From contig NC_011831.1 in the NCBI RefSeq assembly GCF_000021945.1, forward strand, positions 1,088,001 to 1,152,000: a stretch of DNA of 64,000 bases. Reading direction: 5' to 3'. This document shows, piece after piece, positions 1 through 64,000 of the stretch (its first letter is position 1; each line of letters begins with the position of its first letter). The notes under the pieces are model-generated. The model did not search any database. It had not been told where the DNA came from and worked only from the letters and a program-made list of their open reading frames with translations. The DNA comes from Chloroflexus aggregans DSM 9485 (GTDB taxonomy: Bacteria > Chloroflexota > Chloroflexia > Chloroflexales > Chloroflexaceae). The position numbers were made by a program, and so were the translations under genes.

Positions 1-3000
1 GCGTCATCGACCCGCAACAGGTAGTCAGGGGCAAAACCGTCGGGGAAGCGCAGATCGGGCTGGCCGGCCGGCATCCCTTGCGTATAGACCGCCGGCGCGC
101 CGCCGGTAGCGGTATCAAGGTAGAGGTACAAATCCTCGCTTTCCCCCCAGATAGCGCCGCGCCATGCCACCCGCAGCGCCCGATCGTCCCAGCTCGCATA
201 GAGACGTTGCACGTCCCGGGTTGCAGCCAGTTCGCTGGCGCGGCGAGCCAATGCGCTGTTTTGACCAACCAACGCACATTGTCCCTCACGCCAGCCGGTG
301 GCAATCGTCCGTTCCGGCGCGGTGAAACCGGTTTGCGAAATAGCATCAGGCGTAAGCTGCGTATCGTAAATGATCGGGCCAAAGGTCTGGATGCGTTGGT
401 TGCCGTTGGCGTCTTGCTGCACCAAATGCGCATAGAGGATGCTGCCTTCAGGTGGCGTAGGCAGATCGTGGCTGCCGGGGCCAGCCCCATACGCACTGAG
501 AGCGGTCAGATTCGGCTCGCGGTCGGTGCTCCAACCGGCACGGAAGGTGACCGGGCCGGCGTTGTCGCTGCCTGCCCCCCATTCCATCCGCAAACCAGCG
601 CCGGCAGCACGCACGGCATCGCCTTCGTTCAACGTTGCGCCGCCGATCACACGCAATGTCGCTGTCTGCGCCGCCGGTGGGCGGACATCAACCACCATCG
701 GCTGCGCTGTGGCCGTGATCGTCTGCCCGGCTGCATCGGTTGCCCGCAGATCCATCGTGAACGACCAGTTATCGAGGTCGCTGGCCGGCTGGTTGACCGG
801 CACCCACCAGCGCCCGCTCATAGCCGGATCGGGAGCGGCATCGATCCACGTCACGCCATCGAACGAGGCTTGCACATTCGTGATCACGCCGGTATCGGTC
901 ACTTGAATCGGCAGTGCCAGCGTATCGCTGAAGGTATTGGCCGCCGTCAAGACTGCTGTCGCAAAGCCAATGGCCGTGGGAGCCGCCGTATCGACCATGA
1001 GCGCGATCTGGCGGGTAGCGAGACGATTGCTCTGATCGGTGACTTGCACTTCCAGCGCGTAGCGACCCTCTGCCGTCGGCGTCCACGTGGTCGAGAAGGA
1101 GCCGGTCAGTTCGCCAGACCACATCTGCTCGAAGATCAAGCTGCTATTCACCAATACGCGCACCCGGCTCAAACCGGCATCGGCCCGCGCATTGCCGGCG
1201 ATCGTAATCGGATCGAGCGTGGTGCGGACATTGCCGGTTGGCGCGGTAACGAGCAGATCGACCACCGGCGCAGGTGGCGTGACCGGCTGCGGCGTGCCGC
1301 TGCCGGTGCGGCCCAGCGTGTCTTGGGCCGTCGCGGTGCTGGTATAGGTGATATGGCCATTGACCACGTAGGTTACATCACGCCCGTGCAGCAGCCGCAC
1401 CTCGTCGCTGAGCCGGCGCCACGCCGGGGGCTGGTAATAGACGAGGGTGTCAGTCTGTTCGAGGATCGTGCCGCTGGGGGGCGGACAGACCAGCGTTGCG
1501 CTGGCGAGATTGATGTCACGGGCTTGGCAGGTGATAGTAGTGCGCGCCAGCGCGCCGCTACCCTGTTGGGCGACTGTCACTGTCACCTGCGGCGCGCGCA
1601 GATCGACCATGCCCCGCCAGACAATCACCCCCGCCGGATCAACGGTGCGATTGCCGAGCGCGTCGGTGGCGCGTATGGCAAGTGCATACATCCCGTCGAG
1701 CGTGTTCGGGACGGGCAGACTCCACGTACTAGCGGCGGCGCCGGGTGTGGCGAGCGTGACGTTCTGCCACGTGAGATCCGCCGCTGCGCGCAGATGCGCG
1801 ACTTCATCGGCAGTGAGCGCGTAGCCGTACAGATAGACCTCATCGAGCTGGCCGGCGAAGCCGCCTAGCCGCGCTTCGGCGGCAGGCAGCGTACCGGCGG
1901 CGCAGGGGGCGCTGGCCACGGCCACGCCATCACCGTAGACGGCTAATGTGGCGCCGTCGTAGGCTAACACGAGGTGCTGCCAACCCACGCCAGCCAGCGT
2001 AAACGCGAGCGAACATGCGCCGCTGTTGCCGCGCAGTTGGGCGCTGCTAGTGGTGAGTTCGACATACCCGGTTTGGCCGGCTTGGCCGCGCTCGAACACC
2101 CTGCCTGTGCCGTTGATCCACGCTGCGACGCTGAAGCTGTTGCGATCACCGAGCCGGTCAGCGATGGTGAGCGTTTGCGTGCCGCTAAGCGTGACCCCTT
2201 GCCCCACCCGGCCACTGGCGATCACCTGCGGGCAATTCGCGCCGTTACACGTCGCGATCAGCGCCGCATCCACTGCATTGGCGAACGATTCGCTGCCTGC
2301 CGGTTCATCAAACGGCAACCGCACCGCCGCGCCAGCTAGCGCATCGGCCTGCTCAAGTGGCACCCACGCCGCTGCCAGCGTCTGCACCCCGCTCGCCACT
2401 GTGCCGGTATCGGTCACGAGACCGGTCAGGGTCAGCGCAGCGGTGATCCGCTCGCCGGGATCGGTTGCCAACGCAATGGTAGGCGGCGTCGCATCAAGCC
2501 TCAGCAAAGTAGGCTGCTCGACGGTGCGCACATTGCCGGCCAGATCGATGGCGCGCAATGTAACTGTATACACACCGGTCGGCGGCGTTACCCGGCCATC
2601 AAGCCCGCCGCCAGTGGTGAGACGGTAGTCGTGCTGCCACGCGCCCCCGGTTGCCGTCACCTCTTGGGCAAGACTCGTCACCGCATCGGCGCTAGCCGGC
2701 AGCAACTCCAGCGTGAGTTGCGAACTGCCGCTAGCCGTATCGTTTAGCGTGCCGGTGAAGGGGAAGACCCAGCCACCACGGGCATCGAGCAGCGGTCGAA
2801 CGATGGCGGACGGCACATCGGGAGCCAGTGCTAGCACCGGCGGGGTGCGATCGACCCGGAACGTGACCGGTGCGCTCGGCGCGCCTTGATTGCCGGCGGC
2901 ATCGCGGGCGCGCACCCGCAGAGTGTGTGAGCCTTCCGGCAGGCTGCCCACATCGATCGTGGCGGCCCACGTTGCTCCGGGCGACGCCGTCTGCCAAGCG

Positions 3001-6000
3001 CCACTGTTCAAGCTGATTTCAACCTGCTCGATCGGATTGGTATCGGTAATTACCCCGCTCACCACCAGACCGCTATTCACGTTGGCTGCCGGCACGTAGC
3101 TGTCATTGACCAGCGAAAGGATGCTGGCCACCGGTGGCGTGTTGTCAACCACCAACCGTAACGGTACCGGCAACGTCCCGCTATCGAGCAAGCCCGACTC
3201 TTCTCCCACAAGCTGGGCCTGTACCGTCCCGATCTGGGTTCCGCCGCCGCTCAACCCCGCCGGTGCCATGACGCACGGCTGGCCGCTGGCGCACGCCAGC
3301 GCCGCGCTGACGCCAGCAGGCGCGTCAACCAGCCACGCAAAGCGTTGCGGACTGCCCAACAGCCGGTTCTGACCATCAACCGCTTGATAGAGCAGATGGG
3401 CGCGATTGGCGATCCGCGCGCCGGCGGCGACCACAAAGTGATCGGCGGCAGCAGCCACGGTTGGGCTCGTCAAACTCGCATCGCCATCCGAGAGCAGCGG
3501 CGATTCATCGAGCACCGCCGTCCCGGCCAGCAGGCGGCCCATCACCGAGCCGTTGCGTAGATAGACCAGCAAGGCCCGTCCGAAAGCAGTACTATAGGCC
3601 AACGCCGGTTCGGTCTCATCGCCGGGTGTGGCGGTGATTTGCGCCAGCGCAGTCGCGCCGCCATCGTCGAGCCGCACCAGCCAAATATCGCGTTGCGACG
3701 CCGTTCCGCGTTCGTAGGCGATCAGATAGTTCGTACCGGCGGCAACGGCTGTCACCGCGCTGCCAGCCTGCGCATTGTTATCGAGCACCAGCACCGACCC
3801 GGCGACCGTGCCATTCGCGGCGACGCGCTGGGCGCGCACCACCCCGCTGTCGAGCCACGCCACTACAAACCCGTCACCGTTGCTCGCCACTGCCGGCGCT
3901 GTCCCGTTACCGAGCGTCACCGGCGGCGAGACTGTCGCGCCGGCCACGCGCGCCATCTGGATTGTGCCGCCACTCTGCCATGCCACCAAACAGGCGCCGC
4001 TCTGGCACGCCACTGCCGGTTGCGTCCCGCTAGCCACATTCATTGGGGCCGGTAGGCTAGCGGGTTGGGCAGCAAAGAATTGCACTTGCCCGCCGCTAGC
4101 CGTCACCAGCGCGTAGGGCGCGGCGGTGCCGGGAGCAGTCGCGACTGCGAGCGCGCTCACATCGGCGCCGGCCCGCTCGGCAAAGGCCGGTTGCACCCAA
4201 CGCGCCGTCGGGTTGCCGCCCAAACTGTACTGCGCGATCGCGTCGAGCACGAACGGTCCTTCAGGCGCGTCAGCCGGAATAGTCAGATTGGTGACAAAGC
4301 TCTGTTCCTGCCCCGGCAGCAACTCGAACGACTGGGCCGGGAAACTGGTCAGCGGCGTATTCAACCAGACCGCACCGCGCAGCGGGCGGCCATCAGGTGG
4401 CAGATAGCGCAAGGTGACGGTGTAGACCAGCGACTGGCCGGGTCGCACAACAAGGTTTTCATCGTTCACAACGGGGAAAACGCCCAACGGTGCTTGCGGC
4501 GCGACCAGCGTCGCCGGCGTACTCGCCAGCTCTGTTGCCGCCAACGCCGCCAAATTCGGTTGGATGCTGACCTCAGCCGCCGGCAGCGCGCGGGTGAACA
4601 GACGGGCATGGGCCATCACCCCCACAAACCGTTGCGGGATATGTTGGCGATCCCCCAACCGCAGCTCGTTCTGCGACCAATCGACATCGCCGATCGCGCC
4701 CGCCCCGTGGTACGTATGCACCGCCGCGCCGTTGAGATAGGTGGTCACCACGCCACGGTTATACGTCACCGCCACGTGCGTCCACTGATTGAGCGGCGCC
4801 ACCGCGCCGGTGTTGATCCACGCCCAGCCGGGATTGGCGTTGGCAAAAGCCCACTGGATGGTGCCATCAGGGAAGCGCGCAACCTCATACTCACCTTCAC
4901 GGTTGATCAGAATACCGTTGGCGTTAGCGGTAGGATAGATCCAAACCGCAAAGGTCATTTCATCCGCCATGCGGAACCGCTCATCACTGATGACCAGAAA
5001 CTGATTGCCATTGAAACTCGTGCCGGTGCGTCCGGCCACCGTCACTCCAGCGGCAGGACAGGCTCCCGCCAGACAGCCAAACGCCATCCCGCCAAACGAG
5101 TCGGTAAAGGTCGTCGCGAGCGGCCACGCGCCAAGCCGCGAACGCGCCGCCACCGATCCGCTCTGATTAAGCCACGCTGCATCAGAAATGCCATCACCGC
5201 GCGAATCAGCCGCCAGCGGACTGGTACGGATCAGCAAGAGTCGCCCGCTCACCGTCACCCACTGGCCATTCACCTCTTGGGTATCGCTCAGCCCGTCGCC
5301 ATCGGTATCAGCGCGGGTCGGGTCGGTGCCCCAGCGCGCCTCAACCAGATCGCTCAAGCCATTACCATCGGTATCGGCCAGCCGCGGATTAAAGCGCATC
5401 CCTTCGTTGGCGCGCTGGAGCTCAAAGGCGTCGCTCAAACCATCGCCGTCGGCATCCCACGAGCTCTCGTTGGGATCGACTTCGCGGCGGAGGCTATCAA
5501 AGTCAGCATCGGGCAGCGGTGGGAAGGCGATGTTGCTTCCCCAATCCATGCGCACAAACTCATCGAGCGTCGCCGGGAAGACATCGAAGACCACGCTATC
5601 GGCCAAGCGCGAGTTATAACGTTGCACATCATCATACGCGCCGCACCAGAGGATAATGCACCGCTTGTAGGGCAGATTAAAGGCCGTGTTCATCCACAGC
5701 GCCGTTGAGCGATTGATCCCCGCTGGGAAGGAAAAATCAACCGAACGCGGATACGAGCCTTGGATCGGTGGCCAACCAGGCGAGACGTGAAGACTCTGTT
5801 CTGAGGTGGCGAGCGATGCCTCACCGGAAACCCGCTGACGGGCTTGCCAGTCATTCCACGGGTTGCCAAACCAACGATTGCCGATCCGGTTCGGATTCCA
5901 TGCCAGATTCGGGTAAATAGTCGCACTAAAGCGGAGTGGGTTCCACGCGGTCATACCTGCCGCCGGATTGACCAGCCCCAAACTCGTGCCACCTACCGTT

Positions 6001-9000
6001 GGGCGCACGGTCAAATAGCGCGATTCGTCCACAATAAAACGCGCGATCTGCTGGAACAGCCACGACGAGAACGACGTCGCGCGGCCTAAAATCAGCGAGA
6101 GTATCACCGACAGCACCGCGTCGAGAATAGTAATGACGGCCACAATAATAAAGCCGACTTTGGGGATAAAGGTCAGCGCCGTCAAGAACACGATCCACGC
6201 GACCTGCAAGACCGTCGCGATGATCAGTTGGGCTAGCGCCACGCCCGACAATTGGTTCGAGATCGCTTCATAGATCGCCAAGCCAATCGTCGCCACGACC
6301 AACACCCCGCCCACAAAGATCGTGAGCGCCGCCGAAGCCGCCGTTATCTTCTGCAAGCCGAATTTGGCGATCAAGGCAAGGTCAATGCCGTTTTTAACAA
6401 TCGTCGCCACCGATGAGGTGACATGGGCAACCAATTCCATACCGCCGGCCAACAGCCAGCGGTTCAGTTCGGGTGAAAACCGGCCGAGGTGGGCTGTCGC
6501 CGCTAAGATCAAGCCAGTTACCAGCGCGCTAGCGATCGCACCGTAGATGGCATCGCCGGCCTTCGCCTTAAAGCTGGTCATGAACCGGCTCGAAACCGCC
6601 CAAGCCGCGGCTGCGCCACGCACCGAGCTAATCGCCAGCCCCTTCACCACGCCGCCGATCATCTTCAGCACCGAATTGGTATCCGAACCCTGCGCCGGCC
6701 CTAGCGCCGCAAGTGCATGCTTGAGCGCACCGGCCCCTTGGGTAGCCAAAGCAGTGTTAATCTGGGCCAGCGAGGCATCAGGAGCTGCAAACCCAACCAT
6801 CGGGCGCTGTTCGCCATTGGCCACCAACGCCATCACGCCTTGGATCAGTACGGCAAGATAATTGCGCAACAGCACAAGCTGGCCCTCGCGCGTCTCTTCA
6901 TCGGCGCTGGTCTGCCCGCGATGACGATCGATAAAGCGTTGCACCGTCTGCTCGGGCGACAAGGTGCGCCAATCGCCACCGGAAAACTCATAGCCGGTCA
7001 TGCTCAGGTAATTGGCGGTCTGCACCAACACTGCATTCTCGCCGCCGGTCGCCAAATTCATGGTCAAGACGGTATCCGACCACGTGGCATTTTTGCCCAA
7101 GCTGTCAAAATTGAGCGCACGAAAGGTCTCGCTGCGCAGATGGAGGATCAACAGCTGGTGCAGGACCGGAATCTGCGCCAGCAGATTGCGGTTGAGCGTA
7201 GCCGCGTCACGAGCCATGCTGAGCGTATCGCTGCGGGTATACGCGCTGGCGAGGAAGATATTCGGCAAACCCCAACGTTCTTGGACCGGCACACTGCCAT
7301 TGCTCAAACGGTGGAAACGGTTCGCAATCGTCGCCGGCGAGAGATCGGCCCGCGCGCGCATAAAGGTCTGGTTCAGACTGTTCGTCAGGGCCAAGAGTGC
7401 GTCATCGCGGGCCACCGCGTCTCCCTGCGCCTGCGGATCGGCCACTACCAACGCGCCGGCCACGCCATGGTCTTCGCGCACTTGCATGCCGGTCATCAGC
7501 CATGGTTCATTATCGTAAACATGGATCAGGCCGGGTTGATCGAAGCCATCAACGTCATTCTTCATCTGCACGGCCCACACCAAACGCACACGGTGAGCAT
7601 TGCCCCACGCCGGCGCCCCCCGATAGAGCATCCGGCCCGCAAAAGCCACTCGTTCGCCGGTCTGGCCATCGGTGACAAGGCTAAGCGGCACATACGCGGC
7701 GATGGTGTTGGCGTCAGCTTGGCGCAAGGTAATGCCTTGTGCGCTGAGCAGCGGCGACGAGAGGTTGCCGTTGCCATTATCGGTATACGGCGGCAGCGTC
7801 GCAAACGAATTGGCCGGGATCGAGATCTCCAGCAACGGCAGCAGTTGGATATCATCGGTTGTGCCGTTGCGATCCTGCACTTGCCCGGCACTATCGTTAG
7901 GCCAATCGAACCGGCTCTGCGCATACCACAAGTGGCGCGCGTTTTGCGTGCGCACCTGAATATCAACCGCTACCAACTGGTTGGCTGTCAGATTATCGAA
8001 GCGCAGCCAGAGCGCCCGATCGCCGCGAAAGGCACCGCGATCCGCCGAGTGGGTCAACGGCGAGAGATCGAGCCGGTCTGGCACACCATCGTTATCATCG
8101 TCGTAGTCGAAAGCGTCGGGGATGTTATCGCCATCGGTATCACGCGCTTGCAGCACATTCCCGTTACGAACTACTTCCAGACTATCGAGTACACCATCGC
8201 GGTTGGTATCTTGCGCTAACGGGTCGAGCCGCCAATCACGGGATGCATAGGTGAAGCCCACCGCCTCGGCAAAATCGCTCAAGCCATCGCCGTCGGTATC
8301 GGTATCGAGCGGGTTCGTGCCGAGAAACTGCTCTTGGAAGTCGGTCAAGCCATCGCCGTCGCTATCGCGACCATCATCAACCATCACGGCTGGCGCGCTG
8401 GTGAACGCCGTCGCCGCCTGCGTGGTAAGTGCCGTCAGCCGCGCCGGGCCATCGGCAGCCACCTGCGGGTTGGTGCCCAGCAACGCCTCTTGCGCGTCGC
8501 TGAGGCCATCACCATCGCTATCGATCGTCGCATGGCCGCGCGCCGCGCTCAACCACACATCAGACAGCAACCGCGCCGCCGCCACAGCAGGCGGCAACGA
8601 CGCTTCAGCCGCTTGAGAGAGGTCTAGCTCAGCTTGAGGTTGGCGGCGATAAGCCGTTTGCGCAGCTAGCTCGGTCTGGGCCGCATCAACCCGCTGTGCC
8701 GTCAGCAATGGGCCACCCACCAGCGCTACGATCAACACCCCTGCTAATATGCCAGATAGCCGGCGTGAACCGCGCCAGCGGATCAGGAGAGTCATGGCGC
8801 CCAACCCCGCCAAGAGCGCGCCTACCACCGGCAAGGCCGCATCGCTCGCCCCGCGCAATGCTCCCAACCACTGCTGCCAGAACAACGGCATCCCCGGCGG
8901 CAACGGGCCAAACTCGGCAAAATCCATGGTCACCTGCGCGCGGCTAGCCGGCTGATCGCCGCTAGCCGGCAAGATCACATGCAACACTTGGCGCGCCGGC

Positions 9001-9677
9001 AAGCCATCAGCAGTCAGCCACAGCTCACCGCTGCCCCGCAGCCGGTGATACTCATCCGCCGGACGCAACTCAACCCCCGGCGGCAACCGGTTCGCCTGCC
9101 GCAATGCCGCCTGCTGGCGTTCGCGTAGATAGCGCTCGAGCGCCATCGCATCGATCTGGAAGGCATAGCGCGTCACCGTGCGCCCAGCTATCTGCTCCTC
9201 GCCCAACGGCTGCACATCACGCACCGCATTCAAATACCCCAACACATCACCGCCGGGCGCAAACAGCTCGCCAAAACCGCTGTACTCCTCCCATGCCCCC
9301 TCACCTTGGCGCACCCACGTCTGCCCGGCGACAATACGCAGCATCACGCTGCCCTCACCGGTCTGCACATTCCCACCCTGCGTCCACAACCGCAGCTCAG
9401 TCGTCTCAGCCGGCAGATCAGCCGTGCCTTGCAGATAGATTTCGTGCTGGTCAGGAGGTTGGCCGGCATTCCCCGGCGAAGCAACCGGGTCAGCAATGAT
9501 CGTCGCCGTCGCGTCAAACCGGTATGTGCCGGTGCTAAGCGCACGCTGCCAAGCCACACGGATTGGATCTGGATTCGCCACCGGATACAGACGTACAGCT
9601 ATTAGTAACAGGAGAAGGGAGATGAGGGCAACCGACAAACCAACGACGGAGCGCGAGAGATGGTGCGGCTTGGGCAT
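1..9677 (-). CDS. Giant secreted LamG / thrombospondin-3 / Ig-like repeat surface protein (C-terminus beyond left edge)
   Basis: Reading the minus strand from the ATG at 9677, the frame stays open for 3,225 codons to the window edge, so the protein is partial. A GGAAGGA ribosome site lies 8 nt before the ATG. A signal-anchor helix lies near residues 12-29 and a LolA/LppX-like region near 35-265. Two membrane helices follow (about 280-322), then calcium-binding thrombospondin-3 motifs such as DSDGDGLSD (about 385-540). A hydrophobic block with several helices lies at about 1040-1200. A second thrombospondin-3 cluster is near 1405-1500, LamG jelly-roll domains near 1515-1695 and 2450-2625, a beta-propeller-like stretch near 1825-2140, and Ig-like modules between and after them. 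Such proteins act at the cell surface in adhesion or sheath formation; the role here is inferred. The overlapping plus-strand open frames are shadows. Confidence 0.9.
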   Translation of the reverse strand, partial: MPKPHHLSRSVVGLSVALISLLLLLIAVRLYPVANPDPIRVAWQRALSTGTYRFDATATIIADPVASPGNAGQPPDQHEIYLQGTADLPAETTELRLWTQGGNVQTGEGSVMLRIVAGQTWVRQGEGAWEEYSGFGELFAPGGDVLGYLNAVRDVQPLGEEQIAGRTVTRYAFQIDAMALERYLRERQQAALRQANRLPPGVELRPADEYHRLRGSGELWLTADGLPARQVLHVILPASGDQPASRAQVTMDFAEFGPLPPGMPLFWQQWLGALRGASDAALPVVGALLAGLGAMTLLIRWRGSRRLSGILAGVLIVALVGGPLLTAQRVDAAQTELAAQTAYRRQPQAELDLSQAAEASLPPAVAAARLLSDVWLSAARGHATIDSDGDGLSDAQEALLGTNPQVAADGPARLTALTTQAATAFTSAPAVMVDDGRDSDGDGLTDFQEQFLGTNPLDTDTDGDGLSDFAEAVGFTYASRDWRLDPLAQDTNRDGVLDSLEVVRNGNVLQARDTDGDNIPDAFDYDDDNDGVPDRLDLSPLTHSADRGAFRGDRALWLRFDNLTANQLVAVDIQVRTQNARHLWYAQSRFDWPNDSAGQVQDRNGTTDDIQLLPLLEISIPANSFATLPPYTDNGNGNLSSPLLSAQGITLRQADANTIAAYVPLSLVTDGQTGERVAFAGRMLYRGAPAWGNAHRVRLVWAVQMKNDVDGFDQPGLIHVYDNEPWLMTGMQVREDHGVAGALVVADPQAQGDAVARDDALLALTNSLNQTFMRARADLSPATIANRFHRLSNGSVPVQERWGLPNIFLASAYTRSDTLSMARDAATLNRNLLAQIPVLHQLLILHLRSETFRALNFDSLGKNATWSDTVLTMNLATGGENAVLVQTANYLSMTGYEFSGGDWRTLSPEQTVQRFIDRHRGQTSADEETREGQLVLLRNYLAVLIQGVMALVANGEQRPMVGFAAPDASLAQINTALATQGAGALKHALAALGPAQGSDTNSVLKMIGGVVKGLAISSVRGAAAAWAVSSRFMTSFKAKAGDAIYGAIASALVTGLILAATAHLGRFSPELNRWLLAGGMELVAHVTSSVATIVKNGIDLALIAKFGLQKITAASAALTIFVGGVLVVATIGLAIYEAISNQLSGVALAQLIIATVLQVAWIVFLTALTFIPKVGFIIVAVITILDAVLSVILSLILGRATSFSSWLFQQIARFIVDESRYLTVRPTVGGTSLGLVNPAAGMTAWNPLRFSATIYPNLAWNPNRIGNRWFGNPWNDWQARQRVSGEASLATSEQSLHVSPGWPPIQGSYPRSVDFSFPAGINRSTALWMNTAFNLPYKRCIILWCGAYDDVQRYNSRLADSVVFDVFPATLDEFVRMDWGSNIAFPPLPDADFDSLRREVDPNESSWDADGDGLSDAFELQRANEGMRFNPRLADTDGNGLSDLVEARWGTDPTRADTDGDGLSDTQEVNGQWVTVSGRLLLIRTSPLAADSRGDGISDAAWLNQSGSVAARSRLGAWPLATTFTDSFGGMAFGCLAGACPAAGVTVAGRTGTSFNGNQFLVISDERFRMADEMTFAVWIYPTANANGILINREGEYEVARFPDGTIQWAFANANPGWAWINTGAVAPLNQWTHVAVTYNRGVVTTYLNGAAVHTYHGAGAIGDVDWSQNELRLGDRQHIPQRFVGVMAHARLFTRALPAAEVSIQPNLAALAATELASTPATLVAPQAPLGVFPVVNDENLVVRPGQSLVYTVTLRYLPPDGRPLRGAVWLNTPLTSFPAQSFELLPGQEQSFVTNLTIPADAPEGPFVLDAIAQYSLGGNPTARWVQPAFAERAGADVSALAVATAPGTAAPYALVTASGGQVQFFAAQPASLPAPMNVASGTQPAVACQSGACLVAWQSGGTIQMARVAGATVSPPVTLGNGTAPAVASNGDGFVVAWLDSGVVRAQRVAANGTVAGSVLVLDNNAQAGSAVTAVAAGTNYLIAYERGTASQRDIWLVRLDDGGATALAQITATPGDETEPALAYSTAFGRALLVYLRNGSVMGRLLAGTAVLDESPLLSDGDASLTSPTVAAAADHFVVAAGARIANRAHLLYQAVDGQNRLLGSPQRFAWLVDAPAGVSAALACASGQPCVMAPAGLSGGGTQIGTVQAQLVGEESGLLDSGTLPVPLRLVVDNTPPVASILSLVNDSYVPAANVNSGLVVSGVITDTNPIEQVEISLNSGAWQTASPGATWAATIDVGSLPEGSHTLRVRARDAAGNQGAPSAPVTFRVDRTPPVLALAPDVPSAIVRPLLDARGGWVFPFTGTLNDTASGSSQLTLELLPASADAVTSLAQEVTATGGAWQHDYRLTTGGGLDGRVTPPTGVYTVTLRAIDLAGNVRTVEQPTLLRLDATPPTIALATDPGERITAALTLTGLVTDTGTVASGVQTLAAAWVPLEQADALAGAAVRLPFDEPAGSESFANAVDAALIATCNGANCPQVIASGRVGQGVTLSGTQTLTIADRLGDRNSFSVAAWINGTGRVFERGQAGQTGYVELTTSSAQLRGNSGACSLAFTLAGVGWQHLVLAYDGATLAVYGDGVAVASAPCAAGTLPAAEARLGGFAGQLDEVYLYGYALTADEVAHLRAAADLTWQNVTLATPGAAASTWSLPVPNTLDGMYALAIRATDALGNRTVDPAGVIVWRGMVDLRAPQVTVTVAQQGSGALARTTITCQARDINLASATLVCPPPSGTILEQTDTLVYYQPPAWRRLSDEVRLLHGRDVTYVVNGHITYTSTATAQDTLGRTGSGTPQPVTPPAPVVDLLVTAPTGNVRTTLDPITIAGNARADAGLSRVRVLVNSSLIFEQMWSGELTGSFSTTWTPTAEGRYALEVQVTDQSNRLATRQIALMVDTAAPTAIGFATAVLTAANTFSDTLALPIQVTDTGVITNVQASFDGVTWIDAAPDPAMSGRWWVPVNQPASDLDNWSFTMDLRATDAAGQTITATAQPMVVDVRPPAAQTATLRVIGGATLNEGDAVRAAGAGLRMEWGAGSDNAGPVTFRAGWSTDREPNLTALSAYGAGPGSHDLPTPPEGSILYAHLVQQDANGNQRIQTFGPIIYDTQLTPDAISQTGFTAPERTIATGWREGQCALVGQNSALARRASELAATRDVQRLYASWDDRALRVAWRGAIWGESEDLYLYLDTATGGAPAVYTQGMPAGQPDLRFPDGFAPDYLLRVDD

Positions 9678-9897
9678 GGCGAGATCCTTCCAAAACATTG
9701 GATAGATATGAAACGACAAGGAATTAGCACAACAATGTTTTGAGTATGCTGAGAGTGTTAGCGAAAGGGACAAACTCCTTTAGCGGGCATGAAGTACCAC
9801 GATAGCTCATCGTTGACGCACAGTAACGTCCTCATGCGAGAGTGTACAAGGTGTAGCGTAACAAAAACGTTACACACTGGGTCGCTCACGCAACGGC

Positions 9898-11480
9898 ACC
9901 ACCTGTACGGCAATACCATGCCCCGACGTCATCGCCCCACCTGTACGGCATTGCCGTGCCCCGACGCCACCCACACGCACGGCATTGCCGTGCCCCGACG
10001 CCACCCACACGCACGGCATTGCCGTGCCCCGACGACACACCCGCACGGCATCGCCGTGCCCCGACGCCACCCACACGCACGGCATTGCCGTGCCCCGACG
10101 CCACCCACACGCACGACATTGCCGTGCCCCGACGCCACCCACGCGCACGGCATTGCCGTGCCCCGACGCACCCACCCGCACGGCATTGCCGTGCCCCGAC
10201 GCCACTCACGCGCACGGCATTGCCGTGCCCCGACGCCACCCACCCGCACGGCATTGCCGTGCCCCGACGTCATCGACACACCCGCGCGGCATTACCATAC
10301 CCCGATGTCATCGCCACCCACCCGCGCGGCATTGCCGTGCCCCGACGCCACTCACGCGCACGGCATTGCCGTGCCCCGACGCCACCCACGCGCACGGCAT
10401 GCCGTGCCCCGGCGTCATCGCCCCACCTGTACGGTATTGCCGTGCCCCGACGCCACCCACGCGCACGGCATTGCCGTGCCCCGACGCCACTCACGCGCAC
10501 GGCATTGCCGTGCCCCGACGCCACCCGCACGGCATTGCCGTGCCCCGACGCCACCCACACGCACGGCATACCGTGCCCCGACGCCACCCACGCGCACGGC
10601 ATTGCCATGCCCCGACGACACACCCGCACGGCATCGCCATGCCCCGACGCCACCCACCCGCACGGCATTGCCGTGCCCCGACGCCACCCGCACGGCATTG
10701 CCGTGCCCCGACGCCACCCACACGGCATTGCCGTGCCCCGCCACCCACACGCACGGCATTGCCGTGCCCCGCCACCCACACGCACGACATTGCCGTGCCC
10801 CGCCACCCACCCGCACGGCATTGCCGTGCCCCGACGCCACCCGCACGGCATTGCCGTGCCCCGACGCCACCCGCACGGCATTGCCGTGCCCCGACGCCAC
10901 CCACCCGCGCGGCATTACCGTACCCCGGTGTCATCACCCCATATGTAGGGGCACGGCATGCCGTGCCCCGACGTCACCCACGCGCACGGCATTGCCGTGC
11001 CCCGACGTCACACCCGCACGGCATCGCCATGCCCCGACGCCACCCACGCGCACGGCATTGCCGTGCCCCGACGCCACCCACACGCACGGCATTGCCGTGC
11101 CCCAACGTCATCGCCCCACCTGTACGGCATTGCCGTACCCCGACGTCATCGACATACCCGCACGGCGATGCCGTGCCCCGACGCCGCCCACGCGCACGGC
11201 ATGCCGTGCCCCGGCGTCATCGCCCCACCTGTACGGTATTACCGTGCCCCGACGCCACCCACACAAACGGCATTGCCGTGACCCGACGCCACCCACACAA
11301 ACGGCATTGCCGTGACCCACCACCCACCCGCACGGCATTGCCGTGACCCGGCGTTATCGCCCCATATAGTAGGGGCACGGCATGCCGTGCCCCTACTACG
11401 TCATTGGCCCACTATACGCCATGCCGTGCCCCTACTACATCATCGGCCCACCTATACGCCATGCCGTGCCCCTACAAAGC
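9898..11480. repeat. Palindromic CACGGC..GCCGTG repeat array, 34-bp period
   Basis: About 45 copies of a core palindrome (CACGGCATTGCCGTG and variants) are separated by short GC-rich linkers of the type CCCCGACGCCACCCACACG. The unit repeats every 34 bp over long stretches, with shorter 27-33 bp versions where the linker has shrunk. The right end switches to CACGGCATGCCGTG followed by CCCCTAC. Long open frames on both strands through this block encode only repetitive HARHCRAPTP-like peptides and are artefacts. The array lies between the 3' end of a glycosyltransferase gene and the promoter region of the giant surface gene. Positions 9678-9897, between array and gene, hold the gene's leader and no other gene. 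Confidence 0.95.
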
Positions 11481-11504
11481 GGAAACCGGAGGTGAGGGCC
11501 GGTA

Positions 11505-12713
11505 TCACCCCACCACGGCTTGATACGCTGCAATAACCTGCACCACCAACCGCTCTGGCGCAAACCGTTCGCGCACCGCCCGCCTCCCGCCAGCAATGAG
11601 ACGCTCCCGCAAGGCCTGATCGTCGAGCACGCGCAGCATCGCGCCGGCCAACGCCTTGGCATCGTTGTACGGGATGAGCAATCCGTCTTCGCCATCACGA
11701 ATCAGTTCGTTAATCACCGGGATGTTGGTGCTGATGACCGGCACTCCTGCGGCCATCCCTTCCAATACCGGCAACCCAAACCCTTCGTAGCGCGAGGGAA
11801 ACGGCAAGACGGCGCTAGCCCGCAAGAGGGCTAATTTCTGCTCTTCGCTCAGCGTGCCGAGAAAGTGGATATTGGCCGCCACGCCAAGCTCGCCGGCCAG
11901 TCGTTGCAGCTCGGCCCGTTGAGCCGGGTTGTGGGTGACAAAGACGAAACTGGCTTGCTGGTAGCGGGCAATGATCGCCGGCATCGCCGCTACCAGCACG
12001 TCGTACCCTTTGCGCGGTGTGAGCTGGCCGATGTACGGTATAATCGGTGGGGTGAATGTAGTCGTTAATGGCGGTGCTGGCCCCTCCATAAATGCCATGT
12101 CGAGCCATAACGGCACAACTGTCATCGGCTGAGTAAAGCCCAGTTCGCGCAAGACCTGCGCTTCGTGCTGCGAGCAGGGGATGAAGGCGGCAACATCACG
12201 TAACGGGCGGTGAATCGCGTAATTACGCCAATGATCGCGCCACTGCCAATCGCGTAGACCGCGTTTGAGCAGTTGCGGCACGGTGTAGATGAGCCGTTCT
12301 GGGTGGATCGCCGATTCGTAGGGCCGTTCTCGGTCGGCCACCAGCCAACGGTCATGGTATGGGCCGAGCCACGTCCACACGACCGGCACCCCGCGCCGGC
12401 GCAGCCAACGCACCGCTTGTAAGGCCAGTACATTACGCGGATGGATGACATGGGCGACATCAGGCAATGGCATCGACTCCAGCGCCGCAACCGTTTCGTG
12501 CCCCGGCCAAAGTTCTGGCTTTACCCGCCGCACTACGATGCCGTCAATCGTTTCGGTACGTTCGCTTAAACCGAGATGCGGTTGGTCGGGTTGCCAGTAG
12601 GTCAGCGCCATGACTTCATGACCGGCAGCGACGAGTGCTTGGCCAAGGGTGCGTTCGGGCCAGTTGCGAAATGTGCGGCTAACGCCGCCTAAACCGATAA
12701 TCAGAACGCGCAT
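11505..12713 (-). CDS. Glycosyltransferase family 4 (GT-B fold)
   Basis: A 402-residue protein with the two Rossmann-like halves of a GT4 retaining glycosyltransferase. The N-terminal half opens with the nucleotide-fold motif VLIIGLGG. The C-terminal donor-binding half shows GQLTPRKGYDVL and the E-x7-E signature in EGFGLPVLEGMAAG near residue 315. It probably transfers a nucleotide-activated sugar to a lipid-linked glycan at the inner face of the membrane. The ATG at 12713 is preferred over an in-frame upstream start because homologous proteins begin at this beta strand. It is the last gene of the six-gene minus-strand glycan cluster, 45 nt after the preceding gene, and is followed by the palindrome array. 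Substrate unknown. Confidence 0.9.
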   Translation of the reverse strand: MRVLIIGLGGVSRTFRNWPERTLGQALVAAGHEVMALTYWQPDQPHLGLSERTETIDGIVVRRVKPELWPGHETVAALESMPLPDVAHVIHPRNVLALQAVRWLRRRGVPVVWTWLGPYHDRWLVADRERPYESAIHPERLIYTVPQLLKRGLRDWQWRDHWRNYAIHRPLRDVAAFIPCSQHEAQVLRELGFTQPMTVVPLWLDMAFMEGPAPPLTTTFTPPIIPYIGQLTPRKGYDVLVAAMPAIIARYQQASFVFVTHNPAQRAELQRLAGELGVAANIHFLGTLSEEQKLALLRASAVLPFPSRYEGFGLPVLEGMAAGVPVISTNIPVINELIRDGEDGLLIPYNDAKALAGAMLRVLDDQALRERLIAGGRRAVRERFAPERLVVQVIAAYQAVVG

Positions 12714-12738
12714 GATGTTTCCAAACGTATTTCGGAAG

Positions 12739-12763
12739 CGGCACACAGCCGTGTGCCCCTACC
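12739..12763. repeat. Single palindromic repeat copy overlapping a stop codon
   Basis: The sequence CGGCACACAGCCGTGTGCC followed by CCTAC is a diverged copy of the palindromic family seen in the arrays. Its CCCCTAC tail supplies the TAG stop of the upstream glycosyltransferase gene on the minus strand (12759-12761) and fills most of the short gap before the next gene. Confidence 0.65.
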
Positions 12764-13889
12764 GCGCCCTTACGGTCTCCCCCACCACTGCCCGATACAC
12801 GGCCTCAATCCGATCCACCACCGCCGGCCACGCAAATTGCGCTGCCCACGCCGGGGCCGCTGCGGCCATGGCTGCCCGACGATCCGGATCGCGCAGCAAG
12901 GTATTTATGGCTTCGGCTAACGCCGGCGGGTCGCGCGGCGGGACTAATAAGCCGGTATGACCGTCGGCAACAACTTCGGGAAACCCGCCAAACCGACTGG
13001 CAACGACCGGTAAGCCACAGGCTTGAGCCTCAACCGGTCCAATGCCAAAGGTTTCGCTCGCGTAGCTAGTGGCTACTAATATGTCAACTGCTGCGTACAG
13101 GTCCGGTAACTGTTGACGCGGGACACTACCCAAAAAGGTTACACGCTCGTGTAAGCCGAGTTCGGTAGCGATTGTCGCTAGTCGCTCGCGATCTTCACCG
13201 TCGCCGGCGATAATGAGGTGGGTATGCGGAATGTACGATAATGCGCGAATGGCCGTCTCTACGCCTTTCCACGGTTGCAAACGACCAACAAAGAGCAGCA
13301 ATGGCCGATCGGTCGGTAATCCCCACCGTGTCCGCCGTGTCGGATCGGGCGGCTGCGGACGAAAGAGAGAAGTGTCGATCCCGTTGAAGACAACTTCCGG
13401 TGTGAACCCGTAGCGTCCGGCGATAGTCTGCGCATTAAAGCGCGAGCACGAGACAGCGGCGTCAACATGTCGCGCTAGCCAGCGGTCACCACGGTAGAAA
13501 TCCTCGCCATGACAGCCGAGAATAACCTTGGCCCCACTCAATCGGCGGGCGAGAAGTGCCGGCAAGAGATCATAGGGTTTTTGTAAGTGAATGATCTGGT
13601 AGTTGCCGCGCACCAGTGTCGGTAAGGCTGCAATCGCCATCGTTAGCCGTTCGAGCAGTTTCGCTTCAGCATACGCCCGACGTAGCGGCGGTAGCGCCTG
13701 CCAAAACCGGCGTGAGATGAAGGGGAACGTGAAGACGCGCGCCCCGGTAGTCTCGCGCCGCGTTCCCACCCCGCCCAGAATATCTACCGCATGGCCGCGT
13801 TTCACCAACTCGCGCGCCAAATCCCATACAAAACTCTCGACGCCACCGATTTTGGTGGTGGTAGTGAGATTGTAAAGCGCAATTCGCAT
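12759..13889 (-). CDS. Glycosyltransferase family 4 (GT-B fold)
   Basis: A 376-residue GT4 enzyme. It begins MRIALYNLTTTTKIGGVESF, the usual acceptor-side beta strand followed by the glycine-rich GGVE loop. GRLQPWKGVETAI near residue 210 opens the donor domain, and ASETFGIGPVEAQACGLPVV near 285 carries the E-x7-E motif. It is expected to add a hexose to a growing surface glycan at the cytoplasmic face. It starts 3 nt after the stop of the large membrane protein gene, so the two are very likely co-translated. Its last codons and stop run into a diverged copy of the palindromic repeat, so the final few residues may not be ancestral. Confidence 0.9.
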   Translation of the reverse strand: MRIALYNLTTTTKIGGVESFVWDLARELVKRGHAVDILGGVGTRRETTGARVFTFPFISRRFWQALPPLRRAYAEAKLLERLTMAIAALPTLVRGNYQIIHLQKPYDLLPALLARRLSGAKVILGCHGEDFYRGDRWLARHVDAAVSCSRFNAQTIAGRYGFTPEVVFNGIDTSLFRPQPPDPTRRTRWGLPTDRPLLLFVGRLQPWKGVETAIRALSYIPHTHLIIAGDGEDRERLATIATELGLHERVTFLGSVPRQQLPDLYAAVDILVATSYASETFGIGPVEAQACGLPVVASRFGGFPEVVADGHTGLLVPPRDPPALAEAINTLLRDPDRRAAMAAAAPAWAAQFAWPAVVDRIEAVYRAVVGETVRAR

Positions 13890-13892
13890 CGC

Positions 13893-16139
13893 TTACCAGA
13901 TGGTGTACAGCGTCAGTTTGATAATGACGAAGAAGGTTAACGTCAAGCCGACGTAGACGATGAATCGTCGCCGATCAATCGTTCCGTTCATCAGATAGTA
14001 GGCTGTTATAACCGCTGCTAGCGGATAGGTAAACATCCAGATTCGTTCAACTTCGCGGTTGAATAGACCGCTCAGCCACATACCTAGCACGAATGCACCG
14101 AGCGAACCGAGGAGTGCTGCCCATGCCGGTCGCCAGTGTTCCCTAATCGCCCGTATGTAGAGGATGCTCAGCACTGCCAGCAACCATGGCGTGAGAAAGA
14201 CAAGGTACGAGACGAGATTGGCGGCAGCAAATCGGAGATAATAGTCGTAGCTCGGTGGCAGGAAAGGAGTCGGTGGCGGACCGTACTCGCGAAACCGTTC
14301 CATCATCTCACCGTTGATCTGAGTGGCGGTGCGCGCAGCACTAATCACGTTAAAGCCGGTTATCAGGAAGATCATCAGATAGATCAATCCAATAACACCG
14401 GCAGCAACTGCGCCTTGCCGGACGATCATGAGGAGCGTCATCCGCCAACCGTATATCTGCCGATGGCGCGCCAATGCGAATGCCGCCGCCGCTACGCCAA
14501 AGAAAAAGAGCTGGGTTGTCGCATAGGTCATAAAGAGTGCGGCGGCAATACTGAGACCGGCAACCACGGCTAACCATAGCCGATACGGCGGTTCTAACGC
14601 GAGGAAGAAGGCGGCAGCGCCAACCGCGATCAAGAGGCTGAACACGCCATCGAGTGAGGTGACACCGTAGACCATCTGGCCCGGCATTACCACAGCGACC
14701 ATGCCGGCGGCCAACGCCAATTGACCACCACCAAGCCGCCATCCCAACCAAACTGCGACGAGTGGCATAAGTGCCGTCAAGCCAATGGTGAGCCAACTCG
14801 TCGCTACCGGCCCAGGCCCAAACACCTGCTCGATCAGCCACAAAAATAGGATGGCTCCCGGTGGGTGGGTGCTACCATGCACGGAAAGCATCGGGGCGAT
14901 GGTCTCGAAGTTGGTTATGAACCCGATCGGATCGCCGGCTACATACGGTGTATCGCGGAGGTATTCGTAAGGACTATCGCGAAAGAGAGCGATTGGCGCG
15001 TCAAGCCCATGCACAGCAATATCAAACATCACCGGTAAGCCAAGAGCACCAATGAAGGTGTAGATGGTCACCGGCACCGGTTGCAATGGCCGCGCCAACC
15101 ATCGCCAACCGAGCGCAAACCAGAGGATTGCACAACCAATCGGCACAATCACCCACCACGTCGGTGAAGGGTCGATCCGCGATTTGAGCGGCCACACTCC
15201 GCTATGCCCGCTAATCTGTTGCAACAGCCAGAATGCACTGAGTAACGCACCGCTCCAAAAGAGGATGACGGTCAGCTCGGCCAGCCATGGTCGTCGCAAC
15301 GGGCAACGACGGGCGACCGCCAAACCGATCACGCCACTCCATACCCCAACCACCATCGGCAATGCCCAGCGCAGCGTACCGGCTCCAAACGGGGTAAGGC
15401 CACCGACCAGAGTATAGGTGATCAAGCTACCGATCGCGACAACCAACCCGGTCGCGAGTAATAACGGCACACCACTTAGATGGAGCAGCGCCAACCAGCC
15501 GACGGCAAGTGCCAGCCCGATGAGCAAGCCGGATGGTGCCGGGATCACTTTTCCGGCAGCTATGAGGGGCAACACGCTCAACCCGTGGAACGGCACTCCC
15601 AGCCAGCGCGGATTATTCGGATCACGCACTGCAATGCTCTGAATGGTCACACAAACGTCGGCCCCTGGCTGATGGTCAGCGCCGGTCAAGAGGGTATAGC
15701 GACGGAGGTCGGCACCCAGCGGCACCTGTATCGGTTCAGCTACACCGGCCTGCAACATGACCGTCTCGACCCCTAAACCACGGGCATATGCACCGGACAA
15801 GCGTACCGTCACCAGACTGCGCTGCGCAGTACCAACATCGGTCACACAAACCTGACTATTCCCGTCCGTCCAGCGAAAATCACCCCATTCGCTCACTTCG
15901 ACGCGGTTCAAGCCGGCCAGTAACCAACGGCTAGCGCTCGCCGGAGCAACTGTTTGGGGCCGACCGGCGTTGGCGAGCAGCCAATTGAACCCAACCACAC
16001 AGAGAATGACGGTGAAATAGGCGGCCAATGCCCGCACCAACTGCACCCTATACGTCGTCGGCAAACTCTCCCACCAGTGACCGACCGCGATCCACATCCG
16101 ACCACGCCTATCTTTTGTTGTCAGCGCCGGATGACTCAT
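13893..16139 (-). CDS. Polytopic GT-C-like membrane protein
   Basis: A 748-residue integral membrane protein. One helix lies at about residues 40-60, followed by an extracytoplasmic beta-rich stretch (about 65-200) and then around a dozen hydrophobic helices. The region around GSTHPPGAILFLWLIEQVFG (about residue 420) resembles the loop after the first helices in GT-C mannosyl/arabinosyltransferases of the ArnT/PMT type, which use polyprenyl-phosphate sugars on the outer face of the membrane. No complete catalytic signature could be confirmed by eye, so the enzyme class is inferred from topology and neighbours. It lies between a flippase gene (24 nt upstream) and a GT4 gene (3 nt downstream) in the same operon. 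Its architecture (beta domain plus membrane part) matches the 795-residue protein at 18859-21246. Confidence 0.75.
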   Translation of the reverse strand: MSHPALTTKDRRGRMWIAVGHWWESLPTTYRVQLVRALAAYFTVILCVVGFNWLLANAGRPQTVAPASASRWLLAGLNRVEVSEWGDFRWTDGNSQVCVTDVGTAQRSLVTVRLSGAYARGLGVETVMLQAGVAEPIQVPLGADLRRYTLLTGADHQPGADVCVTIQSIAVRDPNNPRWLGVPFHGLSVLPLIAAGKVIPAPSGLLIGLALAVGWLALLHLSGVPLLLATGLVVAIGSLITYTLVGGLTPFGAGTLRWALPMVVGVWSGVIGLAVARRCPLRRPWLAELTVILFWSGALLSAFWLLQQISGHSGVWPLKSRIDPSPTWWVIVPIGCAILWFALGWRWLARPLQPVPVTIYTFIGALGLPVMFDIAVHGLDAPIALFRDSPYEYLRDTPYVAGDPIGFITNFETIAPMLSVHGSTHPPGAILFLWLIEQVFGPGPVATSWLTIGLTALMPLVAVWLGWRLGGGQLALAAGMVAVVMPGQMVYGVTSLDGVFSLLIAVGAAAFFLALEPPYRLWLAVVAGLSIAAALFMTYATTQLFFFGVAAAAFALARHRQIYGWRMTLLMIVRQGAVAAGVIGLIYLMIFLITGFNVISAARTATQINGEMMERFREYGPPPTPFLPPSYDYYLRFAAANLVSYLVFLTPWLLAVLSILYIRAIREHWRPAWAALLGSLGAFVLGMWLSGLFNREVERIWMFTYPLAAVITAYYLMNGTIDRRRFIVYVGLTLTFFVIIKLTLYTIW

Positions 16140-16162
16140 ATCGCCTCAATACAGAGCAATAA

Positions 16163-17818
16163 TTACAACAATCGCCGGATCACACCTTGCAACGGCAACC
16201 GCCACTTCAGCACGTGCGCTCGGTCGGCTGGGTCAAGACCACCAAGCAGGCGGAGCGTCAACAAAAAGACCAACGCCCCGATCCCGGCCAGCATCACCAA
16301 TTGAAGAGCGATGCCTAAACGTGACATCAGATCGACGGTGCCCGCGGGCAGTACGATAAATGCCCGCAAACCGGTCACAACGACACCCATCACCGCTGCC
16401 GCCGCACTAACCCGTAGGGTAAACCGACCCGGCCACCGCAACCCCAACAAGCGCATCCCGGCCACCGTAACCCACAAACCGGCAGCGACCCGGGCCAAAC
16501 CAAAGGTGAGTGCCATCCCGATCAAGCCAAACTGGAGCGGCAACCACCACGCTAGGGTAACGACCGTCAACAGTGCGATCAACCGTGCAGCGATCACGAC
16601 CCGCAGTCGCTCGTTCACCATCAGCGCGTTATGAGCCGTCGTCAGGATACTCTCGCTAAACAAGCACGGGGTCAACACCCAAACAATCGGCACCGCATCG
16701 AGATACTGTGGACTAATCACCAGCAATCCGGGTGCCGCCAACAAGATCAACCCCACGCCACCGGGAATCATCAGCAGCAACTGCAAGCGCACGAGCGATT
16801 GGTAAGCACCGTTCGTCGTACCGCCCTCGCCTTGCCGTACCCGCGTAAACAATGGCACCTGCACTCCGACCAGTGGTGTATACAAATAACTAAGCGCCAT
16901 ACGTACCAACAGCGCACCGGCAGCCAGCAACGACACATCGCGAATATCACTGTTAAAGAAATTGATAAACTCGAAGCTGGCGATAAAGTCGGTCGCCGTC
17001 ATCAAGTACGAAACCGCAGCGTACCGCACGAACCCATTCGGCAATGCCTGGCGCAGATCACGTAGTCCGTCGCGCACATCGGCCCATACACTCGATCCCG
17101 GTTCGTGTGCGATACCGGCCTGCAAGCGCCAAACCTGCCAACCGGCCAGTGCCACTGCTATCGCCGGTGCTACCACCATCGCTACCAACACGCCGAGAAT
17201 GTCCCAAAGATCAGGCAAAGCGAGAATCGCCACCACCACCAAGACCTGCGGTAGCAGACCGGCGGCCAGCGCAATACTGTTCCACGCCTTCTGGCGAAAG
17301 AAGCTGCTCAACACCGCCATCAACAGATCGTACAGCGCTCCCAGACCGAGCAAGATGACAATGGCGGCAATAATCAGCCAGTGAAACTCGGCGACAAATT
17401 GACTGAGTTCAGCCCGCGCAGCCGCTTCGACCGTCACCTCACCGCCGAGCAGGCCTTGCAGATAGGCCTCGATCTGGCGGTGTGTCAACGCCAAACCGAC
17501 GGTGATCACCAGCAAGATCGCTAACTGGATCGTCGCAACCAAAAGAAAGAGCTGGCGGGCTGCCCGCATCCCCCCTGCCCGTTCGGTTTCGGGAATATAT
17601 TTAGGCAACGCACGTGCGATCCCAAGATCAAGTGCTGTTCCGAACAGATTACTCGCACCCCGCACCAACGCCAGTAAACCAAAGCCGGCTTGCGAAAGCT
17701 GGTTGAGTTTCACCAACGTTGCGATAACCTCGGTCAGCAAGCGCAGGGGGGCAAAGAGCGCATTCCATAACACCGCTCGCGACACCTGCGTCGCCAGCGA
17801 AGGCCGTTGCGCCGTCAT
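16163..17818 (-). CDS. Oligosaccharide flippase (Wzx/MVF superfamily)
   Basis: A 551-residue protein with 12-14 predicted helices. The N-terminus, with RAVLWNALFAPLRLLTEVI and GFGLLALVRGASNLFGTALD, matches the polysaccharide-biosynthesis flippase pattern of amphipathic first helix, polar turn and small-residue helix. Such proteins move undecaprenyl- or polyprenyl-linked oligosaccharides across the cytoplasmic membrane. The start ATG overlaps the stop of the methyltransferase gene by 4 nt (17815-17818), which indicates translational coupling. With GT4 enzymes acting inside and GT-C proteins outside, this supplies the export step of the cluster. A second, independent flippase gene lies at 59846-61471. 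Confidence 0.85.
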   Translation of the reverse strand: MTAQRPSLATQVSRAVLWNALFAPLRLLTEVIATLVKLNQLSQAGFGLLALVRGASNLFGTALDLGIARALPKYIPETERAGGMRAARQLFLLVATIQLAILLVITVGLALTHRQIEAYLQGLLGGEVTVEAAARAELSQFVAEFHWLIIAAIVILLGLGALYDLLMAVLSSFFRQKAWNSIALAAGLLPQVLVVVAILALPDLWDILGVLVAMVVAPAIAVALAGWQVWRLQAGIAHEPGSSVWADVRDGLRDLRQALPNGFVRYAAVSYLMTATDFIASFEFINFFNSDIRDVSLLAAGALLVRMALSYLYTPLVGVQVPLFTRVRQGEGGTTNGAYQSLVRLQLLLMIPGGVGLILLAAPGLLVISPQYLDAVPIVWVLTPCLFSESILTTAHNALMVNERLRVVIAARLIALLTVVTLAWWLPLQFGLIGMALTFGLARVAAGLWVTVAGMRLLGLRWPGRFTLRVSAAAAVMGVVVTGLRAFIVLPAGTVDLMSRLGIALQLVMLAGIGALVFLLTLRLLGGLDPADRAHVLKWRLPLQGVIRRLL

Positions 17819-18663
17819 GCCCCCTCCTTCCGCAGATCGAGTTCAAACATTCCGGTATAAAAGCGTCGCTGCCACCGATAGGCTGCTCGCTCTAGTCCGA
17901 TTCGTCGCAAGATCGCACGCACCGCCCGTCGCCACGGTCGGCGGCTCGGTAACTGCCCGGCCAACAATGCCAGCTCGCGCAGATCGGTCACGGCAAACCC
18001 CAACCGCTCGCAGAGTTGCACCAGCTCGTGATAGTGAAAGTAGTGCATCGTGCTCAACCGCTGCATATCGCGGAAGGCTGCACCGCGCTTCGTGCGTCCG
18101 CGTAGTTCGATCAGAGCTTCGGCCAACGGACGCGGTAACCAGTTGATCCCACGCATATGGTAGTGTGGATCGATCCACGCTCGCCGGTTGATCGCCGTAA
18201 TCAGAGCATGGCCGCCGGGCCGCAACACGCGCGCGATCTCGCGCAACACCGCTATCGGGTCTTGCACGTGTTCAAGCACATCCCACGCGACGACCACATC
18301 GAATTGCGCTGATAGCAACGGCAACCCTTCACCGGCAGCGTTGATGATCGGCAAGCGCAGACGATAGCGGGCCGCCCGCAAACGAATAATCTGGCAGTAG
18401 GCCGGATTGTACTCGCACGCCATCACTTGCGCGCCGGCCAACGCAGCGGCTACGGCAAACCCACCCATACCGGCGCCCAGATCGAGCAACCGTAATCCAC
18501 GCAAATCACCGGCCACGGCCCGCACTTGCGCCAGTCGCTCGGTCTGATACTGTTCTTGGTGCAAGCGACGCTCACGCCACGCCGCAAAATCGCGCCGCCA
18601 CGTCATATGTTGCAGCCACGGATCAATCGCCGCCGCGAGTTGGTGATCGATATCGGTGGTCAT
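17815..18663 (-). CDS. Class I SAM-dependent methyltransferase
   Basis: A 282-residue protein from the preferred ATG at 18663 (an in-frame start 63 nt upstream has no support). AGGAG lies about 15 nt before the ATG. Motif I, LDLGAGMGGFA, binds S-adenosylmethionine near residue 60. The acidic CEYNP follows strand 2, and WDVLEHVQDP with RVLRPGGHALI are motifs typical of Methyltransf_11/25 enzymes. The C-terminal third is basic (RRPWRRAVRAILRRIG). In the glycan cluster it plausibly methylates a sugar or a lipid carrier, but no substrate can be read from the sequence. Its stop overlaps the start of the flippase gene by 4 nt. The gap to the upstream membrane protein gene is about 195 nt. Confidence 0.85.
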   Translation of the reverse strand: MTTDIDHQLAAAIDPWLQHMTWRRDFAAWRERRLHQEQYQTERLAQVRAVAGDLRGLRLLDLGAGMGGFAVAAALAGAQVMACEYNPAYCQIIRLRAARYRLRLPIINAAGEGLPLLSAQFDVVVAWDVLEHVQDPIAVLREIARVLRPGGHALITAINRRAWIDPHYHMRGINWLPRPLAEALIELRGRTKRGAAFRDMQRLSTMHYFHYHELVQLCERLGFAVTDLRELALLAGQLPSRRPWRRAVRAILRRIGLERAAYRWQRRFYTGMFELDLRKEGA

Positions 18664-18858
18664 AGCGTCCAATCTGCACTCCTGAATCCACGCACCACAT
18701 GGAGTATGCCGGTCAAACTGCCACACTCCATATTAAGTTGCTGCCGTAGAGCGAATTCTCGGTTGTAAACCGCTGTCGTTCGCTCCTTTTTCACGCCTCA
18801 ATCTCATCTGCCCAGCGGGGGGAGGCTAGAAGGGGGCCAAGAAATGACATACCCACGC

Positions 18859-21246
18859 TCAATTCCCCTGAACTGGCGAAATGCTGATCCGATACACCCA
18901 CAACCACAACGCACTGCCAAGCGACAACGCCAGTGTCGCCAGCACGAACAGCCGCCCCGCCCATCGTTCCCACAGTCGGTCAGCCATGATCGCCCACGCC
19001 AGACAGATCACCGGAATCAAATAGAACAGTTGCTTATCCACCATCGATATGCGATAACCGGCGATTAAAAACAGCAACGCCACCGTCCCCCACGCCGACA
19101 CCACCAACCAGAGCAAGGGCTTCGTGCGCATCATCCAGTAGCCCGGAATGAAGAAGATCAGCGGGATAGCCAGCCCGTAGTAGAGATAGTGATTTGGCCA
19201 GATGTGATAGCCCAAATGCGGGACAAACGACCACAGATACTCGTGGAAGGGCGGACGCGAAACGCCGACCGTCTCTGGCCCACGGGTAAAGACGGTCATC
19301 ATGTAGGGGATCGTGCGCTCCACAATCGGTTGAAAATACTGGCCATAGTAGATCGCAATCGCCAGTCCGATCGCCGCCCCCGCCGTCAGCCAGAGTGGTT
19401 TGAGACCCGGCAGCAGTGCGCGCCACTCCGGCCCGCGCCGCCCATTCAACCAGATCAACACCGTTAAGCAAACCAAAAACACGCCGGTAAAGACGCCGGT
19501 GACTGTGTAGACAAGGAACGCCAACACCAGCAGTGGCACAAACCAGAGCTGCACCTTCCATTCACCCAGCCGATCCCACGCCAGCAAGATGGCCGTTTGC
19601 ACCAGCAAATTGAGCCACAAGCCGGCAGCGGTCGGCACATTGCCCCAGATATGCAGCAGATACGTCACCGGCAGCACCGCGTATGTAATCGCCGCCAGTA
19701 GTGCCGTGCGTTGGCTCAAGCCTGCCTTGAGCGCAATGGCCGCGATCAGCACCACCCGCGACATATCCATGAGCAGGCTCACAACGTTCGCCGTTAGCTC
19801 CATCGGCCACGGAAAGATGGCATAACCGGTAGCTAATATGTGAAACCACGGCGAATAGGGAATCACCGGCGGGTTCCGCCCCCACTCCGCGACCGGCATT
19901 GTCGTCTCGTTGAGCGGGCTATTGACGCTGTAGTAGAGCGGCAATGCGCCATCGTAGATAATGCGCCGCGCCTTATCCATGTGCCAAAAGACATCAATCC
20001 CCACGTAGTAGGGGTAGAGCATGCCAATCGCTTTGAGCCAGAACCCGACCAGAAAGACGATCAGCAGGGCAGCACCAAACTCTGCTGTGACCACCGCACC
20101 GGTTTGGCGCAGCAACCAGCGGGTAAGCGGACGCATCACTACCGTTATCAGGAGACTGAGCACGGTCAATGCCGCCAGCCGATCGATCATTTGCCCACTG
20201 GGAAAACGATAGACCACCAACGCCCACCCGGCCACGGCCACCGCCAATGTCAAGCCAACTGCCGCCCAGCCGGTAGCATCCAAATACCAGCGCCGCTGCA
20301 CATCAGCCGTGAGCAGCGCCAGACAGGCAAACATTCCCAGCACGGTAAACAGGCCAAAGCCCAACGCTACCGGTGGTGGCGCGATAGTCGTCAATACGGG
20401 GCTGGCAGCCGGTACAACGGAGACATCGGCCACCAGAACACCCAACAGACGTGGATCGCGGAATGGATCGGCTTGTAACGTCAGATTCAGATCACCGCCG
20501 TTCATCAGAGTAGCGGGAATCAGAATCTGGATGCGCCGCAATTGGGCTTGTTCCAACAACCGCGCTAGCTCAACGCCGTTGGCGCTGATTCGCGCATTGA
20601 CCGGCGAACCGTCGGGATGAGCCACCACAGCGTCAAGTCGCACGATCCAGTTGCCCTGCCCCAAACGCAGGAAGACAATCTGGCTCTCGTCAGCACTCCA
20701 GCGGTAGGTGCGGGCCGGCGCCAGTTCAACCGCTAGCGGAACGCCAGGAGGTGGTGCTTCACCACCGACCAATGGCGATACCAGCTCGAAGGTGAGGGTC
20801 GGGGCAGCAGCAATCTGGGCCGGGATTTTGACAAACATCTCCGTACCGCTGCGGCGCGGCATCTCCAAACGCACCCCATTCACCACCGCCGCCGATTCGC
20901 GTTGCAAAATGATCGGGTCGGCGTCTGGGCGAGCAGTAATGCGCGCTAACCACACTCCTTTGCGCCCACCGGGTACGGTTACAGTAGAGGCGCCTGCCGG
21001 CCACTCAAAGCGCTCATACCCACCGGCAGCATCGATCTCACGACCGTTGAAATTGACCAGAAATGCGCCATCGCGGTTATCGCCAATATCAACGGTCACG
21101 ACCGGCCGGACTGCGTACCCGGCAAATAATGTCACAACCGTGATCATCGCCAACCAGAGCGCGGGTATCGTCACGCCGGGTAAGCGATGCACTTGGCTGA
21201 CAGCAACGGTGCGCAGGTTGATACGTTTAATCAAAGAAGAAGCCAT
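18859..21246 (-). CDS. Large polytopic membrane protein, GT-C-like
   Basis: A 795-residue protein. One helix at about residues 28-46 is followed by an extracytoplasmic beta-rich region (about 48-290) and around 12 hydrophobic helices to the end. The loop motif YVGIDVFWHMDKARRIIYDG (about residue 420) places acidic residues after the first helix of the membrane domain, as in GT-C transferases. This is the first gene of the minus-strand glycan cluster and is divergent from the GT-C-like gene starting at 21352. The 131-nt gap to the next gene (methyltransferase) holds no gene. Sugar specificity cannot be deduced; an O-antigen-ligase-like or uncharacterised membrane family remains possible. Confidence 0.7.
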   Translation of the reverse strand: MASSLIKRINLRTVAVSQVHRLPGVTIPALWLAMITVVTLFAGYAVRPVVTVDIGDNRDGAFLVNFNGREIDAAGGYERFEWPAGASTVTVPGGRKGVWLARITARPDADPIILQRESAAVVNGVRLEMPRRSGTEMFVKIPAQIAAAPTLTFELVSPLVGGEAPPPGVPLAVELAPARTYRWSADESQIVFLRLGQGNWIVRLDAVVAHPDGSPVNARISANGVELARLLEQAQLRRIQILIPATLMNGGDLNLTLQADPFRDPRLLGVLVADVSVVPAASPVLTTIAPPPVALGFGLFTVLGMFACLALLTADVQRRWYLDATGWAAVGLTLAVAVAGWALVVYRFPSGQMIDRLAALTVLSLLITVVMRPLTRWLLRQTGAVVTAEFGAALLIVFLVGFWLKAIGMLYPYYVGIDVFWHMDKARRIIYDGALPLYYSVNSPLNETTMPVAEWGRNPPVIPYSPWFHILATGYAIFPWPMELTANVVSLLMDMSRVVLIAAIALKAGLSQRTALLAAITYAVLPVTYLLHIWGNVPTAAGLWLNLLVQTAILLAWDRLGEWKVQLWFVPLLVLAFLVYTVTGVFTGVFLVCLTVLIWLNGRRGPEWRALLPGLKPLWLTAGAAIGLAIAIYYGQYFQPIVERTIPYMMTVFTRGPETVGVSRPPFHEYLWSFVPHLGYHIWPNHYLYYGLAIPLIFFIPGYWMMRTKPLLWLVVSAWGTVALLFLIAGYRISMVDKQLFYLIPVICLAWAIMADRLWERWAGRLFVLATLALSLGSALWLWVYRISISPVQGN

Positions 21247-21293
21247 CGTTATGTATGTCTATGTGTCTCCATGACGTTTTCGCCATCGCCGCA

Positions 21294-21321
21294 TTGTACC
21301 ATGCAAAGGCTATGCTATAAT
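21294..21321 (+). promoter_or_regulatory. Promoter of the divergent GT-C-like gene
   Basis: TTGTAC at 21294-21299, 16 nt, then TATAAT at 21316-21321 with an upstream TG (TGCTATAAT, extended -10). The -10 box ends 30 nt before the ATG at 21352. The 105-nt divergent gap also contains the start region of the minus-strand cluster. Confidence 0.6.
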
Positions 21322-21351
21322 CACGCGCGGCATCGATCGCCGGAAACGAGC

Positions 21352-24300
21352 ATGACACAGATTATTATTGGCACGTTACTACTTCCATTGATTATCTACG
21401 CACCGGGATGGGCGTTGACACGGGTGATCCCGGAGCTAGAGACCAACGACGGCCTTGAACGCCATTTCGAGCGCTGCTTGATCGGCGCGCTCTGGAGCGG
21501 TTGGCTAGCGTTGGTGTTGGCCAGTTTCGGCATTTTTTCAATTTGGCTGCACCTTGGCATTACGTTGGCGGTGAGCGCCGGCTTGATCTGGCTGGGACAA
21601 CGGCATTCGCCGCCGCGCACTGCCGTGCCACGCACTGCCGTGCGCGGGTACGCCGTTACGTTGTTGGTGCTGGCGCTGTTGGTTGCCCGGCCCTTCGAGG
21701 TTATTCTCGGTGTGCGCGACGCCGGCGTCTATGCGGTCACCGGGTTTGCCATCGCCCGCACCGGCAGCATCGTCCAAACCGATGCGGTCGTCGCCGAGCT
21801 AGGTCAAGCCGCGCAAAGCAGTGATCCGGCAGTGCGTGAGCCGGCTGAGCAGGCGATCAGTAATCTGATGATTGGGCAGGCCCGTGATCGCTATATCGCG
21901 ACCCGCTTGCGAGCAGCCGGTTTTTTGATTAACGAAGGTGAACTTGCGCAGGGGCGGATTGTTCCCCAAGGGTTCCACCTCTTCCCGGCATGGATCGGAT
22001 TGTTGACCGCTGCCGGTGGGCCGCTGTTCGGCCTGTTTGCTACCGGTCTGCTCGGTTTGCTTGGGGTGTGGAGCGTCGGCATGATCGGTCGCCGCCTTGC
22101 CGGACCATGGGTGGGGTGGCTGGGGATGGTCTTGCTCGGCTTAAATGCGGTACAGGTCTGGTTTTCCCGTTATTCAACCGCCGAAACTACCGCCCAGTTT
22201 CTGACGTGGGGTGGTCTGTATCTGTTTGCAAAGTTCAACGATCATGGGTTGCCGGCCCGCGCACGTATCGCGTATGCGGCGCTGGCCGGAATTGCGTTCG
22301 GGCAGGTAGCACTCGCCCGTATCGACTTTTTCTTGCTGGCACCGGCAATTCTCTACCTCGGCTATTGTTGGCTCACCCGACGCTGGCAGCACGTCCAAAC
22401 GGCGCTGGCGCTGGGAATGTTGGTGATGCTCGTTCATGCCGCGCTCCATATCATCTTTATTGCCCGCGCCTATTTCTTTGATACCGGCTTTGCCCGTTTT
22501 CAAGATTTCGCACTGACCTCACTGATTGCGTTGCCCTTCCTCACGCCTGCCGTGCGCGAGTCGTATTTCACCTCGAAGTTTAGCTCGCTCGGTGATCCGG
22601 GACGGATTTGGATTGAATTGGCCCTGATCGGGTTGATCATCGTGGCGCTGATCATGATCCGCCGGAGTGGCCGGCTGTTGCATATCGAGCGTCAGATGGT
22701 GTCCCGCCGGCAGAGCTGGCAAAACGCGATCGCCCTCGGTCTGGTGCTGCTGGCAGGTTGGGCATATTTTGTACGTCCGCAGATCATCGATGCCGATCTG
22801 CTCTTTAATACCCGCGGCGGCTGGAACGATCCGTTGACCCGCGATCCGAACCTCGTGGCAGGTGATGTGCGCAGCGGTGTGATGACTCCCACCGAGGCCC
22901 GTTTGCAAGCCGGTGTGGTGCTGACCGGACGACCATGGGAAGCCGAACCCGATCTGGCTGCGACCGAGGCGTTGCGCACCGAGCTGGCCGCCACACGTGG
23001 GCCGTGGCAAGGTCCGTTCTCGAACCAAACGCTCAATTGGCTCCGGATTCAAGGTTATGTCGGCGCACCAATTCGGCTGCCGCTGGTGCTCTATTATCAG
23101 GAATACAACGGCATGAGTTGGTGGCAACGTATGCTGGCCGATCCCAGTACCTTTACCAGCGAACCGGCGCCTGTCCAACCCAAAGAATTGATCCCGTTGG
23201 CCGGTTTGGTCCGAGTTGGCTGGTATCTATCACCACTCGGCGTGGTGTTGGCCGTGATCGGGTTTGCTCTCTGGTGGCGGCGCGGACTGAGCGCGGCCAG
23301 TTGGCTGATGCTCACCGTCGGGTTTCTGGGCAGCTTCTTTTATCTTCGCCAGACCTACGGCACGTCTGAGCAGACGTACATCTATATTTTGCGCCGGTTT
23401 GTGCCGATCGCTTACCCGATCTTCGCTCTCAGTGCAGCCTATGCACTTGCCGCCTTGGCCGGAGCGTGGCAATTCCGGCCTCACGCCGCCCGCTGGCGCC
23501 AAGGGTTGGCCGCCGCTCTCGCCGGACTGTTGATCCTGTTCCTCGGCTGGACGGGACGGTACTATTTTGTCCATACCGAATATGCCGGCGCGTTAGCCCA
23601 AGTCGAAGCGATTGCGAAACACTTTACGCCTGACCGCGATATTGTGCTCTTACGCGGTGGCGCGCCGATCTACAGCGATGCCCGTGATATTCCAGATTTG
23701 TTGGCAACACCGTTGCGTTTTGCCTACGACATCAATGCCTTTACGGTCAAGAGTGTGTCTACCGCGCCATACGCTACGCTACTGGCCGAACAGGTCAAGC
23801 GCTGGCAAGCTGCTGGACGCACTGTCTATCTGATGCTGAGCGCGAGCGGCGGTAATCTCGCGCTACCTGGATTTCATCTCACCTTCATCACCGAAGTTGC
23901 GCTCGATCTGGCCGAATTCGAGCAGTTGACCGATCAGAAGCCGCAGAATGTTTCCCGCCTGACTCTGCCCTTTGCCATCTACCGGCTCGATCCGGTCGAG
24001 TCGCCGGTGGTCGATACCGCCCCCCCACCGCTCACTCCCACTTCGTTCGCCGCGCAGGTCAGTGGGTTTTACCGCCCCGAACAGAGTAAAGACGGCTGGC
24101 AGTACAGTTGGAGCAATGGCGAGGCGGTTCTCCGGCTGCCTTGGCCGGCAGACGCAGTGCAACAGACGGTGGCGATCGAAGTGGCCGGTGGCCTTCGCCC
24201 AGACCATCTCGGCCCGGCCACCCTCTGCATTGCAGCCCAGCGCGAAGACACCTTGTGGCCTACTACCAGCTCTCCCCTCGTTGAACTCGGTTGCCATCAG

Positions 24301-24516
24301 ATCGGGCAAGAACCGACGCTCGTGCGCGTCACCCTCGATCCCACCCAACTTCCCCCGACAACCTCCGGTGCGCTCCTGCTCCATCTCAGCGGGCCGGCGT
24401 GGATTCCGGCCAACGAAGACCCGCGCCTCACCGACCGGCGGGTGTTGCACGTGCAAATCGGGCACATATGGATACACCACCCGTCGGCGCACGGCACACC
24501 GTCCCCCACGCTGTAG
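21352..24516 (+). CDS. GT39-type (ArnT-like) polytopic glycosyltransferase
   Basis: A 1,054-residue protein from the ATG at 21352, chosen because the frame upstream overlaps the promoter and the mature sequence begins with a hydrophobic helix (MTQIIIGTLLLPLIIYAPG). About a dozen helices lie in the first 770 residues. The acidic loop around GVRDAGVYAVTGFAIA (about residue 120) is in the position of the catalytic Asp/Glu of GT39 enzymes. The C-terminal 250 residues are soluble and beta-rich, probably extracytoplasmic. It is likely to use a lipid-linked sugar on the outer face of the membrane. The last roughly 13 residues (PSAHGTPSPTL) and the TAG stop come from the palindromic repeat array, so the natural C-terminus has been replaced or extended. 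Confidence 0.8.
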   Translation: MTQIIIGTLLLPLIIYAPGWALTRVIPELETNDGLERHFERCLIGALWSGWLALVLASFGIFSIWLHLGITLAVSAGLIWLGQRHSPPRTAVPRTAVRGYAVTLLVLALLVARPFEVILGVRDAGVYAVTGFAIARTGSIVQTDAVVAELGQAAQSSDPAVREPAEQAISNLMIGQARDRYIATRLRAAGFLINEGELAQGRIVPQGFHLFPAWIGLLTAAGGPLFGLFATGLLGLLGVWSVGMIGRRLAGPWVGWLGMVLLGLNAVQVWFSRYSTAETTAQFLTWGGLYLFAKFNDHGLPARARIAYAALAGIAFGQVALARIDFFLLAPAILYLGYCWLTRRWQHVQTALALGMLVMLVHAALHIIFIARAYFFDTGFARFQDFALTSLIALPFLTPAVRESYFTSKFSSLGDPGRIWIELALIGLIIVALIMIRRSGRLLHIERQMVSRRQSWQNAIALGLVLLAGWAYFVRPQIIDADLLFNTRGGWNDPLTRDPNLVAGDVRSGVMTPTEARLQAGVVLTGRPWEAEPDLAATEALRTELAATRGPWQGPFSNQTLNWLRIQGYVGAPIRLPLVLYYQEYNGMSWWQRMLADPSTFTSEPAPVQPKELIPLAGLVRVGWYLSPLGVVLAVIGFALWWRRGLSAASWLMLTVGFLGSFFYLRQTYGTSEQTYIYILRRFVPIAYPIFALSAAYALAALAGAWQFRPHAARWRQGLAAALAGLLILFLGWTGRYYFVHTEYAGALAQVEAIAKHFTPDRDIVLLRGGAPIYSDARDIPDLLATPLRFAYDINAFTVKSVSTAPYATLLAEQVKRWQAAGRTVYLMLSASGGNLALPGFHLTFITEVALDLAEFEQLTDQKPQNVSRLTLPFAIYRLDPVESPVVDTAPPPLTPTSFAAQVSGFYRPEQSKDGWQYSWSNGEAVLRLPWPADAVQQTVAIEVAGGLRPDHLGPATLCIAAQREDTLWPTTSSPLVELGCHQIGQEPTLVRVTLDPTQLPPTTSGALLLHLSGPAWIPANEDPRLTDRRVLHVQIGHIWIHHPSAHGTPSPTL

Positions 24517-25572
24517 GGGCACGGCATGCCGTGCCCCTACAATACCGTCCCCCCACCCCCACAACACCACCCGTCGGCCCACGGCACACCGTCCCCCACC
24601 CGTCGGCGCACGGCAATACCGTCCCCCCACGCTGTAAGGGCACGGCGCTGCCGTGCCCCTACAATACCGTCCCCCCACCCCCACAACACCACCCGTCGGC
24701 GCACGGCAATACCGTCCCCCACCCGTCGGCGCACGGCAATACCGTCCCCCCACGCTGTAAGGGCACGGCGCTGCCGTGCCCCTACAATACCGTCCCCCCA
24801 CCCCCACAACACCACCCGTCGGCGCACGGCAATACCGTCCCCCACCCGTCGGCCCACGGCGCTGCCGTGCCCCTACAATACCGTCCCCACCACCCCAAAA
24901 CCCCGCACGACACCCCGTCCCCCCACCCCCACAACACCACCCGTCGGCCCACGGCATGCCGTGCCCAAACCCCCACAACGCCACCCGTCGGCCCACGGCA
25001 CACCGTCCCCCACCCGTCGGCGCACGGCGCTGCCGTGCCCAAACCCCCACAACGCCACCCGTCGGCCCACGGCAATACCGTCCCCCACCCGTCGGCCCAC
25101 GGCGCTGCCGTGCCCCTACAATACCGTCCCCCCACCCCCACAACACCACCCGTCGGCGCACGACACCCCGTCCCCCACCCGTAGGGGCACGGCGCTGCCG
25201 TGCCCCTACAATACCGTCCCCACCACCCCAAAACCCCGCACGACACCCCGTCCCCCCACCCCCACAACACCACCCGTCGGCCCACGGCAATACCGTCCCC
25301 CACCCGTAGGGGCACGGCGCTGCCGTGCCCAAACCCCCACAACACCACCCGTCGGCCCACGGCGCTGCCGTGCCCAAACCCCCACAACACCACCCGTCGG
25401 CCCACGGCACACCGTCCCCCACCCGTCGGCCCACGGCGCTGCCGTGCCCCTACAATACCGTCCCCACCACCCCAAAACCCCGCACGACACCCCGTCCCCC
25501 CACCCCCAAAACGCCACCCGTCGGCGCACGACACCCGTTCCCACGCTGTAGGGGCACGGCACGCAGTGCCCG
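24478..25572. repeat. Second palindromic repeat array (CACGGC / CCCGTCGGC units)
   Basis: Dense alternation of CACGGC-GCCGTG palindromes with linkers CCCCTACAATACCGTCCCC, CCACCCCCACAACACCACC and CCGTCGGCGCACGGC. Units of about 30-35 bp are nested in higher-order blocks near 90-130 bp, some of them nearly identical. The core palindrome is shared with the arrays at 9898 and 30858 but the linkers differ. Long open frames on both strands through this region are translation artefacts of the repeats. The left edge lies inside the last codons of the GT39-like gene. Confidence 0.95.
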
Positions 25573-25576
25573 CACG

Positions 25577-25616
25577 TTTTTAACGCAAAGGCGCAAAGGG
25601 CGCAGAGGGCGCAAAA
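25577..25616. repeat. Heptad-type AACGCAAAGG repeat
   Basis: TTTTTAACGCAAAGGCGCA followed by further GCAAAGG/GCAGAGG copies directly abuts the right end of the palindromic array. The same family appears at 27658, 30835 and 31166. Confidence 0.8.
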
Positions 25617-25702
25617 GAATCACCTACCGCGCGGGAGTGGGGCCGGGGATTGAGGGCATCTCCCTTTCTACTCATAAGAGACATGTTCTTACTTTTTGTA
25701 TA

Positions 25703-25731
25703 TTGAAAATCAATCTCTTCAATGCTATAAT
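25703..25731 (+). promoter_or_regulatory. Sigma-70 promoter with long leader
   Basis: TTGAAA at 25703-25708, 17 nt, TATAAT at 25726-25731. The next start codon is at 25992, so the transcript would carry a leader of about 250 nt. I see no gene and no obvious riboswitch in 25617-25991; the segment is AT-richer than its surroundings. Confidence 0.65.
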
Positions 25732-25991
25732 TTACCGACAAAATGATCACTCAAAGTGAATAATCGTATCTTAAACACTGCATCGGTCGCTCCTTACAAC
25801 TTGGATGATCTACGTAAGTTTTCTTAGTGATAAACAAAGGTAAAAAGAGGACACAATTCGGTTAGGAGGGGCTTTCCAGCAACCCAGGCGAATGGCACAG
25901 GAACGATAGCCGATAATAACAGGCACTACCTCTAGCGCTGATAGCTTCACGTATTTACCCAAACGCAACCTTACTATGTGGAGGACGTAGC

Positions 25992-26837
25992 ATGCTCATC
26001 GGTGCCGATATTGACCAACTCAATGCAACCATCGCCGCATTCCGGCGCGGCAGTACCGAGTTGAACGATGCCTTACAGCGTTCGTTACGGGCAATTCAGT
26101 CGATGCAGAACAGTCAATGGTCTGGTCAACATCGCCAGCAGGCTGAGGCGATCTGGGAGCGGATTCAGGTTCAGCTTGCGTCCACTATCAATGACCTTGA
26201 AAACTTGACCGCGCGCACCGAACGATTTGCCAACAATCTCATGGAGGCAGGCCAGAGGTTTGGTGATTCGGCCAATATTAGTCAGGGTAACACTATCAAT
26301 CAGGGCATTACTCCGAACCAAGGGATCACTCAACCGGATGGTTCGACCTCAGAGGTCAAGCCCGCACCAGATTCTATCGGACAGAATCCTCAACAGGATG
26401 TTCCGTCTACGCCTGTATATCTCCGAGACGGTGTGTCTCCACAGCAGTTTAGCACAGTTGACGGATGTGTCAGATATGCGCAAACGAGACGGCCTGATCT
26501 AGGCATAGCACCGGGAGAAGGAGGCGCTGCCGATTATATCCATGCACCCCACTTGAAGGATAAAATCTTCCAACTAACCACCGGATCAGAGCGTATTGAC
26601 CGTGGGTACGCTATAGTCTGGGATAGAGCTTTCTATCAAAGCGATATCGGAAGAAAATACGGGCACGTCGCCATCGTCGAAGGTACGGTTGTGGAGAATG
26701 GCGAAGAATATGTGGTTGTCAGTCAGGCCGGAGTCGGCCATAACCTAGGTCCCACCACTTACCCGGAACGGTCGATGAACGAGAAGATTCCTAAAAAGGT
26801 GTTGCTGAACGAGCACATTTACATCGTCGGACCATAG
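25992..26837 (+). CDS. WXG100-like domain fused to a CHAP cysteine amidase domain
   Basis: A 281-residue protein with GGAGG 7 nt before the ATG. Residues 1-95 are helical, with a central W-S-G turn (QNSQWSGQHRQ, about 39-49) between two long amphipathic helices, the hallmark of WXG100/ESX proteins exported by type VII-like systems. Residues 96-140 are a polar NQG-rich linker. The C-terminal part looks like a CHAP/NlpC-type peptidase: the candidate nucleophile Cys is in VDGCVRYAQTRRP (about residue 157) and the partner His in YGHVAIVEG (about 222). CHAP domains cleave peptidoglycan crosslinks or stems. The protein is probably exported and acts on cell wall, its own or a rival's. No ESX ATPase or immunity gene is adjacent. 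There is no classical signal peptide, which fits a non-Sec route. Confidence 0.75.
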   Translation: MLIGADIDQLNATIAAFRRGSTELNDALQRSLRAIQSMQNSQWSGQHRQQAEAIWERIQVQLASTINDLENLTARTERFANNLMEAGQRFGDSANISQGNTINQGITPNQGITQPDGSTSEVKPAPDSIGQNPQQDVPSTPVYLRDGVSPQQFSTVDGCVRYAQTRRPDLGIAPGEGGAADYIHAPHLKDKIFQLTTGSERIDRGYAIVWDRAFYQSDIGRKYGHVAIVEGTVVENGEEYVVVSQAGVGHNLGPTTYPERSMNEKIPKKVLLNEHIYIVGP

Positions 26838-26840
26838 ATG

Positions 26841-27264
26841 ATTGTGGAGGTGGCCTTCATCACATGGTTAGAACAGTATCGTTACGCTAGAAACCTTTCC
26901 TACTAGAAACGCGCAATCTTTCTCAGCAGAGGGCTTACTGCTGAGTCAAGGCTCGGTGAGAATAAGTAAGCGCACCATCGAGCGCCAAAAGGTCTCTGTG
27001 AACTAACTTGGGTGGCTATGGCCGGGAGAGTTTGGTCACGTTTGAATACGTACAATAAACCTACTCAGCTAGCCTAGCCACCAATTAGTCGGTTTACGTT
27101 AAAGCTTTGGTTCCCACTACTACACTGCTGCAACAGATTAGAGCCACTTCCCACGACAGGCTTCTCACTTAACACAAAGAACGTAGAGGAGGAAAAGGCG
27201 CAGAGATCGCTCATGCAAAGAGGGCAACGGACTTTTTGTACCTCAAGACGCTGCTAGGGTATCA
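26841..27264. other. Gene-poor accessory stretch
   Basis: No supported gene, RNA or terminator was found. Near 27170-27215 a degraded run (AACACAAAGAACGTAGAGG) resembles the heptad repeat family. Composition is less GC-rich than the flanking core genes. Confidence 0.5.
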
Positions 27265-27483
27265 TTATGAATAGCGAAACACATCGTCTCGCCAACGATC
27301 CGTAGCTGAGCAAGAGGGTATGTAGGTGAGGAAGTCCTGGATGCGGGAGGCGTAATCCACTGGTAAGCGGCGGATAGGGCAGTGAGATATAGTGAGATAT
27401 TGGATGACAGTGTTGGCATCACCCGTAATAATTGGCGAACTGCTTACATTTCCCTGAATGTGGATTATCCGCTCGTCGGGCAT
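27265..27483 (-). pseudogene. Remnant of a STAND-type NTPase N-terminus
   Basis: A short open frame of 72 codons beginning MPDERIIHIQGNV with GAGGAG 8 nt upstream. IHIQGNVSSSPIITGDANTV matches in style the beta-strand motif (GN-x-S-x-x-I-x-x-GD-x-N) that precedes effector or NACHT/WD40 regions in STAND proteins. The frame ends after about 70 residues without any NTPase domain, so it is probably a truncated gene. Just upstream on the same strand (about 27535-27570) another frame reads VITGDNNQV then a stop, a second relic of the same motif. It could alternatively be an intact small protein of unknown role. Confidence 0.45.
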
Positions 27484-27657
27484 GTGCTGATCTCCTCGGC
27501 ACAGAAACGACGGCAAGCGCCCGGCTTACACCTGGTTGTTGTCACCGGTAATAACGCAACGACGCGAAGTACGTAGAGGGGGTGAAGGGTTTTGGAGAGA
27601 GTAACAGTACCTTGCATTCGCTAATGCCCTCTCCTCATGTACACTGTTCCACTGTTG

Positions 27658-27693
27658 CGTGCTCTGCGCCTTTGCGTTAGCCCCTTTGCGTTA
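27658..27693. repeat. Heptad-type AACGCAAAGG repeat at the 3' end of the ABC ATPase gene
   Basis: On the minus strand the gene's TAA is the first part of TAACGCAAAGGGGCTAACGC, followed by another AAAGGCGCAGAG copy. The repeat begins at, and includes, the stop codon. Confidence 0.7.
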
Positions 27694-29010
27694 GCGTTCA
27701 CCACCCACCGTAGTCGGCGTCTCAAGGAAAAATCTCCCCTCGGCGTCGTCATATGCAAAAAGTTCGGCATAACGCCCCCACTCCAACGCAACATCGAGCT
27801 GTCGCTCGGCCACTTCTGCCGGAAACTCCGGCTCAAGGGCAGTCCGCAGCACTTCCCAACGCAACGATTGATTATCGGCGGCGATGATCATGCGCAACAT
27901 CCAGCGGAAGAACGGCAACCGCCGCAACCGCGAAGCAAAAATCTCTTTACGCGCTTGGATACTCGCCTCGGCAAACGCCTCACCGAGCGGCGTGAGAATC
28001 AAGTTCCCGCTCTCCACCCGTGCAAAGCCGAGCAACTCAGCCGCCTCGATCAACGGTAATAACTGGTCAAGATCCAACCCAAGCTCATCTTGCAACTGCG
28101 CAATCGGATCACGCTCAAGGTCGGTCGCGTTCGCCTGCTCAAGCAGACCGGCCAGCGCCGTAACCGAAGCCTGTGGCAACAACCGCGTCTGACCGTTTTG
28201 CCCCGGCTCCGTCCCATACTCAATCGCTTCCGGTTGCGTCTGTCCGGCCAACACAGCATACACCCGCGCCACCAAAGCGGCAAAAGCATCAGATTTACGA
28301 TCACGCGGATGCGGTAGCTGAACCGGCACTTCGGCGATGATCCGACCCGGGTTCTTATCCATCACCACGATCCGGTCGGCCATAAAGACCGCCTCTTCGA
28401 TATTGTGGCTGACCATCAACACCGCCCGAATCTTCAGATTCCCACCCGTCCACAGCTCCAGCACCTCACCCCGCAATGTCTCAGCGCTCAAGACATCGAG
28501 CGCACTGAACGGCTCATCGAGACAGAGCAGTTCGGGATCAACTGCCAGCGCACGGGCGATCCCCACTTTCTGGCGCATACCACCCGACAACTCGCGTGGA
28601 TACGCTTGCTCAAAGCCATCAAGACCGACCAGATCGATCAACTCAACGGCCCGTCGGTGCGCTTCAGCTTCATCTACACCCCGTGCGATAAGCGCCACCG
28701 CCACATTCTCTTCAACCGTAAGCCACGGGAAGAGGGCAAACGTCTGAAACACGATGGTCGCAAACGGGTTCACACCGGTAAGCATCTTACCCCGATAGCG
28801 CACCAATCCCTCGCTAGGCCGATTAAGACCGGTGATAATGCGCAATAACGTGCTCTTGCCACAACCCGACGGGCCGAGCAAAGCGACAAATTCACCTTCA
28901 GCAATCGTCAGGTTAATATCTTGAATGGCGGTAAACTGGCGCTCGCCCCGCCCGTAGCGTTGCGATACCCCCATCAATTCCACCAGCGGTTTTGGCTGTG
29001 CCTGCTGCAT
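27691..29010 (-). CDS. NitT/TauT-family ABC transporter ATP-binding protein with C-terminal AAA-associated domain
   Basis: A 439-residue protein. Residues 1-250 form the ATPase: Walker A GPSGCGKST (about 43-51), Q-loop, ABC signature LSGGMRQ (about 140), Walker B LLCLDEPFSALD, and the switch His in VSHNIEEAV, all as in nitrate/sulfonate/taurine importers (NrtD, SsuB, TauB). About 170 extra residues follow, rich in helices (LQDELGLDLDQLLPLIEAAE), consistent with the AAA-associated C-terminal domain found in a subset of these ATPases. It drives the two-domain permease encoded just upstream (48-nt gap). No substrate-binding protein lies nearby, so the substrate is unknown. The stop codon is part of a repeat. 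Confidence 0.88.
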   Translation of the reverse strand: MQQAQPKPLVELMGVSQRYGRGERQFTAIQDINLTIAEGEFVALLGPSGCGKSTLLRIITGLNRPSEGLVRYRGKMLTGVNPFATIVFQTFALFPWLTVEENVAVALIARGVDEAEAHRRAVELIDLVGLDGFEQAYPRELSGGMRQKVGIARALAVDPELLCLDEPFSALDVLSAETLRGEVLELWTGGNLKIRAVLMVSHNIEEAVFMADRIVVMDKNPGRIIAEVPVQLPHPRDRKSDAFAALVARVYAVLAGQTQPEAIEYGTEPGQNGQTRLLPQASVTALAGLLEQANATDLERDPIAQLQDELGLDLDQLLPLIEAAELLGFARVESGNLILTPLGEAFAEASIQARKEIFASRLRRLPFFRWMLRMIIAADNQSLRWEVLRTALEPEFPAEVAERQLDVALEWGRYAELFAYDDAEGRFFLETPTTVGGER

Positions 29011-29058
29011 GCGGTTGCTCCCTCACTATTCTATCTGGCGCCGCTTGCGCCACACCGA

Positions 29059-30777
29059 TTACTCCATGCGATACTTTGTCTCGGCCAGCCGGTACAAACG
29101 CCGCCAGACCAGCCGGTTGATCGTGACCACCGCGACGATCATAGCCAAAGTGGCAGCAAACAGGCCAGCAAAATCGCCATCTGCCGTCGCCACTGCAATT
29201 TGCGCCCCAATCCCGATCGTCTGGTAGGTCTGCTGATTGAAGACCACATATTCAGCAACGATGCTGGCATTCCACGCCCCGCCACTAGCCGTGATCAACC
29301 CGGTGACCAGATAGGGAAAGAGGCCGGGCAAGATCAAAGTACGCCAGCGTTGCCATCCTCGTAACTGCAACAACTCGCTGGTGAAACGCAAATCTTGAGG
29401 GATTGCCGCCGCACCGGCAATCACATTAAACAAGATGTACCACTGCGTACCGAGCATCATCAACAGCACCGCCGCGAGATTGAGACCGCCGGGCAGGGCC
29501 AGAAATGCCAACACCAACACCGGAAAGAGGGCGGTCGCCGGCACCGACGCCGCGATCTGCACGATTGGCTGCAAAATGGCCGCCGCCCGCGGGCGCGTGC
29601 CGATAAATACCCCGACCGGCACCGTCCACAGCAGAGCAATAGTCATCGCCGTCGCTACTCGCGCCATCGTTGCGCCCACACTCAGCGCAATCGCGCCCCA
29701 TTGCACCAGCGGCACGCTCAGCAGCAGACCGCTGCCAACCCATCCACCCCAGCCAACCAAAACCACACTCACCACTACCAGCACCCATCCCCACCAAGAA
29801 CGTCGGGTTGATCCGCTGAGGTAGGGATCAGGCGCCGGTCCCCGGCTCAACCGGCGCATAATCATGCGATCGATGGCTCCCATCAAGCCACCAATCCAGC
29901 CGGCCACCACCGACTGCCGGATCAAATCGTAGAACCACGACTGCGCCTCTTCATCATCGCGTTCGATCATTTCCAGCCGGAACTGGCCGGCCCACGCTAG
30001 CAAAGGTCGCCAGACAAACTGGTCAAGAATGACAATCACCGCCACCAGCGTGAGAATGCCCCAGCCAATCGCGGTCAGATCGCCAGCGTTCGCAGCGGTT
30101 TGCAAGAACGCCCCTAGCCCCGGCAGGCGAAAATCGCGCTCACCGAGCGTGAAGATTTCGGCTGCCATGAGAAAAAACCAGCCGCCGGCCCAGCTCATCA
30201 TGCTGTTCCAGACTAACGCTAGCGCACCGAACGGAAATTCGAGGGTGGTAAAGCGTTGCCAGCGCGAGAAGCGAAAGATGCTGCTCGCTTCGCGCAGCTC
30301 GCGCGGGATGGTGGTCAGCGACTGGTACCACGCAAAGGTCATATTCCAGACTTGGCTGGTGAAGATGAGCACCACCGCGGTCAATTCCACTGCCAGCGCT
30401 TCCGGCAGCACCGTGCTCAGGCTGAGCAAGACCACCGGCAGAAACGACAAAATCGGCACGCTCTGCAACACATCGAGCAACGGAATAAGCACTCGCTCGG
30501 CACGCGCATTGTACGCCGCAATGTAGCCGTAGATCATCGTAAACAGAAACGACAGCGCATAAGCCAAGGCCATCCGTCCCACCGAACGCAAAGCGTAGAA
30601 GGGCAACGCGCTCAATGAGAGGTCAATCGCTGGCCCTTGTACCGTCGCCGGCGCGCTTTCGGCAGCGCCAATCACCAACGCCAGCAACCCGATCAGCACT
30701 AGCAACAACCAAACATCGGCCCGCGTCAAGATCGATTGCGCCGGCGGCGCAGGAGTAAAAGTACGCGGTTTAAACAT
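29059..30777 (-). CDS. ABC transporter permease with two fused BPD_transp_1 domains
   Basis: A 572-residue integral membrane protein from the ATG at 30777 (AAGGGG 9 nt upstream; an in-frame start 33 nt further up lacks a site). It contains two tandem permease domains of about 250 residues, each with the EAA-type loop that docks the ATPase: PRELREASSIFRFSRWQRF (about residue 190) and PQDLRFTSELLQLRGWQRW (about 465). The two are joined by a polar linker around IDRMIMRRLSRGP. Most NitT/TauT permeases are single-domain dimers, so this is a fused half-transporter pair. It is the first gene of a two-gene operon with the ATPase. Confidence 0.88.
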   Translation of the reverse strand: MFKPRTFTPAPPAQSILTRADVWLLLVLIGLLALVIGAAESAPATVQGPAIDLSLSALPFYALRSVGRMALAYALSFLFTMIYGYIAAYNARAERVLIPLLDVLQSVPILSFLPVVLLSLSTVLPEALAVELTAVVLIFTSQVWNMTFAWYQSLTTIPRELREASSIFRFSRWQRFTTLEFPFGALALVWNSMMSWAGGWFFLMAAEIFTLGERDFRLPGLGAFLQTAANAGDLTAIGWGILTLVAVIVILDQFVWRPLLAWAGQFRLEMIERDDEEAQSWFYDLIRQSVVAGWIGGLMGAIDRMIMRRLSRGPAPDPYLSGSTRRSWWGWVLVVVSVVLVGWGGWVGSGLLLSVPLVQWGAIALSVGATMARVATAMTIALLWTVPVGVFIGTRPRAAAILQPIVQIAASVPATALFPVLVLAFLALPGGLNLAAVLLMMLGTQWYILFNVIAGAAAIPQDLRFTSELLQLRGWQRWRTLILPGLFPYLVTGLITASGGAWNASIVAEYVVFNQQTYQTIGIGAQIAVATADGDFAGLFAATLAMIVAVVTINRLVWRRLYRLAETKYRME

Positions 30778-30834
30778 CACACCAACCCCTTGTTCTCTCG
30801 TTAAACTCATTCCGCATCCACTGCGAACCTCCCC

Positions 30835-30850
30835 ACCTTTGCGTTAGAGA
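30835..30850. repeat. Heptad-type repeat fragment left of the third array
   Basis: CACCTTTGCGTTAGAG is one reverse-orientation copy of the AACGCAAAGG family. It immediately precedes the palindromic array and mirrors the longer copy on its right side. Confidence 0.55.
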
Positions 30851-30857
30851 CCTTCGG

Positions 30858-31160
30858 GTGGGCACGGCGTGCCGTGCCCCTACAACCGGGTGGGCACGCC
30901 ATCACTGTACCCCTACAACCGGGTGGGCACGGCGTGCCGTGCCCCTACAACCGGGTGGGCACGCCATCACTGTACCCCTACAACCGGGTGGGCACGGCGT
31001 GCCGTGCCCCTACAACCGGGTGGGCACGCCATCACCGTGCCCCTACAGCCCTTCGTGTGGGCACGGCATCACCGTGGCCCTACAACCGTGTGGGCACGCC
31101 ATCACCGTGCCCCTACAGCCCTTCGTGTGGGCACGGCACCGCCGTGCCCCTACGGGTGGC
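30858..31160. repeat. Third palindromic repeat array, alternating two unit types
   Basis: Units GGGTGGGCACGGCGTGCC... and GGGTGGGCACGCCATCAC..., each ending in CCCCTACAACC, alternate with a combined period near 65 bp. Later units carry CCCTTCGTGT instead of ACCGGGT. The region holds no gene; plus-strand frames through it are artefacts. Confidence 0.93.
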
Positions 31161-31165
31161 ATCCT

Positions 31166-31239
31166 CTGCGCCTCTGCGCCCTTTGCGCCTTTGCGTTAAC
31201 GTCCTTTGCGCCTTTGCGCCCTTTGCGCCTTTGCGTTAA
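31166..31239. repeat. Heptad-type repeat supplying the mgtE stop codon
   Basis: Several CTTTGCGCC / CTCTGCGCC copies and two CTTTGCGTTAA copies. On the minus strand the TAA of mgtE (31236-31238) begins the repeat TTTAACGCAAAGGCGCAAAG. Confidence 0.8.
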
Positions 31240-32585
31240 ATCCCCAGCAAGTACGTCGCCAGCGAGAAGTAGATCAACACCCCACCAATATCCGATAACG
31301 ACGTCACCAGCGGGCCGCTCGCCGTCGCCGGATCAAGACCCAACCGCCGCAGAATAAAGGGCAGTGACATCCCGATCAAACTTCCCATCAGCACTAAGAT
31401 CAGCATCGTCAGCGCAACCACCCCGGCCACCTGCCAGCCCACTCTGACCACGCCCAACAACCCGACTGCAATCGCCATTGCACTACCCAACAGCAACGCA
31501 ACCAACAATTCTTTGAGCAGCAGACGCCACCAGTCACTCGCCCTGACATCACCGGTCGCCATAGCGCGCACCGTCAGAGTCGCCGATTGCGAACCGGCAT
31601 TACCGGCGCTTCCGATCAACAACGGCAAAAAGAATACTAATGAAACAACTGCCGCAATCGTTTCTTGAAAAGCTGCAATTGTCGCCCCCGAAAAGACATT
31701 CACAAACACCAACGCCACCAGCCACGGAACCCGCTTCTGCACCAATTCAAACACCGGTATCTCTAGATAATTGCCACGCAACGGCTCAACCGCCGCGCTG
31801 CGGTGGAAGTCCTCGGTCACTTCCTCCTCAGCCACATCGATCAGGTCATCGAAGGTTACAATCCCGACCAACACCCCATCTGAATCGACGACCGGCAACG
31901 CCGGCAGGCTATAGCGGCGCAAAGCTTCGACCGCGCGTTCACGATCATCAAACGCCGACAAGACAACGTAGCTCTCGTCCATTAAGCTACGCACTGTTTG
32001 CGACGGCTCGGCCAAAATAAACCGGCGCAGTTCAACGGCATCGAGCAACCGCCATTTGTCGTCGGTGACGTAGATCACATCAATCGTTTCGCTATTCCGA
32101 CCACGCAGACGAATATGTTCGAGTGCCCGGGCAATCGTCCAATCGGGTCGCACGGCCACATAATCAGGCGTCATCAACCGCCCGACGCTCTCTTCAGGAT
32201 AGCCTAGCAACTGGCGGGCCTCGCGCAAGTCCGTCGGACTGAGGAGATTAAGCAGCTTTTGCGTCACCTGACCGGGCAATTCCTCGAACAATTGCGTGCG
32301 ATCATCGGGGCTAAGGCTAGCCAAGAGCAGCCGCGTCTCTTCCTGACTGAGGCTGGTCAACAACTCATATTGATCATCGTGTTCAAGGTAAGAAAAGACA
32401 TCGCCGGCTAACGTGCGTGGCAACACACGAAACACCAGCATGCGCTCGGCGGCAGAAAGTTCGCGCAAGAGATCGGCAATCTCAGGGGCCGGCCAGCGCG
32501 ATAGCTGATCGCGCAAATCGAGCCAGCGTTGCCCGGCGATAAGCGCCTGAACTTCATCAATACGGGGAGTTGGGAAAGTGGTCAT
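31236..32585 (-). CDS. mgtE: Magnesium transporter MgtE
   Basis: A 449-residue protein. The start at 32585 is fixed by AAGGGGGTGA 5 nt upstream; an in-frame ATG 54 nt earlier lies inside the leader. Order: superhelical MgtE N domain (about 10-115), two CBS domains (about 125-250, including IDVIYVTDDKWRLLDAVELR), a plug helix, and five membrane helices (about 280-449) with the conserved GNAGSQSATLTVRA selectivity region. MgtE is a homodimeric Mg2+ channel whose cytosolic domains close it when Mg2+ is plentiful. Transcription is probably controlled by the structured leader with its own terminator at 32646-32836. The stop codon is embedded in a heptad repeat. Confidence 0.95.
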   Translation of the reverse strand: MTTFPTPRIDEVQALIAGQRWLDLRDQLSRWPAPEIADLLRELSAAERMLVFRVLPRTLAGDVFSYLEHDDQYELLTSLSQEETRLLLASLSPDDRTQLFEELPGQVTQKLLNLLSPTDLREARQLLGYPEESVGRLMTPDYVAVRPDWTIARALEHIRLRGRNSETIDVIYVTDDKWRLLDAVELRRFILAEPSQTVRSLMDESYVVLSAFDDRERAVEALRRYSLPALPVVDSDGVLVGIVTFDDLIDVAEEEVTEDFHRSAAVEPLRGNYLEIPVFELVQKRVPWLVALVFVNVFSGATIAAFQETIAAVVSLVFFLPLLIGSAGNAGSQSATLTVRAMATGDVRASDWWRLLLKELLVALLLGSAMAIAVGLLGVVRVGWQVAGVVALTMLILVLMGSLIGMSLPFILRRLGLDPATASGPLVTSLSDIGGVLIYFSLATYLLGI

Positions 32586-32645
32586 TGTCACCCCCTTGCA
32601 CATCGTGTCAGCGACACAGGGGTGACAACCACAACGCAAACACAG

Positions 32646-32674
32646 AAAACCCCGGTGGGATTACCTCACCGGGG
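32646..32674 (-). terminator. Attenuator-type terminator in the mgtE leader
   Basis: A perfect 8-bp stem CCCCGGTG/CACCGGGG (32650-32674) with a 9-nt loop, followed on the minus strand by TTTT. It lies about 60 nt before the mgtE ATG, inside the leader, so it can stop transcription before the gene. Confidence 0.8.
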
Positions 32675-32836
32675 TGCATCGGGATGATTAGGCTACAGCC
32701 TATTCATGCCGGCACAACAAACCGATGAGGCCGGTAGATGCGTTGATTGTTATCACCACACTCTGCCGCTGGTCAGAATGACTACTATCCATAGCGGTTC
32801 CGTTCCTCATCGTGTCTAACCGGTACCCAATAGGCT
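32675..32836 (-). ncRNA. Structured mgtE leader, candidate Mg2+ riboswitch (M-box-like)
   Basis: The leader begins at the predicted start point with AGCCTATT (32829-32836), which pairs perfectly with AATAGGCT (32697-32704) to close a domain of about 130 nt. Inside it, GTTAG, GATGAGG and CTATGGATA occur in the order seen in M-box (ykoK) riboswitches, which sense Mg2+ ahead of mgtE genes. The match to the M-box consensus is only partial by eye. The downstream terminator completes an expression platform. A different metal-sensing or protein-binding leader is possible. Confidence 0.5.
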
Positions 32837-32841
32837 TCATT

Positions 32842-32870
32842 ACTATACGCCTGAAGCGAGGATTTGTCAA
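32842..32870 (-). promoter_or_regulatory. mgtE promoter
   Basis: TTGACA (32865-32870), 17 nt, TATAGT (32842-32847), read on the minus strand. Near-consensus sigma-70 boxes directly upstream of the structured leader. Confidence 0.8.
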
Positions 32871-32932
32871 TTACGATCAACCGCCATAATCTGTATCTCG
32901 TTACCTATGCAATGACCAATAGCAGTCGCCCG

Positions 32933-33727
32933 CTACCGCACCACTAACGGCACAAACAACCGGTGCGGGCCGGTTATCAACGGCGCGGCGCTCTGCAAGA
33001 TAATAGTGTCGCTATTGCGATAAACAGTCGCGCCGTTGCGTATCTCCACCAAGACCGTGCGCTCGCCGCTGCCATCGAGTAGCGTCCAAGGGTAGCTGGA
33101 TTGATATGGCCTCCATTCCGTCCAATTGATGCCGTCGTTGCTGAGTCGCATCTGTTGCGCCCAACCGCTACCGTAAATGTAGAGCTGAACGTTTGGCGAC
33201 TCCGTGATCGCCGCTTCACCGTTGATCACCACCGGGTAGGTGGCCCAGCGACAGCCAAACGTCTGCGACCAATAGCGTTGATAATAGGAATCGCTCCGAT
33301 AAGTGTAGCCGGCGCCGATTTCACACAAACCGGAGCGAAGAATGTTGTCGCGGTGGCCCGGGCTGGTCATCCATTCCTCAACCACTACCTCCGGCGTTGC
33401 ATATCCCGCTGCCAGATTCTCGGCGATCAGAGAATAGTTATTGTAACCAAACGCGGGAAACCGCTGGCCGATAGTGCGCCCAAGGCTGTCAGTGTGCGAC
33501 AGCGTATTCTGGCCGGCATTGTCTTGTGTAATCCAGTCGGCGGCGGCTTGCAGGTTGTCGTTGCGCTTGAGCGGCGGCAGGGCGTGAGCCATCCGAATCT
33601 GGTTGGTAAGTTCGATCACCTGCTGGCGAACATCGGTCTGCGCTGCGAGCGGCGCTGGCGGCGCCGCTATGGTTGCACACCACAGGCAGAGAAGGAACAG
33701 GAGGGCAACCGCATATCGAGCACGCAT
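32933..33727 (-). CDS. Secreted CAP-domain (SCP/PR-1-like) protein
   Basis: A 264-residue protein with a Sec signal peptide (MRARYAVALLFLLCLWCATI, cleavage probably near LAAQ, residue 30). Residues 35-170 form a CAP domain: VIELTNQIRMAHALPPLKRN, then the signatures LSHTDSLG, ENLAAGY and EEWMTSPGHRDNIL, with His and Glu residues of the family's metal site. The remaining 90 residues are beta-rich and end LFVPLVVR, a tail common on secreted proteins of this bacterial group (my recollection, not a search). CAP proteins are extracellular with diverse roles; none can be assigned. GAGGA lies just before the ATG. The gene is monocistronic, with mgtE signals upstream of a different unit. Confidence 0.88.
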   Translation of the reverse strand: MRARYAVALLFLLCLWCATIAAPPAPLAAQTDVRQQVIELTNQIRMAHALPPLKRNDNLQAAADWITQDNAGQNTLSHTDSLGRTIGQRFPAFGYNNYSLIAENLAAGYATPEVVVEEWMTSPGHRDNILRSGLCEIGAGYTYRSDSYYQRYWSQTFGCRWATYPVVINGEAAITESPNVQLYIYGSGWAQQMRLSNDGINWTEWRPYQSSYPWTLLDGSGERTVLVEIRNGATVYRNSDTIILQSAAPLITGPHRLFVPLVVR

Positions 33728-33730
33728 ACA

Positions 33731-34110
33731 ATCCTCACACGACTTGGCTATGCTCGATCTAGAGTAAAATGATTACGATGTTCTCGCCAGAGAGAAATAA
33801 GTCCTCCTCTGCACTAGTGCAGCCGCACCTAGTGTCGCCGCTCTCTGCCTATCAATGCAACGTTTACTATCTCTCCGTAGCCACCCCTATTTGATCATGC
33901 TGGCTTTGATGATTTGACAGTTGCCAGCGGTATCATATAATCAACCAAAGTGTTCATGCTCCCTTATCCTATTTTCGGCCATCACGTTACCGAGACTGTC
34001 CGATGTTTGTGTCTATGACCATCTTTCACTAGTGAAATAATCTCTGTTTTTAGCTGCCATAGGTCAGATATGCTTTCCATCGCGGTTTCGTCATCCACTA
34101 GTTAGAAAGA
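33731..34110. other. Intergenic stretch without a recognised gene
   Basis: This approximately 380-nt AT-richer gap separates the CAP-domain gene from a small membrane protein gene. It should hold promoters for both, but no convincing -35/-10 pair, hairpin or small RNA was identified. Confidence 0.5.
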
Positions 34111-34123
34111 CTTGCTCACGACC

Positions 34124-34300
34124 ATGAATCTGCTCAAAAACTTCTACGTGGTTGTAGGTGTGATCATCTTTGTCTTTGTCTTGGCGATGGGGCTCTGGCT
34201 CAGATTTGGTTGGCGTGAGTCATTACTGGCGGCGGCGGCCTTGACGGTGGTCGCGATCGTGTTGGAGTGGCTGCGGAATACGTTCGGGTTGGATCTCTAA
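34124..34300 (+). CDS. Small two-helix membrane protein
   Basis: A 58-residue protein from the ATG at 34124 (an in-frame TTG 12 nt upstream is less likely). Two hydrophobic helices (about residues 7-24 and 33-50) are joined by a short turn LRFGWRES, giving a hairpin with both ends on one side. The family is not recognised and it has no operon partner. It converges on the metal ATPase gene, separated by a strong bidirectional hairpin. The clean helix-turn-helix composition and the terminator directly after its stop support it as a real gene. Confidence 0.6.
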   Translation: MNLLKNFYVVVGVIIFVFVLAMGLWLRFGWRESLLAAAALTVVAIVLEWLRNTFGLDL

Positions 34301-34320
34301 TTCGCAACGGCAATACGGAG

Positions 34321-34344
34321 CGGGCCGCCGGTTTGGCGGCCCGC
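34321..34344. terminator. Bidirectional hairpin between convergent genes
   Basis: GGGCCGCC and GGCGGCCC flank a short GGTTT loop in the 73-nt gap between the small membrane protein gene and the ATPase gene. No long T-run follows on either side. Confidence 0.65.
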
Positions 34345-34373
34345 TTCTATACTGTATGCATTAGCCGGCTCTA

Positions 34374-36296
34374 TCAGCGGAACATCAATAGCCGTAACCC
34401 GTTGAGCACCACAATAATCGTGCTGCCTTCGTGCCCGACCACACCGAGTGGCAACGGTACACCCACCGTCAATGTTGTTGTCACCAACACTACCACAACC
34501 GCCAGCGCAAAGATAATATTTTGCCAGACCACGCGCTGGGTGCGGCGGCTGAGCCGCAGTGCGTAAGTAATCGCACTCAAATCATCGCGCATCAACACCA
34601 GATCGGCCGTCTCGAGTGCCGCATCGGTACCGGCAGCCCCCATCGCAATTCCCACCGTCGCCGCCGCCAACGCCGGTGCGTCATTCACACCGTCGCCGAC
34701 CATCGCCACACCACCGTAACGCTGGCGTAACTGCTCGACGATACGCAGCTTATCGGCGGGCAACAGGCCGGCATGCACCTCATCCACACCCAGCCGGCGC
34801 GCCATCGCTTCCGCCACCTGCGGATTATCGCCGGTCAGCATCACGATCCGCTCGATACCGGCAGCGCGCAACTCGGCAATGCGCTGGGCTGCATCGGGCC
34901 GTTCACGATCCATCACCGCTACCAATCCCAACCACTGCTCGCCACGCCGAACGAACAACACACTCCCGCGCCCTTGCGCCATTAGCTCATCGGCCCGCGC
35001 CGACAACTCCGACGGCATAACCACCCCGGCCTCGGCAAACAAGCGCGGCGAACCGACCAGTGTCTCAACCCCTTCCCACATCGCACGCACACCCATCCCG
35101 GTCACAGCCGTAAACTGCTCGGGTGGCGCAACCGTGATCCCACGTTCTTCGGCGGCTTGCAAAATGGCACGCGCAATCGGGTGCTCTGAAGGTTGCTCGG
35201 CGCGGGCCACAATCGCCAATAGATCGGCTTCGTCCACCCCATTCATCGGCACGAGATCGGTCATTGTCGGCTTACCAAAGGTCAACGTGCCGGTTTTGTC
35301 GAAAGCGATCACCCGTACCTTGCTCAATTCCTCAAGATGCACGCCACCCTTGAACAGCACCCCACGCCGCGCCCCGGCTGCAATCGCGCTTAGTAACGAA
35401 GCCGGTACACTGATCACGAGCGCGCACGGCGAAGCGACTGTGAGCAGCACCATTCCGCGGTAGAAGGTATCGGCAAAGTCGGCTCCGGTTAGCGCCGGTA
35501 CGGCAAGGATGAACAAAATCACCGCAACGATTACGCCAATTGCATACCGCTGCTCAAAATATTCAAGAAAGCTCTGCGACCGCGCCTTACGCGCCTGCGC
35601 TTCGCTCACCATCGTAATAATCCGGGCCAACGTACTCTCACTGGCCGGCTTGGTTACCCGCACTTCCAGCGCGCCAGTCTGGTTAAGCGTACCGGCCAAC
35701 ACCGCCATCCCCGGCCCCTTCTGCACCGGCATCGACTCGCCGGTCAACGCCGATTCGTCAAACGAACCGCTCCCCCGTTCGATCACACCGTCGAGCGGCA
35801 CCCGGTCACCGGGGCGAAGCACTATCACATCGCCCACTTGCACCGCCTCAATCGGCAGATCGAGTTCACGCCCATCGCGATGAACCGTCACCGTATCCGG
35901 GCGCAACTGCATCAGCGCGGTAATCGCCTGTTCGGTACGCCGCATTGCATAGGCTTGCAACACATTGCTCAACGAAAAGAGAAAGAGCAGAATCGCACCT
36001 TCGGTAAAATCGCCTAAATAGCCCGCACCGAGCGCTGCCAATACCATCAACAGGTCAACTTCAATCGACCAATGGCGTAAGGCCTCGATGATGGCCCGCA
36101 CTGCATAAAAACCGCCAAAAAAGTAGGTAGCCAGATGGACGACCAAGATGATCGACTCCGGCGCACCCGATCCTTCCAGTATCAGACCGGTGACGATACC
36201 GATCAGGGTCAAAGCGACAAAGGCCGGCTCGAGGATTTCGTCGTTGAGCAGCAGCGTCAGGCGCTGCCGGGGTGCAGTATTAGAAATGGTGGTCAT
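34374..36296 (-). CDS. P1B-type heavy-metal translocating ATPase (Zn/Cd/Co or Cu exporter class)
   Basis: A 640-residue ATPase that pumps metal ions across the cytoplasmic membrane. Features in order: four N-terminal helices, actuator motif LTGESMP (about residue 200), membrane metal motif ASPCALV (about 293), phosphorylation site DKTGTLT (about 338), the P1B marker His-Pro in SEHPIARA, and hinge MVGDGVNDAPAL (about 545). The SPC motif with a C-terminal NGLRLL is closest to CadA/ZntA-type pumps. There is no N-terminal HMA metal-binding domain, so the protein is shorter than typical CadA. A TrmB-type regulator gene lies 37 nt upstream in the same direction, and the pair is probably one transcript. 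Confidence 0.92.
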   Translation of the reverse strand: MTTISNTAPRQRLTLLLNDEILEPAFVALTLIGIVTGLILEGSGAPESIILVVHLATYFFGGFYAVRAIIEALRHWSIEVDLLMVLAALGAGYLGDFTEGAILLFLFSLSNVLQAYAMRRTEQAITALMQLRPDTVTVHRDGRELDLPIEAVQVGDVIVLRPGDRVPLDGVIERGSGSFDESALTGESMPVQKGPGMAVLAGTLNQTGALEVRVTKPASESTLARIITMVSEAQARKARSQSFLEYFEQRYAIGVIVAVILFILAVPALTGADFADTFYRGMVLLTVASPCALVISVPASLLSAIAAGARRGVLFKGGVHLEELSKVRVIAFDKTGTLTFGKPTMTDLVPMNGVDEADLLAIVARAEQPSEHPIARAILQAAEERGITVAPPEQFTAVTGMGVRAMWEGVETLVGSPRLFAEAGVVMPSELSARADELMAQGRGSVLFVRRGEQWLGLVAVMDRERPDAAQRIAELRAAGIERIVMLTGDNPQVAEAMARRLGVDEVHAGLLPADKLRIVEQLRQRYGGVAMVGDGVNDAPALAAATVGIAMGAAGTDAALETADLVLMRDDLSAITYALRLSRRTQRVVWQNIIFALAVVVVLVTTTLTVGVPLPLGVVGHEGSTIIVVLNGLRLLMFR

Positions 36297-36333
36297 GACA
36301 ATCTCCTCTCTGCCGCCGGGTAACGTAACCGAG

Positions 36334-37116
36334 CTACGAATGCAAAACTTGTCGATCTTCTGGATCGAGACGGGCGAGTAGGTCTTCGCCTAATCGGGCA
36401 AAGATGCGCTGTGCAAACAACTCCATCCAGATAAACTGGCGCGCGATCAAGACCATGTTGCGGTTGGTAGTGACGGTGGCCGTTGTCGCCAGATGGCCGG
36501 AAGCGATCAGAAACTCTCGCTCATCGGCCACGACGATCAGCGTCTCAACCATGCCGTGCAGCTCGGTCTCGCGTTTGGGGTGGCGCACCACTTGGCCAAA
36601 CGAAAAGGGCGCTTCACCGGTGAGAATCACCCCCAGCGCAACCCCACGCGCATGGGCGGCAGCCAACGCCGGATAGAGTGCTTCAACATCGGCGTCGGTC
36701 AGCACCAGCATCAACTCACGTTCAGCGCCTTCAATCAGATCGCGCGCCGCTGCTAACGCTTCGCGCCGCCCGCTAAAGTTCCACAAGCGGTCATTCTCTT
36801 CGTGCCGAAAGAGCGGCATGAGCTGGTTTCGCAACACCTCGGCCCGCTCATGTGCTTCACGCTCGTACCGGTCGAGCAAAATGGCCGGTGAGATCGGACG
36901 ATACAACGTCGCCTTCTCTTCAACTGACTTGAGAACGGCGCCCCGCGCCTCTAATCGCCCCAACGCCTCGTAGACCATCGACCGCGGCACGCCGGCCAGC
37001 TTGCTGATCTGATAGCCGGTAGCCGGATAGTCGGTCAACAATGCCAAATAGACCCGTGCTTCGTACTCGGTTAGCCCCAGCGCCGTTAATTGTTCGAGTA
37101 AGTTCGTTTCTACCAT
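36334..37116 (-). CDS. TrmB-family transcriptional regulator
   Basis: A 260-residue protein. Residues 8-75 form the TrmB winged helix: LTALGLTEYEARVYLALL, then recognition-helix region KLAGVPRSMVYEALGRLEARG. A short coiled coil follows (about 90-105). The rest is a PLD-like effector domain (LIEGAERELMLVLTDADVEA) as in TrmB regulators, which in known members senses sugars. Here it is followed, after 37 nt, by a P1B metal ATPase, an unusual pairing: such pumps are normally under ArsR, MerR or CsoR control. Its own promoter carries an inverted repeat, so autoregulation is likely. Confidence 0.88.
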   Translation of the reverse strand: MVETNLLEQLTALGLTEYEARVYLALLTDYPATGYQISKLAGVPRSMVYEALGRLEARGAVLKSVEEKATLYRPISPAILLDRYEREAHERAEVLRNQLMPLFRHEENDRLWNFSGRREALAAARDLIEGAERELMLVLTDADVEALYPALAAAHARGVALGVILTGEAPFSFGQVVRHPKRETELHGMVETLIVVADEREFLIASGHLATTATVTTNRNMVLIARQFIWMELFAQRIFARLGEDLLARLDPEDRQVLHS

Positions 37117-37120
37117 AGTT

Positions 37121-37170
37121 GTTCAACTCCGAACTACTAAAAGTGTACCACGCGGCACGAGTTTCGTCAA
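37121..37170 (-). promoter_or_regulatory. Promoter and operator of the trmB-like/ATPase operon
   Basis: TTGACG (37165-37170), 17 nt, TACACT (37142-37147) on the minus strand. GTTC-6 nt-GAAC (37121-37134) lies between the -10 box and the ATG, a position suited to a repressor. Confidence 0.65.
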
Positions 37171-37329
37171 GAGGATCTTTGCAAACGTTGTTCACCACCC
37201 GCAAACAAAGCGGTGATGCAACGCGCCGAAGAAGGTGATCGGCTGGGTTGGGGCGAAACGTTCCGGCAGCCGCTGCGACGAGGAGGAGTGGCCGTGCAGC
37301 GCCTCAGCCAGAAACGCGCGCAACAACTG

Positions 37330-38082
37330 TCATGCCTCACCGGGAGCACCACCGGCGTTGATCGAATCGATGCCACCAACAAAAGCGTGTGGCTGATCGG
37401 GAAAGACGACAAAGCGCGTCGGCACTCCGGCGGCACGCAGATCGCGTTCGAGTCGTTCTACTTCACTCAGCGGAATAGAGGCATCGGCCCCGCCGAAAAT
37501 GCCCAGCACCGGGCCGCGAATCTGGCGCAACGCCTCAGGATCAACTTCCGCCATACCATAGAAGATACCGGTTGCTGCAATCGCCGGGTTGTGGAGTGTG
37601 TAGAGCAGCGACGTGCGACCACCGTAACAAAAACCGATCACGGCGATCCGATCTGCCAACACATCGGGTCGCGCCGTTAGCCACGCGAACACCGCCTCGA
37701 GATCGGCTTGCACCTGTTCGGGTGGTGTCGTCGAAACCTGATGGATCGCGCGTGGGATCCACGTCGTACTCGCACCACGGAAGGTATCGGGGGCGACCAC
37801 CACGTAGCCGTCGGCGGCCAGTGCCGTCGCTTTTTCGATGATGTCGGGTCGCAATCCCCACCACTCGTGGATCATAATCACCGCCGGATGTGGGCCGGGC
37901 GTGGCCGGCTCGGCAACAAATGCCCGGATCGGGCCGGCGGGGCCGGGAATCGTAACATTGGTTAGCTCCTCCACCCGCCCACTTCCGATTACCGCATCGA
38001 GCGGAATACTCAGTATCACCCCGACGATAGCGATCCCGATCACCAGCCCGATCCACCCTAACACTCGTCTCAGCCGTTGCAC
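37330..38082 (-). CDS. Dienelactone hydrolase family protein, membrane-anchored, possibly cut short by a TGA
   Basis: A 250-residue alpha/beta hydrolase with GTG start and AGGAGG 6 nt upstream. An N-terminal anchor helix (about 8-27) suggests export. HEWWGLRPD (about 72) carries the family Glu, GFCYGGRTS (about 150) the nucleophile Cys, GGADASI the Asp and QPHAF the His, so the active site is complete. The frame ends APGEA-TGA only 16 residues after the His motif. Beyond the TGA the same frame reads QLLRAFLAEALHG, which looks like the missing C-terminal helix with TGA in place of a Trp codon. The open frame then runs on to a stop at 37192-37194. Either a recent nonsense mutation or a natural short form. 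Confidence 0.85.
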   Translation of the reverse strand: MQRLRRVLGWIGLVIGIAIVGVILSIPLDAVIGSGRVEELTNVTIPGPAGPIRAFVAEPATPGPHPAVIMIHEWWGLRPDIIEKATALAADGYVVVAPDTFRGASTTWIPRAIHQVSTTPPEQVQADLEAVFAWLTARPDVLADRIAVIGFCYGGRTSLLYTLHNPAIAATGIFYGMAEVDPEALRQIRGPVLGIFGGADASIPLSEVERLERDLRAAGVPTRFVVFPDQPHAFVGGIDSINAGGAPGEA

Positions 38083-38097
38083 ATCTACCTCCTCACG

Positions 38098-38126
38098 TTG
38101 ACAGACTGCCTATGATCGAGTATACT
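38098..38126 (+). promoter_or_regulatory. tRNA-Arg promoter
   Basis: TTGACA (38098-38103), 17 nt, TATACT (38121-38126), ending 12 nt before the tRNA. Confidence 0.85.
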
Positions 38127-38138
38127 CTGAGACGGAAA

Positions 38139-38215
<77 letters not shown>

Positions 38216-38221
38216 GCAAAG

Positions 38222-38248
38222 AACCCGCCCACAATGGGCGGGTTTTAT
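38222..38248 (+). terminator. Rho-independent terminator after tRNA-Arg
   Basis: AACCCGCCC-ACAAT-GGGCGGGTT followed by TTA, immediately downstream of the tRNA. Confidence 0.85.
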
Positions 38249-38287
38249 CGTGCGAGTGTGGTGACGCGCAACGCATCACCAATCCCA

Positions 38288-39163
38288 TTACAGCGTCCCG
38301 CTCAAGATAACCTCACCTTCACCCGGAGAGGCATTGGTCGCCGGTTCTACCGTCACCATCACCTCGGTAAACGCATTCACCTCTCGCGGTGCGGTCACAA
38401 TCAGCGTTGCGAACCCGGCAGTATCCACCTGAACGGTACCGGCCGCGATCCGCTGGGTACCATCACTCAGCCAAAACCGATAGACGCGATCCGGTTGTAA
38501 CGGCGGCAAACCACTAAACACGACCACCGCCTGTGATTCACCCGGATACATATACATCTCGCCACGTGCCGCCAAACCTGCTTGGGTGGGACGCAGTTCG
38601 CGGGTAGCGACACCGGGGGCACTCACAAACGAGACGAGTAATCGCTCTTGCGCGATTTGCTCGTTCAAGCGAGCGATCTGCTGCTCGTAACGGGCCAGTT
38701 GCCCACTCAACTGTGCCTGTTGTGCCTCTCCGGCAGCAACAGCTTGTTGTAATTCACCGATCGCCGTCAGTAACTGCTGATTGCTCGCCGCAAGGGTTGC
38801 TACTTGTCGTTGCAAGGTCAGTGTCAACCCACCTAAGCCGATGATCACCACGACCAACACCGTCAAGATTGCCGGTGCCGGCCAGCTCGCAGGCCGCGGT
38901 GAGCGCGTTGGGGGCGTTCGCTGCGCTTGATCGGCGGCAATCCGTGCCATGAGCCGATCACGCACATGGGAAGGCGGCTCGACCGGCGCAGCCGCGTATG
39001 GCAACAGCGCGACCGTTTCACGCAACTGTTGTAACTCAGCCCGAGCAGTGGACGACATTGCCAATACCTGCTCGAGTGCAGCCAGATCGGCCGGATCGAG
39101 ACTACCCAATGCCGCTGCTGCCAGCAGGGCGTCAGTCTGCTCTTGCTCAGAGGAGTCCATCAT
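38288..39163 (-). CDS. Anti-sigma factor, RskA-like
   Basis: A 291-residue single-pass membrane protein. The cytoplasmic N-terminal part (about 1-95, AAALGSLDPADLAALEQVLA) is the anti-sigma domain of RskA type without a zinc motif. A single helix (about 103-123, ILTVLVVVIIGLGG) crosses the membrane. A coiled coil follows (about 125-170, QLLTAIGELQQAVAAGEAQQ), then the C-terminal RskA fold (GLPPLQPDRVYRFWLSDG). It holds the neighbouring ECF sigma factor at the membrane until regulated proteolysis releases it. It starts 3 nt after the sigma gene's stop on the same strand, so the two form one operon. Confidence 0.9.
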   Translation of the reverse strand: MMDSSEQEQTDALLAAAALGSLDPADLAALEQVLAMSSTARAELQQLRETVALLPYAAAPVEPPSHVRDRLMARIAADQAQRTPPTRSPRPASWPAPAILTVLVVVIIGLGGLTLTLQRQVATLAASNQQLLTAIGELQQAVAAGEAQQAQLSGQLARYEQQIARLNEQIAQERLLVSFVSAPGVATRELRPTQAGLAARGEMYMYPGESQAVVVFSGLPPLQPDRVYRFWLSDGTQRIAAGTVQVDTAGFATLIVTAPREVNAFTEVMVTVEPATNASPGEGEVILSGTL

Positions 39164-39166
39164 TCA

Positions 39167-39808
39167 TTAACATTCCCGGTGATCGTGATCATCTATACCG
39201 TAGTGAAGCAACGCTTGCTTCAATTTCTGCAAACCAAGCCGAATCCGTGTCTTGATCGTTCCAAGAGGACTTTGTAAATGCTCGGCAATCTCGCGCTGCG
39301 ACAGCCCACCAAAATAAGCCAATTCAATAACTTCACGCTGATCCGGCGGCAAATCAGCCAAGGCGTTGGAAATCAGCCGACGACGTTCTGCTTCCAGTGT
39401 CGCCTGCTCGACATTCTGCATCTGGTCAGGTAGAGACGTCAACAACTCCTCACCGGCACCGGATGTCATTGGGCGAACTTGTCGCCGCCGCAACTCATCA
39501 ATGCAAAGATTGCGGGCAATCCCGAACATCCACGGCAAGAAAGCGCCTTGCATCTGAAACGTAGCCGCCCGCTTCCAAACCCGCCAGAAGGTCTCTTGCA
39601 CAACCTCTTCGGCCGGCTCGGCAGCTCCTAACATTCTCAACGCTAAACCGTAAACGACTCGCGCATGCCGATCGTAAAGCTGAGCGAGCGCTGTACTATC
39701 ACCGGCCGCTACCAGCTCCATCAAAGTTTCATCGCTTAAACGGGCTAACCGAGCCGCATCGTGGGGTTGGGCCACTACCAACCTCTTGTATCGTAATACG
39801 TACATCAC
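39167..39808 (-). CDS. ECF sigma factor, SigK-like
   Basis: A 213-residue sigma-70 family protein. Region 2 (about 32-100) includes LYDRHARVVYGLALRMLG and GIARNLCIDELRRR. Region 4 (about 140-205) includes LPPDQREVIELAYFGGLSQR and LGTIKTRIRLGLQKL. It has no region 1 or 3, as expected for group 4 factors. The GTG at 39808 and ATG at 39805 are both possible starts with no clear ribosome site. A 12-bp inverted repeat covers the start. It works with the RskA-like protein encoded 3 nt downstream. Confidence 0.92.
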   Translation of the reverse strand: MMYVLRYKRLVVAQPHDAARLARLSDETLMELVAAGDSTALAQLYDRHARVVYGLALRMLGAAEPAEEVVQETFWRVWKRAATFQMQGAFLPWMFGIARNLCIDELRRRQVRPMTSGAGEELLTSLPDQMQNVEQATLEAERRRLISNALADLPPDQREVIELAYFGGLSQREIAEHLQSPLGTIKTRIRLGLQKLKQALLHYGIDDHDHREC

Positions 39809-39843
39809 CGCCGATCGGATGCCTCACAATCCGGTGATGTACG
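39799..39843. promoter_or_regulatory. 12-bp inverted repeat over the ECF sigma gene start
   Basis: CGTACATCACCG (39799-39810) and CGGTGATGTACG (39832-39843) are perfect inverse copies 21 nt apart. One arm contains the start codon. A related CGTACATCGGTG lies about 40 nt further out. Operator or translation-blocking hairpin. Confidence 0.55.
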
Positions 39844-39989
39844 AAGATGCTCATTCCCTATTATACACATCTCTTTCAAGCGACGTACATCGGTGCGATT
39901 ATCACGCATCGGTAGACAAGGACCTTGGTTTTCTTCCGTGCATTTTTCAGCAACTTATGGTAGAGTTATATTGAATAACACAAACACGC

Positions 39990-40017
39990 TTGACATACAT
40001 ATTAGTTATGTTATAGT
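39990..40017 (+). promoter_or_regulatory. Promoter of the polyprenyl synthetase gene
   Basis: TTGACA (39990-39995), 16 nt, TATAGT (40012-40017), 130 nt before the start codon. The remaining 339-nt divergent gap shows no other gene. Confidence 0.7.
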
Positions 40018-40147
40018 TGGGATTGTGGCGAATATCACAAGGTGAACGACTTCACCTTGTTGCTCTGGCACATGCACGTCACAGTCATCGGATCGTCGTC
40101 GCCTCCGGCGCCAGACCGGTTCGGCGATCCTAGGAAGGAACAGCCGC

Positions 40148-41233
40148 ATGGCCGGCTACCAACCGCATCTTAATCCGTCGGGATCGGTTTCGCTGCCTGA
40201 GGCGCGCATACCAACAACTCATAGCAGCTACCATACCGGCGAATTACCACCACAAACGGCCGGTGGCTTAGCCGGTATCTTCCACCGGGCCGGTATTTTG
40301 GCCGATCTCGGCGCTATCGAGCAGCGGCTCCTTGAATTAACCCATTCACGAGTTGCCGTCATTAGTGCTGCCGGCGCCCACACAGTACGTTCCGGCGGCA
40401 AGCGACTTCGCGCGGCGCTCGCCGTTTTAGCCGCGCGGCTCGGCCATTACCAGCTCAACCGCGTGATACATCCGGCGGCCGCCGCCGAACTCATCCACGC
40501 CGCCTCGCTCGTTCACGACGATTTAGTCGATCAAGCGAATCGCCGTCGTGGTCAAATCACCGTCCACGCCCGCTGGGATAACGATGTTGCGCTGATGGTC
40601 GGTGACTATTTCTTTGCGCTCGCTGCTGCCGAGATGGCGCGAAGCCCTGATCCGCGTATTATTACATTCTACGCCGAAGCGGTGCAAACCATTTGCGAGG
40701 GTGAATTAAGCCCCGTTACCGTCGCCGAGCCGCTCGACCGTGCTCTGCGCCAGTATCTGTACAAGACCGGAGCGAAGACGGCGGTGTTGTTTGAAGCGGC
40801 ATGTAAAGCTGGGATGGTTTCCGGCGGTGGTAGTGATGATCAAATCTTGGCCCTGGGTCGGTATGGCTACGATCTCGGTATGGCGTTTCAGATTATCGAT
40901 GATGTACTCGATTTTATCGGCGATGAACGCATGCTGGGAAAGCCGGCGGGCAATGATCTGCGGCAAGGAACAATTACCTTACCGCTTATCTACGCGACGG
41001 CGGCATCACCAAACCCCCTTCTCCGCGAGGTTTTGATGCACAATCCGCCACCTGACCCTCTTGTGAGTGAGGTTATTCGTGAAGTCATTGCGGTTGGTGG
41101 GGTGGCCGCCGCCCAAACCGAAGCAGAACGCTATATCGAGCAGGCAATCGCTCATCTCGACATCTTCCCACCTGGTCCGGCTCGCCAGGCGTTAATCGAC
41201 ATTGCACACTTTGTGATTGAACGTAAGATGTAA
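40148..41233 (+). CDS. Polyprenyl diphosphate synthase (trans, IspA/GGPPS/OctPPS family)
   Basis: A 361-residue prenyltransferase with AGGAAGGA about 8 nt upstream. After a 60-residue N-terminal extension it shows SGGKRLRAAL (about 78), the first Asp-rich motif in VHDDLVD (about 122) and the second in IIDDVLD (about 257), both of which bind Mg2+-diphosphate. It condenses isopentenyl diphosphate units into C20 or longer chains used for quinone tails, carotenoids, chlorophyll side chains or glycan carriers. The residues before the first DDxxD (ELIHAASLVH) lack bulky aromatics, which favours a long-chain product, but length cannot be fixed by eye. Single-gene unit with its own promoter and terminator. 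Confidence 0.9.
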   Translation: MAGYQPHLNPSGSVSLPEARIPTTHSSYHTGELPPQTAGGLAGIFHRAGILADLGAIEQRLLELTHSRVAVISAAGAHTVRSGGKRLRAALAVLAARLGHYQLNRVIHPAAAAELIHAASLVHDDLVDQANRRRGQITVHARWDNDVALMVGDYFFALAAAEMARSPDPRIITFYAEAVQTICEGELSPVTVAEPLDRALRQYLYKTGAKTAVLFEAACKAGMVSGGGSDDQILALGRYGYDLGMAFQIIDDVLDFIGDERMLGKPAGNDLRQGTITLPLIYATAASPNPLLREVLMHNPPPDPLVSEVIREVIAVGGVAAAQTEAERYIEQAIAHLDIFPPGPARQALIDIAHFVIERKM

Positions 41234-41275
41234 TAGCACTCAGCGTTCATACGGGCAAAGGCATGGCATGGTTGT

Positions 41276-41311
41276 GGTTGAGACGTCGTTATCGAACGTC
41301 TCAACCTTTTT
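41276..41311 (+). terminator. Rho-independent terminator after the polyprenyl synthetase gene
   Basis: GGTTGAGACGT pairs with ACGTCTCAACC, followed by TTTTT. The remaining gap to 41543 is AT-rich and contains only the promoter of the next gene. Confidence 0.85.
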
Positions 41312-41470
41312 GTTAATGTGGCGCAGGGCTTCGCTACCGCCTGCCCACGCTGCTGCGCTCAATAGGTTGCTGAACCGGACGATCATCGCTTCTAAAGGAA
41401 TTGGCATAAAAAAGAGATATTTTTACATTTTTAAGCCTATATATGTATATGAAATCAGTAATAAAATGAT

Positions 41471-41499
41471 TTGCTAATTTTCCAACTATCGAATATAAT
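41471..41499 (+). promoter_or_regulatory. Promoter of the pseudo-response-regulator gene
   Basis: TTGCTA (41471-41476), 17 nt, TATAAT (41494-41499), 45 nt before the ATG. Confidence 0.65.
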
Positions 41500-41543
41500 A
41501 CGGCACAACAATTCTCTTCCCGCACTTATGAAACACTCTCCCT

Positions 41544-42341
41544 ATGTACCCAACAGTTGCCCTTATTCTCGATCACGACACCAAAGAACGTGTCGCTTTG
41601 AGTGAACTCCTTTATCAATGGACATGGCCATTACTGGCCACCGATAGTTTGACTTCACTTGTATACTATCTCCACGATCCGAGGGTACACCTCTGCCTTG
41701 TTAACACCGAGCTTTTAAGCGATCTATGGCAAGATTTACACACACTCTTGACAACTCTTAGCCCACATCAGCGGCTCGTTCTGAGTGGAAACACGCCATT
41801 ACCCTTGCCCGATCTTCCCGACACCGTTGCATCGCGGATGATCTGTTTACCCTATCTTCCGCCCAAAGATGCCTTACAATCCTTTTTAGCTACGCACCAC
41901 TTGCCTCATCAGGTACTGTCACCCTCGGAGCAGAGCAGATGCCTCCGCGAAAGACCGTGTAGCATGTTTGAGATTGATAGTACACGCCAAATTGCCCGCT
42001 TCTGTGATCGAGATGTGTTCTTGAATCAAGAAGAATTGAGCGTGCTACAGTATCTTACCCTTACAAAAGGTCATATTTATACCTATCGAGACCTGATCGA
42101 TCTGTTTTACCTGAATCATTTGCCTGAAGATCACGCCAGAAAACTGGTACGCGGACGTATGTATTACTTACAAACCAAACTCAATCGCGATAGTAAACAT
42201 ACCGCAATCATAACCTGTGTGCGTGGGGTTGGGTATCGTTTGAGTATACCAATGTGTAAAGCTGGATGCCCCGCGAGTGAGCATTCCGATGGGCACACAG
42301 ATGATAGAGGGGACACAGATGAATACGGATGCGACGGATGA
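41544..42341 (+). CDS. Response-regulator-like protein with degenerate receiver and winged-helix DNA-binding domain
   Basis: A 265-residue protein. Residues 1-120 look like a receiver fold (VALILDHDTKERVALSELLY), but the phosphoacceptor position reads CLVNTELL, with Asn for Asp, and the conserved Lys-Pro is LPYLPP. Phosphorylation is therefore unlikely. Residues 145-236 form an OmpR/PhoB-type winged helix: EELSVLQYLTLTKGHIYTYR, recognition region HARKLVRGRMYYLQTKL and C-terminal hairpin VRGVGYRLSI. The final 29 residues (from MCKAG) are not part of the fold and are encoded by a GGATG-type repeat that has moved the stop codon downstream. No histidine kinase gene is near. Confidence 0.8.
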   Translation: MYPTVALILDHDTKERVALSELLYQWTWPLLATDSLTSLVYYLHDPRVHLCLVNTELLSDLWQDLHTLLTTLSPHQRLVLSGNTPLPLPDLPDTVASRMICLPYLPPKDALQSFLATHHLPHQVLSPSEQSRCLRERPCSMFEIDSTRQIARFCDRDVFLNQEELSVLQYLTLTKGHIYTYRDLIDLFYLNHLPEDHARKLVRGRMYYLQTKLNRDSKHTAIITCVRGVGYRLSIPMCKAGCPASEHSDGHTDDRGDTDEYGCDG

Positions 42342-42600
42342 ACACGGATCACACCTCCGATCGGTGTTCATCCGTCGCATCCGTGTCCCCTCGCGGAAAG
42401 GGCACACGGATGAATACGGATCAGACGGATGAACACGGATCACGCTCCGATCCGTGCTCATCCGTCGCACCCGTCCCCATCCGTGTCCCCTCCATCCGTA
42501 CCCATCCGTCGCATCCGTCCCCATCCGTGTCCCCTCCATCCGTACCCATCCGTCGCATCCGTCCCCATCCGTGTCCTCTCAAATCCGCGTCCCCTTCCGA
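42297..42600. repeat. GGATG hairpin repeats, left flank of the GxxExxY gene
   Basis: An 82-bp imperfect palindrome (42309-42390) opens with GGGGACAC and closes with GTGTCCCC, with arms made of CGGATGAACACGGATCA. A second, similar palindrome covers about 42400-42490. Two tandem copies of a 44-bp unit rich in CATCCGT follow at 42491-42578. Confidence 0.9.
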
Positions 42601-42604
42601 TCTT

Positions 42605-42994
42605 TCAACTCCGTAACCCCCTCTTCCTATCATTCGTAAAAATCTTGCGCGCGAAAGTCGGTCGGGGACCAAAATTCAGCAGCAATCCTACCTCTATCTC
42701 AGTAGCTTTCAGATAATTGAGTAACTGCGCTTGATGCTCTGGACGCAACGCCTCAACCGCTTTCAGTTCCACAATAACACAATATTCCACCAGCAAATCA
42801 GCCACGTACTCGCCTACCAACACACCATCATACACAACGCGAATTGGCATTTGCTGCTGAACGAACAACCCTCGCTTCCGCAGCTCGTAAGCTAGTGAAT
42901 TCTCATAGACTTTCTCAAGAAAGCCATATCCTAATTGATTGTAAACGGTGTAGAAGGATTTGAGAATAATGTCGGTGATAGTTGCATGTAACAT
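42605..42994 (-). CDS. GxxExxY protein (PDDEXK_3-type nuclease fold)
   Basis: A 129-residue protein. GYGFLEKVYENSLAYELRKR (about 21-40) carries the G-x-x-E-x-x-Y signature. The nuclease-like core follows: YVADLLVEYCVIVELKAVEA (about 64-83) gives the D and E-x-K of a PD-(D/E)XK fold, and EHQAQLLNYLKAT is the usual next helix. The family is widespread and usually multicopy; its role is not established. GGATG-rich hairpins flank the gene on both sides, in the space between two convergent core genes. The last residues (NDRKRGLRS) run toward the left repeats. The arrangement suggests a gene that travels with the repeats. Confidence 0.88.
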   Translation of the reverse strand: MLHATITDIILKSFYTVYNQLGYGFLEKVYENSLAYELRKRGLFVQQQMPIRVVYDGVLVGEYVADLLVEYCVIVELKAVEALRPEHQAQLLNYLKATEIEVGLLLNFGPRPTFARKIFTNDRKRGLRS

Positions 42995-43012
42995 GTGTTT
43001 GCTCGCTTTTGT

Positions 43013-43028
43013 TATAGTACACTATAGT
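43013..43028 (-). promoter_or_regulatory. Inverted repeat upstream of the GxxExxY gene
   Basis: TATAGT-AC-ACTATA lies directly before the coding sequence and next to the right repeats, and may overlap a -10 box on the minus strand. Confidence 0.4.
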
Positions 43029-43247
43029 AGCACACGGATGATACGGATCAGACGAATGAACACGGATCACGCCTCTGATCTGTGTTTATCCGTCGCATCC
43101 GTCCCATCCGTGTCCCCCCATCCGTATCCCCTCGCAGCAAGCGCACACGGATGATACGGATCAGACGGATGCACACGGATCACACCTCCGAATCTGTGCT
43201 CATCCGTCGCATCCGTCAAATCCGTGTCCCTCCATCCGTATCCCCTC
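43029..43247. repeat. GGATG hairpin repeats, right flank of the GxxExxY gene
   Basis: Two further palindromic units (about 43033-43132 and 43145-43246). They share the 5' arm GGATGATACGGATCAGACG, a centre near GATCACACCTCCGA and a 3' arm CATCCGTCGCATCCGT, in the same orientation as the left copies. They end exactly at the stop codon of the PAS-STAS gene. Confidence 0.9.
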
Positions 43248-44378
43248 CTACCCCTGACTCCGCAACGCATAGCGTATCCCATCCCGTAAGTCAGCCCGCG
43301 TCACAATCGCACTCAAATCAACCCCCAACGCAACGAGCGTTTGCGCGACATCAGGCCGAATGCCGGTGAGCACTAACCGTGCCCCCAACAAGCGGATCGA
43401 AACCGCACACTGCAATATCGCGTGTGCCACCTGCGTATCGATCACAGGAACACCCGTCACATCGAGCACAACCACCCGTGCTCGCCGCTGTTGAACCGTT
43501 CGCAACAGCACCTCAATCAAACTCGCCACCCGCGTACTGTCAAATGCCCCGATCATCGGCGCCAACAACACGTGCTCCGCCACTTCAAGCAACGGCGTCG
43601 AGAGTTCGGCCAACAGCGCCGCCTGTGCCGCAATCACCTCTTCCCGAATCGTCAACTGCCGACGCAACTCTTCGGCCTGTTTGATGTCGGTAATATCGAT
43701 CCGCAAACCGACAGCCCCACCGTCCGCAGTCCGCCGCTCGACGATCCTGATCCAACGTCCATCGGCAAAGTGCTGCTCAATCGGCGCCAACTCGGCATGC
43801 AACCGCAACCGCTCGGCCACCCACTCGTCAACTCGCCCAATTGCCTCGGCGTACTGGCCGCGCTCAGCACCCAACCTGATAAATTCCGCAAAAGGTCGCC
43901 CCGGCACAATCAGATCGGCACTAATAGCGTATAACTCCCGGTAGCGCCGGTTGCACATAACGATCCGATCTTCAGCATCAAGTAACAGAAAGCCTTCCTC
44001 TAAACTATCCAACGCCCCCAGTATCGTTTCAAGTCGCCGCTCTGCCGCCCGCTGTCCATCGAGCAACGCCGTCACATCTACAAGCTGCGCGACCAATGCC
44101 GATCCACTGCGACGAATCAATACCTGAACATACTTTGATCGATCAGAGCGCAACGGCGCTCCCAACTGTAATAGCGGATCATCAGGCGTAAGTAATGCAA
44201 TCCATTCACGGGCTGCTGCCATATCCGCCGCCTCCCACGCCACTACCTGCGCACATGCATCAACCAGATCAACTGGCGGTTCGGTGACACTACTCCATTC
44301 CAACCATCGCCGGTTGCATTGCACCGAACCATCATCGGGAGCATAGGCCGTCGGTAGTGGCAAATCATCAAGCAACAT
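43248..44378 (-). CDS. PAS-STAS protein, RsbR-like regulator
   Basis: A 376-residue soluble protein. A variable N-terminal sensor region (about 1-115) is followed by a PAS domain (about 118-235, LDSLEEGFLLLDAEDRIVMC and DGRWIRIVERR ... LRIDITDIKQAEE), a short coiled coil, and a STAS domain (about 262-372, TPLLEVAEHVLLAPMIGAFD and VVVLDVTGVPVIDT). This RsbR/RsbS-like form has no kinase domain; the family acts in stressosomes or partner-switching control of sigma factors. The phosphorylatable position in VIDTQVAHA is Thr. No RsbT/RsbW-like kinase is in the window. The TAG stop abuts the GGATG repeats. Confidence 0.85.
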   Translation of the reverse strand: MLLDDLPLPTAYAPDDGSVQCNRRWLEWSSVTEPPVDLVDACAQVVAWEAADMAAAREWIALLTPDDPLLQLGAPLRSDRSKYVQVLIRRSGSALVAQLVDVTALLDGQRAAERRLETILGALDSLEEGFLLLDAEDRIVMCNRRYRELYAISADLIVPGRPFAEFIRLGAERGQYAEAIGRVDEWVAERLRLHAELAPIEQHFADGRWIRIVERRTADGGAVGLRIDITDIKQAEELRRQLTIREEVIAAQAALLAELSTPLLEVAEHVLLAPMIGAFDSTRVASLIEVLLRTVQQRRARVVVLDVTGVPVIDTQVAHAILQCAVSIRLLGARLVLTGIRPDVAQTLVALGVDLSAIVTRADLRDGIRYALRSQG

Positions 44379-44582
44379 AGCAGCACTCTCGTGGCTTATT
44401 TGTAGTATCGGTTCCAGAATAGGCTGAAAACGCTTGCATTATACCTCAGAACACCGCCACCGCTACGATCGTAGCCCGTTATTTGTCAACCACCCATCCA
44501 CGAACCACCCACTTACGTAACATGTGGTATAACAAAGTAGGTGTGCAAAAGCTTTGCAAAATTCAAACAGAGGAGTAACACC

Positions 44583-45305
44583 ATGACACTCAACGGCACG
44601 CATGCCTTTGTAACCGGCGGTGGACGAGGCTTAGGTCGCGCCAGCGCACTAGCACTGGCCCGCGCCGGCGCTGCGGTCACGGTCATCGCGCGCAGTGCCG
44701 ATGAAGTCGCCGAAACCGCCTGGCTGATCGAAGAGAGCGGACAACAAGGATTAGGATTAACCGCCGATGTCCGTGACAGTTATCAGCTTGAACAGGACGT
44801 CGCCCAAGCCCGTGCTCGTTTTGGTCACATCCACGTCTTGGTCGCAGCCGCTGGCGTCGGTCTGCGCGCACCGATCTATGAAACAAGTGAAACTCAATGG
44901 GACGAAGTGGTCGATACATTGCTCAAAGGTGTTTTTCTCAGCGCACGCGCCGTGATCCCTCACATGATCGAGGCAGGTGGCGGTAACATCATTATCATCG
45001 GGGCACCACTCGAACGGATTGCCGTGCCCGGTTTTGCCGCCTACTACGCCGCTAAAGCAGGTGTCGACGGCTTAGCACGGGTGATGGCCAAGGATCTGCG
45101 CCGTTTTGGCATTAACGTTAATCTTGTCCATCCCGGCGGTTTCGCCGATACCCATCTGGTACGCACGACCGTGCCCGAAGTACGGACCGGCTTGCTCAGC
45201 CCCGATGAGATCGGCCCAACGATTGTCGAACTCGCTGCGCTGCCACCGCGGAGCCAGACCGGCCAGACGATTGATGCCCATGCACGCAAATTGATGTCAA
45301 ATTAG
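44583..45305 (+). CDS. Short-chain dehydrogenase/reductase-like protein lacking the catalytic serine
   Basis: A 240-residue protein from the ATG at 44583, with GAGGAG 8 nt upstream (an in-frame start 42 nt earlier lacks one). The NAD(P)-binding TGGGRGLG (about 11-18) and the YYAAK motif (about 152-156) are intact. The position 13 residues before the active Tyr, normally Ser, is Pro (IIIIGAPLERIAVPGF), and the NNAG motif reads VAAAGVG. Classical SDR chemistry is therefore doubtful; it may bind cofactor only or use a different proton relay. Single gene between divergent and downstream regulatory genes; no pathway partner nearby. Confidence 0.85.
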   Translation: MTLNGTHAFVTGGGRGLGRASALALARAGAAVTVIARSADEVAETAWLIEESGQQGLGLTADVRDSYQLEQDVAQARARFGHIHVLVAAAGVGLRAPIYETSETQWDEVVDTLLKGVFLSARAVIPHMIEAGGGNIIIIGAPLERIAVPGFAAYYAAKAGVDGLARVMAKDLRRFGINVNLVHPGGFADTHLVRTTVPEVRTGLLSPDEIGPTIVELAALPPRSQTGQTIDAHARKLMSN

Positions 45306-45318
45306 TCTTTTCAGGACC

Positions 45319-45347
45319 TTGACAAAATCTGTGCAAAGATCGAAAAT
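45319..45347 (+). promoter_or_regulatory. Candidate promoter of the sigma factor gene
   Basis: TTGACA (45319-45324), 17 nt, GAAAAT (45342-45347). The better -10 TATACT nearby is 22 nt from the same -35, so assignment is uncertain. Confidence 0.4.
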
Positions 45348-45460
45348 ATACTCATCCGAAATCTTTGAAGAGGCGTATATCTAGATAAAGAATAATTCAC
45401 GCCTCTTAAAGGACAACCGGCCGCGTCGTATCCATTCGACCGGACCTAAGGAGTACTGCC

Positions 45461-46546
45461 GTGAAAGCCTTCCCTCAGAATCATCACCTTGCCGACGGTG
45501 AAATTGAACCGGAAGAGACCGCTGAGGCTGCCGAACTCGATGCTGAGTGGGATGGCGATGTTGAACTCGAAGCCGAGGATGAAGCACTCATCGAGTCGCT
45601 TGAAGACCTCAGCGATGAGATCGATGTCGATATCGAGCCGGTCGAAGATTCGGTACAGCTTTACCTACAGGAGATCGGGCAAGTTCCCCTCCTTACCGCC
45701 GAAGAGGAGGTAGAGCTGGCCCGGCAGTACCGTCGCGGCAAAGAGGCCCGTCAGCGTTTACAAAACGAAGATTACGCAAATGACCGCGAGCGGATGCGGC
45801 TCGAAATCGAGCAGGCCCGTGGTGAAGAGGCACGTCGGCGCTTGATTCAGGCTAACTTGCGTCTCGTGGTCAGTGTGGCAAAGAAATATATTGGTAGCCC
45901 GATGGCTTTCATGGATTTAGTCCAAGAGGGTAACATCGGTTTGATGCGGGCAGTTGAGAAGTTTGATTACACCAAAGGCAATCGGTTTAGTACGTATGCC
46001 ACGTGGTGGATTCGGCAGGCGGTGACGCGCGCAATCGCCGAACAAAGTCGTCTGATTCGCTTGCCCGTACACCTCAGCGAGTCGATTGTTCATCTGCGTC
46101 GTGCCATTTACCGTCTCGAACAAGAGCTTGAACGCGAACCGACCCCCGAAGAGCTAGCGCATGCACTGAACATGAGCCTACGGAAGGTCAAGCGGTTGTT
46201 GCGCGCTTCAACCCAACCGATCTCGCTCGAACAACCACTCAATGCCGATCAAGAGGGTCGGGTGAGCGAGACTCTTGCCGACGAGACAGCAGCTTCACCG
46301 ATGGAGATTGCCGAGCAGAATATGCTACAAGCTGAACTGAATGCGGCGCTCAACGAGCTACCCGAACGCGAACGCAAGATTTTACAGTTGCGCTACGGTT
46401 TGCTCGATGGTCAGCGCCGCACTCTCGAAGAGGTTGGTGCTACGTTTGGCATTACCCGCGAGCGCACACGCCAGATCGAGGCCGAAGCACTCCGCCGCTT
46501 GCGCCATCCGAGCGTCGGCAACCGATTGTTCGGCTATCTCGAATGA
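45461..46546 (+). CDS. Primary-type sigma-70 factor (RpoD/SigA or group 2)
   Basis: A 361-residue sigma factor with GTG start and AAGGAG 7 nt upstream. An acidic N-terminus (about 10-60) is followed by region 1.2 ([20 protein letters not shown]), region 2 with [26 protein letters not shown] and the -10-binding [16 protein letters not shown], region 3, and region 4 with [20 protein letters not shown] and [17 protein letters not shown]. Regions 2.4 and 4.2 match the housekeeping type, consistent with the TTGACA/TATAAT promoters seen in this window. The short region 1.1 suggests either the primary factor or a group 2 paralogue. Convergent with malQ. Confidence 0.92.
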
Positions 46547-46560
46547 TACCCCAGATCGTC

Positions 46561-46604
46561 CACCAAGAGCACGGCCACCATCCGCCGGGTTGGCTGCGCT
46601 CTTG
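46561..46604. terminator. Hairpin between the convergent sigma factor and malQ genes
   Basis: CCAAGAGC and GCTCTTGG form an 8-bp stem with further pairing inside (CGGCC/GGCTG). No T-run follows. Confidence 0.4.
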
Positions 46605-46613
46605 GACCGTGTC

Positions 46614-48125
46614 TTACTCGGCCACTACCAACGGCTCTCGCCCGTACAGTGACGTCAGATACGCCAGATGGTGCGCTTGATCGAAGTTGAGCTGCTCAGG
46701 CCGCATTCGCCATGCCCAGTTGCCCTCTGCCCGTCCCGGTAAATTGAGCCGTGCCCACGAGCCTAACCCCAGCACATCTTGCATCGGAATGATAGCCGTA
46801 TCAGCAACCGACATCAGCGCTGCTCTGATGAAATCCCACGCAATCGTCTCATCGCGCGCACCGAGGTAGTTACGCACGTGCTGTCGTGTGTGCTCATCGA
46901 GAGTCGACCACCAACCTACGGTGGTATCGTTGTCGTGCGTACCGGTATACACGACCAGATCACGAGTATAGTTGTGCGGCAAATAATTGCTGCTGGCGTC
47001 ACCGCCCCATGCAAATTGCAACACCGCCATACCGGGAAATCCAAGCTGTCGCCGCAGCCGATCAACGTCAGGTGTGATCAAGCCCAGGTCTTCGGCGATG
47101 ATCGGCAACGGTCCCAACTGCGCACGGACTTCAGCAAACAACGCTTCCCCAGGGCCGGCCACCCAACGCCCCTCCGTTGCCGTCGCAGCATGCGCTGGGA
47201 TTTCCCAGTACGCCGCAAACCCGCGAAAATGATCGATCCGCACGATGTCAACGAGACGAAAGAGGAGACGAAACCGTTCGATCCACCAATCGTATCTGCG
47301 TTCGGCTAACACATCCCAGCGGTACAGCGGATTTCCCCAACGCTGACCCGTTGGACTAAAGTAGTCTGGTGGTACGCCGGCAACCACCGTTGGGTTGCCT
47401 TCAGCATCGAGATGAAAAATATCGGGGTTGGCCCAAACATCGGCACTGTCAAAGGCAACAAAGATAGGCAAATCGCCGATGATCTGCACACCGCACTCGT
47501 TGGCGTAGCGACGTAACGCCGTCCACTGCGTAAAGAAGACCCACTGCAAAAACTGCTGAAAATACACGCGCTCGGCCAATTGGCGACGCGCCTCGGCCAG
47601 CGCCGCCGGTTCACGCCGGGCTATGGCTGTATCCCAGCGGTTCCACGGCTCACCGCGGTAGGCCTCTTTCAACGCGGCAAAGAGGGCAAATGTATCGAGC
47701 CATGACGCATGCTCGGCACAAAACTCGGCAAACGCTGCCCGCTGTTCGGCATTGGCGTGCGCACGGAACCCGCCAAACGCCCACTCAAGCCGCGCCATCT
47801 TCCACGGAATGACTGCCCCGTAATCGATCCAATCGCCATACGCCCCCGGTGCATCGGTCAGGGCACGTTCGTCCAACCAACCCGCCCGGACGAGCTGCTC
47901 AAGCGAGATGAGCAGTGGATTGCCGGCTAATGCCGATAATCCGGCATACGGTGAATCGCCGTAGCTCGTCGGTCCCAACGGCATGATCTGCCAACGCCGC
48001 TGTTTTGCTACTACTAACCAATCGATAAACCGATAGGCTGCATCGCCAATATCACCAATCCCGCCCGCGCCCGGTAACGCCGCAGGATGCAGAAGAATAC
48101 CACTCACCCGCCGATTGTACATCAT
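46614..48125 (-). CDS. malQ: 4-alpha-glucanotransferase (GH77, amylomaltase)
   Basis: A 503-residue enzyme of normal GH77 length. It begins RRVSGILLHPAALPGAGGIG, the typical substrate-loop start. The catalytic Asp lies in VRIDHFRGF (about residue 294), the acid/base Glu in IIAEDLG (about 341) and the stabilising Asp in THDNDTTVGW (about 394). It transfers alpha-1,4-glucan segments between maltodextrins and releases glucose during glycogen or maltodextrin turnover. Nearest neighbours are unrelated, so it is probably a monocistron. The two adjacent ATGs at the start make the exact first residue uncertain by one. Confidence 0.95.
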   Translation of the reverse strand: MMYNRRVSGILLHPAALPGAGGIGDIGDAAYRFIDWLVVAKQRRWQIMPLGPTSYGDSPYAGLSALAGNPLLISLEQLVRAGWLDERALTDAPGAYGDWIDYGAVIPWKMARLEWAFGGFRAHANAEQRAAFAEFCAEHASWLDTFALFAALKEAYRGEPWNRWDTAIARREPAALAEARRQLAERVYFQQFLQWVFFTQWTALRRYANECGVQIIGDLPIFVAFDSADVWANPDIFHLDAEGNPTVVAGVPPDYFSPTGQRWGNPLYRWDVLAERRYDWWIERFRLLFRLVDIVRIDHFRGFAAYWEIPAHAATATEGRWVAGPGEALFAEVRAQLGPLPIIAEDLGLITPDVDRLRRQLGFPGMAVLQFAWGGDASSNYLPHNYTRDLVVYTGTHDNDTTVGWWSTLDEHTRQHVRNYLGARDETIAWDFIRAALMSVADTAIIPMQDVLGLGSWARLNLPGRAEGNWAWRMRPEQLNFDQAHHLAYLTSLYGREPLVVAE

Positions 48126-48239
48126 ACCACCTCATGTCGCCCACCGAATATTTCGTTGTATTCGCAATTATAACACAGGGAACCAATTATGCGTGCTGAG
48201 ACGGGAGGTGAATACACGTGGCAATTGCAGGGTGGAGCT

Positions 48240-49148
48240 TTACAAAATCCGCTTGCCTAACGCCGACAACACCAATTCGACGGCCAGCTCGGCGGTAGCA
48301 TTGCGTTCATCGAGAATGGGGTTTACTTCGACGACATCGAGGCTCTGCAACGCACCACGTTCAGCGATCAGCTCCATCGCCAGATGCGCTTCGCGTCGCG
48401 AAATGCCGCCACTCACCGGCGTACCGACACCGGGTGCGGTACGCGGATCAACAACGTCGAGGTCAAAACTGAGGTGAAAGCCGTCAGGAGCGGTCGTGAC
48501 GACCGTCAGCGCCTGTTCCATCACCGCCGCCATCCCGCGCCGGTCAATATCGTGCATTGTGAAGACAGAAATTGGCGAAGCACGTAGCGCTTCGCGCTCA
48601 AGCGGATCGAGATCGCGTACTGCGACCAACGCGACGTGGGCCGGATCAAACGCCGGCACGCGACCGGCCAATCCGGTCAACCGTGGATGCCCACGTCCGG
48701 TCAGCACGGCCAGTGGCATACCGTGAATATTACCGCTCGGTGTCGTATGTTCATCGTTAAAATCGGCGTGCGCATCGATCCACAGCAACCCAAGCCGTCG
48801 TCCCCGCGCGCTACCACTGGCCGAACCAATGGTAAGACTGTGATCACCGCCGAGGATAAGCGGGGTTATGCCTTGCCGGACCACCTTAGCAACCTGATCG
48901 GCCAACCGTTCACATACCTCGGTGATCGGTTCGAGATAGCGTAATCGCGCGTCGGGTGGTGGCAACGGTATGGTCTCGACCATCGGTGTTACCAGATTAC
49001 CGTAATCGATCACCTGATAGCCTAACTCGGCAAGCCGGCGACTGAGACCGGCATAACGAATCGCGCTCGGCCCCATATCAACCCCGCGCCGACCTGCCCC
49101 CAGATCAAGCGGCACTCCAATAATGGTAATAGTGGCATCGGTCTTCAT
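48240..49148 (-). CDS. rocF: Arginase (ureohydrolase family)
   Basis: A 302-residue enzyme. Two-manganese ligands are all present: His in GGDHSLTIG (about 102), the Asp/His/Asp cluster in WIDAHADFND (about 124-133), and the Asp pair in SFDLDVVDP (about 226-234). GVDMGPSAIRYAGL near the N-terminus and VGTPVSGGISRREA are arginase-type, although agmatinase or another ureohydrolase cannot be excluded by eye. It hydrolyses arginine to ornithine and urea. Its ATG overlaps the stop of the ArsA-like gene by 4 nt (49145-49148), so both are translated from one message. Confidence 0.88.
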   Translation of the reverse strand: MKTDATITIIGVPLDLGAGRRGVDMGPSAIRYAGLSRRLAELGYQVIDYGNLVTPMVETIPLPPPDARLRYLEPITEVCERLADQVAKVVRQGITPLILGGDHSLTIGSASGSARGRRLGLLWIDAHADFNDEHTTPSGNIHGMPLAVLTGRGHPRLTGLAGRVPAFDPAHVALVAVRDLDPLEREALRASPISVFTMHDIDRRGMAAVMEQALTVVTTAPDGFHLSFDLDVVDPRTAPGVGTPVSGGISRREAHLAMELIAERGALQSLDVVEVNPILDERNATAELAVELVLSALGKRIL

Positions 49149-50359
49149 GAGGCTGCCGTCTCCGCTTCCGTATCTTGATCATTGTTCGTCAGCGGCAACG
49201 TCTCCGGCGGGCCAAAGAAGACTTCGAGCACACCATTGCGAAAATAGGCTCGCCGCGCCGGTCGTTCGGCCAGCGTTGTCGGCAACAACATGTCACGGCG
49301 GAAATTACCGATCTCGATAAACAGCTCATCACCGCGTTTCGTCATCGAGACTTTGCCGATCTCGACATGCGGCAACGGCAAACGTAAGACATATTCATCA
49401 CCCTGTTTGACAATCTCTTGCGTTTTCCCGATAAAATGCACCTTCACCGGATCGTCATCGCCGAACAGTTGCCGACCGACCATCGCAAGATCGTCAATTC
49501 CGGCCAGATCACGGGCATAGTACGGGCTTTCCCAAATCGGCAACGGGCGGAAGAGGTCATACACCATCTGTCGGTAGCCCTGTTGGATGCGGGCCAGCTC
49601 CTTCATAAATTCGCCTTCGACCTGATCGACCGGCAATACCCGGTTGAGGACAACGCCATCAACCGGATACCCAAAGAGCGCAAGATAGGTCGAAGCCCGT
49701 TGCGCCTCTTTGATCACCATCCGTTCAGGGTTAACGACCAATCGGTATGAACTGACCTGTGGATCGGTTAAGGTGGCCCGTAACGCCTCAACCCCCTTCG
49801 TTAACCGTTCGAGCTTCGCAAAGACATCGGTTGCCGGTACCAACTGCTTGACGAGTGGACGCGCGACTTTCAGCGTCGTTGGCTCCCAATCCATCACCCG
49901 TGCGGCATACCACTGAAACGTCTCCGGCATGGTCAGCAGACGTACCGTCTCACCGGTCGGAGCTGCATCAACGATCACCACATCGAAATTACCTTCACGG
50001 GCTTGCCGTCGGATGTGGAGAAGACTGACTACCTCCTCCATACCGGGAATGATCGCTAATTCTTCAGCAGCTACCTCGTCAACACCACGTCGACGCAAGA
50101 GATTGCTCAAATAAACCCGCAATTCCCCCCAGTGCTGACGCACTTCATCAAGCACGTTAATCTCTTGTCCCCACAGTCGCTCGCCAATCTGTGTCGGGAG
50201 CGATCCGAGAGGAGTATCGAGCGCATCGGCTAAACTATGTGCGACATCAGTACTGACAACGAGCGTGCGATACCCCAATTCGGCAGCTCGTACTGCTGTC
50301 GCCGCCGAAGTCGTGGTCTTACCCACTCCGCCTTTGCCGAGATAGAGGATCAGCCGCAT
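49145..50359 (-). CDS. ArsA/GET3-family ATPase
   Basis: A 404-residue single-ATPase-domain protein. The deviant Walker A motif GKGGVGKTTTSAA lies at residues 8-20. DAAPTGETVRLL (about 135) is the A-loop, with Glu where most members have His. A C-terminal region (about 305-390, HVEIGKVSMTKRGDELFIEI) is the small HSP20-like beta domain seen in bacterial ArsA paralogues. No ArsB pump or arsR lies near, so arsenite extrusion is not supported. A role in delivering a membrane protein or another client is possible. It is the first gene of a two-gene operon with arginase and has its own promoter. Confidence 0.85.
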   Translation of the reverse strand: MRLILYLGKGGVGKTTTSAATAVRAAELGYRTLVVSTDVAHSLADALDTPLGSLPTQIGERLWGQEINVLDEVRQHWGELRVYLSNLLRRRGVDEVAAEELAIIPGMEEVVSLLHIRRQAREGNFDVVIVDAAPTGETVRLLTMPETFQWYAARVMDWEPTTLKVARPLVKQLVPATDVFAKLERLTKGVEALRATLTDPQVSSYRLVVNPERMVIKEAQRASTYLALFGYPVDGVVLNRVLPVDQVEGEFMKELARIQQGYRQMVYDLFRPLPIWESPYYARDLAGIDDLAMVGRQLFGDDDPVKVHFIGKTQEIVKQGDEYVLRLPLPHVEIGKVSMTKRGDELFIEIGNFRRDMLLPTTLAERPARRAYFRNGVLEVFFGPPETLPLTNNDQDTEAETAAS

Positions 50360-50388
50360 TGATGAATCCTTCGTCTGTTTGTCTCCGA

Positions 50389-50457
50389 ACAGAACCGGTC
50401 ACCGTTCTGTGAATCCGACGCCGCATCAATTGTATATGTTGCAGTTCGAACCGTCAA
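50389..50457 (-). promoter_or_regulatory. Promoter of the ArsA-arginase operon with inverted repeat
   Basis: TTGACG (50452-50457), 17 nt, TACAAT (50429-50434) on the minus strand. ACAGAAC-8 nt-GTTCTGT (50389-50410) lies in the leader and could be an operator. Confidence 0.65.
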
Positions 50458-50525
50458 TCAGCTATGGTACACTATGGTAGATCATACCGGATCAACGTCG
50501 CTACATCAAGGTGTAAGGATTATCA

Positions 50526-51041
50526 GTGCTTTTCGATCTGTTTCTTATTCGTCACGGACAACCGGTTCACAACCCGACCATTCCATACCATACTCCACCG
50601 GGGCCGGATTTGTCCGAACGCGGACGCGCTGAAGCACGACAAGTCGCAGCTTTTCTGGCCGATAAAGCGGTCGAACATCTCTTGGTCTCTCCATTCGCGC
50701 GCACGACACAAACCGCCGAGGTTTTGGTCGATGCTCTTGGTCTACCGGTCACCTTTACCAGGCTGGTACAAGAACATGCCCCCGGCGAGACGTTTGAGCA
50801 CGTTCGTGAGCGTGTGCGTGAGGTGTTGGCCGGGTTGGCCGATTCGCCGTACCGGCGGGTCGGAATTGTCACCCACGGCTCGCCGATCCGGGCATTTTTA
50901 CTTGAACTCAGCCACGATCAGATCGATTTGCGTGGGCACGTTTATGCCGGTGGTAACCCCGCACCGACCTGCGGAGTCTGGCATGTGAAGTTTGACCATC
51001 AACATGCTTGTCAGTTTGTCTTGGCATTTAAGCCGGTCTGA
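50526..51041 (+). CDS. Histidine phosphatase family protein (phosphoglycerate mutase-like)
   Basis: A 171-residue protein with GTG start. The catalytic LIRHGQPVHN (about 6-15) provides the phosphorylated His, SPFARTTQTAEVL (about 58) the Arg, and VTHGSPIRAFL (about 118) the second His. The lid Glu follows EHAPGETFEHV. Members range from phosphoglycerate mutases to SixA-like and alpha-ribazole phosphatases; the small size argues against glycolytic mutase. It is followed 44 nt later by the sirtuin gene in the same direction, so they may share a transcript. Confidence 0.85.
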   Translation: MLFDLFLIRHGQPVHNPTIPYHTPPGPDLSERGRAEARQVAAFLADKAVEHLLVSPFARTTQTAEVLVDALGLPVTFTRLVQEHAPGETFEHVRERVREVLAGLADSPYRRVGIVTHGSPIRAFLLELSHDQIDLRGHVYAGGNPAPTCGVWHVKFDHQHACQFVLAFKPV

Positions 51042-51085
51042 GATGGTCACCTGGTGGTCCGTTACATTTCTCAAAGGAGGAACGA

Positions 51086-51832
51086 ATGGACAACCTCGAT
51101 ACCGTGATCGCAGCTTTTGCCAACCGCTTGCGCCTTGCTCACCACGTGGCCGTCCTGACCGGAGCCGGTATCTCGGCCGAGAGTGGGATTCCTACCTTTC
51201 GTGATGCGCAAACCGGCTTGTGGTCGCACTTCGATCCCGAAGAACTCGCTTCACCGGCCGGGTTTGCGCGCAATCCGACGCTTGTTTGGCGTTGGTACGC
51301 CGAACGGCGGGTCAAAGCCTGTGCTGCTCAACCGAATCCTGCCCATTATGCGCTGGCTAAATTGGACAAACACGTTCCTCGGCTTACGCTCATCACCCAG
51401 AATATCGATGGCCTTCATCAACGTGCCGGTAGCCGTAATGTGATCGAACTCCATGGCAGCCTACACCGTGCCCGCTGTATGGCCGATGGCTCGCTACATA
51501 CGACTTGGGATTACGCTGAGGAATTACCCCATTGCCCGGACTGCGGTGCATTGCTGCGCCCCGATGTGGTCTGGTTCGGCGAGATGCTACCGCAGACGGC
51601 ATTGGAGAAGGCGTGGGCTGCAACCCTTGATTGCGATATATTTATGTCAATTGGAACGTCGGGTGTCGTCGAGCCGGCTGCTTCCCTCCCGCGCATCGCT
51701 CTCAGTCGTAATGCGACGGTGCTGATTCTGAACCTCGAACAGCAAACGGCTGCTCGGCCACCACTGTTTACCATCAACGGCAAGGCCGGTGAGATCTTGC
51801 CGCGCATCGTGAAGATGGCATTTCCGGTATAA
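51086..51832 (+). CDS. cobB: Sir2-type NAD-dependent protein deacylase (class III-like)
   Basis: A 248-residue sirtuin with AAAGGAGG 7 nt upstream. NAD-binding GAGISAESGIPTFRD (about 26-40), TQNIDGLHQRAG (about 103) and the catalytic His in ELHGSL (about 121) are present. WRWYAERR (about 70) has the Tyr and Arg that mark SIRT5-like enzymes removing succinyl or malonyl groups. The zinc module is odd: the second knuckle is normal (CPDC), but the first reads RARCMAD with one Cys instead of CxxC, so one of the four ligands is missing or replaced. It removes acyl groups from lysines, producing nicotinamide. Confidence 0.9.
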   Translation: MDNLDTVIAAFANRLRLAHHVAVLTGAGISAESGIPTFRDAQTGLWSHFDPEELASPAGFARNPTLVWRWYAERRVKACAAQPNPAHYALAKLDKHVPRLTLITQNIDGLHQRAGSRNVIELHGSLHRARCMADGSLHTTWDYAEELPHCPDCGALLRPDVVWFGEMLPQTALEKAWAATLDCDIFMSIGTSGVVEPAASLPRIALSRNATVLILNLEQQTAARPPLFTINGKAGEILPRIVKMAFPV

Positions 51833-51849
51833 CCGTTGTGCTCAATCAC

Positions 51850-51880
51850 GAGGCGGGTTCACGCTCGATGAACCCGCCTC
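51850..51880. terminator. Hairpin between the convergent sirtuin and helical-protein genes
   Basis: GAGGCGGGTTCA pairs perfectly with TGAACCCGCCTC around a 7-nt loop: 12 bp, bidirectional, with no clear T-run. Confidence 0.7.
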
Positions 51881-51928
51881 CGTACTGATTATACCTCTTC
51901 GGTATAGTTTCTATGCGGATTTTGTTAA

Positions 51929-52591
51929 CTATTCCTGCATTGCTGCCGTCGCCGCTTGCCGGAAGGCGTCAACCGCTGCATCAATGACCTTCTGCGGATC
52001 GACGCCGGCCCCGGTGATGATCGCTCGCAGTGTTTCACCGTTGCGCAACCGAGTTCGAATGGTCGCCACATCCAACCCGGTCTGATCGGCAGTCGCTTGA
52101 ATCAGCCAACCTAATGTGCTCCGCTGCGATGCCTTCGCCGCGTGTGCGCCGAGTTGCGTACCTAACGTCGTATCGTTTACCAACGCCGTCGCCCGATCAC
52201 GGATCGTCGCCAGCATTTGATCGGCTTGGGTTTGCGTGAGCCGACCATTGCTGACCGCTTGATCAAGTCGGCTTTTCGCCGTATCAACTACCGCTTGCAC
52301 GAGCGCATCACCACTACTCCCATTGGCCGCAGCAATCTGCGCCAAACTACGCCCGTTTTGCAACTCAGCCTGAATGGTCGCTTTATCAACGCCGGTGAGG
52401 TTGCTCAAGGCCTGGATAAGCTGACCAACACTGACCCACATCCCACGCCAGCCACCGCCATGTCTGTAGCTCGTCTCACCAACGGTCGGTACGACAGAGA
52501 TTTGCGCTGCACGCACCGGTATCGGTTGATTCCAGAGCAGGATCAGGGCCAATACAGCACCTGCCAGGCTGCCGAGTAACGCTCGTTTCAT
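51929..52591 (-). CDS. Secreted helical protein with repeated LTGVDxATIxxxLxNGxSL motif
   Basis: A 220-residue protein from the ATG at 52591 (GGAGATAGTG before it). The Sec signal peptide is MKRALLGSLAGAVLALILLW, cleaved near VRAA. Two related helical modules follow: LTGVDKATIQAELQNGRSLA (about 65-84) and QTGLDVATIRTRLRNGETLR (about 175-194), separated by a helical hairpin with SNGRLTQTQADQMLATI. This looks like the DUF2680-type arrangement of exported Gram-positive proteins, but the family is not recognised with certainty. It may be a cell-wall-associated or envelope stress protein, since a PspC gene is divergent from it 214 nt away. Confidence 0.7.
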   Translation of the reverse strand: MKRALLGSLAGAVLALILLWNQPIPVRAAQISVVPTVGETSYRHGGGWRGMWVSVGQLIQALSNLTGVDKATIQAELQNGRSLAQIAAANGSSGDALVQAVVDTAKSRLDQAVSNGRLTQTQADQMLATIRDRATALVNDTTLGTQLGAHAAKASQRSTLGWLIQATADQTGLDVATIRTRLRNGETLRAIITGAGVDPQKVIDAAVDAFRQAATAAMQE

Positions 52592-52804
52592 CACTATCTC
52601 CTCCATTGTTTGCTAGTTTGATGACGATACGAATGTACGTGATGACACGTTATACTGTAGCCAACTATTGTGAAGAGATGATGAATTGACAATGAGCAGT
52701 TTATGGAGATAAGCCAACTCGCAAGAACGTGCTACTTGCAACAAAATGATACTGACAACGTCGTATAGACAGGAGTCGAACGGAGTGATACAAGGAGAAA
52801 AACG

Positions 52805-53062
52805 ATGACAACCAACCGCTTAACCCGCAGCACTACCGACCGCATGCTTGGCGGTGTGTGCGGCGGTCTTGCCCGCTACTTCGGGATCGACAGTACCATC
52901 GTCCGCCTGATTTTCGTGCTTGCTGTGTTGAGTGGGCTTAGCCCGCTTATCTATCTTGTACTCTGGATTATTATGCCGCAGGAAGAACTGCCCGCTTCCC
53001 CGCCGCAAGACCCAACCGGCGAATGGCAGTATGACCCGTACACCGGGCAGAAACTTCGTTAA
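52805..53062 (+). CDS. PspC-domain membrane protein
   Basis: An 85-residue protein with AAGGAG upstream. RSTTDRMLGGVCGGLARYFG (about 8-27) is the diagnostic PspC start, followed by one long hydrophobic helix (about 33-57, LIFVLAVLSGLSPLIYLVLW) and the usual IIMPQE. The polar tail ends YDPYTGQKLR. PspC proteins take part in envelope stress sensing; here there is no PspA or PspB in the window. Monocistronic with a strong hairpin after the stop. Confidence 0.93.
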   Translation: MTTNRLTRSTTDRMLGGVCGGLARYFGIDSTIVRLIFVLAVLSGLSPLIYLVLWIIMPQEELPASPPQDPTGEWQYDPYTGQKLR

Positions 53063-53082
53063 TCAACGTTAGGATGATCGAC

Positions 53083-53106
53083 AAGGGCGGGATCCTCCCC
53101 GCCCTT
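53083..53106 (+). terminator. Hairpin after the PspC gene
   Basis: AAGGGCGGG pairs with CCCGCCCTT around ATCCTC, 20 nt after the stop codon. Confidence 0.7.
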
Positions 53107-53174
53107 CGTTGATGTTGCCTAAACAGAAGGTGTATCATATCAGCGAAGCCTGCTCACTGCGTGGTAGGAATAGA

Positions 53175-54053
53175 ATGATGACGTTACCGGTCACTGTTGT
53201 AAACCTGATCACAGCCGAACTTGACAGGCCAATTGCGCGCGTCGAACCACTCGGTGGCAGTTTTGACGCACAGTTAGTGCGCGTCACCATCGGTGATCAA
53301 CGGTTCGCTCTCAAGTGGGCTGCCGGCGGTAAACCGGCAGCGATGGTGGCAGCCGAAGCGCGTGGCTTACGGGTACTGGCTGCCACAAATACCATTCGTG
53401 TCCCGGCGGTCGTCTTCGCCTGTGAAGCGACGAACACACAACCGGCCATTGTGCTCAGTGAGTGGATTGAAAGCGATGGACACGCTCCCGATCCGGTTCG
53501 GCTCGGCGAGCAGCTTGCCGCGCTGCACCGCTGTACGGCGCCGGCGTATGGCCTTGATCACGACAACTTTATCGGTGGTACCCCGCAACACAATGGCTGG
53601 ATGCAAGATTGGATCGCCTTCTTCCGGGAACGACGCCTCTGGCCGCAGATCGAGCTGGCGGAGCGTCAGCGACTACTCCCACCACACCGCAGACAAGCCC
53701 TCGAACGGGTCGTTAGTCGACTAGAACGATGGCTTGGGGGTGTGCCGCGCTGCCCTTCGCTCATCCACGGCGATCTGTGGGGTGGCAATGTCATCGCCGA
53801 TACTCGCGGTACACCGGTGCTGATCGACCCGGCTATCTCGTACAGCGACCGCGAGGCCGAATTGGCATTTACCGAGCTATTCGGTGGCTTCTCTTCTCGC
53901 TTTTATGCCGCGTATCAGGCTGCCTGGCCGCTAGAGCCTGGCTACACCGAACGGCGTGACTTGTATAATCTGTATCACTTGCTCAACCATCTTAACTTGT
54001 TCGGTGAAGGATACGGCGCACAAGTCGACGCTATTGCCCGGCGGTACGGATAA
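53175..54053 (+). CDS. Fructosamine/ketosamine kinase family protein
   Basis: A 292-residue protein from the ATG at 53175 (TAGGAA just upstream; an open frame continues 66 nt further but crosses the preceding terminator). It has the aminoglycoside-phosphotransferase fold: GGSFDAQLVRVTIGDQRFALK (about 21-41) holds the ATP Lys, LSEWIESDGH the hinge, LIHGDLWGGNVIADTRG (about 196-212) the catalytic Asp and Asn, and VLIDPAISYSDREAELAFTE (about 214-233) the metal Asp. The family phosphorylates ketosamines on glycated proteins, causing them to break down. ATP binding and catalytic residues are complete. Confidence 0.9.
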   Translation: MMTLPVTVVNLITAELDRPIARVEPLGGSFDAQLVRVTIGDQRFALKWAAGGKPAAMVAAEARGLRVLAATNTIRVPAVVFACEATNTQPAIVLSEWIESDGHAPDPVRLGEQLAALHRCTAPAYGLDHDNFIGGTPQHNGWMQDWIAFFRERRLWPQIELAERQRLLPPHRRQALERVVSRLERWLGGVPRCPSLIHGDLWGGNVIADTRGTPVLIDPAISYSDREAELAFTELFGGFSSRFYAAYQAAWPLEPGYTERRDLYNLYHLLNHLNLFGEGYGAQVDAIARRYG

Positions 54054-54071
54054 TCACCAAGATATAGTAAA

Positions 54072-54097
54072 GTGGGGGCGAAAGGGTCTTCCCCCAC
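54072..54097. terminator. Hairpin between convergent genes
   Basis: GTGGGGG pairs with CCCCCAC over a 12-nt loop in the 100-nt gap between the kinase and DUF2892 genes. Confidence 0.5.
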
Positions 54098-54153
54098 CAT
54101 CAAGCGACGTGCATACGGGGCATAGCCCGCAACAAAAATCATGATACCGTCAG

Positions 54154-54390
54154 CTAACGCGAGTGTTTGTGCGCTTGCTTGCGCTCCTGTTCGCGCGTAT
54201 AGGTATTGATACCAAACGGCCAATACAGGGGGCATACGGCAAATGCCGCAGTGGCAAACATGATCAATGCGAGAAAACCGGTAATGATCTGTAACCAAAA
54301 GAGCTGACCAAATAGCGATATAAGGCCGAATGTCATGGTCAACACCAGCCGGATGTCACGATCAAGTGTACCAACATTACGAGTAAACAT
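54154..54390 (-). CDS. DUF2892 (YgaP transmembrane-like) protein
   Basis: A 78-residue protein from the ATG at 54390 (AAAGGA 9 nt upstream; the longer in-frame start has none). MFTRNVGTLDRDIRLVL is the conserved amphipathic start. Two helices follow (about 15-32 and 35-55), with FAVCPLYWPFGI as the family's Cys-Pro-x-Tyr motif. The basic tail is cytoplasmic. The domain occurs alone or fused to rhodanese; its role is unknown. No rhodanese gene lies here. Confidence 0.85.
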   Translation of the reverse strand: MFTRNVGTLDRDIRLVLTMTFGLISLFGQLFWLQIITGFLALIMFATAAFAVCPLYWPFGINTYTREQERKQAHKHSR

Positions 54391-54544
54391 TGCGATCATC
54401 CTTTCCGTTAGACCTTTCTCGTGCATAGCATAACAATCTCTCCCTACCCTGTCGGTAAAGATTTTGCTACGAAGTGTAACATTTGCTTATCGCAATTGTG
54501 AGGCATTGTCCCGTTTCCACCCGATCAAAGTGCGTTGCTTCTTA

Positions 54545-54553
54545 TGCTACAAT
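54545..54553 (+). promoter_or_regulatory. Extended -10 promoter of the accB-xse operon
   Basis: TGCTACAAT (54545-54553), about 36 nt before the accB ATG. No good -35 at normal spacing. Confidence 0.4.
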
Positions 54554-54588
54554 AAGGCTGTTTCGCCGAACTTATGCTGTGGGGAGCT

Positions 54589-55119
54589 ATGAAGGACGAA
54601 ACTACTGCAATGCCAGCCGATCAAAACGATCCATTCGGCCTTTCCGCTGTGCGAGATTTACTTCAGATGCTCGAACAGAGCGATGTCTACGAGATCACGA
54701 TAGAACGTGGTAACTCCAAGCTGCACGTGAAACGTGGTCAACCAACCGGGGTGATCTATTCCGCACCAATGAGCCAGCCCGTACCTGCTCCCATTGCCAC
54801 ACCACTACCAACTGCGCCTGTCACCCCATTCGTGCAACCACCGCCTGCCCCAGAAGGGCCACCGGTTGAAATGCCCGCCGGTCATACGATCACGGCGCCA
54901 ATGGTCGGTACATTCTACGCAGCCCCATCGCCAAAGGATAAGCCGTTTGTGCAAGAAGGTGATGAGGTGCGTGTTGGTGATACCGTCGGTATCATCGAAG
55001 CGATGAAAATGATGAACGAAATTGAGAGCGATGTTGCCGGACGGGTAGCGCGTATTTTGGTCAAGAATGGTCAACCGGTTGAGTACGGTCAACCGTTGAT
55101 GGTGATCGAACCGCTTTGA
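54589..55119 (+). CDS. accB: Biotin carboxyl carrier protein of acetyl-CoA carboxylase
   Basis: A 176-residue protein from the ATG at 54589 (GGGGAG 6 nt upstream). A short helical N-terminal part (residues 10-50, VRDLLQMLEQSDVYEITIER) is followed by a proline-rich linker (55-95) and a biotinyl domain (about 98-176). The biotin-accepting Lys is in EAMKMMNEI. It carries CO2 from biotin carboxylase to carboxyltransferase in malonyl-CoA synthesis, which in Chloroflexus-type bacteria also feeds the 3-hydroxypropionate cycle (known for the group). Its TGA overlaps the ATG of xseA by 1 nt. The partner accC is not adjacent in this window. Confidence 0.95.
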   Translation: MKDETTAMPADQNDPFGLSAVRDLLQMLEQSDVYEITIERGNSKLHVKRGQPTGVIYSAPMSQPVPAPIATPLPTAPVTPFVQPPPAPEGPPVEMPAGHTITAPMVGTFYAAPSPKDKPFVQEGDEVRVGDTVGIIEAMKMMNEIESDVAGRVARILVKNGQPVEYGQPLMVIEPL

Positions 55120-56312
55120 TGCATGTATTAACCGTTTCTGATTTAAACAGCGCCCTCCGCGCTCATCTTGAGGGCGAGGGCTTGTTTTTCGACCTTTGGT
55201 TGCTCGCCGAAGTAGTCGAGTTCCGCCGTTATCCGTCGGGTCACTGCTACTTCACGCTCAAGGACGAGCAAGCGAGCATTCGAGCTGTCCTTTGGCGGGG
55301 TGTTGCCGAACGTATCGCAACCTTACCGACGAACGGCGATGCTGTATTGGTGCATGGGCGGGTTGGTTTCTACGAAGCCCGCGGTGAGCTACAGTTTGTT
55401 GTCGATCAGATTGTACCGGCCGGGGTAGGACTGCTCAACGCACAGCTTGCCCAACTACGCGCCCGCCTCGAAGCTGAAGGTTTGTTCGATGAACGCCGCA
55501 AACGCCCGTTGCCGCCCCTGCCACGACGAATCGGCATTGTTACCTCACTGCAAGCGGCTGCTCTGCAAGATATGCTGACCATTTTACGCCGTCGTTACCC
55601 GCTTGCGGAAGTTTTGTTGTCCCCCTGTCTGGTACAGGGCGAATTAGCCCCGGCCAGTATCGTTGCTGCCCTGCGCCGCGTCTACACCGAGGCGGTCGAT
55701 CTGGTGATCTTAGCTCGTGGTGGTGGCGCAAGTGAGGATTTGGCGGCTTTTAACGATGAACAGGTTGTACGAACGGTGGCAGCTAGCCCCGTTCCGATTA
55801 TTACCGGCGTTGGTCACGAAACCGATACGACGTTAGTTGATGCTGTGGCCGATCTGCGTGCGCCTACTCCCTCTGCCGCCGCCGAAATGGCCGCACCACC
55901 GCTGACCGAACTGCGTCAGCGGGTGCTTGCATTACACGAACGTGCAACTGTCGCTATCATCGATCGTCTGCATCGGCAACGTCAGATGGTTGCTCAACAG
56001 CATGCTCTTCTCCAACGAAATCATCCACACCGAACGATCGAGGCCGCACGCCAAACAGTTGATGACCTATCACGCCGAGCCGGACGAGCGTTCGGAAGAT
56101 GGCTACAACTCGAACAAACACGTCTGCAAGGCCTACAAGCTCGCCTTGCGACACTTAGCCCACAGGCAACGCTTGCCCGTGGGTATGCCATCGCCCAACA
56201 GGTTGATGGTCACGTGGTGACCGACCCGGCGCAAGTACAGGCCGGTGAAGCCCTCACCCTAACCGTCCGCGCCGGCCGCGTGCGCGTTATTGTGGAGCAC
56301 ACCGATGAGTGA
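55119..56312 (+). CDS. xseA: Exodeoxyribonuclease VII large subunit
   Basis: A 397-residue protein. The OB-fold nucleic-acid-binding domain is at the N-terminus (about 1-100, LTVSDLNSALRAHLEGEGLF and WLLAEVVEFRRYPSGHCYFT). The catalytic domain follows (about 125-310, RRIGIVTSLQAAALQDMLTI, LARGGGASEDLAAFNDE and VGHETDTTLVDAVADLRAPT). A coiled-coil region and C-terminal segment ALARGYAIAQ complete the fold. With XseB it degrades single-stranded DNA from both ends in recombination and repair. Start and stop overlap the neighbouring genes (1 nt with accB, 8 nt with xseB), so translation is coupled. Confidence 0.96.
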   Translation: MHVLTVSDLNSALRAHLEGEGLFFDLWLLAEVVEFRRYPSGHCYFTLKDEQASIRAVLWRGVAERIATLPTNGDAVLVHGRVGFYEARGELQFVVDQIVPAGVGLLNAQLAQLRARLEAEGLFDERRKRPLPPLPRRIGIVTSLQAAALQDMLTILRRRYPLAEVLLSPCLVQGELAPASIVAALRRVYTEAVDLVILARGGGASEDLAAFNDEQVVRTVAASPVPIITGVGHETDTTLVDAVADLRAPTPSAAAEMAAPPLTELRQRVLALHERATVAIIDRLHRQRQMVAQQHALLQRNHPHRTIEAARQTVDDLSRRAGRAFGRWLQLEQTRLQGLQARLATLSPQATLARGYAIAQQVDGHVVTDPAQVQAGEALTLTVRAGRVRVIVEHTDE

Positions 56313-56505
56313 ACAAACTGCCGTCGAACAGTATGAAACATTACTTGCCGAACTTCAGACGGTTGTCGAGCGACTCGAGCAAGGTGAGTTGTCCCTCGCG
56401 GAAGCCTTGCGTTTATATGAACGCGGTGCTGAACTTGCCGCTGCTTGCCAGCAACTACTCGATGCTGCCGAGTTGCGGGTACGTCAGCTTGAAGGTGTTG
56501 GATAG
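56305..56505 (+). CDS. xseB: Exodeoxyribonuclease VII small subunit
   Basis: A 66-residue protein. The ATG at 56305 overlaps the xseA stop by 8 nt. The helical hairpin YETLLAELQTVVERLEQGEL then SLAEALRLYERGAELAAACQ is the conserved XseB fold that wraps the coiled coil of XseA; several copies bind one large subunit. Length and sequence are normal for the family. Confidence 0.95.
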   Translation: MSEQTAVEQYETLLAELQTVVERLEQGELSLAEALRLYERGAELAAACQQLLDAAELRVRQLEGVG

Positions 56506-56518
56506 GGTATGAGCAACT

Positions 56519-58453
56519 ATGAGCTTAACGGCTGCTGAAAAGGTCTATCGCTATTCTTGGCACCGACGCTGGTGGCTCGCGGCAGTCGGCTGGCTGTTCG
56601 TTGTGATAAGTTTGTACGGAGCCGGTTTCCAACTGCTCCGTGGTCTCATGTTCACACCTTTCGCTGCATGGCTGCGTAGTACCCCATGGCTCCGTCCACT
56701 TTACCAGTGGCTCTCGCCCGCGCCGCGCGATTTGAACGCTTGGCTCGCAGAGGCATTAGTGGTTCTGTTGTGGGCAGCGGTTGGGCTGTGCGTCGCGTTG
56801 ATCCTCTTCAATGCGTTGCCCACCATTCGGGTGAGCAGTCGTGGCCTACTGATTGAATTTGCCGGTGGTTGGCTACCGGTTGCGTGGCAAGATTTAGATG
56901 AGATTCACGTGACCGGCGACGAGGCTGGGCTGCGCTTCGTACTTCTGGTGATTCCGGCCAAGACGGCGAAACGGCTTACCGGTTGGCACCAGTTGTATGG
57001 GTTGCTATACGGAACCACCATCCGACCGTCCTTCCTCATTACGTCAACGATTGATGACTTCGACCGGTTGCTCAATACCATCTTGCAAGAGAATAGTCGC
57101 GCAATCCGTGCGTTTGAAGGGCGTCAACCGGTTGTCGTGAATGAGCAACGTCGTTCACCATTGTTTAGCGTCTTCCTGCGGGGTAAACCTGCCGAGACGT
57201 TGCCGGACGTTGATCTTCCACCCACTACCATTCCAGATGTTACCACCTCCTTGCCCGCCTGGTCACTCGTAAGGTTGACAACCATTGGTACGGCTTGCGT
57301 AACATTGATCGCCGGTCTTGTTCATTATCGGAGCTACTGGGATCGTGCGCTGACCCTGCTCTTTCCCGACTTGCGTCGTCAATCCGCTTTCTTGTGGGTA
57401 AGCCAAATCCCTATCTACAACAAGATATTTAGTGCCTACCAGGGGGTTAGCGTCCCCTTGCTCGGTATTGATGGCCGACCTGACTTGCCGGCGCCGATCT
57501 GGCTCCTGATCGCAGCGCATCTTATGTTGGCATCGGTCATAATAGCCATCATTGCGTTGGTTGTTGCGCTACCGGTTGCCGCAACCGCCGGTCAACAGGC
57601 TCTGACCATCCGCTTTGTACCACGACCGTTGCCATTTACGCGGTCAATCCCGTGGAGCCACATCAGTGCGTTCTCCGTGATTGATCTGGGGTTTGGCCAT
57701 ACTCTGGCGTTTGTTCAATCGCCGCGATTACCCTGGCTTTGTCATCTTTGCGGTTTGCTGGTGACCGGACGGTGGACGGCGGGAACCGTGTTCGTCGGTA
57801 CGATGCGACAATGGCCACAGTTCATCGAGCAATGCGCCGAACGGCTGAGCCACTTACCGCCAATCGATGAGAAACCACGTTTTCGACCGTCTGCATTCGT
57901 ACCAATTGTGCAATTGATCGGCCAACCGGTAACGACTATTCGTACTCTCCGCGCCGATCTAGCGATAGCGAGCAATTCCTCGGCGGAACATTTGTGGGTA
58001 GCAGGGAAGACGATGGCGTTGGTAGCGCTACCCCTCGGCTTGTTATTTACCGTTCCCACCCTGCTTCACGGCGATTGGTGGCCGAGTAGCAACGCCTTGT
58101 TTGGTGGCATTGGATTCTGGATGGCCGGCTTGCTAGAATGGCCGCTCGTTGGGCTTATTGCGATGATTATGTACGGCACATCTGGTACTGAGCAAGAGCA
58201 GGTATTCGCTCTGTACCCACGAATCCAGATGCCACGGCTCTTGCCAATGTTGCTCGCGCTGGTCAGTTTGCTGATCAACGTACCATGGCTTGCCGCCCTG
58301 TTCTGGTTACTCGCCCTTGTGATTGCGTATTGGGTCACAGCCGCACTCTGGGTTGAGGTATATGAACGGGAAGGCGTGCAGGCTATCACCGGTGGTTTGT
58401 TGCCTGTTGTATGGCAATTGATAATTATGCCAGGATTCTGGCTATTGCGCTAA
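56519..58453 (+). CDS. Polytopic membrane protein with two PH-like inserts, family not recognised
   Basis: A 644-residue protein starting 13 nt after xseB. Around nine hydrophobic helices are interrupted by two soluble beta segments: TIRVSSRGLLIEFAGGWLPV (about 103-122, continuing WQDLDEIHV) and ALTIRFVPRPLPFTRSIPWS (about 360-379, continuing HISAFSVIDLG). Both have the pattern of bacterial PH (bPH) domains in YdbS/YdbT-like membrane proteins. The pairing of two PH-like units with many helices suggests a membrane-lipid or envelope function, which is inference. It is probably co-transcribed with accB-xseA-xseB, although the connection may be only positional. No signal peptide or enzyme motif was found. 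Confidence 0.7.
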   Translation: MSLTAAEKVYRYSWHRRWWLAAVGWLFVVISLYGAGFQLLRGLMFTPFAAWLRSTPWLRPLYQWLSPAPRDLNAWLAEALVVLLWAAVGLCVALILFNALPTIRVSSRGLLIEFAGGWLPVAWQDLDEIHVTGDEAGLRFVLLVIPAKTAKRLTGWHQLYGLLYGTTIRPSFLITSTIDDFDRLLNTILQENSRAIRAFEGRQPVVVNEQRRSPLFSVFLRGKPAETLPDVDLPPTTIPDVTTSLPAWSLVRLTTIGTACVTLIAGLVHYRSYWDRALTLLFPDLRRQSAFLWVSQIPIYNKIFSAYQGVSVPLLGIDGRPDLPAPIWLLIAAHLMLASVIIAIIALVVALPVAATAGQQALTIRFVPRPLPFTRSIPWSHISAFSVIDLGFGHTLAFVQSPRLPWLCHLCGLLVTGRWTAGTVFVGTMRQWPQFIEQCAERLSHLPPIDEKPRFRPSAFVPIVQLIGQPVTTIRTLRADLAIASNSSAEHLWVAGKTMALVALPLGLLFTVPTLLHGDWWPSSNALFGGIGFWMAGLLEWPLVGLIAMIMYGTSGTEQEQVFALYPRIQMPRLLPMLLALVSLLINVPWLAALFWLLALVIAYWVTAALWVEVYEREGVQAITGGLLPVVWQLIIMPGFWLLR

Positions 58454-58483
58454 CCTGATTGTATCCGAGAGAGGTTATGTACA

Positions 58484-58864
58484 ATGGATCGCACGTGCAT
58501 TACTACCGACGCAGCTCCGGCAGCTATCGGTCCGTACTCGCAAGCTATTCGGGCAGGTCATTTGATCTTTGTCTCCGGACAATTACCGATTAATCCGGCC
58601 ACCAACGAACTCATAACTGATGACATTGGCGCAATGACACGCCAGATTTTCGCCAATATTGCCGCTATTTTGCAAGCTGCCGGCAGCTCACTCGATCGGA
58701 TTGTGAAGACGACCGTCTTTCTCGCCGATCTGAACGATTTTGCCACTATGAATGCAGCTTACGCCGAACATTTCGGCAATGAACCACCGGCACGCTCGAC
58801 GGTGCAAGTCGCTCGCTTACCGCGCGATGCCCGTATCGAAATCGAAGTAATTGCCCTGGCGTAA
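58484..58864 (+). CDS. ridA: RidA family enamine/imine deaminase
   Basis: A 126-residue protein of standard length. IGPYSQAIRAGHLIFVSGQL (about 15-34) and the C-terminal PPARSTVQVARLPRDARIEI (about 100-119) hold the catalytic Arg that binds the substrate carboxylate. RidA forms trimers and hydrolyses reactive 2-aminoacrylate-type intermediates released by PLP enzymes, protecting them. It sits 31 nt after the membrane protein gene and ends at a strong hairpin. Confidence 0.95.
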   Translation: MDRTCITTDAAPAAIGPYSQAIRAGHLIFVSGQLPINPATNELITDDIGAMTRQIFANIAAILQAAGSSLDRIVKTTVFLADLNDFATMNAAYAEHFGNEPPARSTVQVARLPRDARIEIEVIALA

Positions 58865-58901
58865 CTCCGGTGTTCGCAGCGGTACATTGCCTAACCGCAA
58901 C

Positions 58902-58922
58902 GGGGTACGATTGTCGTACCCC
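58902..58922 (+). terminator. Hairpin terminator after ridA
   Basis: GGGGTACGA-TTG-TCGTACCCC, 9 bp with a 3-nt loop, followed by TCTCATTT. Confidence 0.75.
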
Positions 58923-58968
58923 TCTCATTTCGTTTCACGTTGATACACCTGTAGTCACCTCACTCTTG

Positions 58969-58984
58969 GGTGATTATAATCACC
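58969..58984. promoter_or_regulatory. Perfect 16-bp palindrome, possible operator
   Basis: GGTGATTATAATCACC has the TATAAT box at its centre and lies 80 nt upstream of the MBL-fold gene, a position fit for a dimeric regulator. Confidence 0.5.
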
Positions 58985-59063
58985 ATTTGTCAACAATTGC
59001 GCATCTTTTGCCATTGTCGCACGGTTTATAAGGTAGAGCAGTACAGATAAAGGTAGGCTTACT

Positions 59064-59849
59064 ATGCGACAATGGCTACATACAATTATCGCGTTTGGTG
59101 GTATCCTGGCATTCATCGCATGGCTACAACGACCTGATGGTCAACTTCACGTCATGCTGTTACCGATCAGAGGCGATGCTCTTCTGATCCGCGCACCCGA
59201 CGGTTCGTTTACACTTATCGACGGTGGACGCGATCCGACCGAGGTAGCGGTTGAGGTGGGCCGCTACCTCCCCTTCTGGCAACGTCGGTTGGCGGCTATT
59301 GTGCTAACCCGTACTGATAAAGAACATCTGCCCGGTCAGTTAGGGATATTACGGCGTTACCGCCCAGATGTAGCTTTCACTCCTACTATCGTTGAGGGTG
59401 AATGGCGGGAACTGTTGAACGAACTGGTCACACCGATCCGCCGCTTACGTCCCGGACAACAGTTCAACCTCGGCGGAATCCGCTTGCAGGTACTAGCAGT
59501 CAATGATGGTAAAGAGGGCGGTGCCGTCTTGCTGATCACCCATCGTGCGGTACGTATTTTGATCCATACCGGTGGAAGTACCGGCGATCCAGCCCTGACA
59601 GCACTGGCCGACCAACCAATTGACCTGCTGGTGTATCCGTGGCAACGGTCGATTACCGTACCGGAACTGACCCGATTGCACTTACGGGCCGTTGCATTTA
59701 GCACCGGCTATGAGGCCGACCAACCGGCCCTCCATAGCTTCACCGAACGACGCCAGCTTGCACCCTATCTTTATCATCCGAACATCGACGGCGTGATTCA
59801 TCTTATCAGTGATGGTCGCCGGGCAACGATTACGACCCAACCGCCATGA
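59064..59849 (+). CDS. ComEC C-terminal-like metallo-beta-lactamase fold protein, metal site degenerate
   Basis: A 261-residue protein with an N-terminal helix (about 5-22) that probably anchors or exports it. The rest resembles the MBL domain of ComEC/Rec2: GDALLIRAPDGSFTLIDGG (about 37-55) and the HxHxDH position, which reads LTRTDKEHLPGQ (about 84) with three of four metal ligands lost. LIHTGGSTGDPAL replaces the normal Asp motif region. A nuclease function is unlikely; it may be structural. Its stop overlaps the start of the flippase gene by 4 nt, so the two are coupled. Confidence 0.75.
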   Translation: MRQWLHTIIAFGGILAFIAWLQRPDGQLHVMLLPIRGDALLIRAPDGSFTLIDGGRDPTEVAVEVGRYLPFWQRRLAAIVLTRTDKEHLPGQLGILRRYRPDVAFTPTIVEGEWRELLNELVTPIRRLRPGQQFNLGGIRLQVLAVNDGKEGGAVLLITHRAVRILIHTGGSTGDPALTALADQPIDLLVYPWQRSITVPELTRLHLRAVAFSTGYEADQPALHSFTERRQLAPYLYHPNIDGVIHLISDGRRATITTQPP

Positions 59850-61471
59850 ACAATCGCCTGATCCTTGTATTCCTCATCATTGGTGCCGCGCTTACGTTAC
59901 TCGGTGCGGGAACTTGGCTTTGGCGACGCTATTACCGCGACGATCCGACCAATACGGCTCGCCGCATCTTCAAAAACAGCGCCGTTACCTTTGGCCTACG
60001 TCTTTTTGTCCGTGGGTTGGATACGGTCATCCTATTTTTGCTGGTTGGCGCACTTGATCCGGCAGCACTCGGCGCTTACAACACCGCTGCCCTGCTCGTG
60101 GCCCAATACCTTGCCACCTTCACCGAGTTTGGTCTTGGCGTATGGCTCACGCGCGAAGTTGCCCGTAATCCGGCTGTAGCCCGCCAACTGTTTGGAGTAA
60201 CCCTTGCCTTGCGTTTATGCCTCATCGTGGCTGCTGCCGCACCGATAGCATGGCTCGTCATCGGTATCTACAACGGCCTTGGTGCCCTTGGCTTGAGCGA
60301 ACCGCTCACTACTGAGGGCCGATGGGCGATCTGGATTTTGCTGTTTACCCTTATTCCCAGTGCTTACAGTGGCGCGGTCACGGCGCTCTACAATGCTGCC
60401 GAACGAATGGAAGTGCCAGCGGCGGTGGAAGTGTTGACGGCGCTGCTCAGCTTTCTGGCCCGCATCGCCGTGCTTGCACTCGGGTGGGGCGTCATTGGAC
60501 TCGCGTGGGCAGCGGTCTTGGTTAGTTCGATCACGGCTTTGATCTTTCTTGGATTGCAAATCCGTACCTTCTTCGCACCGACCCTGAGCTTTGATGGTCC
60601 TACGATCCGTAAGCTCATCCCGCAGGCGCTGCCGCTCATGCTCAATAATCTGCTCAGTGTCATCTTCTTTCGCTTTGACCTTTTTATTGTTCGTGCTTTC
60701 GGCGGTAGCAACGCCGATCTACTGGTACAGCAATATGTCTTGCCTTACCAACTCCTCAACATCGCGCTCGTGTTACCACCGGCAATAACCTTCGCCGTCT
60801 TTCCACTCTTGGCACGACGCGCCGGCGGTGCGCGCAGCGAGTTGTTCAGCGCCCAACAACGCACACTGCGTCTGTTACTCTTGATTGCCTTCCCATTGGC
60901 AATGGGTATGACACTGTTGGCTGACGATCTCGTCTGGATCTTCGCCCGTCGCCGCTTCGCCGAGTATCTCCCGTCGGTCACCGTGCTCGCCGTGTTGGCA
61001 TGGTTTTTGCCACTCTCCTTTACTAACGGCTTGTTACAGTATGTGCTAATTGCCATCGAACGCCAAACCTCCATTACCCGCGCTTTTGTTATTGGTGCGA
61101 TCTTCAACCTGACTGCCAATCTCATCGCGATCCCGCTCGCTATCCGATTAGGCCGCCCCGAAGACGCGCTCCTGGCGGCAGCGCTGATCACTATTTTGTC
61201 AGAAGTTGTACTTTACGCCGTCTTCCGTCCCGTCTTACACCAAGAGGGATTGCAACCGAACCTCTTGCCCCTAATGTGGCAACCGGCATTGGCAAGTCTC
61301 GCGATGGCTGGCATCATGCTTCCAGCGCTCCTCTGGCTACCGGGATGGATCGGTAGTCTGTGTGCAATTCTGATCGGACCGCCGGTGTACGGCACTGCGT
61401 TATGGCTCACCGGAGCCATCGGCACAGAAGAGATGGCACTGGCGCGGCGGATTGTAGGACGAACATCGTAA
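59846..61471 (+). CDS. Oligosaccharide flippase (Wzx/MVF superfamily)
   Basis: A 541-residue protein with about 14 helices. After one N-terminal helix it shows the flippase start RRIFKNSAVTFGLRLFVRGL and LDPAALGAYNTAALLVAQYL (about 70-89), then a central loop with QALPLMLNNLLSVIFFRFDL. It carries a lipid-linked glycan or similar molecule across the membrane. Gene order (degenerate MBL protein, then flippase) is unlike normal glycan loci, and there is no glycosyltransferase next to it. A second flippase in the window (16163-17818) belongs to a glycan cluster. The stop lies 19 nt before the tandem repeat array. Confidence 0.85.
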   Translation: MNNRLILVFLIIGAALTLLGAGTWLWRRYYRDDPTNTARRIFKNSAVTFGLRLFVRGLDTVILFLLVGALDPAALGAYNTAALLVAQYLATFTEFGLGVWLTREVARNPAVARQLFGVTLALRLCLIVAAAAPIAWLVIGIYNGLGALGLSEPLTTEGRWAIWILLFTLIPSAYSGAVTALYNAAERMEVPAAVEVLTALLSFLARIAVLALGWGVIGLAWAAVLVSSITALIFLGLQIRTFFAPTLSFDGPTIRKLIPQALPLMLNNLLSVIFFRFDLFIVRAFGGSNADLLVQQYVLPYQLLNIALVLPPAITFAVFPLLARRAGGARSELFSAQQRTLRLLLLIAFPLAMGMTLLADDLVWIFARRRFAEYLPSVTVLAVLAWFLPLSFTNGLLQYVLIAIERQTSITRAFVIGAIFNLTANLIAIPLAIRLGRPEDALLAAALITILSEVVLYAVFRPVLHQEGLQPNLLPLMWQPALASLAMAGIMLPALLWLPGWIGSLCAILIGPPVYGTALWLTGAIGTEEMALARRIVGRTS

Positions 61472-61489
61472 CAGACGAACGGATTTGTA

Positions 61490-62530
61490 TCGGCGCGTCA
61501 CCCCGACATCATCATCATTCCCAAATCCAACCGATTCCACGCCCGTGATTGGGTATGCCCACAACATACCACCGCACCGGACGGATGGGTGTCGGGGCGA
61601 CGCGGTGCGTCGCCCCAACGTCGTCGTCGTCATCCACAATCCCAATGATGCGTCGTACCTGTCGCCCCACCCCGCCGCGTCACCCTGACATCATCATTCC
61701 CAAATCCAACCGATTCCACGCCCGTGATTGGGTATGCCCACAACATACCACCGCACCGGACGGATGGGTGTCGGGGCGACGCGGTGCGTCGCCCCAACGT
61801 CGTCGTCGTCATCCACAATCCCAATGATGCGTCGTACCTGTCGCCCCACCCCGCCGCGTCACCCTGACATCATCATTCCCAAATCCAACCGATTCCACGC
61901 CCGTGATTGGGCATGCCCACAACATACCACCGCACCGGACGGATGGGTGTCGGGGCGACGCGGTGCGTCGCCCATACGTCGTCGTCGTCATCCACAATCC
62001 AACCGATTCCACGCCCGTGATGGGGCATGCCCACAACATACCACCGCACCGGACGGATGGGTGTCGGGGCGACGCGGTGCGTCGCCCCAACGTCGTCGTC
62101 GTCATCCACAATCCCAATGATGCGTCGTACCTGTCGCCCCACCCCGCCGCATCGCCCCGACATCATCATTCCCAAATCCAACCGATTCCACGCCCGTGAT
62201 GGGGCATGCCCACAACATACCACCGCACCGGACGGATGGGTGTCGGGGCGACGCGGTGCGTCGCCCCAACGTCGTCGTCATCCACAATCCCAATGATGCG
62301 TCGTACCTGTCGCCCCACCCCGCCGCATCGCCCCGACATCATCATTCCCAAATCCAACCGATTCCACGCCCGTGATGGGGCATGCCCACAACATACCACC
62401 GCACCGGACGGATGGGTGTCGGGGCGACGCGGTGCGTCGTCCCTACGTCGTCGTCATCATCCACAATCCAACCGATTCCACGCCCGTGATGGGGCATGCC
62501 CACAACATACCACCGCACCGGACGGATGTG
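61490..62530. repeat. Tandem array of a 179-bp unit
   Basis: CCAAATCC marks occur at 61521, 61700, 61879, 62172 and 62348: a 179-bp unit in near-identical copies, one of them 176 bp. Two shorter units (about 115 bp) are joined through CACAATCC to AACCGATTCC at about 61992 and 62461. Each unit contains the palindrome GGGGCGACGC-GGT-GCGTCGCCCC. Plus and minus open frames through the block are artefacts. Confidence 0.95.
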
Positions 62531-62553
62531 CGTCGGGGCACGGCATGCCGTGC
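62531..62553. repeat. Single CACGGCATGCCGTG palindrome at the array end
   Basis: GGGGCACGGCATGCCGTGCC at the right boundary of the 179-bp array is the same palindrome as in the arrays at 9898 and 24478. Confidence 0.8.
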
Positions 62554-62559
62554 CCTATT

Positions 62560-62746
62560 GTTGTAATATTTTCACAAAGTATATCACTATACCAAAAATT
62601 AACTTAAACCCACATTTCTTCTTTTTAAAGAACCTATTCTTATCTTCTTTTCACTTAGGCGTAATGTTATTATCAGAAGGATGTAGGAACTTTTCTATTC
62701 TCTATATCGTATCTTACATGTGAGTAGTAGACACAAAGGAAAAACC
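62560..62746. other. AT-rich intergenic leader of the next gene
   Basis: About 185 nt of AT-rich sequence in a GC-rich region, before the ATG at 62747. It must contain the promoter, but no convincing -35/-10 pair was found. AAAGGA precedes the start codon. Confidence 0.5.
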
Positions 62747-64000
62747 CATGAACCGTCTACGTATGCTTTGGAGTACGATCGGTTTGGTGATGGTGTTGAT
62801 CGTGGGCGCAACCCCACTTACCGCCGCACCCTTCTCTGGTCGCACCACCTTTGCCGACCCGCGCTTTGCGTCAGTCTGGACCCGCACCGACGACGAGGCG
62901 GTGCGGGGCGGGCGCACGTGGTATTGGGGGCCGGGACCGTGGTTCGATTACGGTGAATTTTACCGGCAAAGCCCCAATAGCGCGCGCACTGTGCAGTATT
63001 TCGACAAGGCGCGGATGGAGATCAACAATCCGGCTGAAGGTATTGTCACGAATGGCTTGCTGGTGAAAGAACTTATTAGCGGTCGTATGCAGCTTGGTGA
63101 CGATCCCTTCGATGTGAGCTATCGCGAAGGATCGGATGTGCCAGTGGCCGGCAATCCGCGCGTAGCGAACACGATTGCTCCCGGCTATCGTGACTTCGCC
63201 GGCATTGCCACGATCGATAACGGCTACCGCGATCCGTCGCGCCTCAACCAGCGAGTGAATACCGTCATCTCGCGTAGCGGCAACCTTAGCGTGCGCGATG
63301 ACCTCGCCAAACCCGAAACGACAATTGTCCAGTATAACAGCGTCACCGGCCACAACATTCCGAAGGTCTTCTGGGACTTCATGAATCAACGTGGGCGGGT
63401 CATTGAGAATGGCCGCGTCGTGACGGCGCCGATCGTTGATTGGCTCTTTGCAATGGGCTATCCGATCACCGATCCCTACTGGGTCCGGGCCGTCATCGGT
63501 GATACCGAACGTGATGTACTGGTGCAACTCTTTGAGCGGCGCGTGCTGACCTACACTCCTGATAACCCCGCCGGCTATCAGGTCGAGATGGGTAACGTCG
63601 GCCAGCACTACTTCCAGTGGCGCTACCCGCACCTCGGTATGCCGTGGGCCGCACCTGATCCGGTTACTCCGCTTATCTATGCCTCAAATATTGACACCGG
63701 CAGCTACTGGGAACTCTACCGGGCTAATTTCAACGGCGGCGGCCAACGGCTGACCTTTAACAATGGCGAGACGGTGGCCTTCTCGTGGCGGCGCAGTTGG
63801 GAACCAGCCCAACAATACCTGATCGTTGACTCGCGGCGCAATAGCCCCAACTATCGCCAGATCTACGCTCTCAACGCGATTGCCGCCGATTCGGGCGAAC
63901 GCGCGCCGGGAGCTGGCGCTCTCCGCATTAGCTACAGCAACAACGATGGCACCTTCCCGCCGCCGGATAATGATTTCTCAACCATCCCCGGCAGTGAATA
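62747..64000 (+). CDS. Secreted protein, N-terminal part (runs off the right edge)
   Basis: 418 codons are visible in an open frame from the ATG at 62747 (AAAGGA 8 nt upstream). The signal peptide is MNRLRMLWSTIGLVMVLIVG, cleaved near TAA. Residues 35-300 form a domain with FADPRFASVWTRTD, RTWYWGPGPW and, near 266-300, ERRVLTYTPDNPAGYQVEMG and GNVGQHYFQWRY. This layout recurs in secreted proteins of Chloroflexus-type bacteria as far as I remember. From about 310, short strands such as IYASNIDTGSYWELYRANFN and RQIYALNAIA suggest a TolB/WD40-like beta-propeller. Function unknown; the rest lies outside the window. Confidence 0.85.

Follow-up and report, generated by a model that had tools for sequence, protein, structure and literature searches.

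GxxExxY genes bracketed by inverted repeats as probable enzymes of tiny mobile hairpin elements

Background

A small GxxExxY gene of Chloroflexus aggregans lies between large palindromic hairpins, two on either side, in the window, i.e. the whole stretch of 64,000 nt that was analysed. This arrangement raises the question of whether gene and hairpins form a unit in which the protein processes or spreads the hairpins, as the original prediction proposed by analogy with RAYT and REP. We argue that GxxExxY genes are probably the enzymes of tiny mobile hairpin elements resembling the REPIN/RAYT systems, and we infer that the enzyme moves the hairpins. If this is true, it would give a function to a large, annotated protein family that has no settled one, and an enzyme to hairpin repeats that are widespread between genes.

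The hairpin-flanked gene of the window

The features of the locus are, in window coordinates:

41544-42341, plus strand: left open reading frame (ORF), its last codons inside the repeats
42320-42392: hairpin 1, arms 42325-42350 and 42359-42384 (26 nt, 96% complementary), on the downstream side of the gene
42399-42491: hairpin 2, arms 42399-42441 and 42449-42491 (43 nt, 81%)
42494-42581: two single-arm repeats, 44-nt units of a direct repeat family, which separate hairpin 2 from the gene's 3' end
42605-42994, minus strand: GxxExxY gene (129 aa), supported by TIGR04256 and PF13366 matches, an AlphaFold2 model, Foldseek and residue conservation
43030-43121: hairpin 3, arms 43032-43069 and 43076-43113 (38 nt, 82%), on the upstream side of the gene
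43143-43235: hairpin 4, after which the repeat block continues to 43247, where it meets the right gene's stop codon
43248-44378, minus strand: right gene, its stop codon directly after the repeat block

The four palindromes on the two sides of the gene were confirmed, as was the position of the block between convergent 3' ends, where it overlaps the last codons of the left ORF and adjoins the right stop codon. All four fold far better than shuffled sequence: as single-stranded DNA they reach z values of -8.9, -7.8, -6.1 and -5.7 (hairpins 1 to 4; none of 200 shuffles as good in each case), against about +0.3 in two nearby control stretches. In the arms, words of roughly 10 nt built around ACGGAT follow one another in tandem. 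One arm word, CGGATGNACACGGATCA (up to three mismatches), has 8 matches in the window where 0.88 are expected, and another, CATCCGTCGCATCCGT, has 14 where 1.31 are expected; none of 100 shuffles reached the respective number. Single-arm repeats like those of the window are likewise present at locus L148, in the same place relative to the gene. A search for an Rfam identity of the hairpins returned 16 low-scoring matches, all to microRNA families below their gathering scores, which we judged to be due to chance.

The predicted nuclease

The membership of the gene in the GxxExxY family was borne out by matches to TIGR04256 (140.5 bits, cut-off 35) and PF13366 (142.5 bits, cut-off 22), the only matches in NCBIfam and Pfam, respectively, and by the motif residues G22, E27 and Y30. 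The AlphaFold2 model (pLDDT 92.5, pTM 0.85) has SSO0001 as its top Foldseek match (E 6.6e-5, probability 1.00, with a moderate TM of 0.55), followed among the best by LHK-Exo, lambda exonuclease and Hjc, and at rank 23 by an R2 retrotransposon entry (E 0.02). A search of the PDB by sequence reached E 0.28 at best and gave no sequence relative with a solved structure. E27, D66 and E76 are conserved in 189 of 189 proteins, K78 in 188, Q90 in 187 and Y94 in 185, and we take D66, E76/K78 and Q90/Y94 to be the nuclease motifs D, ExK and QxxxY. The window protein is hence a predicted PD-(D/E)XK nuclease, as had been proposed, with a predicted fold nearest to Cas4 and lambda exonuclease.

Both the predicted fold and these motifs are shared with Cas4, RecB and lambda-exonuclease nucleases. 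SSO0001 is itself a Cas4 protein, and Cas4 is described as a 5'-3' DNA exonuclease (PMC7513108, PMC3466216) with a four-cysteine Fe-S cluster (PMC4176176). By contrast, the window protein has a single cysteine in its 129 aa and can form no such cluster, and GxxExxY proteins differ from Cas4/RecB-type nucleases in their length of only about 125 aa and in being flanked by repeats.

A Cas4-like nuclease could alternatively serve in defence or addiction, acting on foreign or replicating DNA, with the hairpins as substrate, brake or regulatory sites. The predicted fold would suit such a role, the window protein has a weak PADLOC match (PDC-S02, E 8e-4), and a passage of one study reports a GxxExxY-domain gene which a different tool annotated as cas4 and which lies next to a reverse transcriptase of CRISPR type (PMC8934634). 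A defence function does not predict the many hairpins far from any such gene, the gene-less forms at orthologous sites or the lone insertion into ordinary spacers that are described below, and we consider it quite unlikely compared with an enzyme of mobile hairpin elements.

With the window protein as query, none of 50,697 phage records, 8 of 72,556 plasmid records and no PHROGs entry matched. Such near-absence from phages and plasmids suggests that the close relatives are chromosomal. A GxxExxY protein is listed for an algal virus in a passage of PMC12085832.

Bracketing of GxxExxY genes across phyla

PF13366 is present in 50 of 82 Chloroflexales genomes, and the paired word of the window itself was found at 4 of 31 GxxExxY loci in this order. 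This low count might be read as a rare pairing, a reading ruled out by the flanks of the other genes: among 19 loci whose flanks were read, other GxxExxY genes carry other words, such as CACAGAGACACAGAG, CACGAAGGACACGAAG, CACTGAGGCACTGAGG, CGCAGATTACGCAGATT and more. A score for single hairpins gave only a weak contrast (25 of 201 flanks at 17 or above), because at many loci the gene stands between the arms. We therefore used a motif-free cross-flank score, for which the 250 nt on one side of a gene were compared with the 250 nt on the other and the strongest inverted match without gaps was taken.

The original prediction had suggested scoring whether hairpins flank GxxExxY genes more often than other genes, and they do. 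Among the best 80 of 564 GxxExxY loci in GTDB genomes, those nearest to the window protein, 51 score at least 14, compared with 10/583 for the remaining ORFs of these loci (short ORFs: 6/282); for Chloroflexales loci the counts are 65/102 and 9/154. In these ORF comparisons gene ends were set by the profile, and a flank may contain a few gene codons. Against shifted positions in the same loci the contrast is 52/77 to 11/2019, three of the 80 loci having been dropped for a flank shorter than 30 nt. The loci below this score, 29 of the best 80 and 37 of the 102 in Chloroflexales, count against our explanation.

High-scoring loci (14 or above) of the best 80 were distributed as follows, with group labels assigned by hand: Bacteroidota 17/23, Chloroflexota 7/8, Planctomycetes 6/8, other Proteobacteria 5/8, Deltaproteobacteria 2/6, Ignavibacteria 1/3, unnamed bacteria 2/4, all of the two loci each in Acidobacteria, Nitrospirae and Verrucomicrobia, and the one locus each in Patescibacteria, NC10, Zixibacteria, Spirochaetes, Clostridiales and Methanosarcinales. 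None was found in Armatimonadota (0/1), Calditrichota (0/1), Cloacimonadota (0/2) or Kiritimatiellaeota (0/1). The pairing of gene and hairpin is general across many phyla.

Word classes and the protein tree

Each repeat is a tandem series of a word of about 8-10 nt, and this word differs between GxxExxY genes. We assigned 189 distinct domains (exact duplicates and domains with fewer than 85 model positions left out) to a word class where the 300-nt flanks held at least five matches and 1.5 times those of the runner-up. The classes are post hoc, the word groups having been picked after reading the flanks of the same loci, and comprise GAT (78 domains), AAG (32), GAG (25), GAAT (6), AGGAT (3) and CTGAG (3), i.e. 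147 of 189; 42 remained unclassed, as did 19 of 91 in the Chloroflexales set. On the 189-row protein tree, which is built from only 106 columns and in which near-copies favour clustering, word class changes 24 times compared with 62.6 times under shuffled labels (none of 200 shuffles as low). Classes are clustered, yet each of the large ones occupies several clades (10 changes for GAT, 16 for AAG, 11 for GAG).

Pairs of the 72 classed domains among the 91 in Chloroflexales share their class, by protein identity, in the following proportions:

below 35%: same genome 1/4, different genomes 65/266
35-55%: same genome 3/36, different genomes 412/1868
55-65%: same genome 3/4, different genomes 88/225
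65-80%: same genome 1/1, different genomes 83/127
80% and above: no same-genome pairs, different genomes 23/25

Distant paralogues within one genome mostly differ in their word, which implies that the words are not a property of the host. Above 55% identity, four of five same-genome pairs share their class, which fits protein kinship and equally a host effect. A second hot spot, with neighbours alike on both sides as read by eye, again indicates that the words are not a host property: between these neighbours lie elements of class AAG (L052), GAG (L057) and GAT (L059 and L077). Word class goes with the protein tree rather than with the host.

Dispersal within the Chloroflexus aggregans genome

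The window genome (a single contig of 4,684,931 bases, in which the window spans positions 1088001-1152000) has two PF13366 genes. The second, at 1301461-1301811, has 300-nt flanks that score as class AAG, and its 3.4-kb locus holds no match to the paired-word pattern of the window. BLAST with one window hairpin gave 43 genome matches at E of 0.01 or less. Twelve stretches around such matches were examined, one of which is the second GxxExxY gene; nine carry clusters of the window words, so that besides the window at least nine further loci do, none at a PF13366 gene. None of 11 word clusters (two of them in the window) lies wholly within an ORF of at least 90 codons, although a number of them reach into the end of an ORF, at most by 83 nt, with ORFs taken from a simple script and 90 nt of overlap allowed. 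Neighbouring genes are convergent at four of the ten word-cluster loci, co-directional at four and divergent at two.

The largest cluster is an array of 14 copies at 4.357 Mb with a period of about 134 nt, which adjoins the 3' end of an ORF that we take to be trmD. The corresponding spacer of other Chloroflexus genomes carries a single short hairpin in G007 and G010, a degenerate one in G009 and, by pattern search, two facing words in G012; no hairpin was seen there in G006, G008 and G011. The short, degenerate or absent hairpin in relatives, compared with 14 copies here, suggests that arrays can grow from single hairpins. RAYT was considered as the enzyme of the window hairpins and discarded, as none of the 16 Y1-transposase loci of this genome shows the hairpin pattern.

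Hairpins at such places might simply be ordinary chromosomal features, such as terminators or nucleoid sites at gene 3' ends, where GxxExxY genes merely land. Many copies do lie at or near gene 3' ends, four of the ten loci are between convergent genes, and element-free spacers in Flavobacterium (among the best 30 of 77) often have another inverted repeat. Host repeats of this kind are nevertheless very improbable, a view already disfavoured by the missing bracket at other ORFs of the same loci, and GxxExxY genes that share a genome use different words, which go with the protein.

Repeats also lie at a distance from the gene; across genomes, their abundance tracks the gene class in the two classes tested, GAT and GAG, with exceptions. 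Matches to the pattern ACRGATNNACRCRGAT were found in 29 of 82 Chloroflexales genomes, with only two matches in all for the reversed control; ACAGAGN{1,3}CACAGAG matched in 40 of these 82, its control being noisier. After removal of matches within 700 nt of GxxExxY genes, at least three distant GAT matches were present in 8 of 18 genomes with a GAT-class gene but in 9 of 64 without (rank test, p 6.5e-4), and at least three distant GAG matches in 12 of 19 with a GAG-class gene but in 15 of 63 without (p 9.8e-4); the 82 genomes are related and non-independent, and these p-values are consequently too small. The crossed tests, the word of one class against the gene of the other, gave p 0.5 and 0.63. 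Genome G008, with a GAG gene, has no GAT but 184 GAG matches, and the window genome, with a GAT gene, has 25 and 0.

Two exceptions are G006, a single contig with 30 GAT and 93 GAG matches, and G068, with 89 and 24, neither of which has a PF13366 match. In G065 no gene was found beside 27 GAT and 2 GAG matches, and a contig ends inside a hairpin block; in its 99%-identical relative a GxxExxY gene sits where the G065 contig breaks. Absence of the gene from fragmented assemblies is thus weak evidence.

Forms at one site and the window locus

The spacer upstream of a small conserved gene in Flavobacterium, which we take to be SUI1/YciH-like, provides insight into the forms that the element takes at a single site. 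Of 81 genomes searched, 77 matched; among the best 30 of these, with forms assigned partly by eye, ten spacers bear the gene (L272-L275, L279-L281, L286, L287 and L294, of which L272 and L287 are broken), two hold a gene-less hairpin (L289, L291), two a remnant (L282, L288), fourteen are element-free (L276-L278, L283-L285, L290, L292, L293, L295-L299) and two were left unclassed (L300, L301). The gene-less forms look as though the left and right flanks of a gene-bearing element had closed across a short loop, and L279 apparently has two complete gene-less hairpins next to its gene. By eye, repeats of three or more types have occupied this spacer. Eleven of the fourteen element-free spacers have an inverted AAATTCC repeat of their own, and for this reason we regard them as free of the GxxExxY element rather than as empty. 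AAATTCC was rejected as a further word class, as it occurs on both strands of the 300-nt flanks in none of 189 GxxExxY genes.

The view of gene and hairpins as a unit is consistent with the bracketing and with the three forms at the Flavobacterium spacer; that the block of the window itself moved as a cassette did not find the same support. A strain with an empty site at the window locus had been expected. Five of seven other Chloroflexus genomes lack a whole 2-kb stretch that includes the left neighbour, a regulator gene, and in the same five the polyprenyl synthetase gene ends no more than about 100 nt from the PAS/STAS gene; a clean empty site of the window cassette alone was present in none of the seven. 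No movement event was seen, no close pair of filled and empty sites was found, and the outer ends, read by eye only, established neither exact boundaries nor a target-site duplication.

The position of the gene within a hairpin loop, as at the Flavobacterium site, also recalls a homing-type passenger, i.e. a nuclease gene that colonises existing hairpins and copies only itself into their loops, while slippage or another transposase spreads the hairpins. The window genome contains more gene-less hairpins than GxxExxY genes, and G006 has hairpins with no PF13366 match, as a passenger would allow. Against this, the abundance of the two word classes tested follows genes of that very class, gene-bearing and gene-less forms share their word types, and the Y1-transposase loci of the window genome (0/16) lack the hairpin pattern. 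We regard a passenger as unlikely, if less so than host repeats or defence, and favour an enzyme that spreads its own hairpins.

Possible mode of dispersal

Under this favoured reading the element would consist of a single gene of some 125 codons, with inverted repeats of tandem words of about 8-10 nt on both sides; without the gene, the two repeats would close into hairpins like those of the window. The nuclease may recognise hairpins of its own word class, probably extruded in single-stranded DNA during replication, and may nick, cut or trim the hairpin in the manner of Cas4/RecB-type nucleases. Repair or replication would then copy the hairpin, and sometimes the gene, to new sites, which would be mostly extragenic and often near gene 3' ends. 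Copies that lose the gene would persist as hairpins, and local tandem amplification could lead to arrays such as that at 4.357 Mb. The proposal that the protein processes or spreads hairpins as RAYT does with REP is upheld in its observable part: GxxExxY genes and hairpins are associated and co-vary, and hairpin abundance follows the gene class in the two classes tested. Movement by the enzyme is what we would expect from this pattern.

It is possible, at even chances in our view, that GxxExxY genes form a cross-domain class of very small, self-contained mobile systems, each with one Cas4-like nuclease of about 125 aa. Every protein clade would read a separate word, about 8-10 nt long, and the hairpin arrays found in the spacers of many bacterial genomes would be made in trans. 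The REPIN strategy would have been invented independently here, with a different enzyme. The strategy would then have evolved at least twice, with unrelated enzymes, and a Cas4-like nuclease tied to mobile hairpins would bear on the origin of such nucleases. The natural series of proteins and words makes DNA recognition directly testable.

Comparison with known systems

In the open-access literature that was searched, the passages retrieved contain nothing that links the GxxExxY family to repeats, and PDDEXK_3 and the repeat words are absent from it. Multicopy sequences of Geobacter likewise include palindromic and direct-repeat families, and the passages of these papers make no link to a nuclease (PMC2700814, PMC2996986).

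Several known systems share single traits with the GxxExxY element. Its gene-less derivatives carry the ends of the gene-bearing element, as do the MITEs of insertion sequences, but these ends are word repeats and the element has no known transposase. Rpn proteins have a PD-(D/E)XK fold. Rpn (YhgA-like) proteins, recombination-named nucleases once called transposase_31 and implicated in RecA-independent transfer, are similar to our proposal in tying a nuclease to recombination and transfer; they belong to PF04754 instead, and flanking hairpins are unmentioned in the passages of the source (PMC5350276).

The closest parallel is REPIN-RAYT, for which earlier work describes an enzyme gene with inverted palindromes on both sides, palindromes that co-vary with the enzyme and whose copy numbers correlate with the presence of the cognate enzyme, and extragenic hairpins in doublets and arrays (PMC2817692, PMC3116915). 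GxxExxY genes show each of these traits: they lie between inverted repeats, in the statistical sense of 51 of the best 80 of 564 loci and 65 of 102 in Chloroflexales; enzyme and palindrome co-vary, both on the tree (24 against 62.6 shuffled changes) and in the pair test; their hairpins are extragenic and form doublets and arrays; and cognate repeats are abundant with the enzyme in two classes, still with at least three matches in 9/64 and 15/63 genomes without it. Unlike the HUH Y1 transposase of REPIN-RAYT, the GxxExxY enzyme is of the PD-(D/E)XK type and has no HUH/Y1 match. From the shared architecture and the different enzyme we conclude that the element works like REPIN-RAYT without being a member. 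The element is probably a new kind of system whose architecture converges on REPIN-RAYT.

For REPIN-RAYT, a palindrome end tagged by GTAG/CGTC is described (PMC3733652). A further difference from REPIN-RAYT lies in the repeats themselves: GxxExxY arms are built of tandem words of about 8-10 nt, with similar wording across phyla and at one archaeal locus.

A block missing from relatives, and an insertion hot spot

The 2-kb block at 41234-43247 of the window contains the GxxExxY gene with its flanking hairpins and, in addition, a Trans_reg_C gene. This block is missing from five of the seven other Chloroflexus genomes, in which the PAS/STAS gene almost adjoins the polyprenyl synthetase gene. Elsewhere, four loci (L052, L057, L059 and L077) represent one spacer, bordered by what looks like the same pair of genes, that holds GxxExxY elements of differing word class according to genome; this spacer is an insertion hot spot for such elements.

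Hairpins and repeats apart from the gene

Another stretch of the window genome carries an array of hairpins flanked by two convergent genes; in relatives, this spacer contains a single short hairpin or none.

L034:4901-6785 (genome 4356900-4358785): 14 similar hairpins, period about 134 nt

The single-contig Chloroflexus genome G006 has 30 and 93 hits of two word classes (GAT and GAG, respectively) and no match to PF13366, which suggests either loss of the enzyme or another route of hairpin spread. In L349, at the end of a draft contig (G065:C74), the assembly stops within the hairpin block, where the GxxExxY gene is expected. Hairpin repeats of this kind probably cause assembly breaks and a false absence of the gene.

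Flavobacterium spacers without a GxxExxY element frequently carry a different inverted word repeat, AAATTCC, which was found on both strands of the flanks in none of 189 GxxExxY genes.

AAATTCC-bearing Flavobacterium spacers: L276-L278, L285, L292, L293, L295-L299

N-termini

The stop-to-stop GxxExxY frames of three loci start with translated repeat (read-through), and N-termini as annotated in the family may partly be repeat sequence.

Repeat-derived starts of GxxExxY frames
L046: NHKDTKDTK
L048: NHRDTEAQR
L077: DRTRIGRIERISTDR
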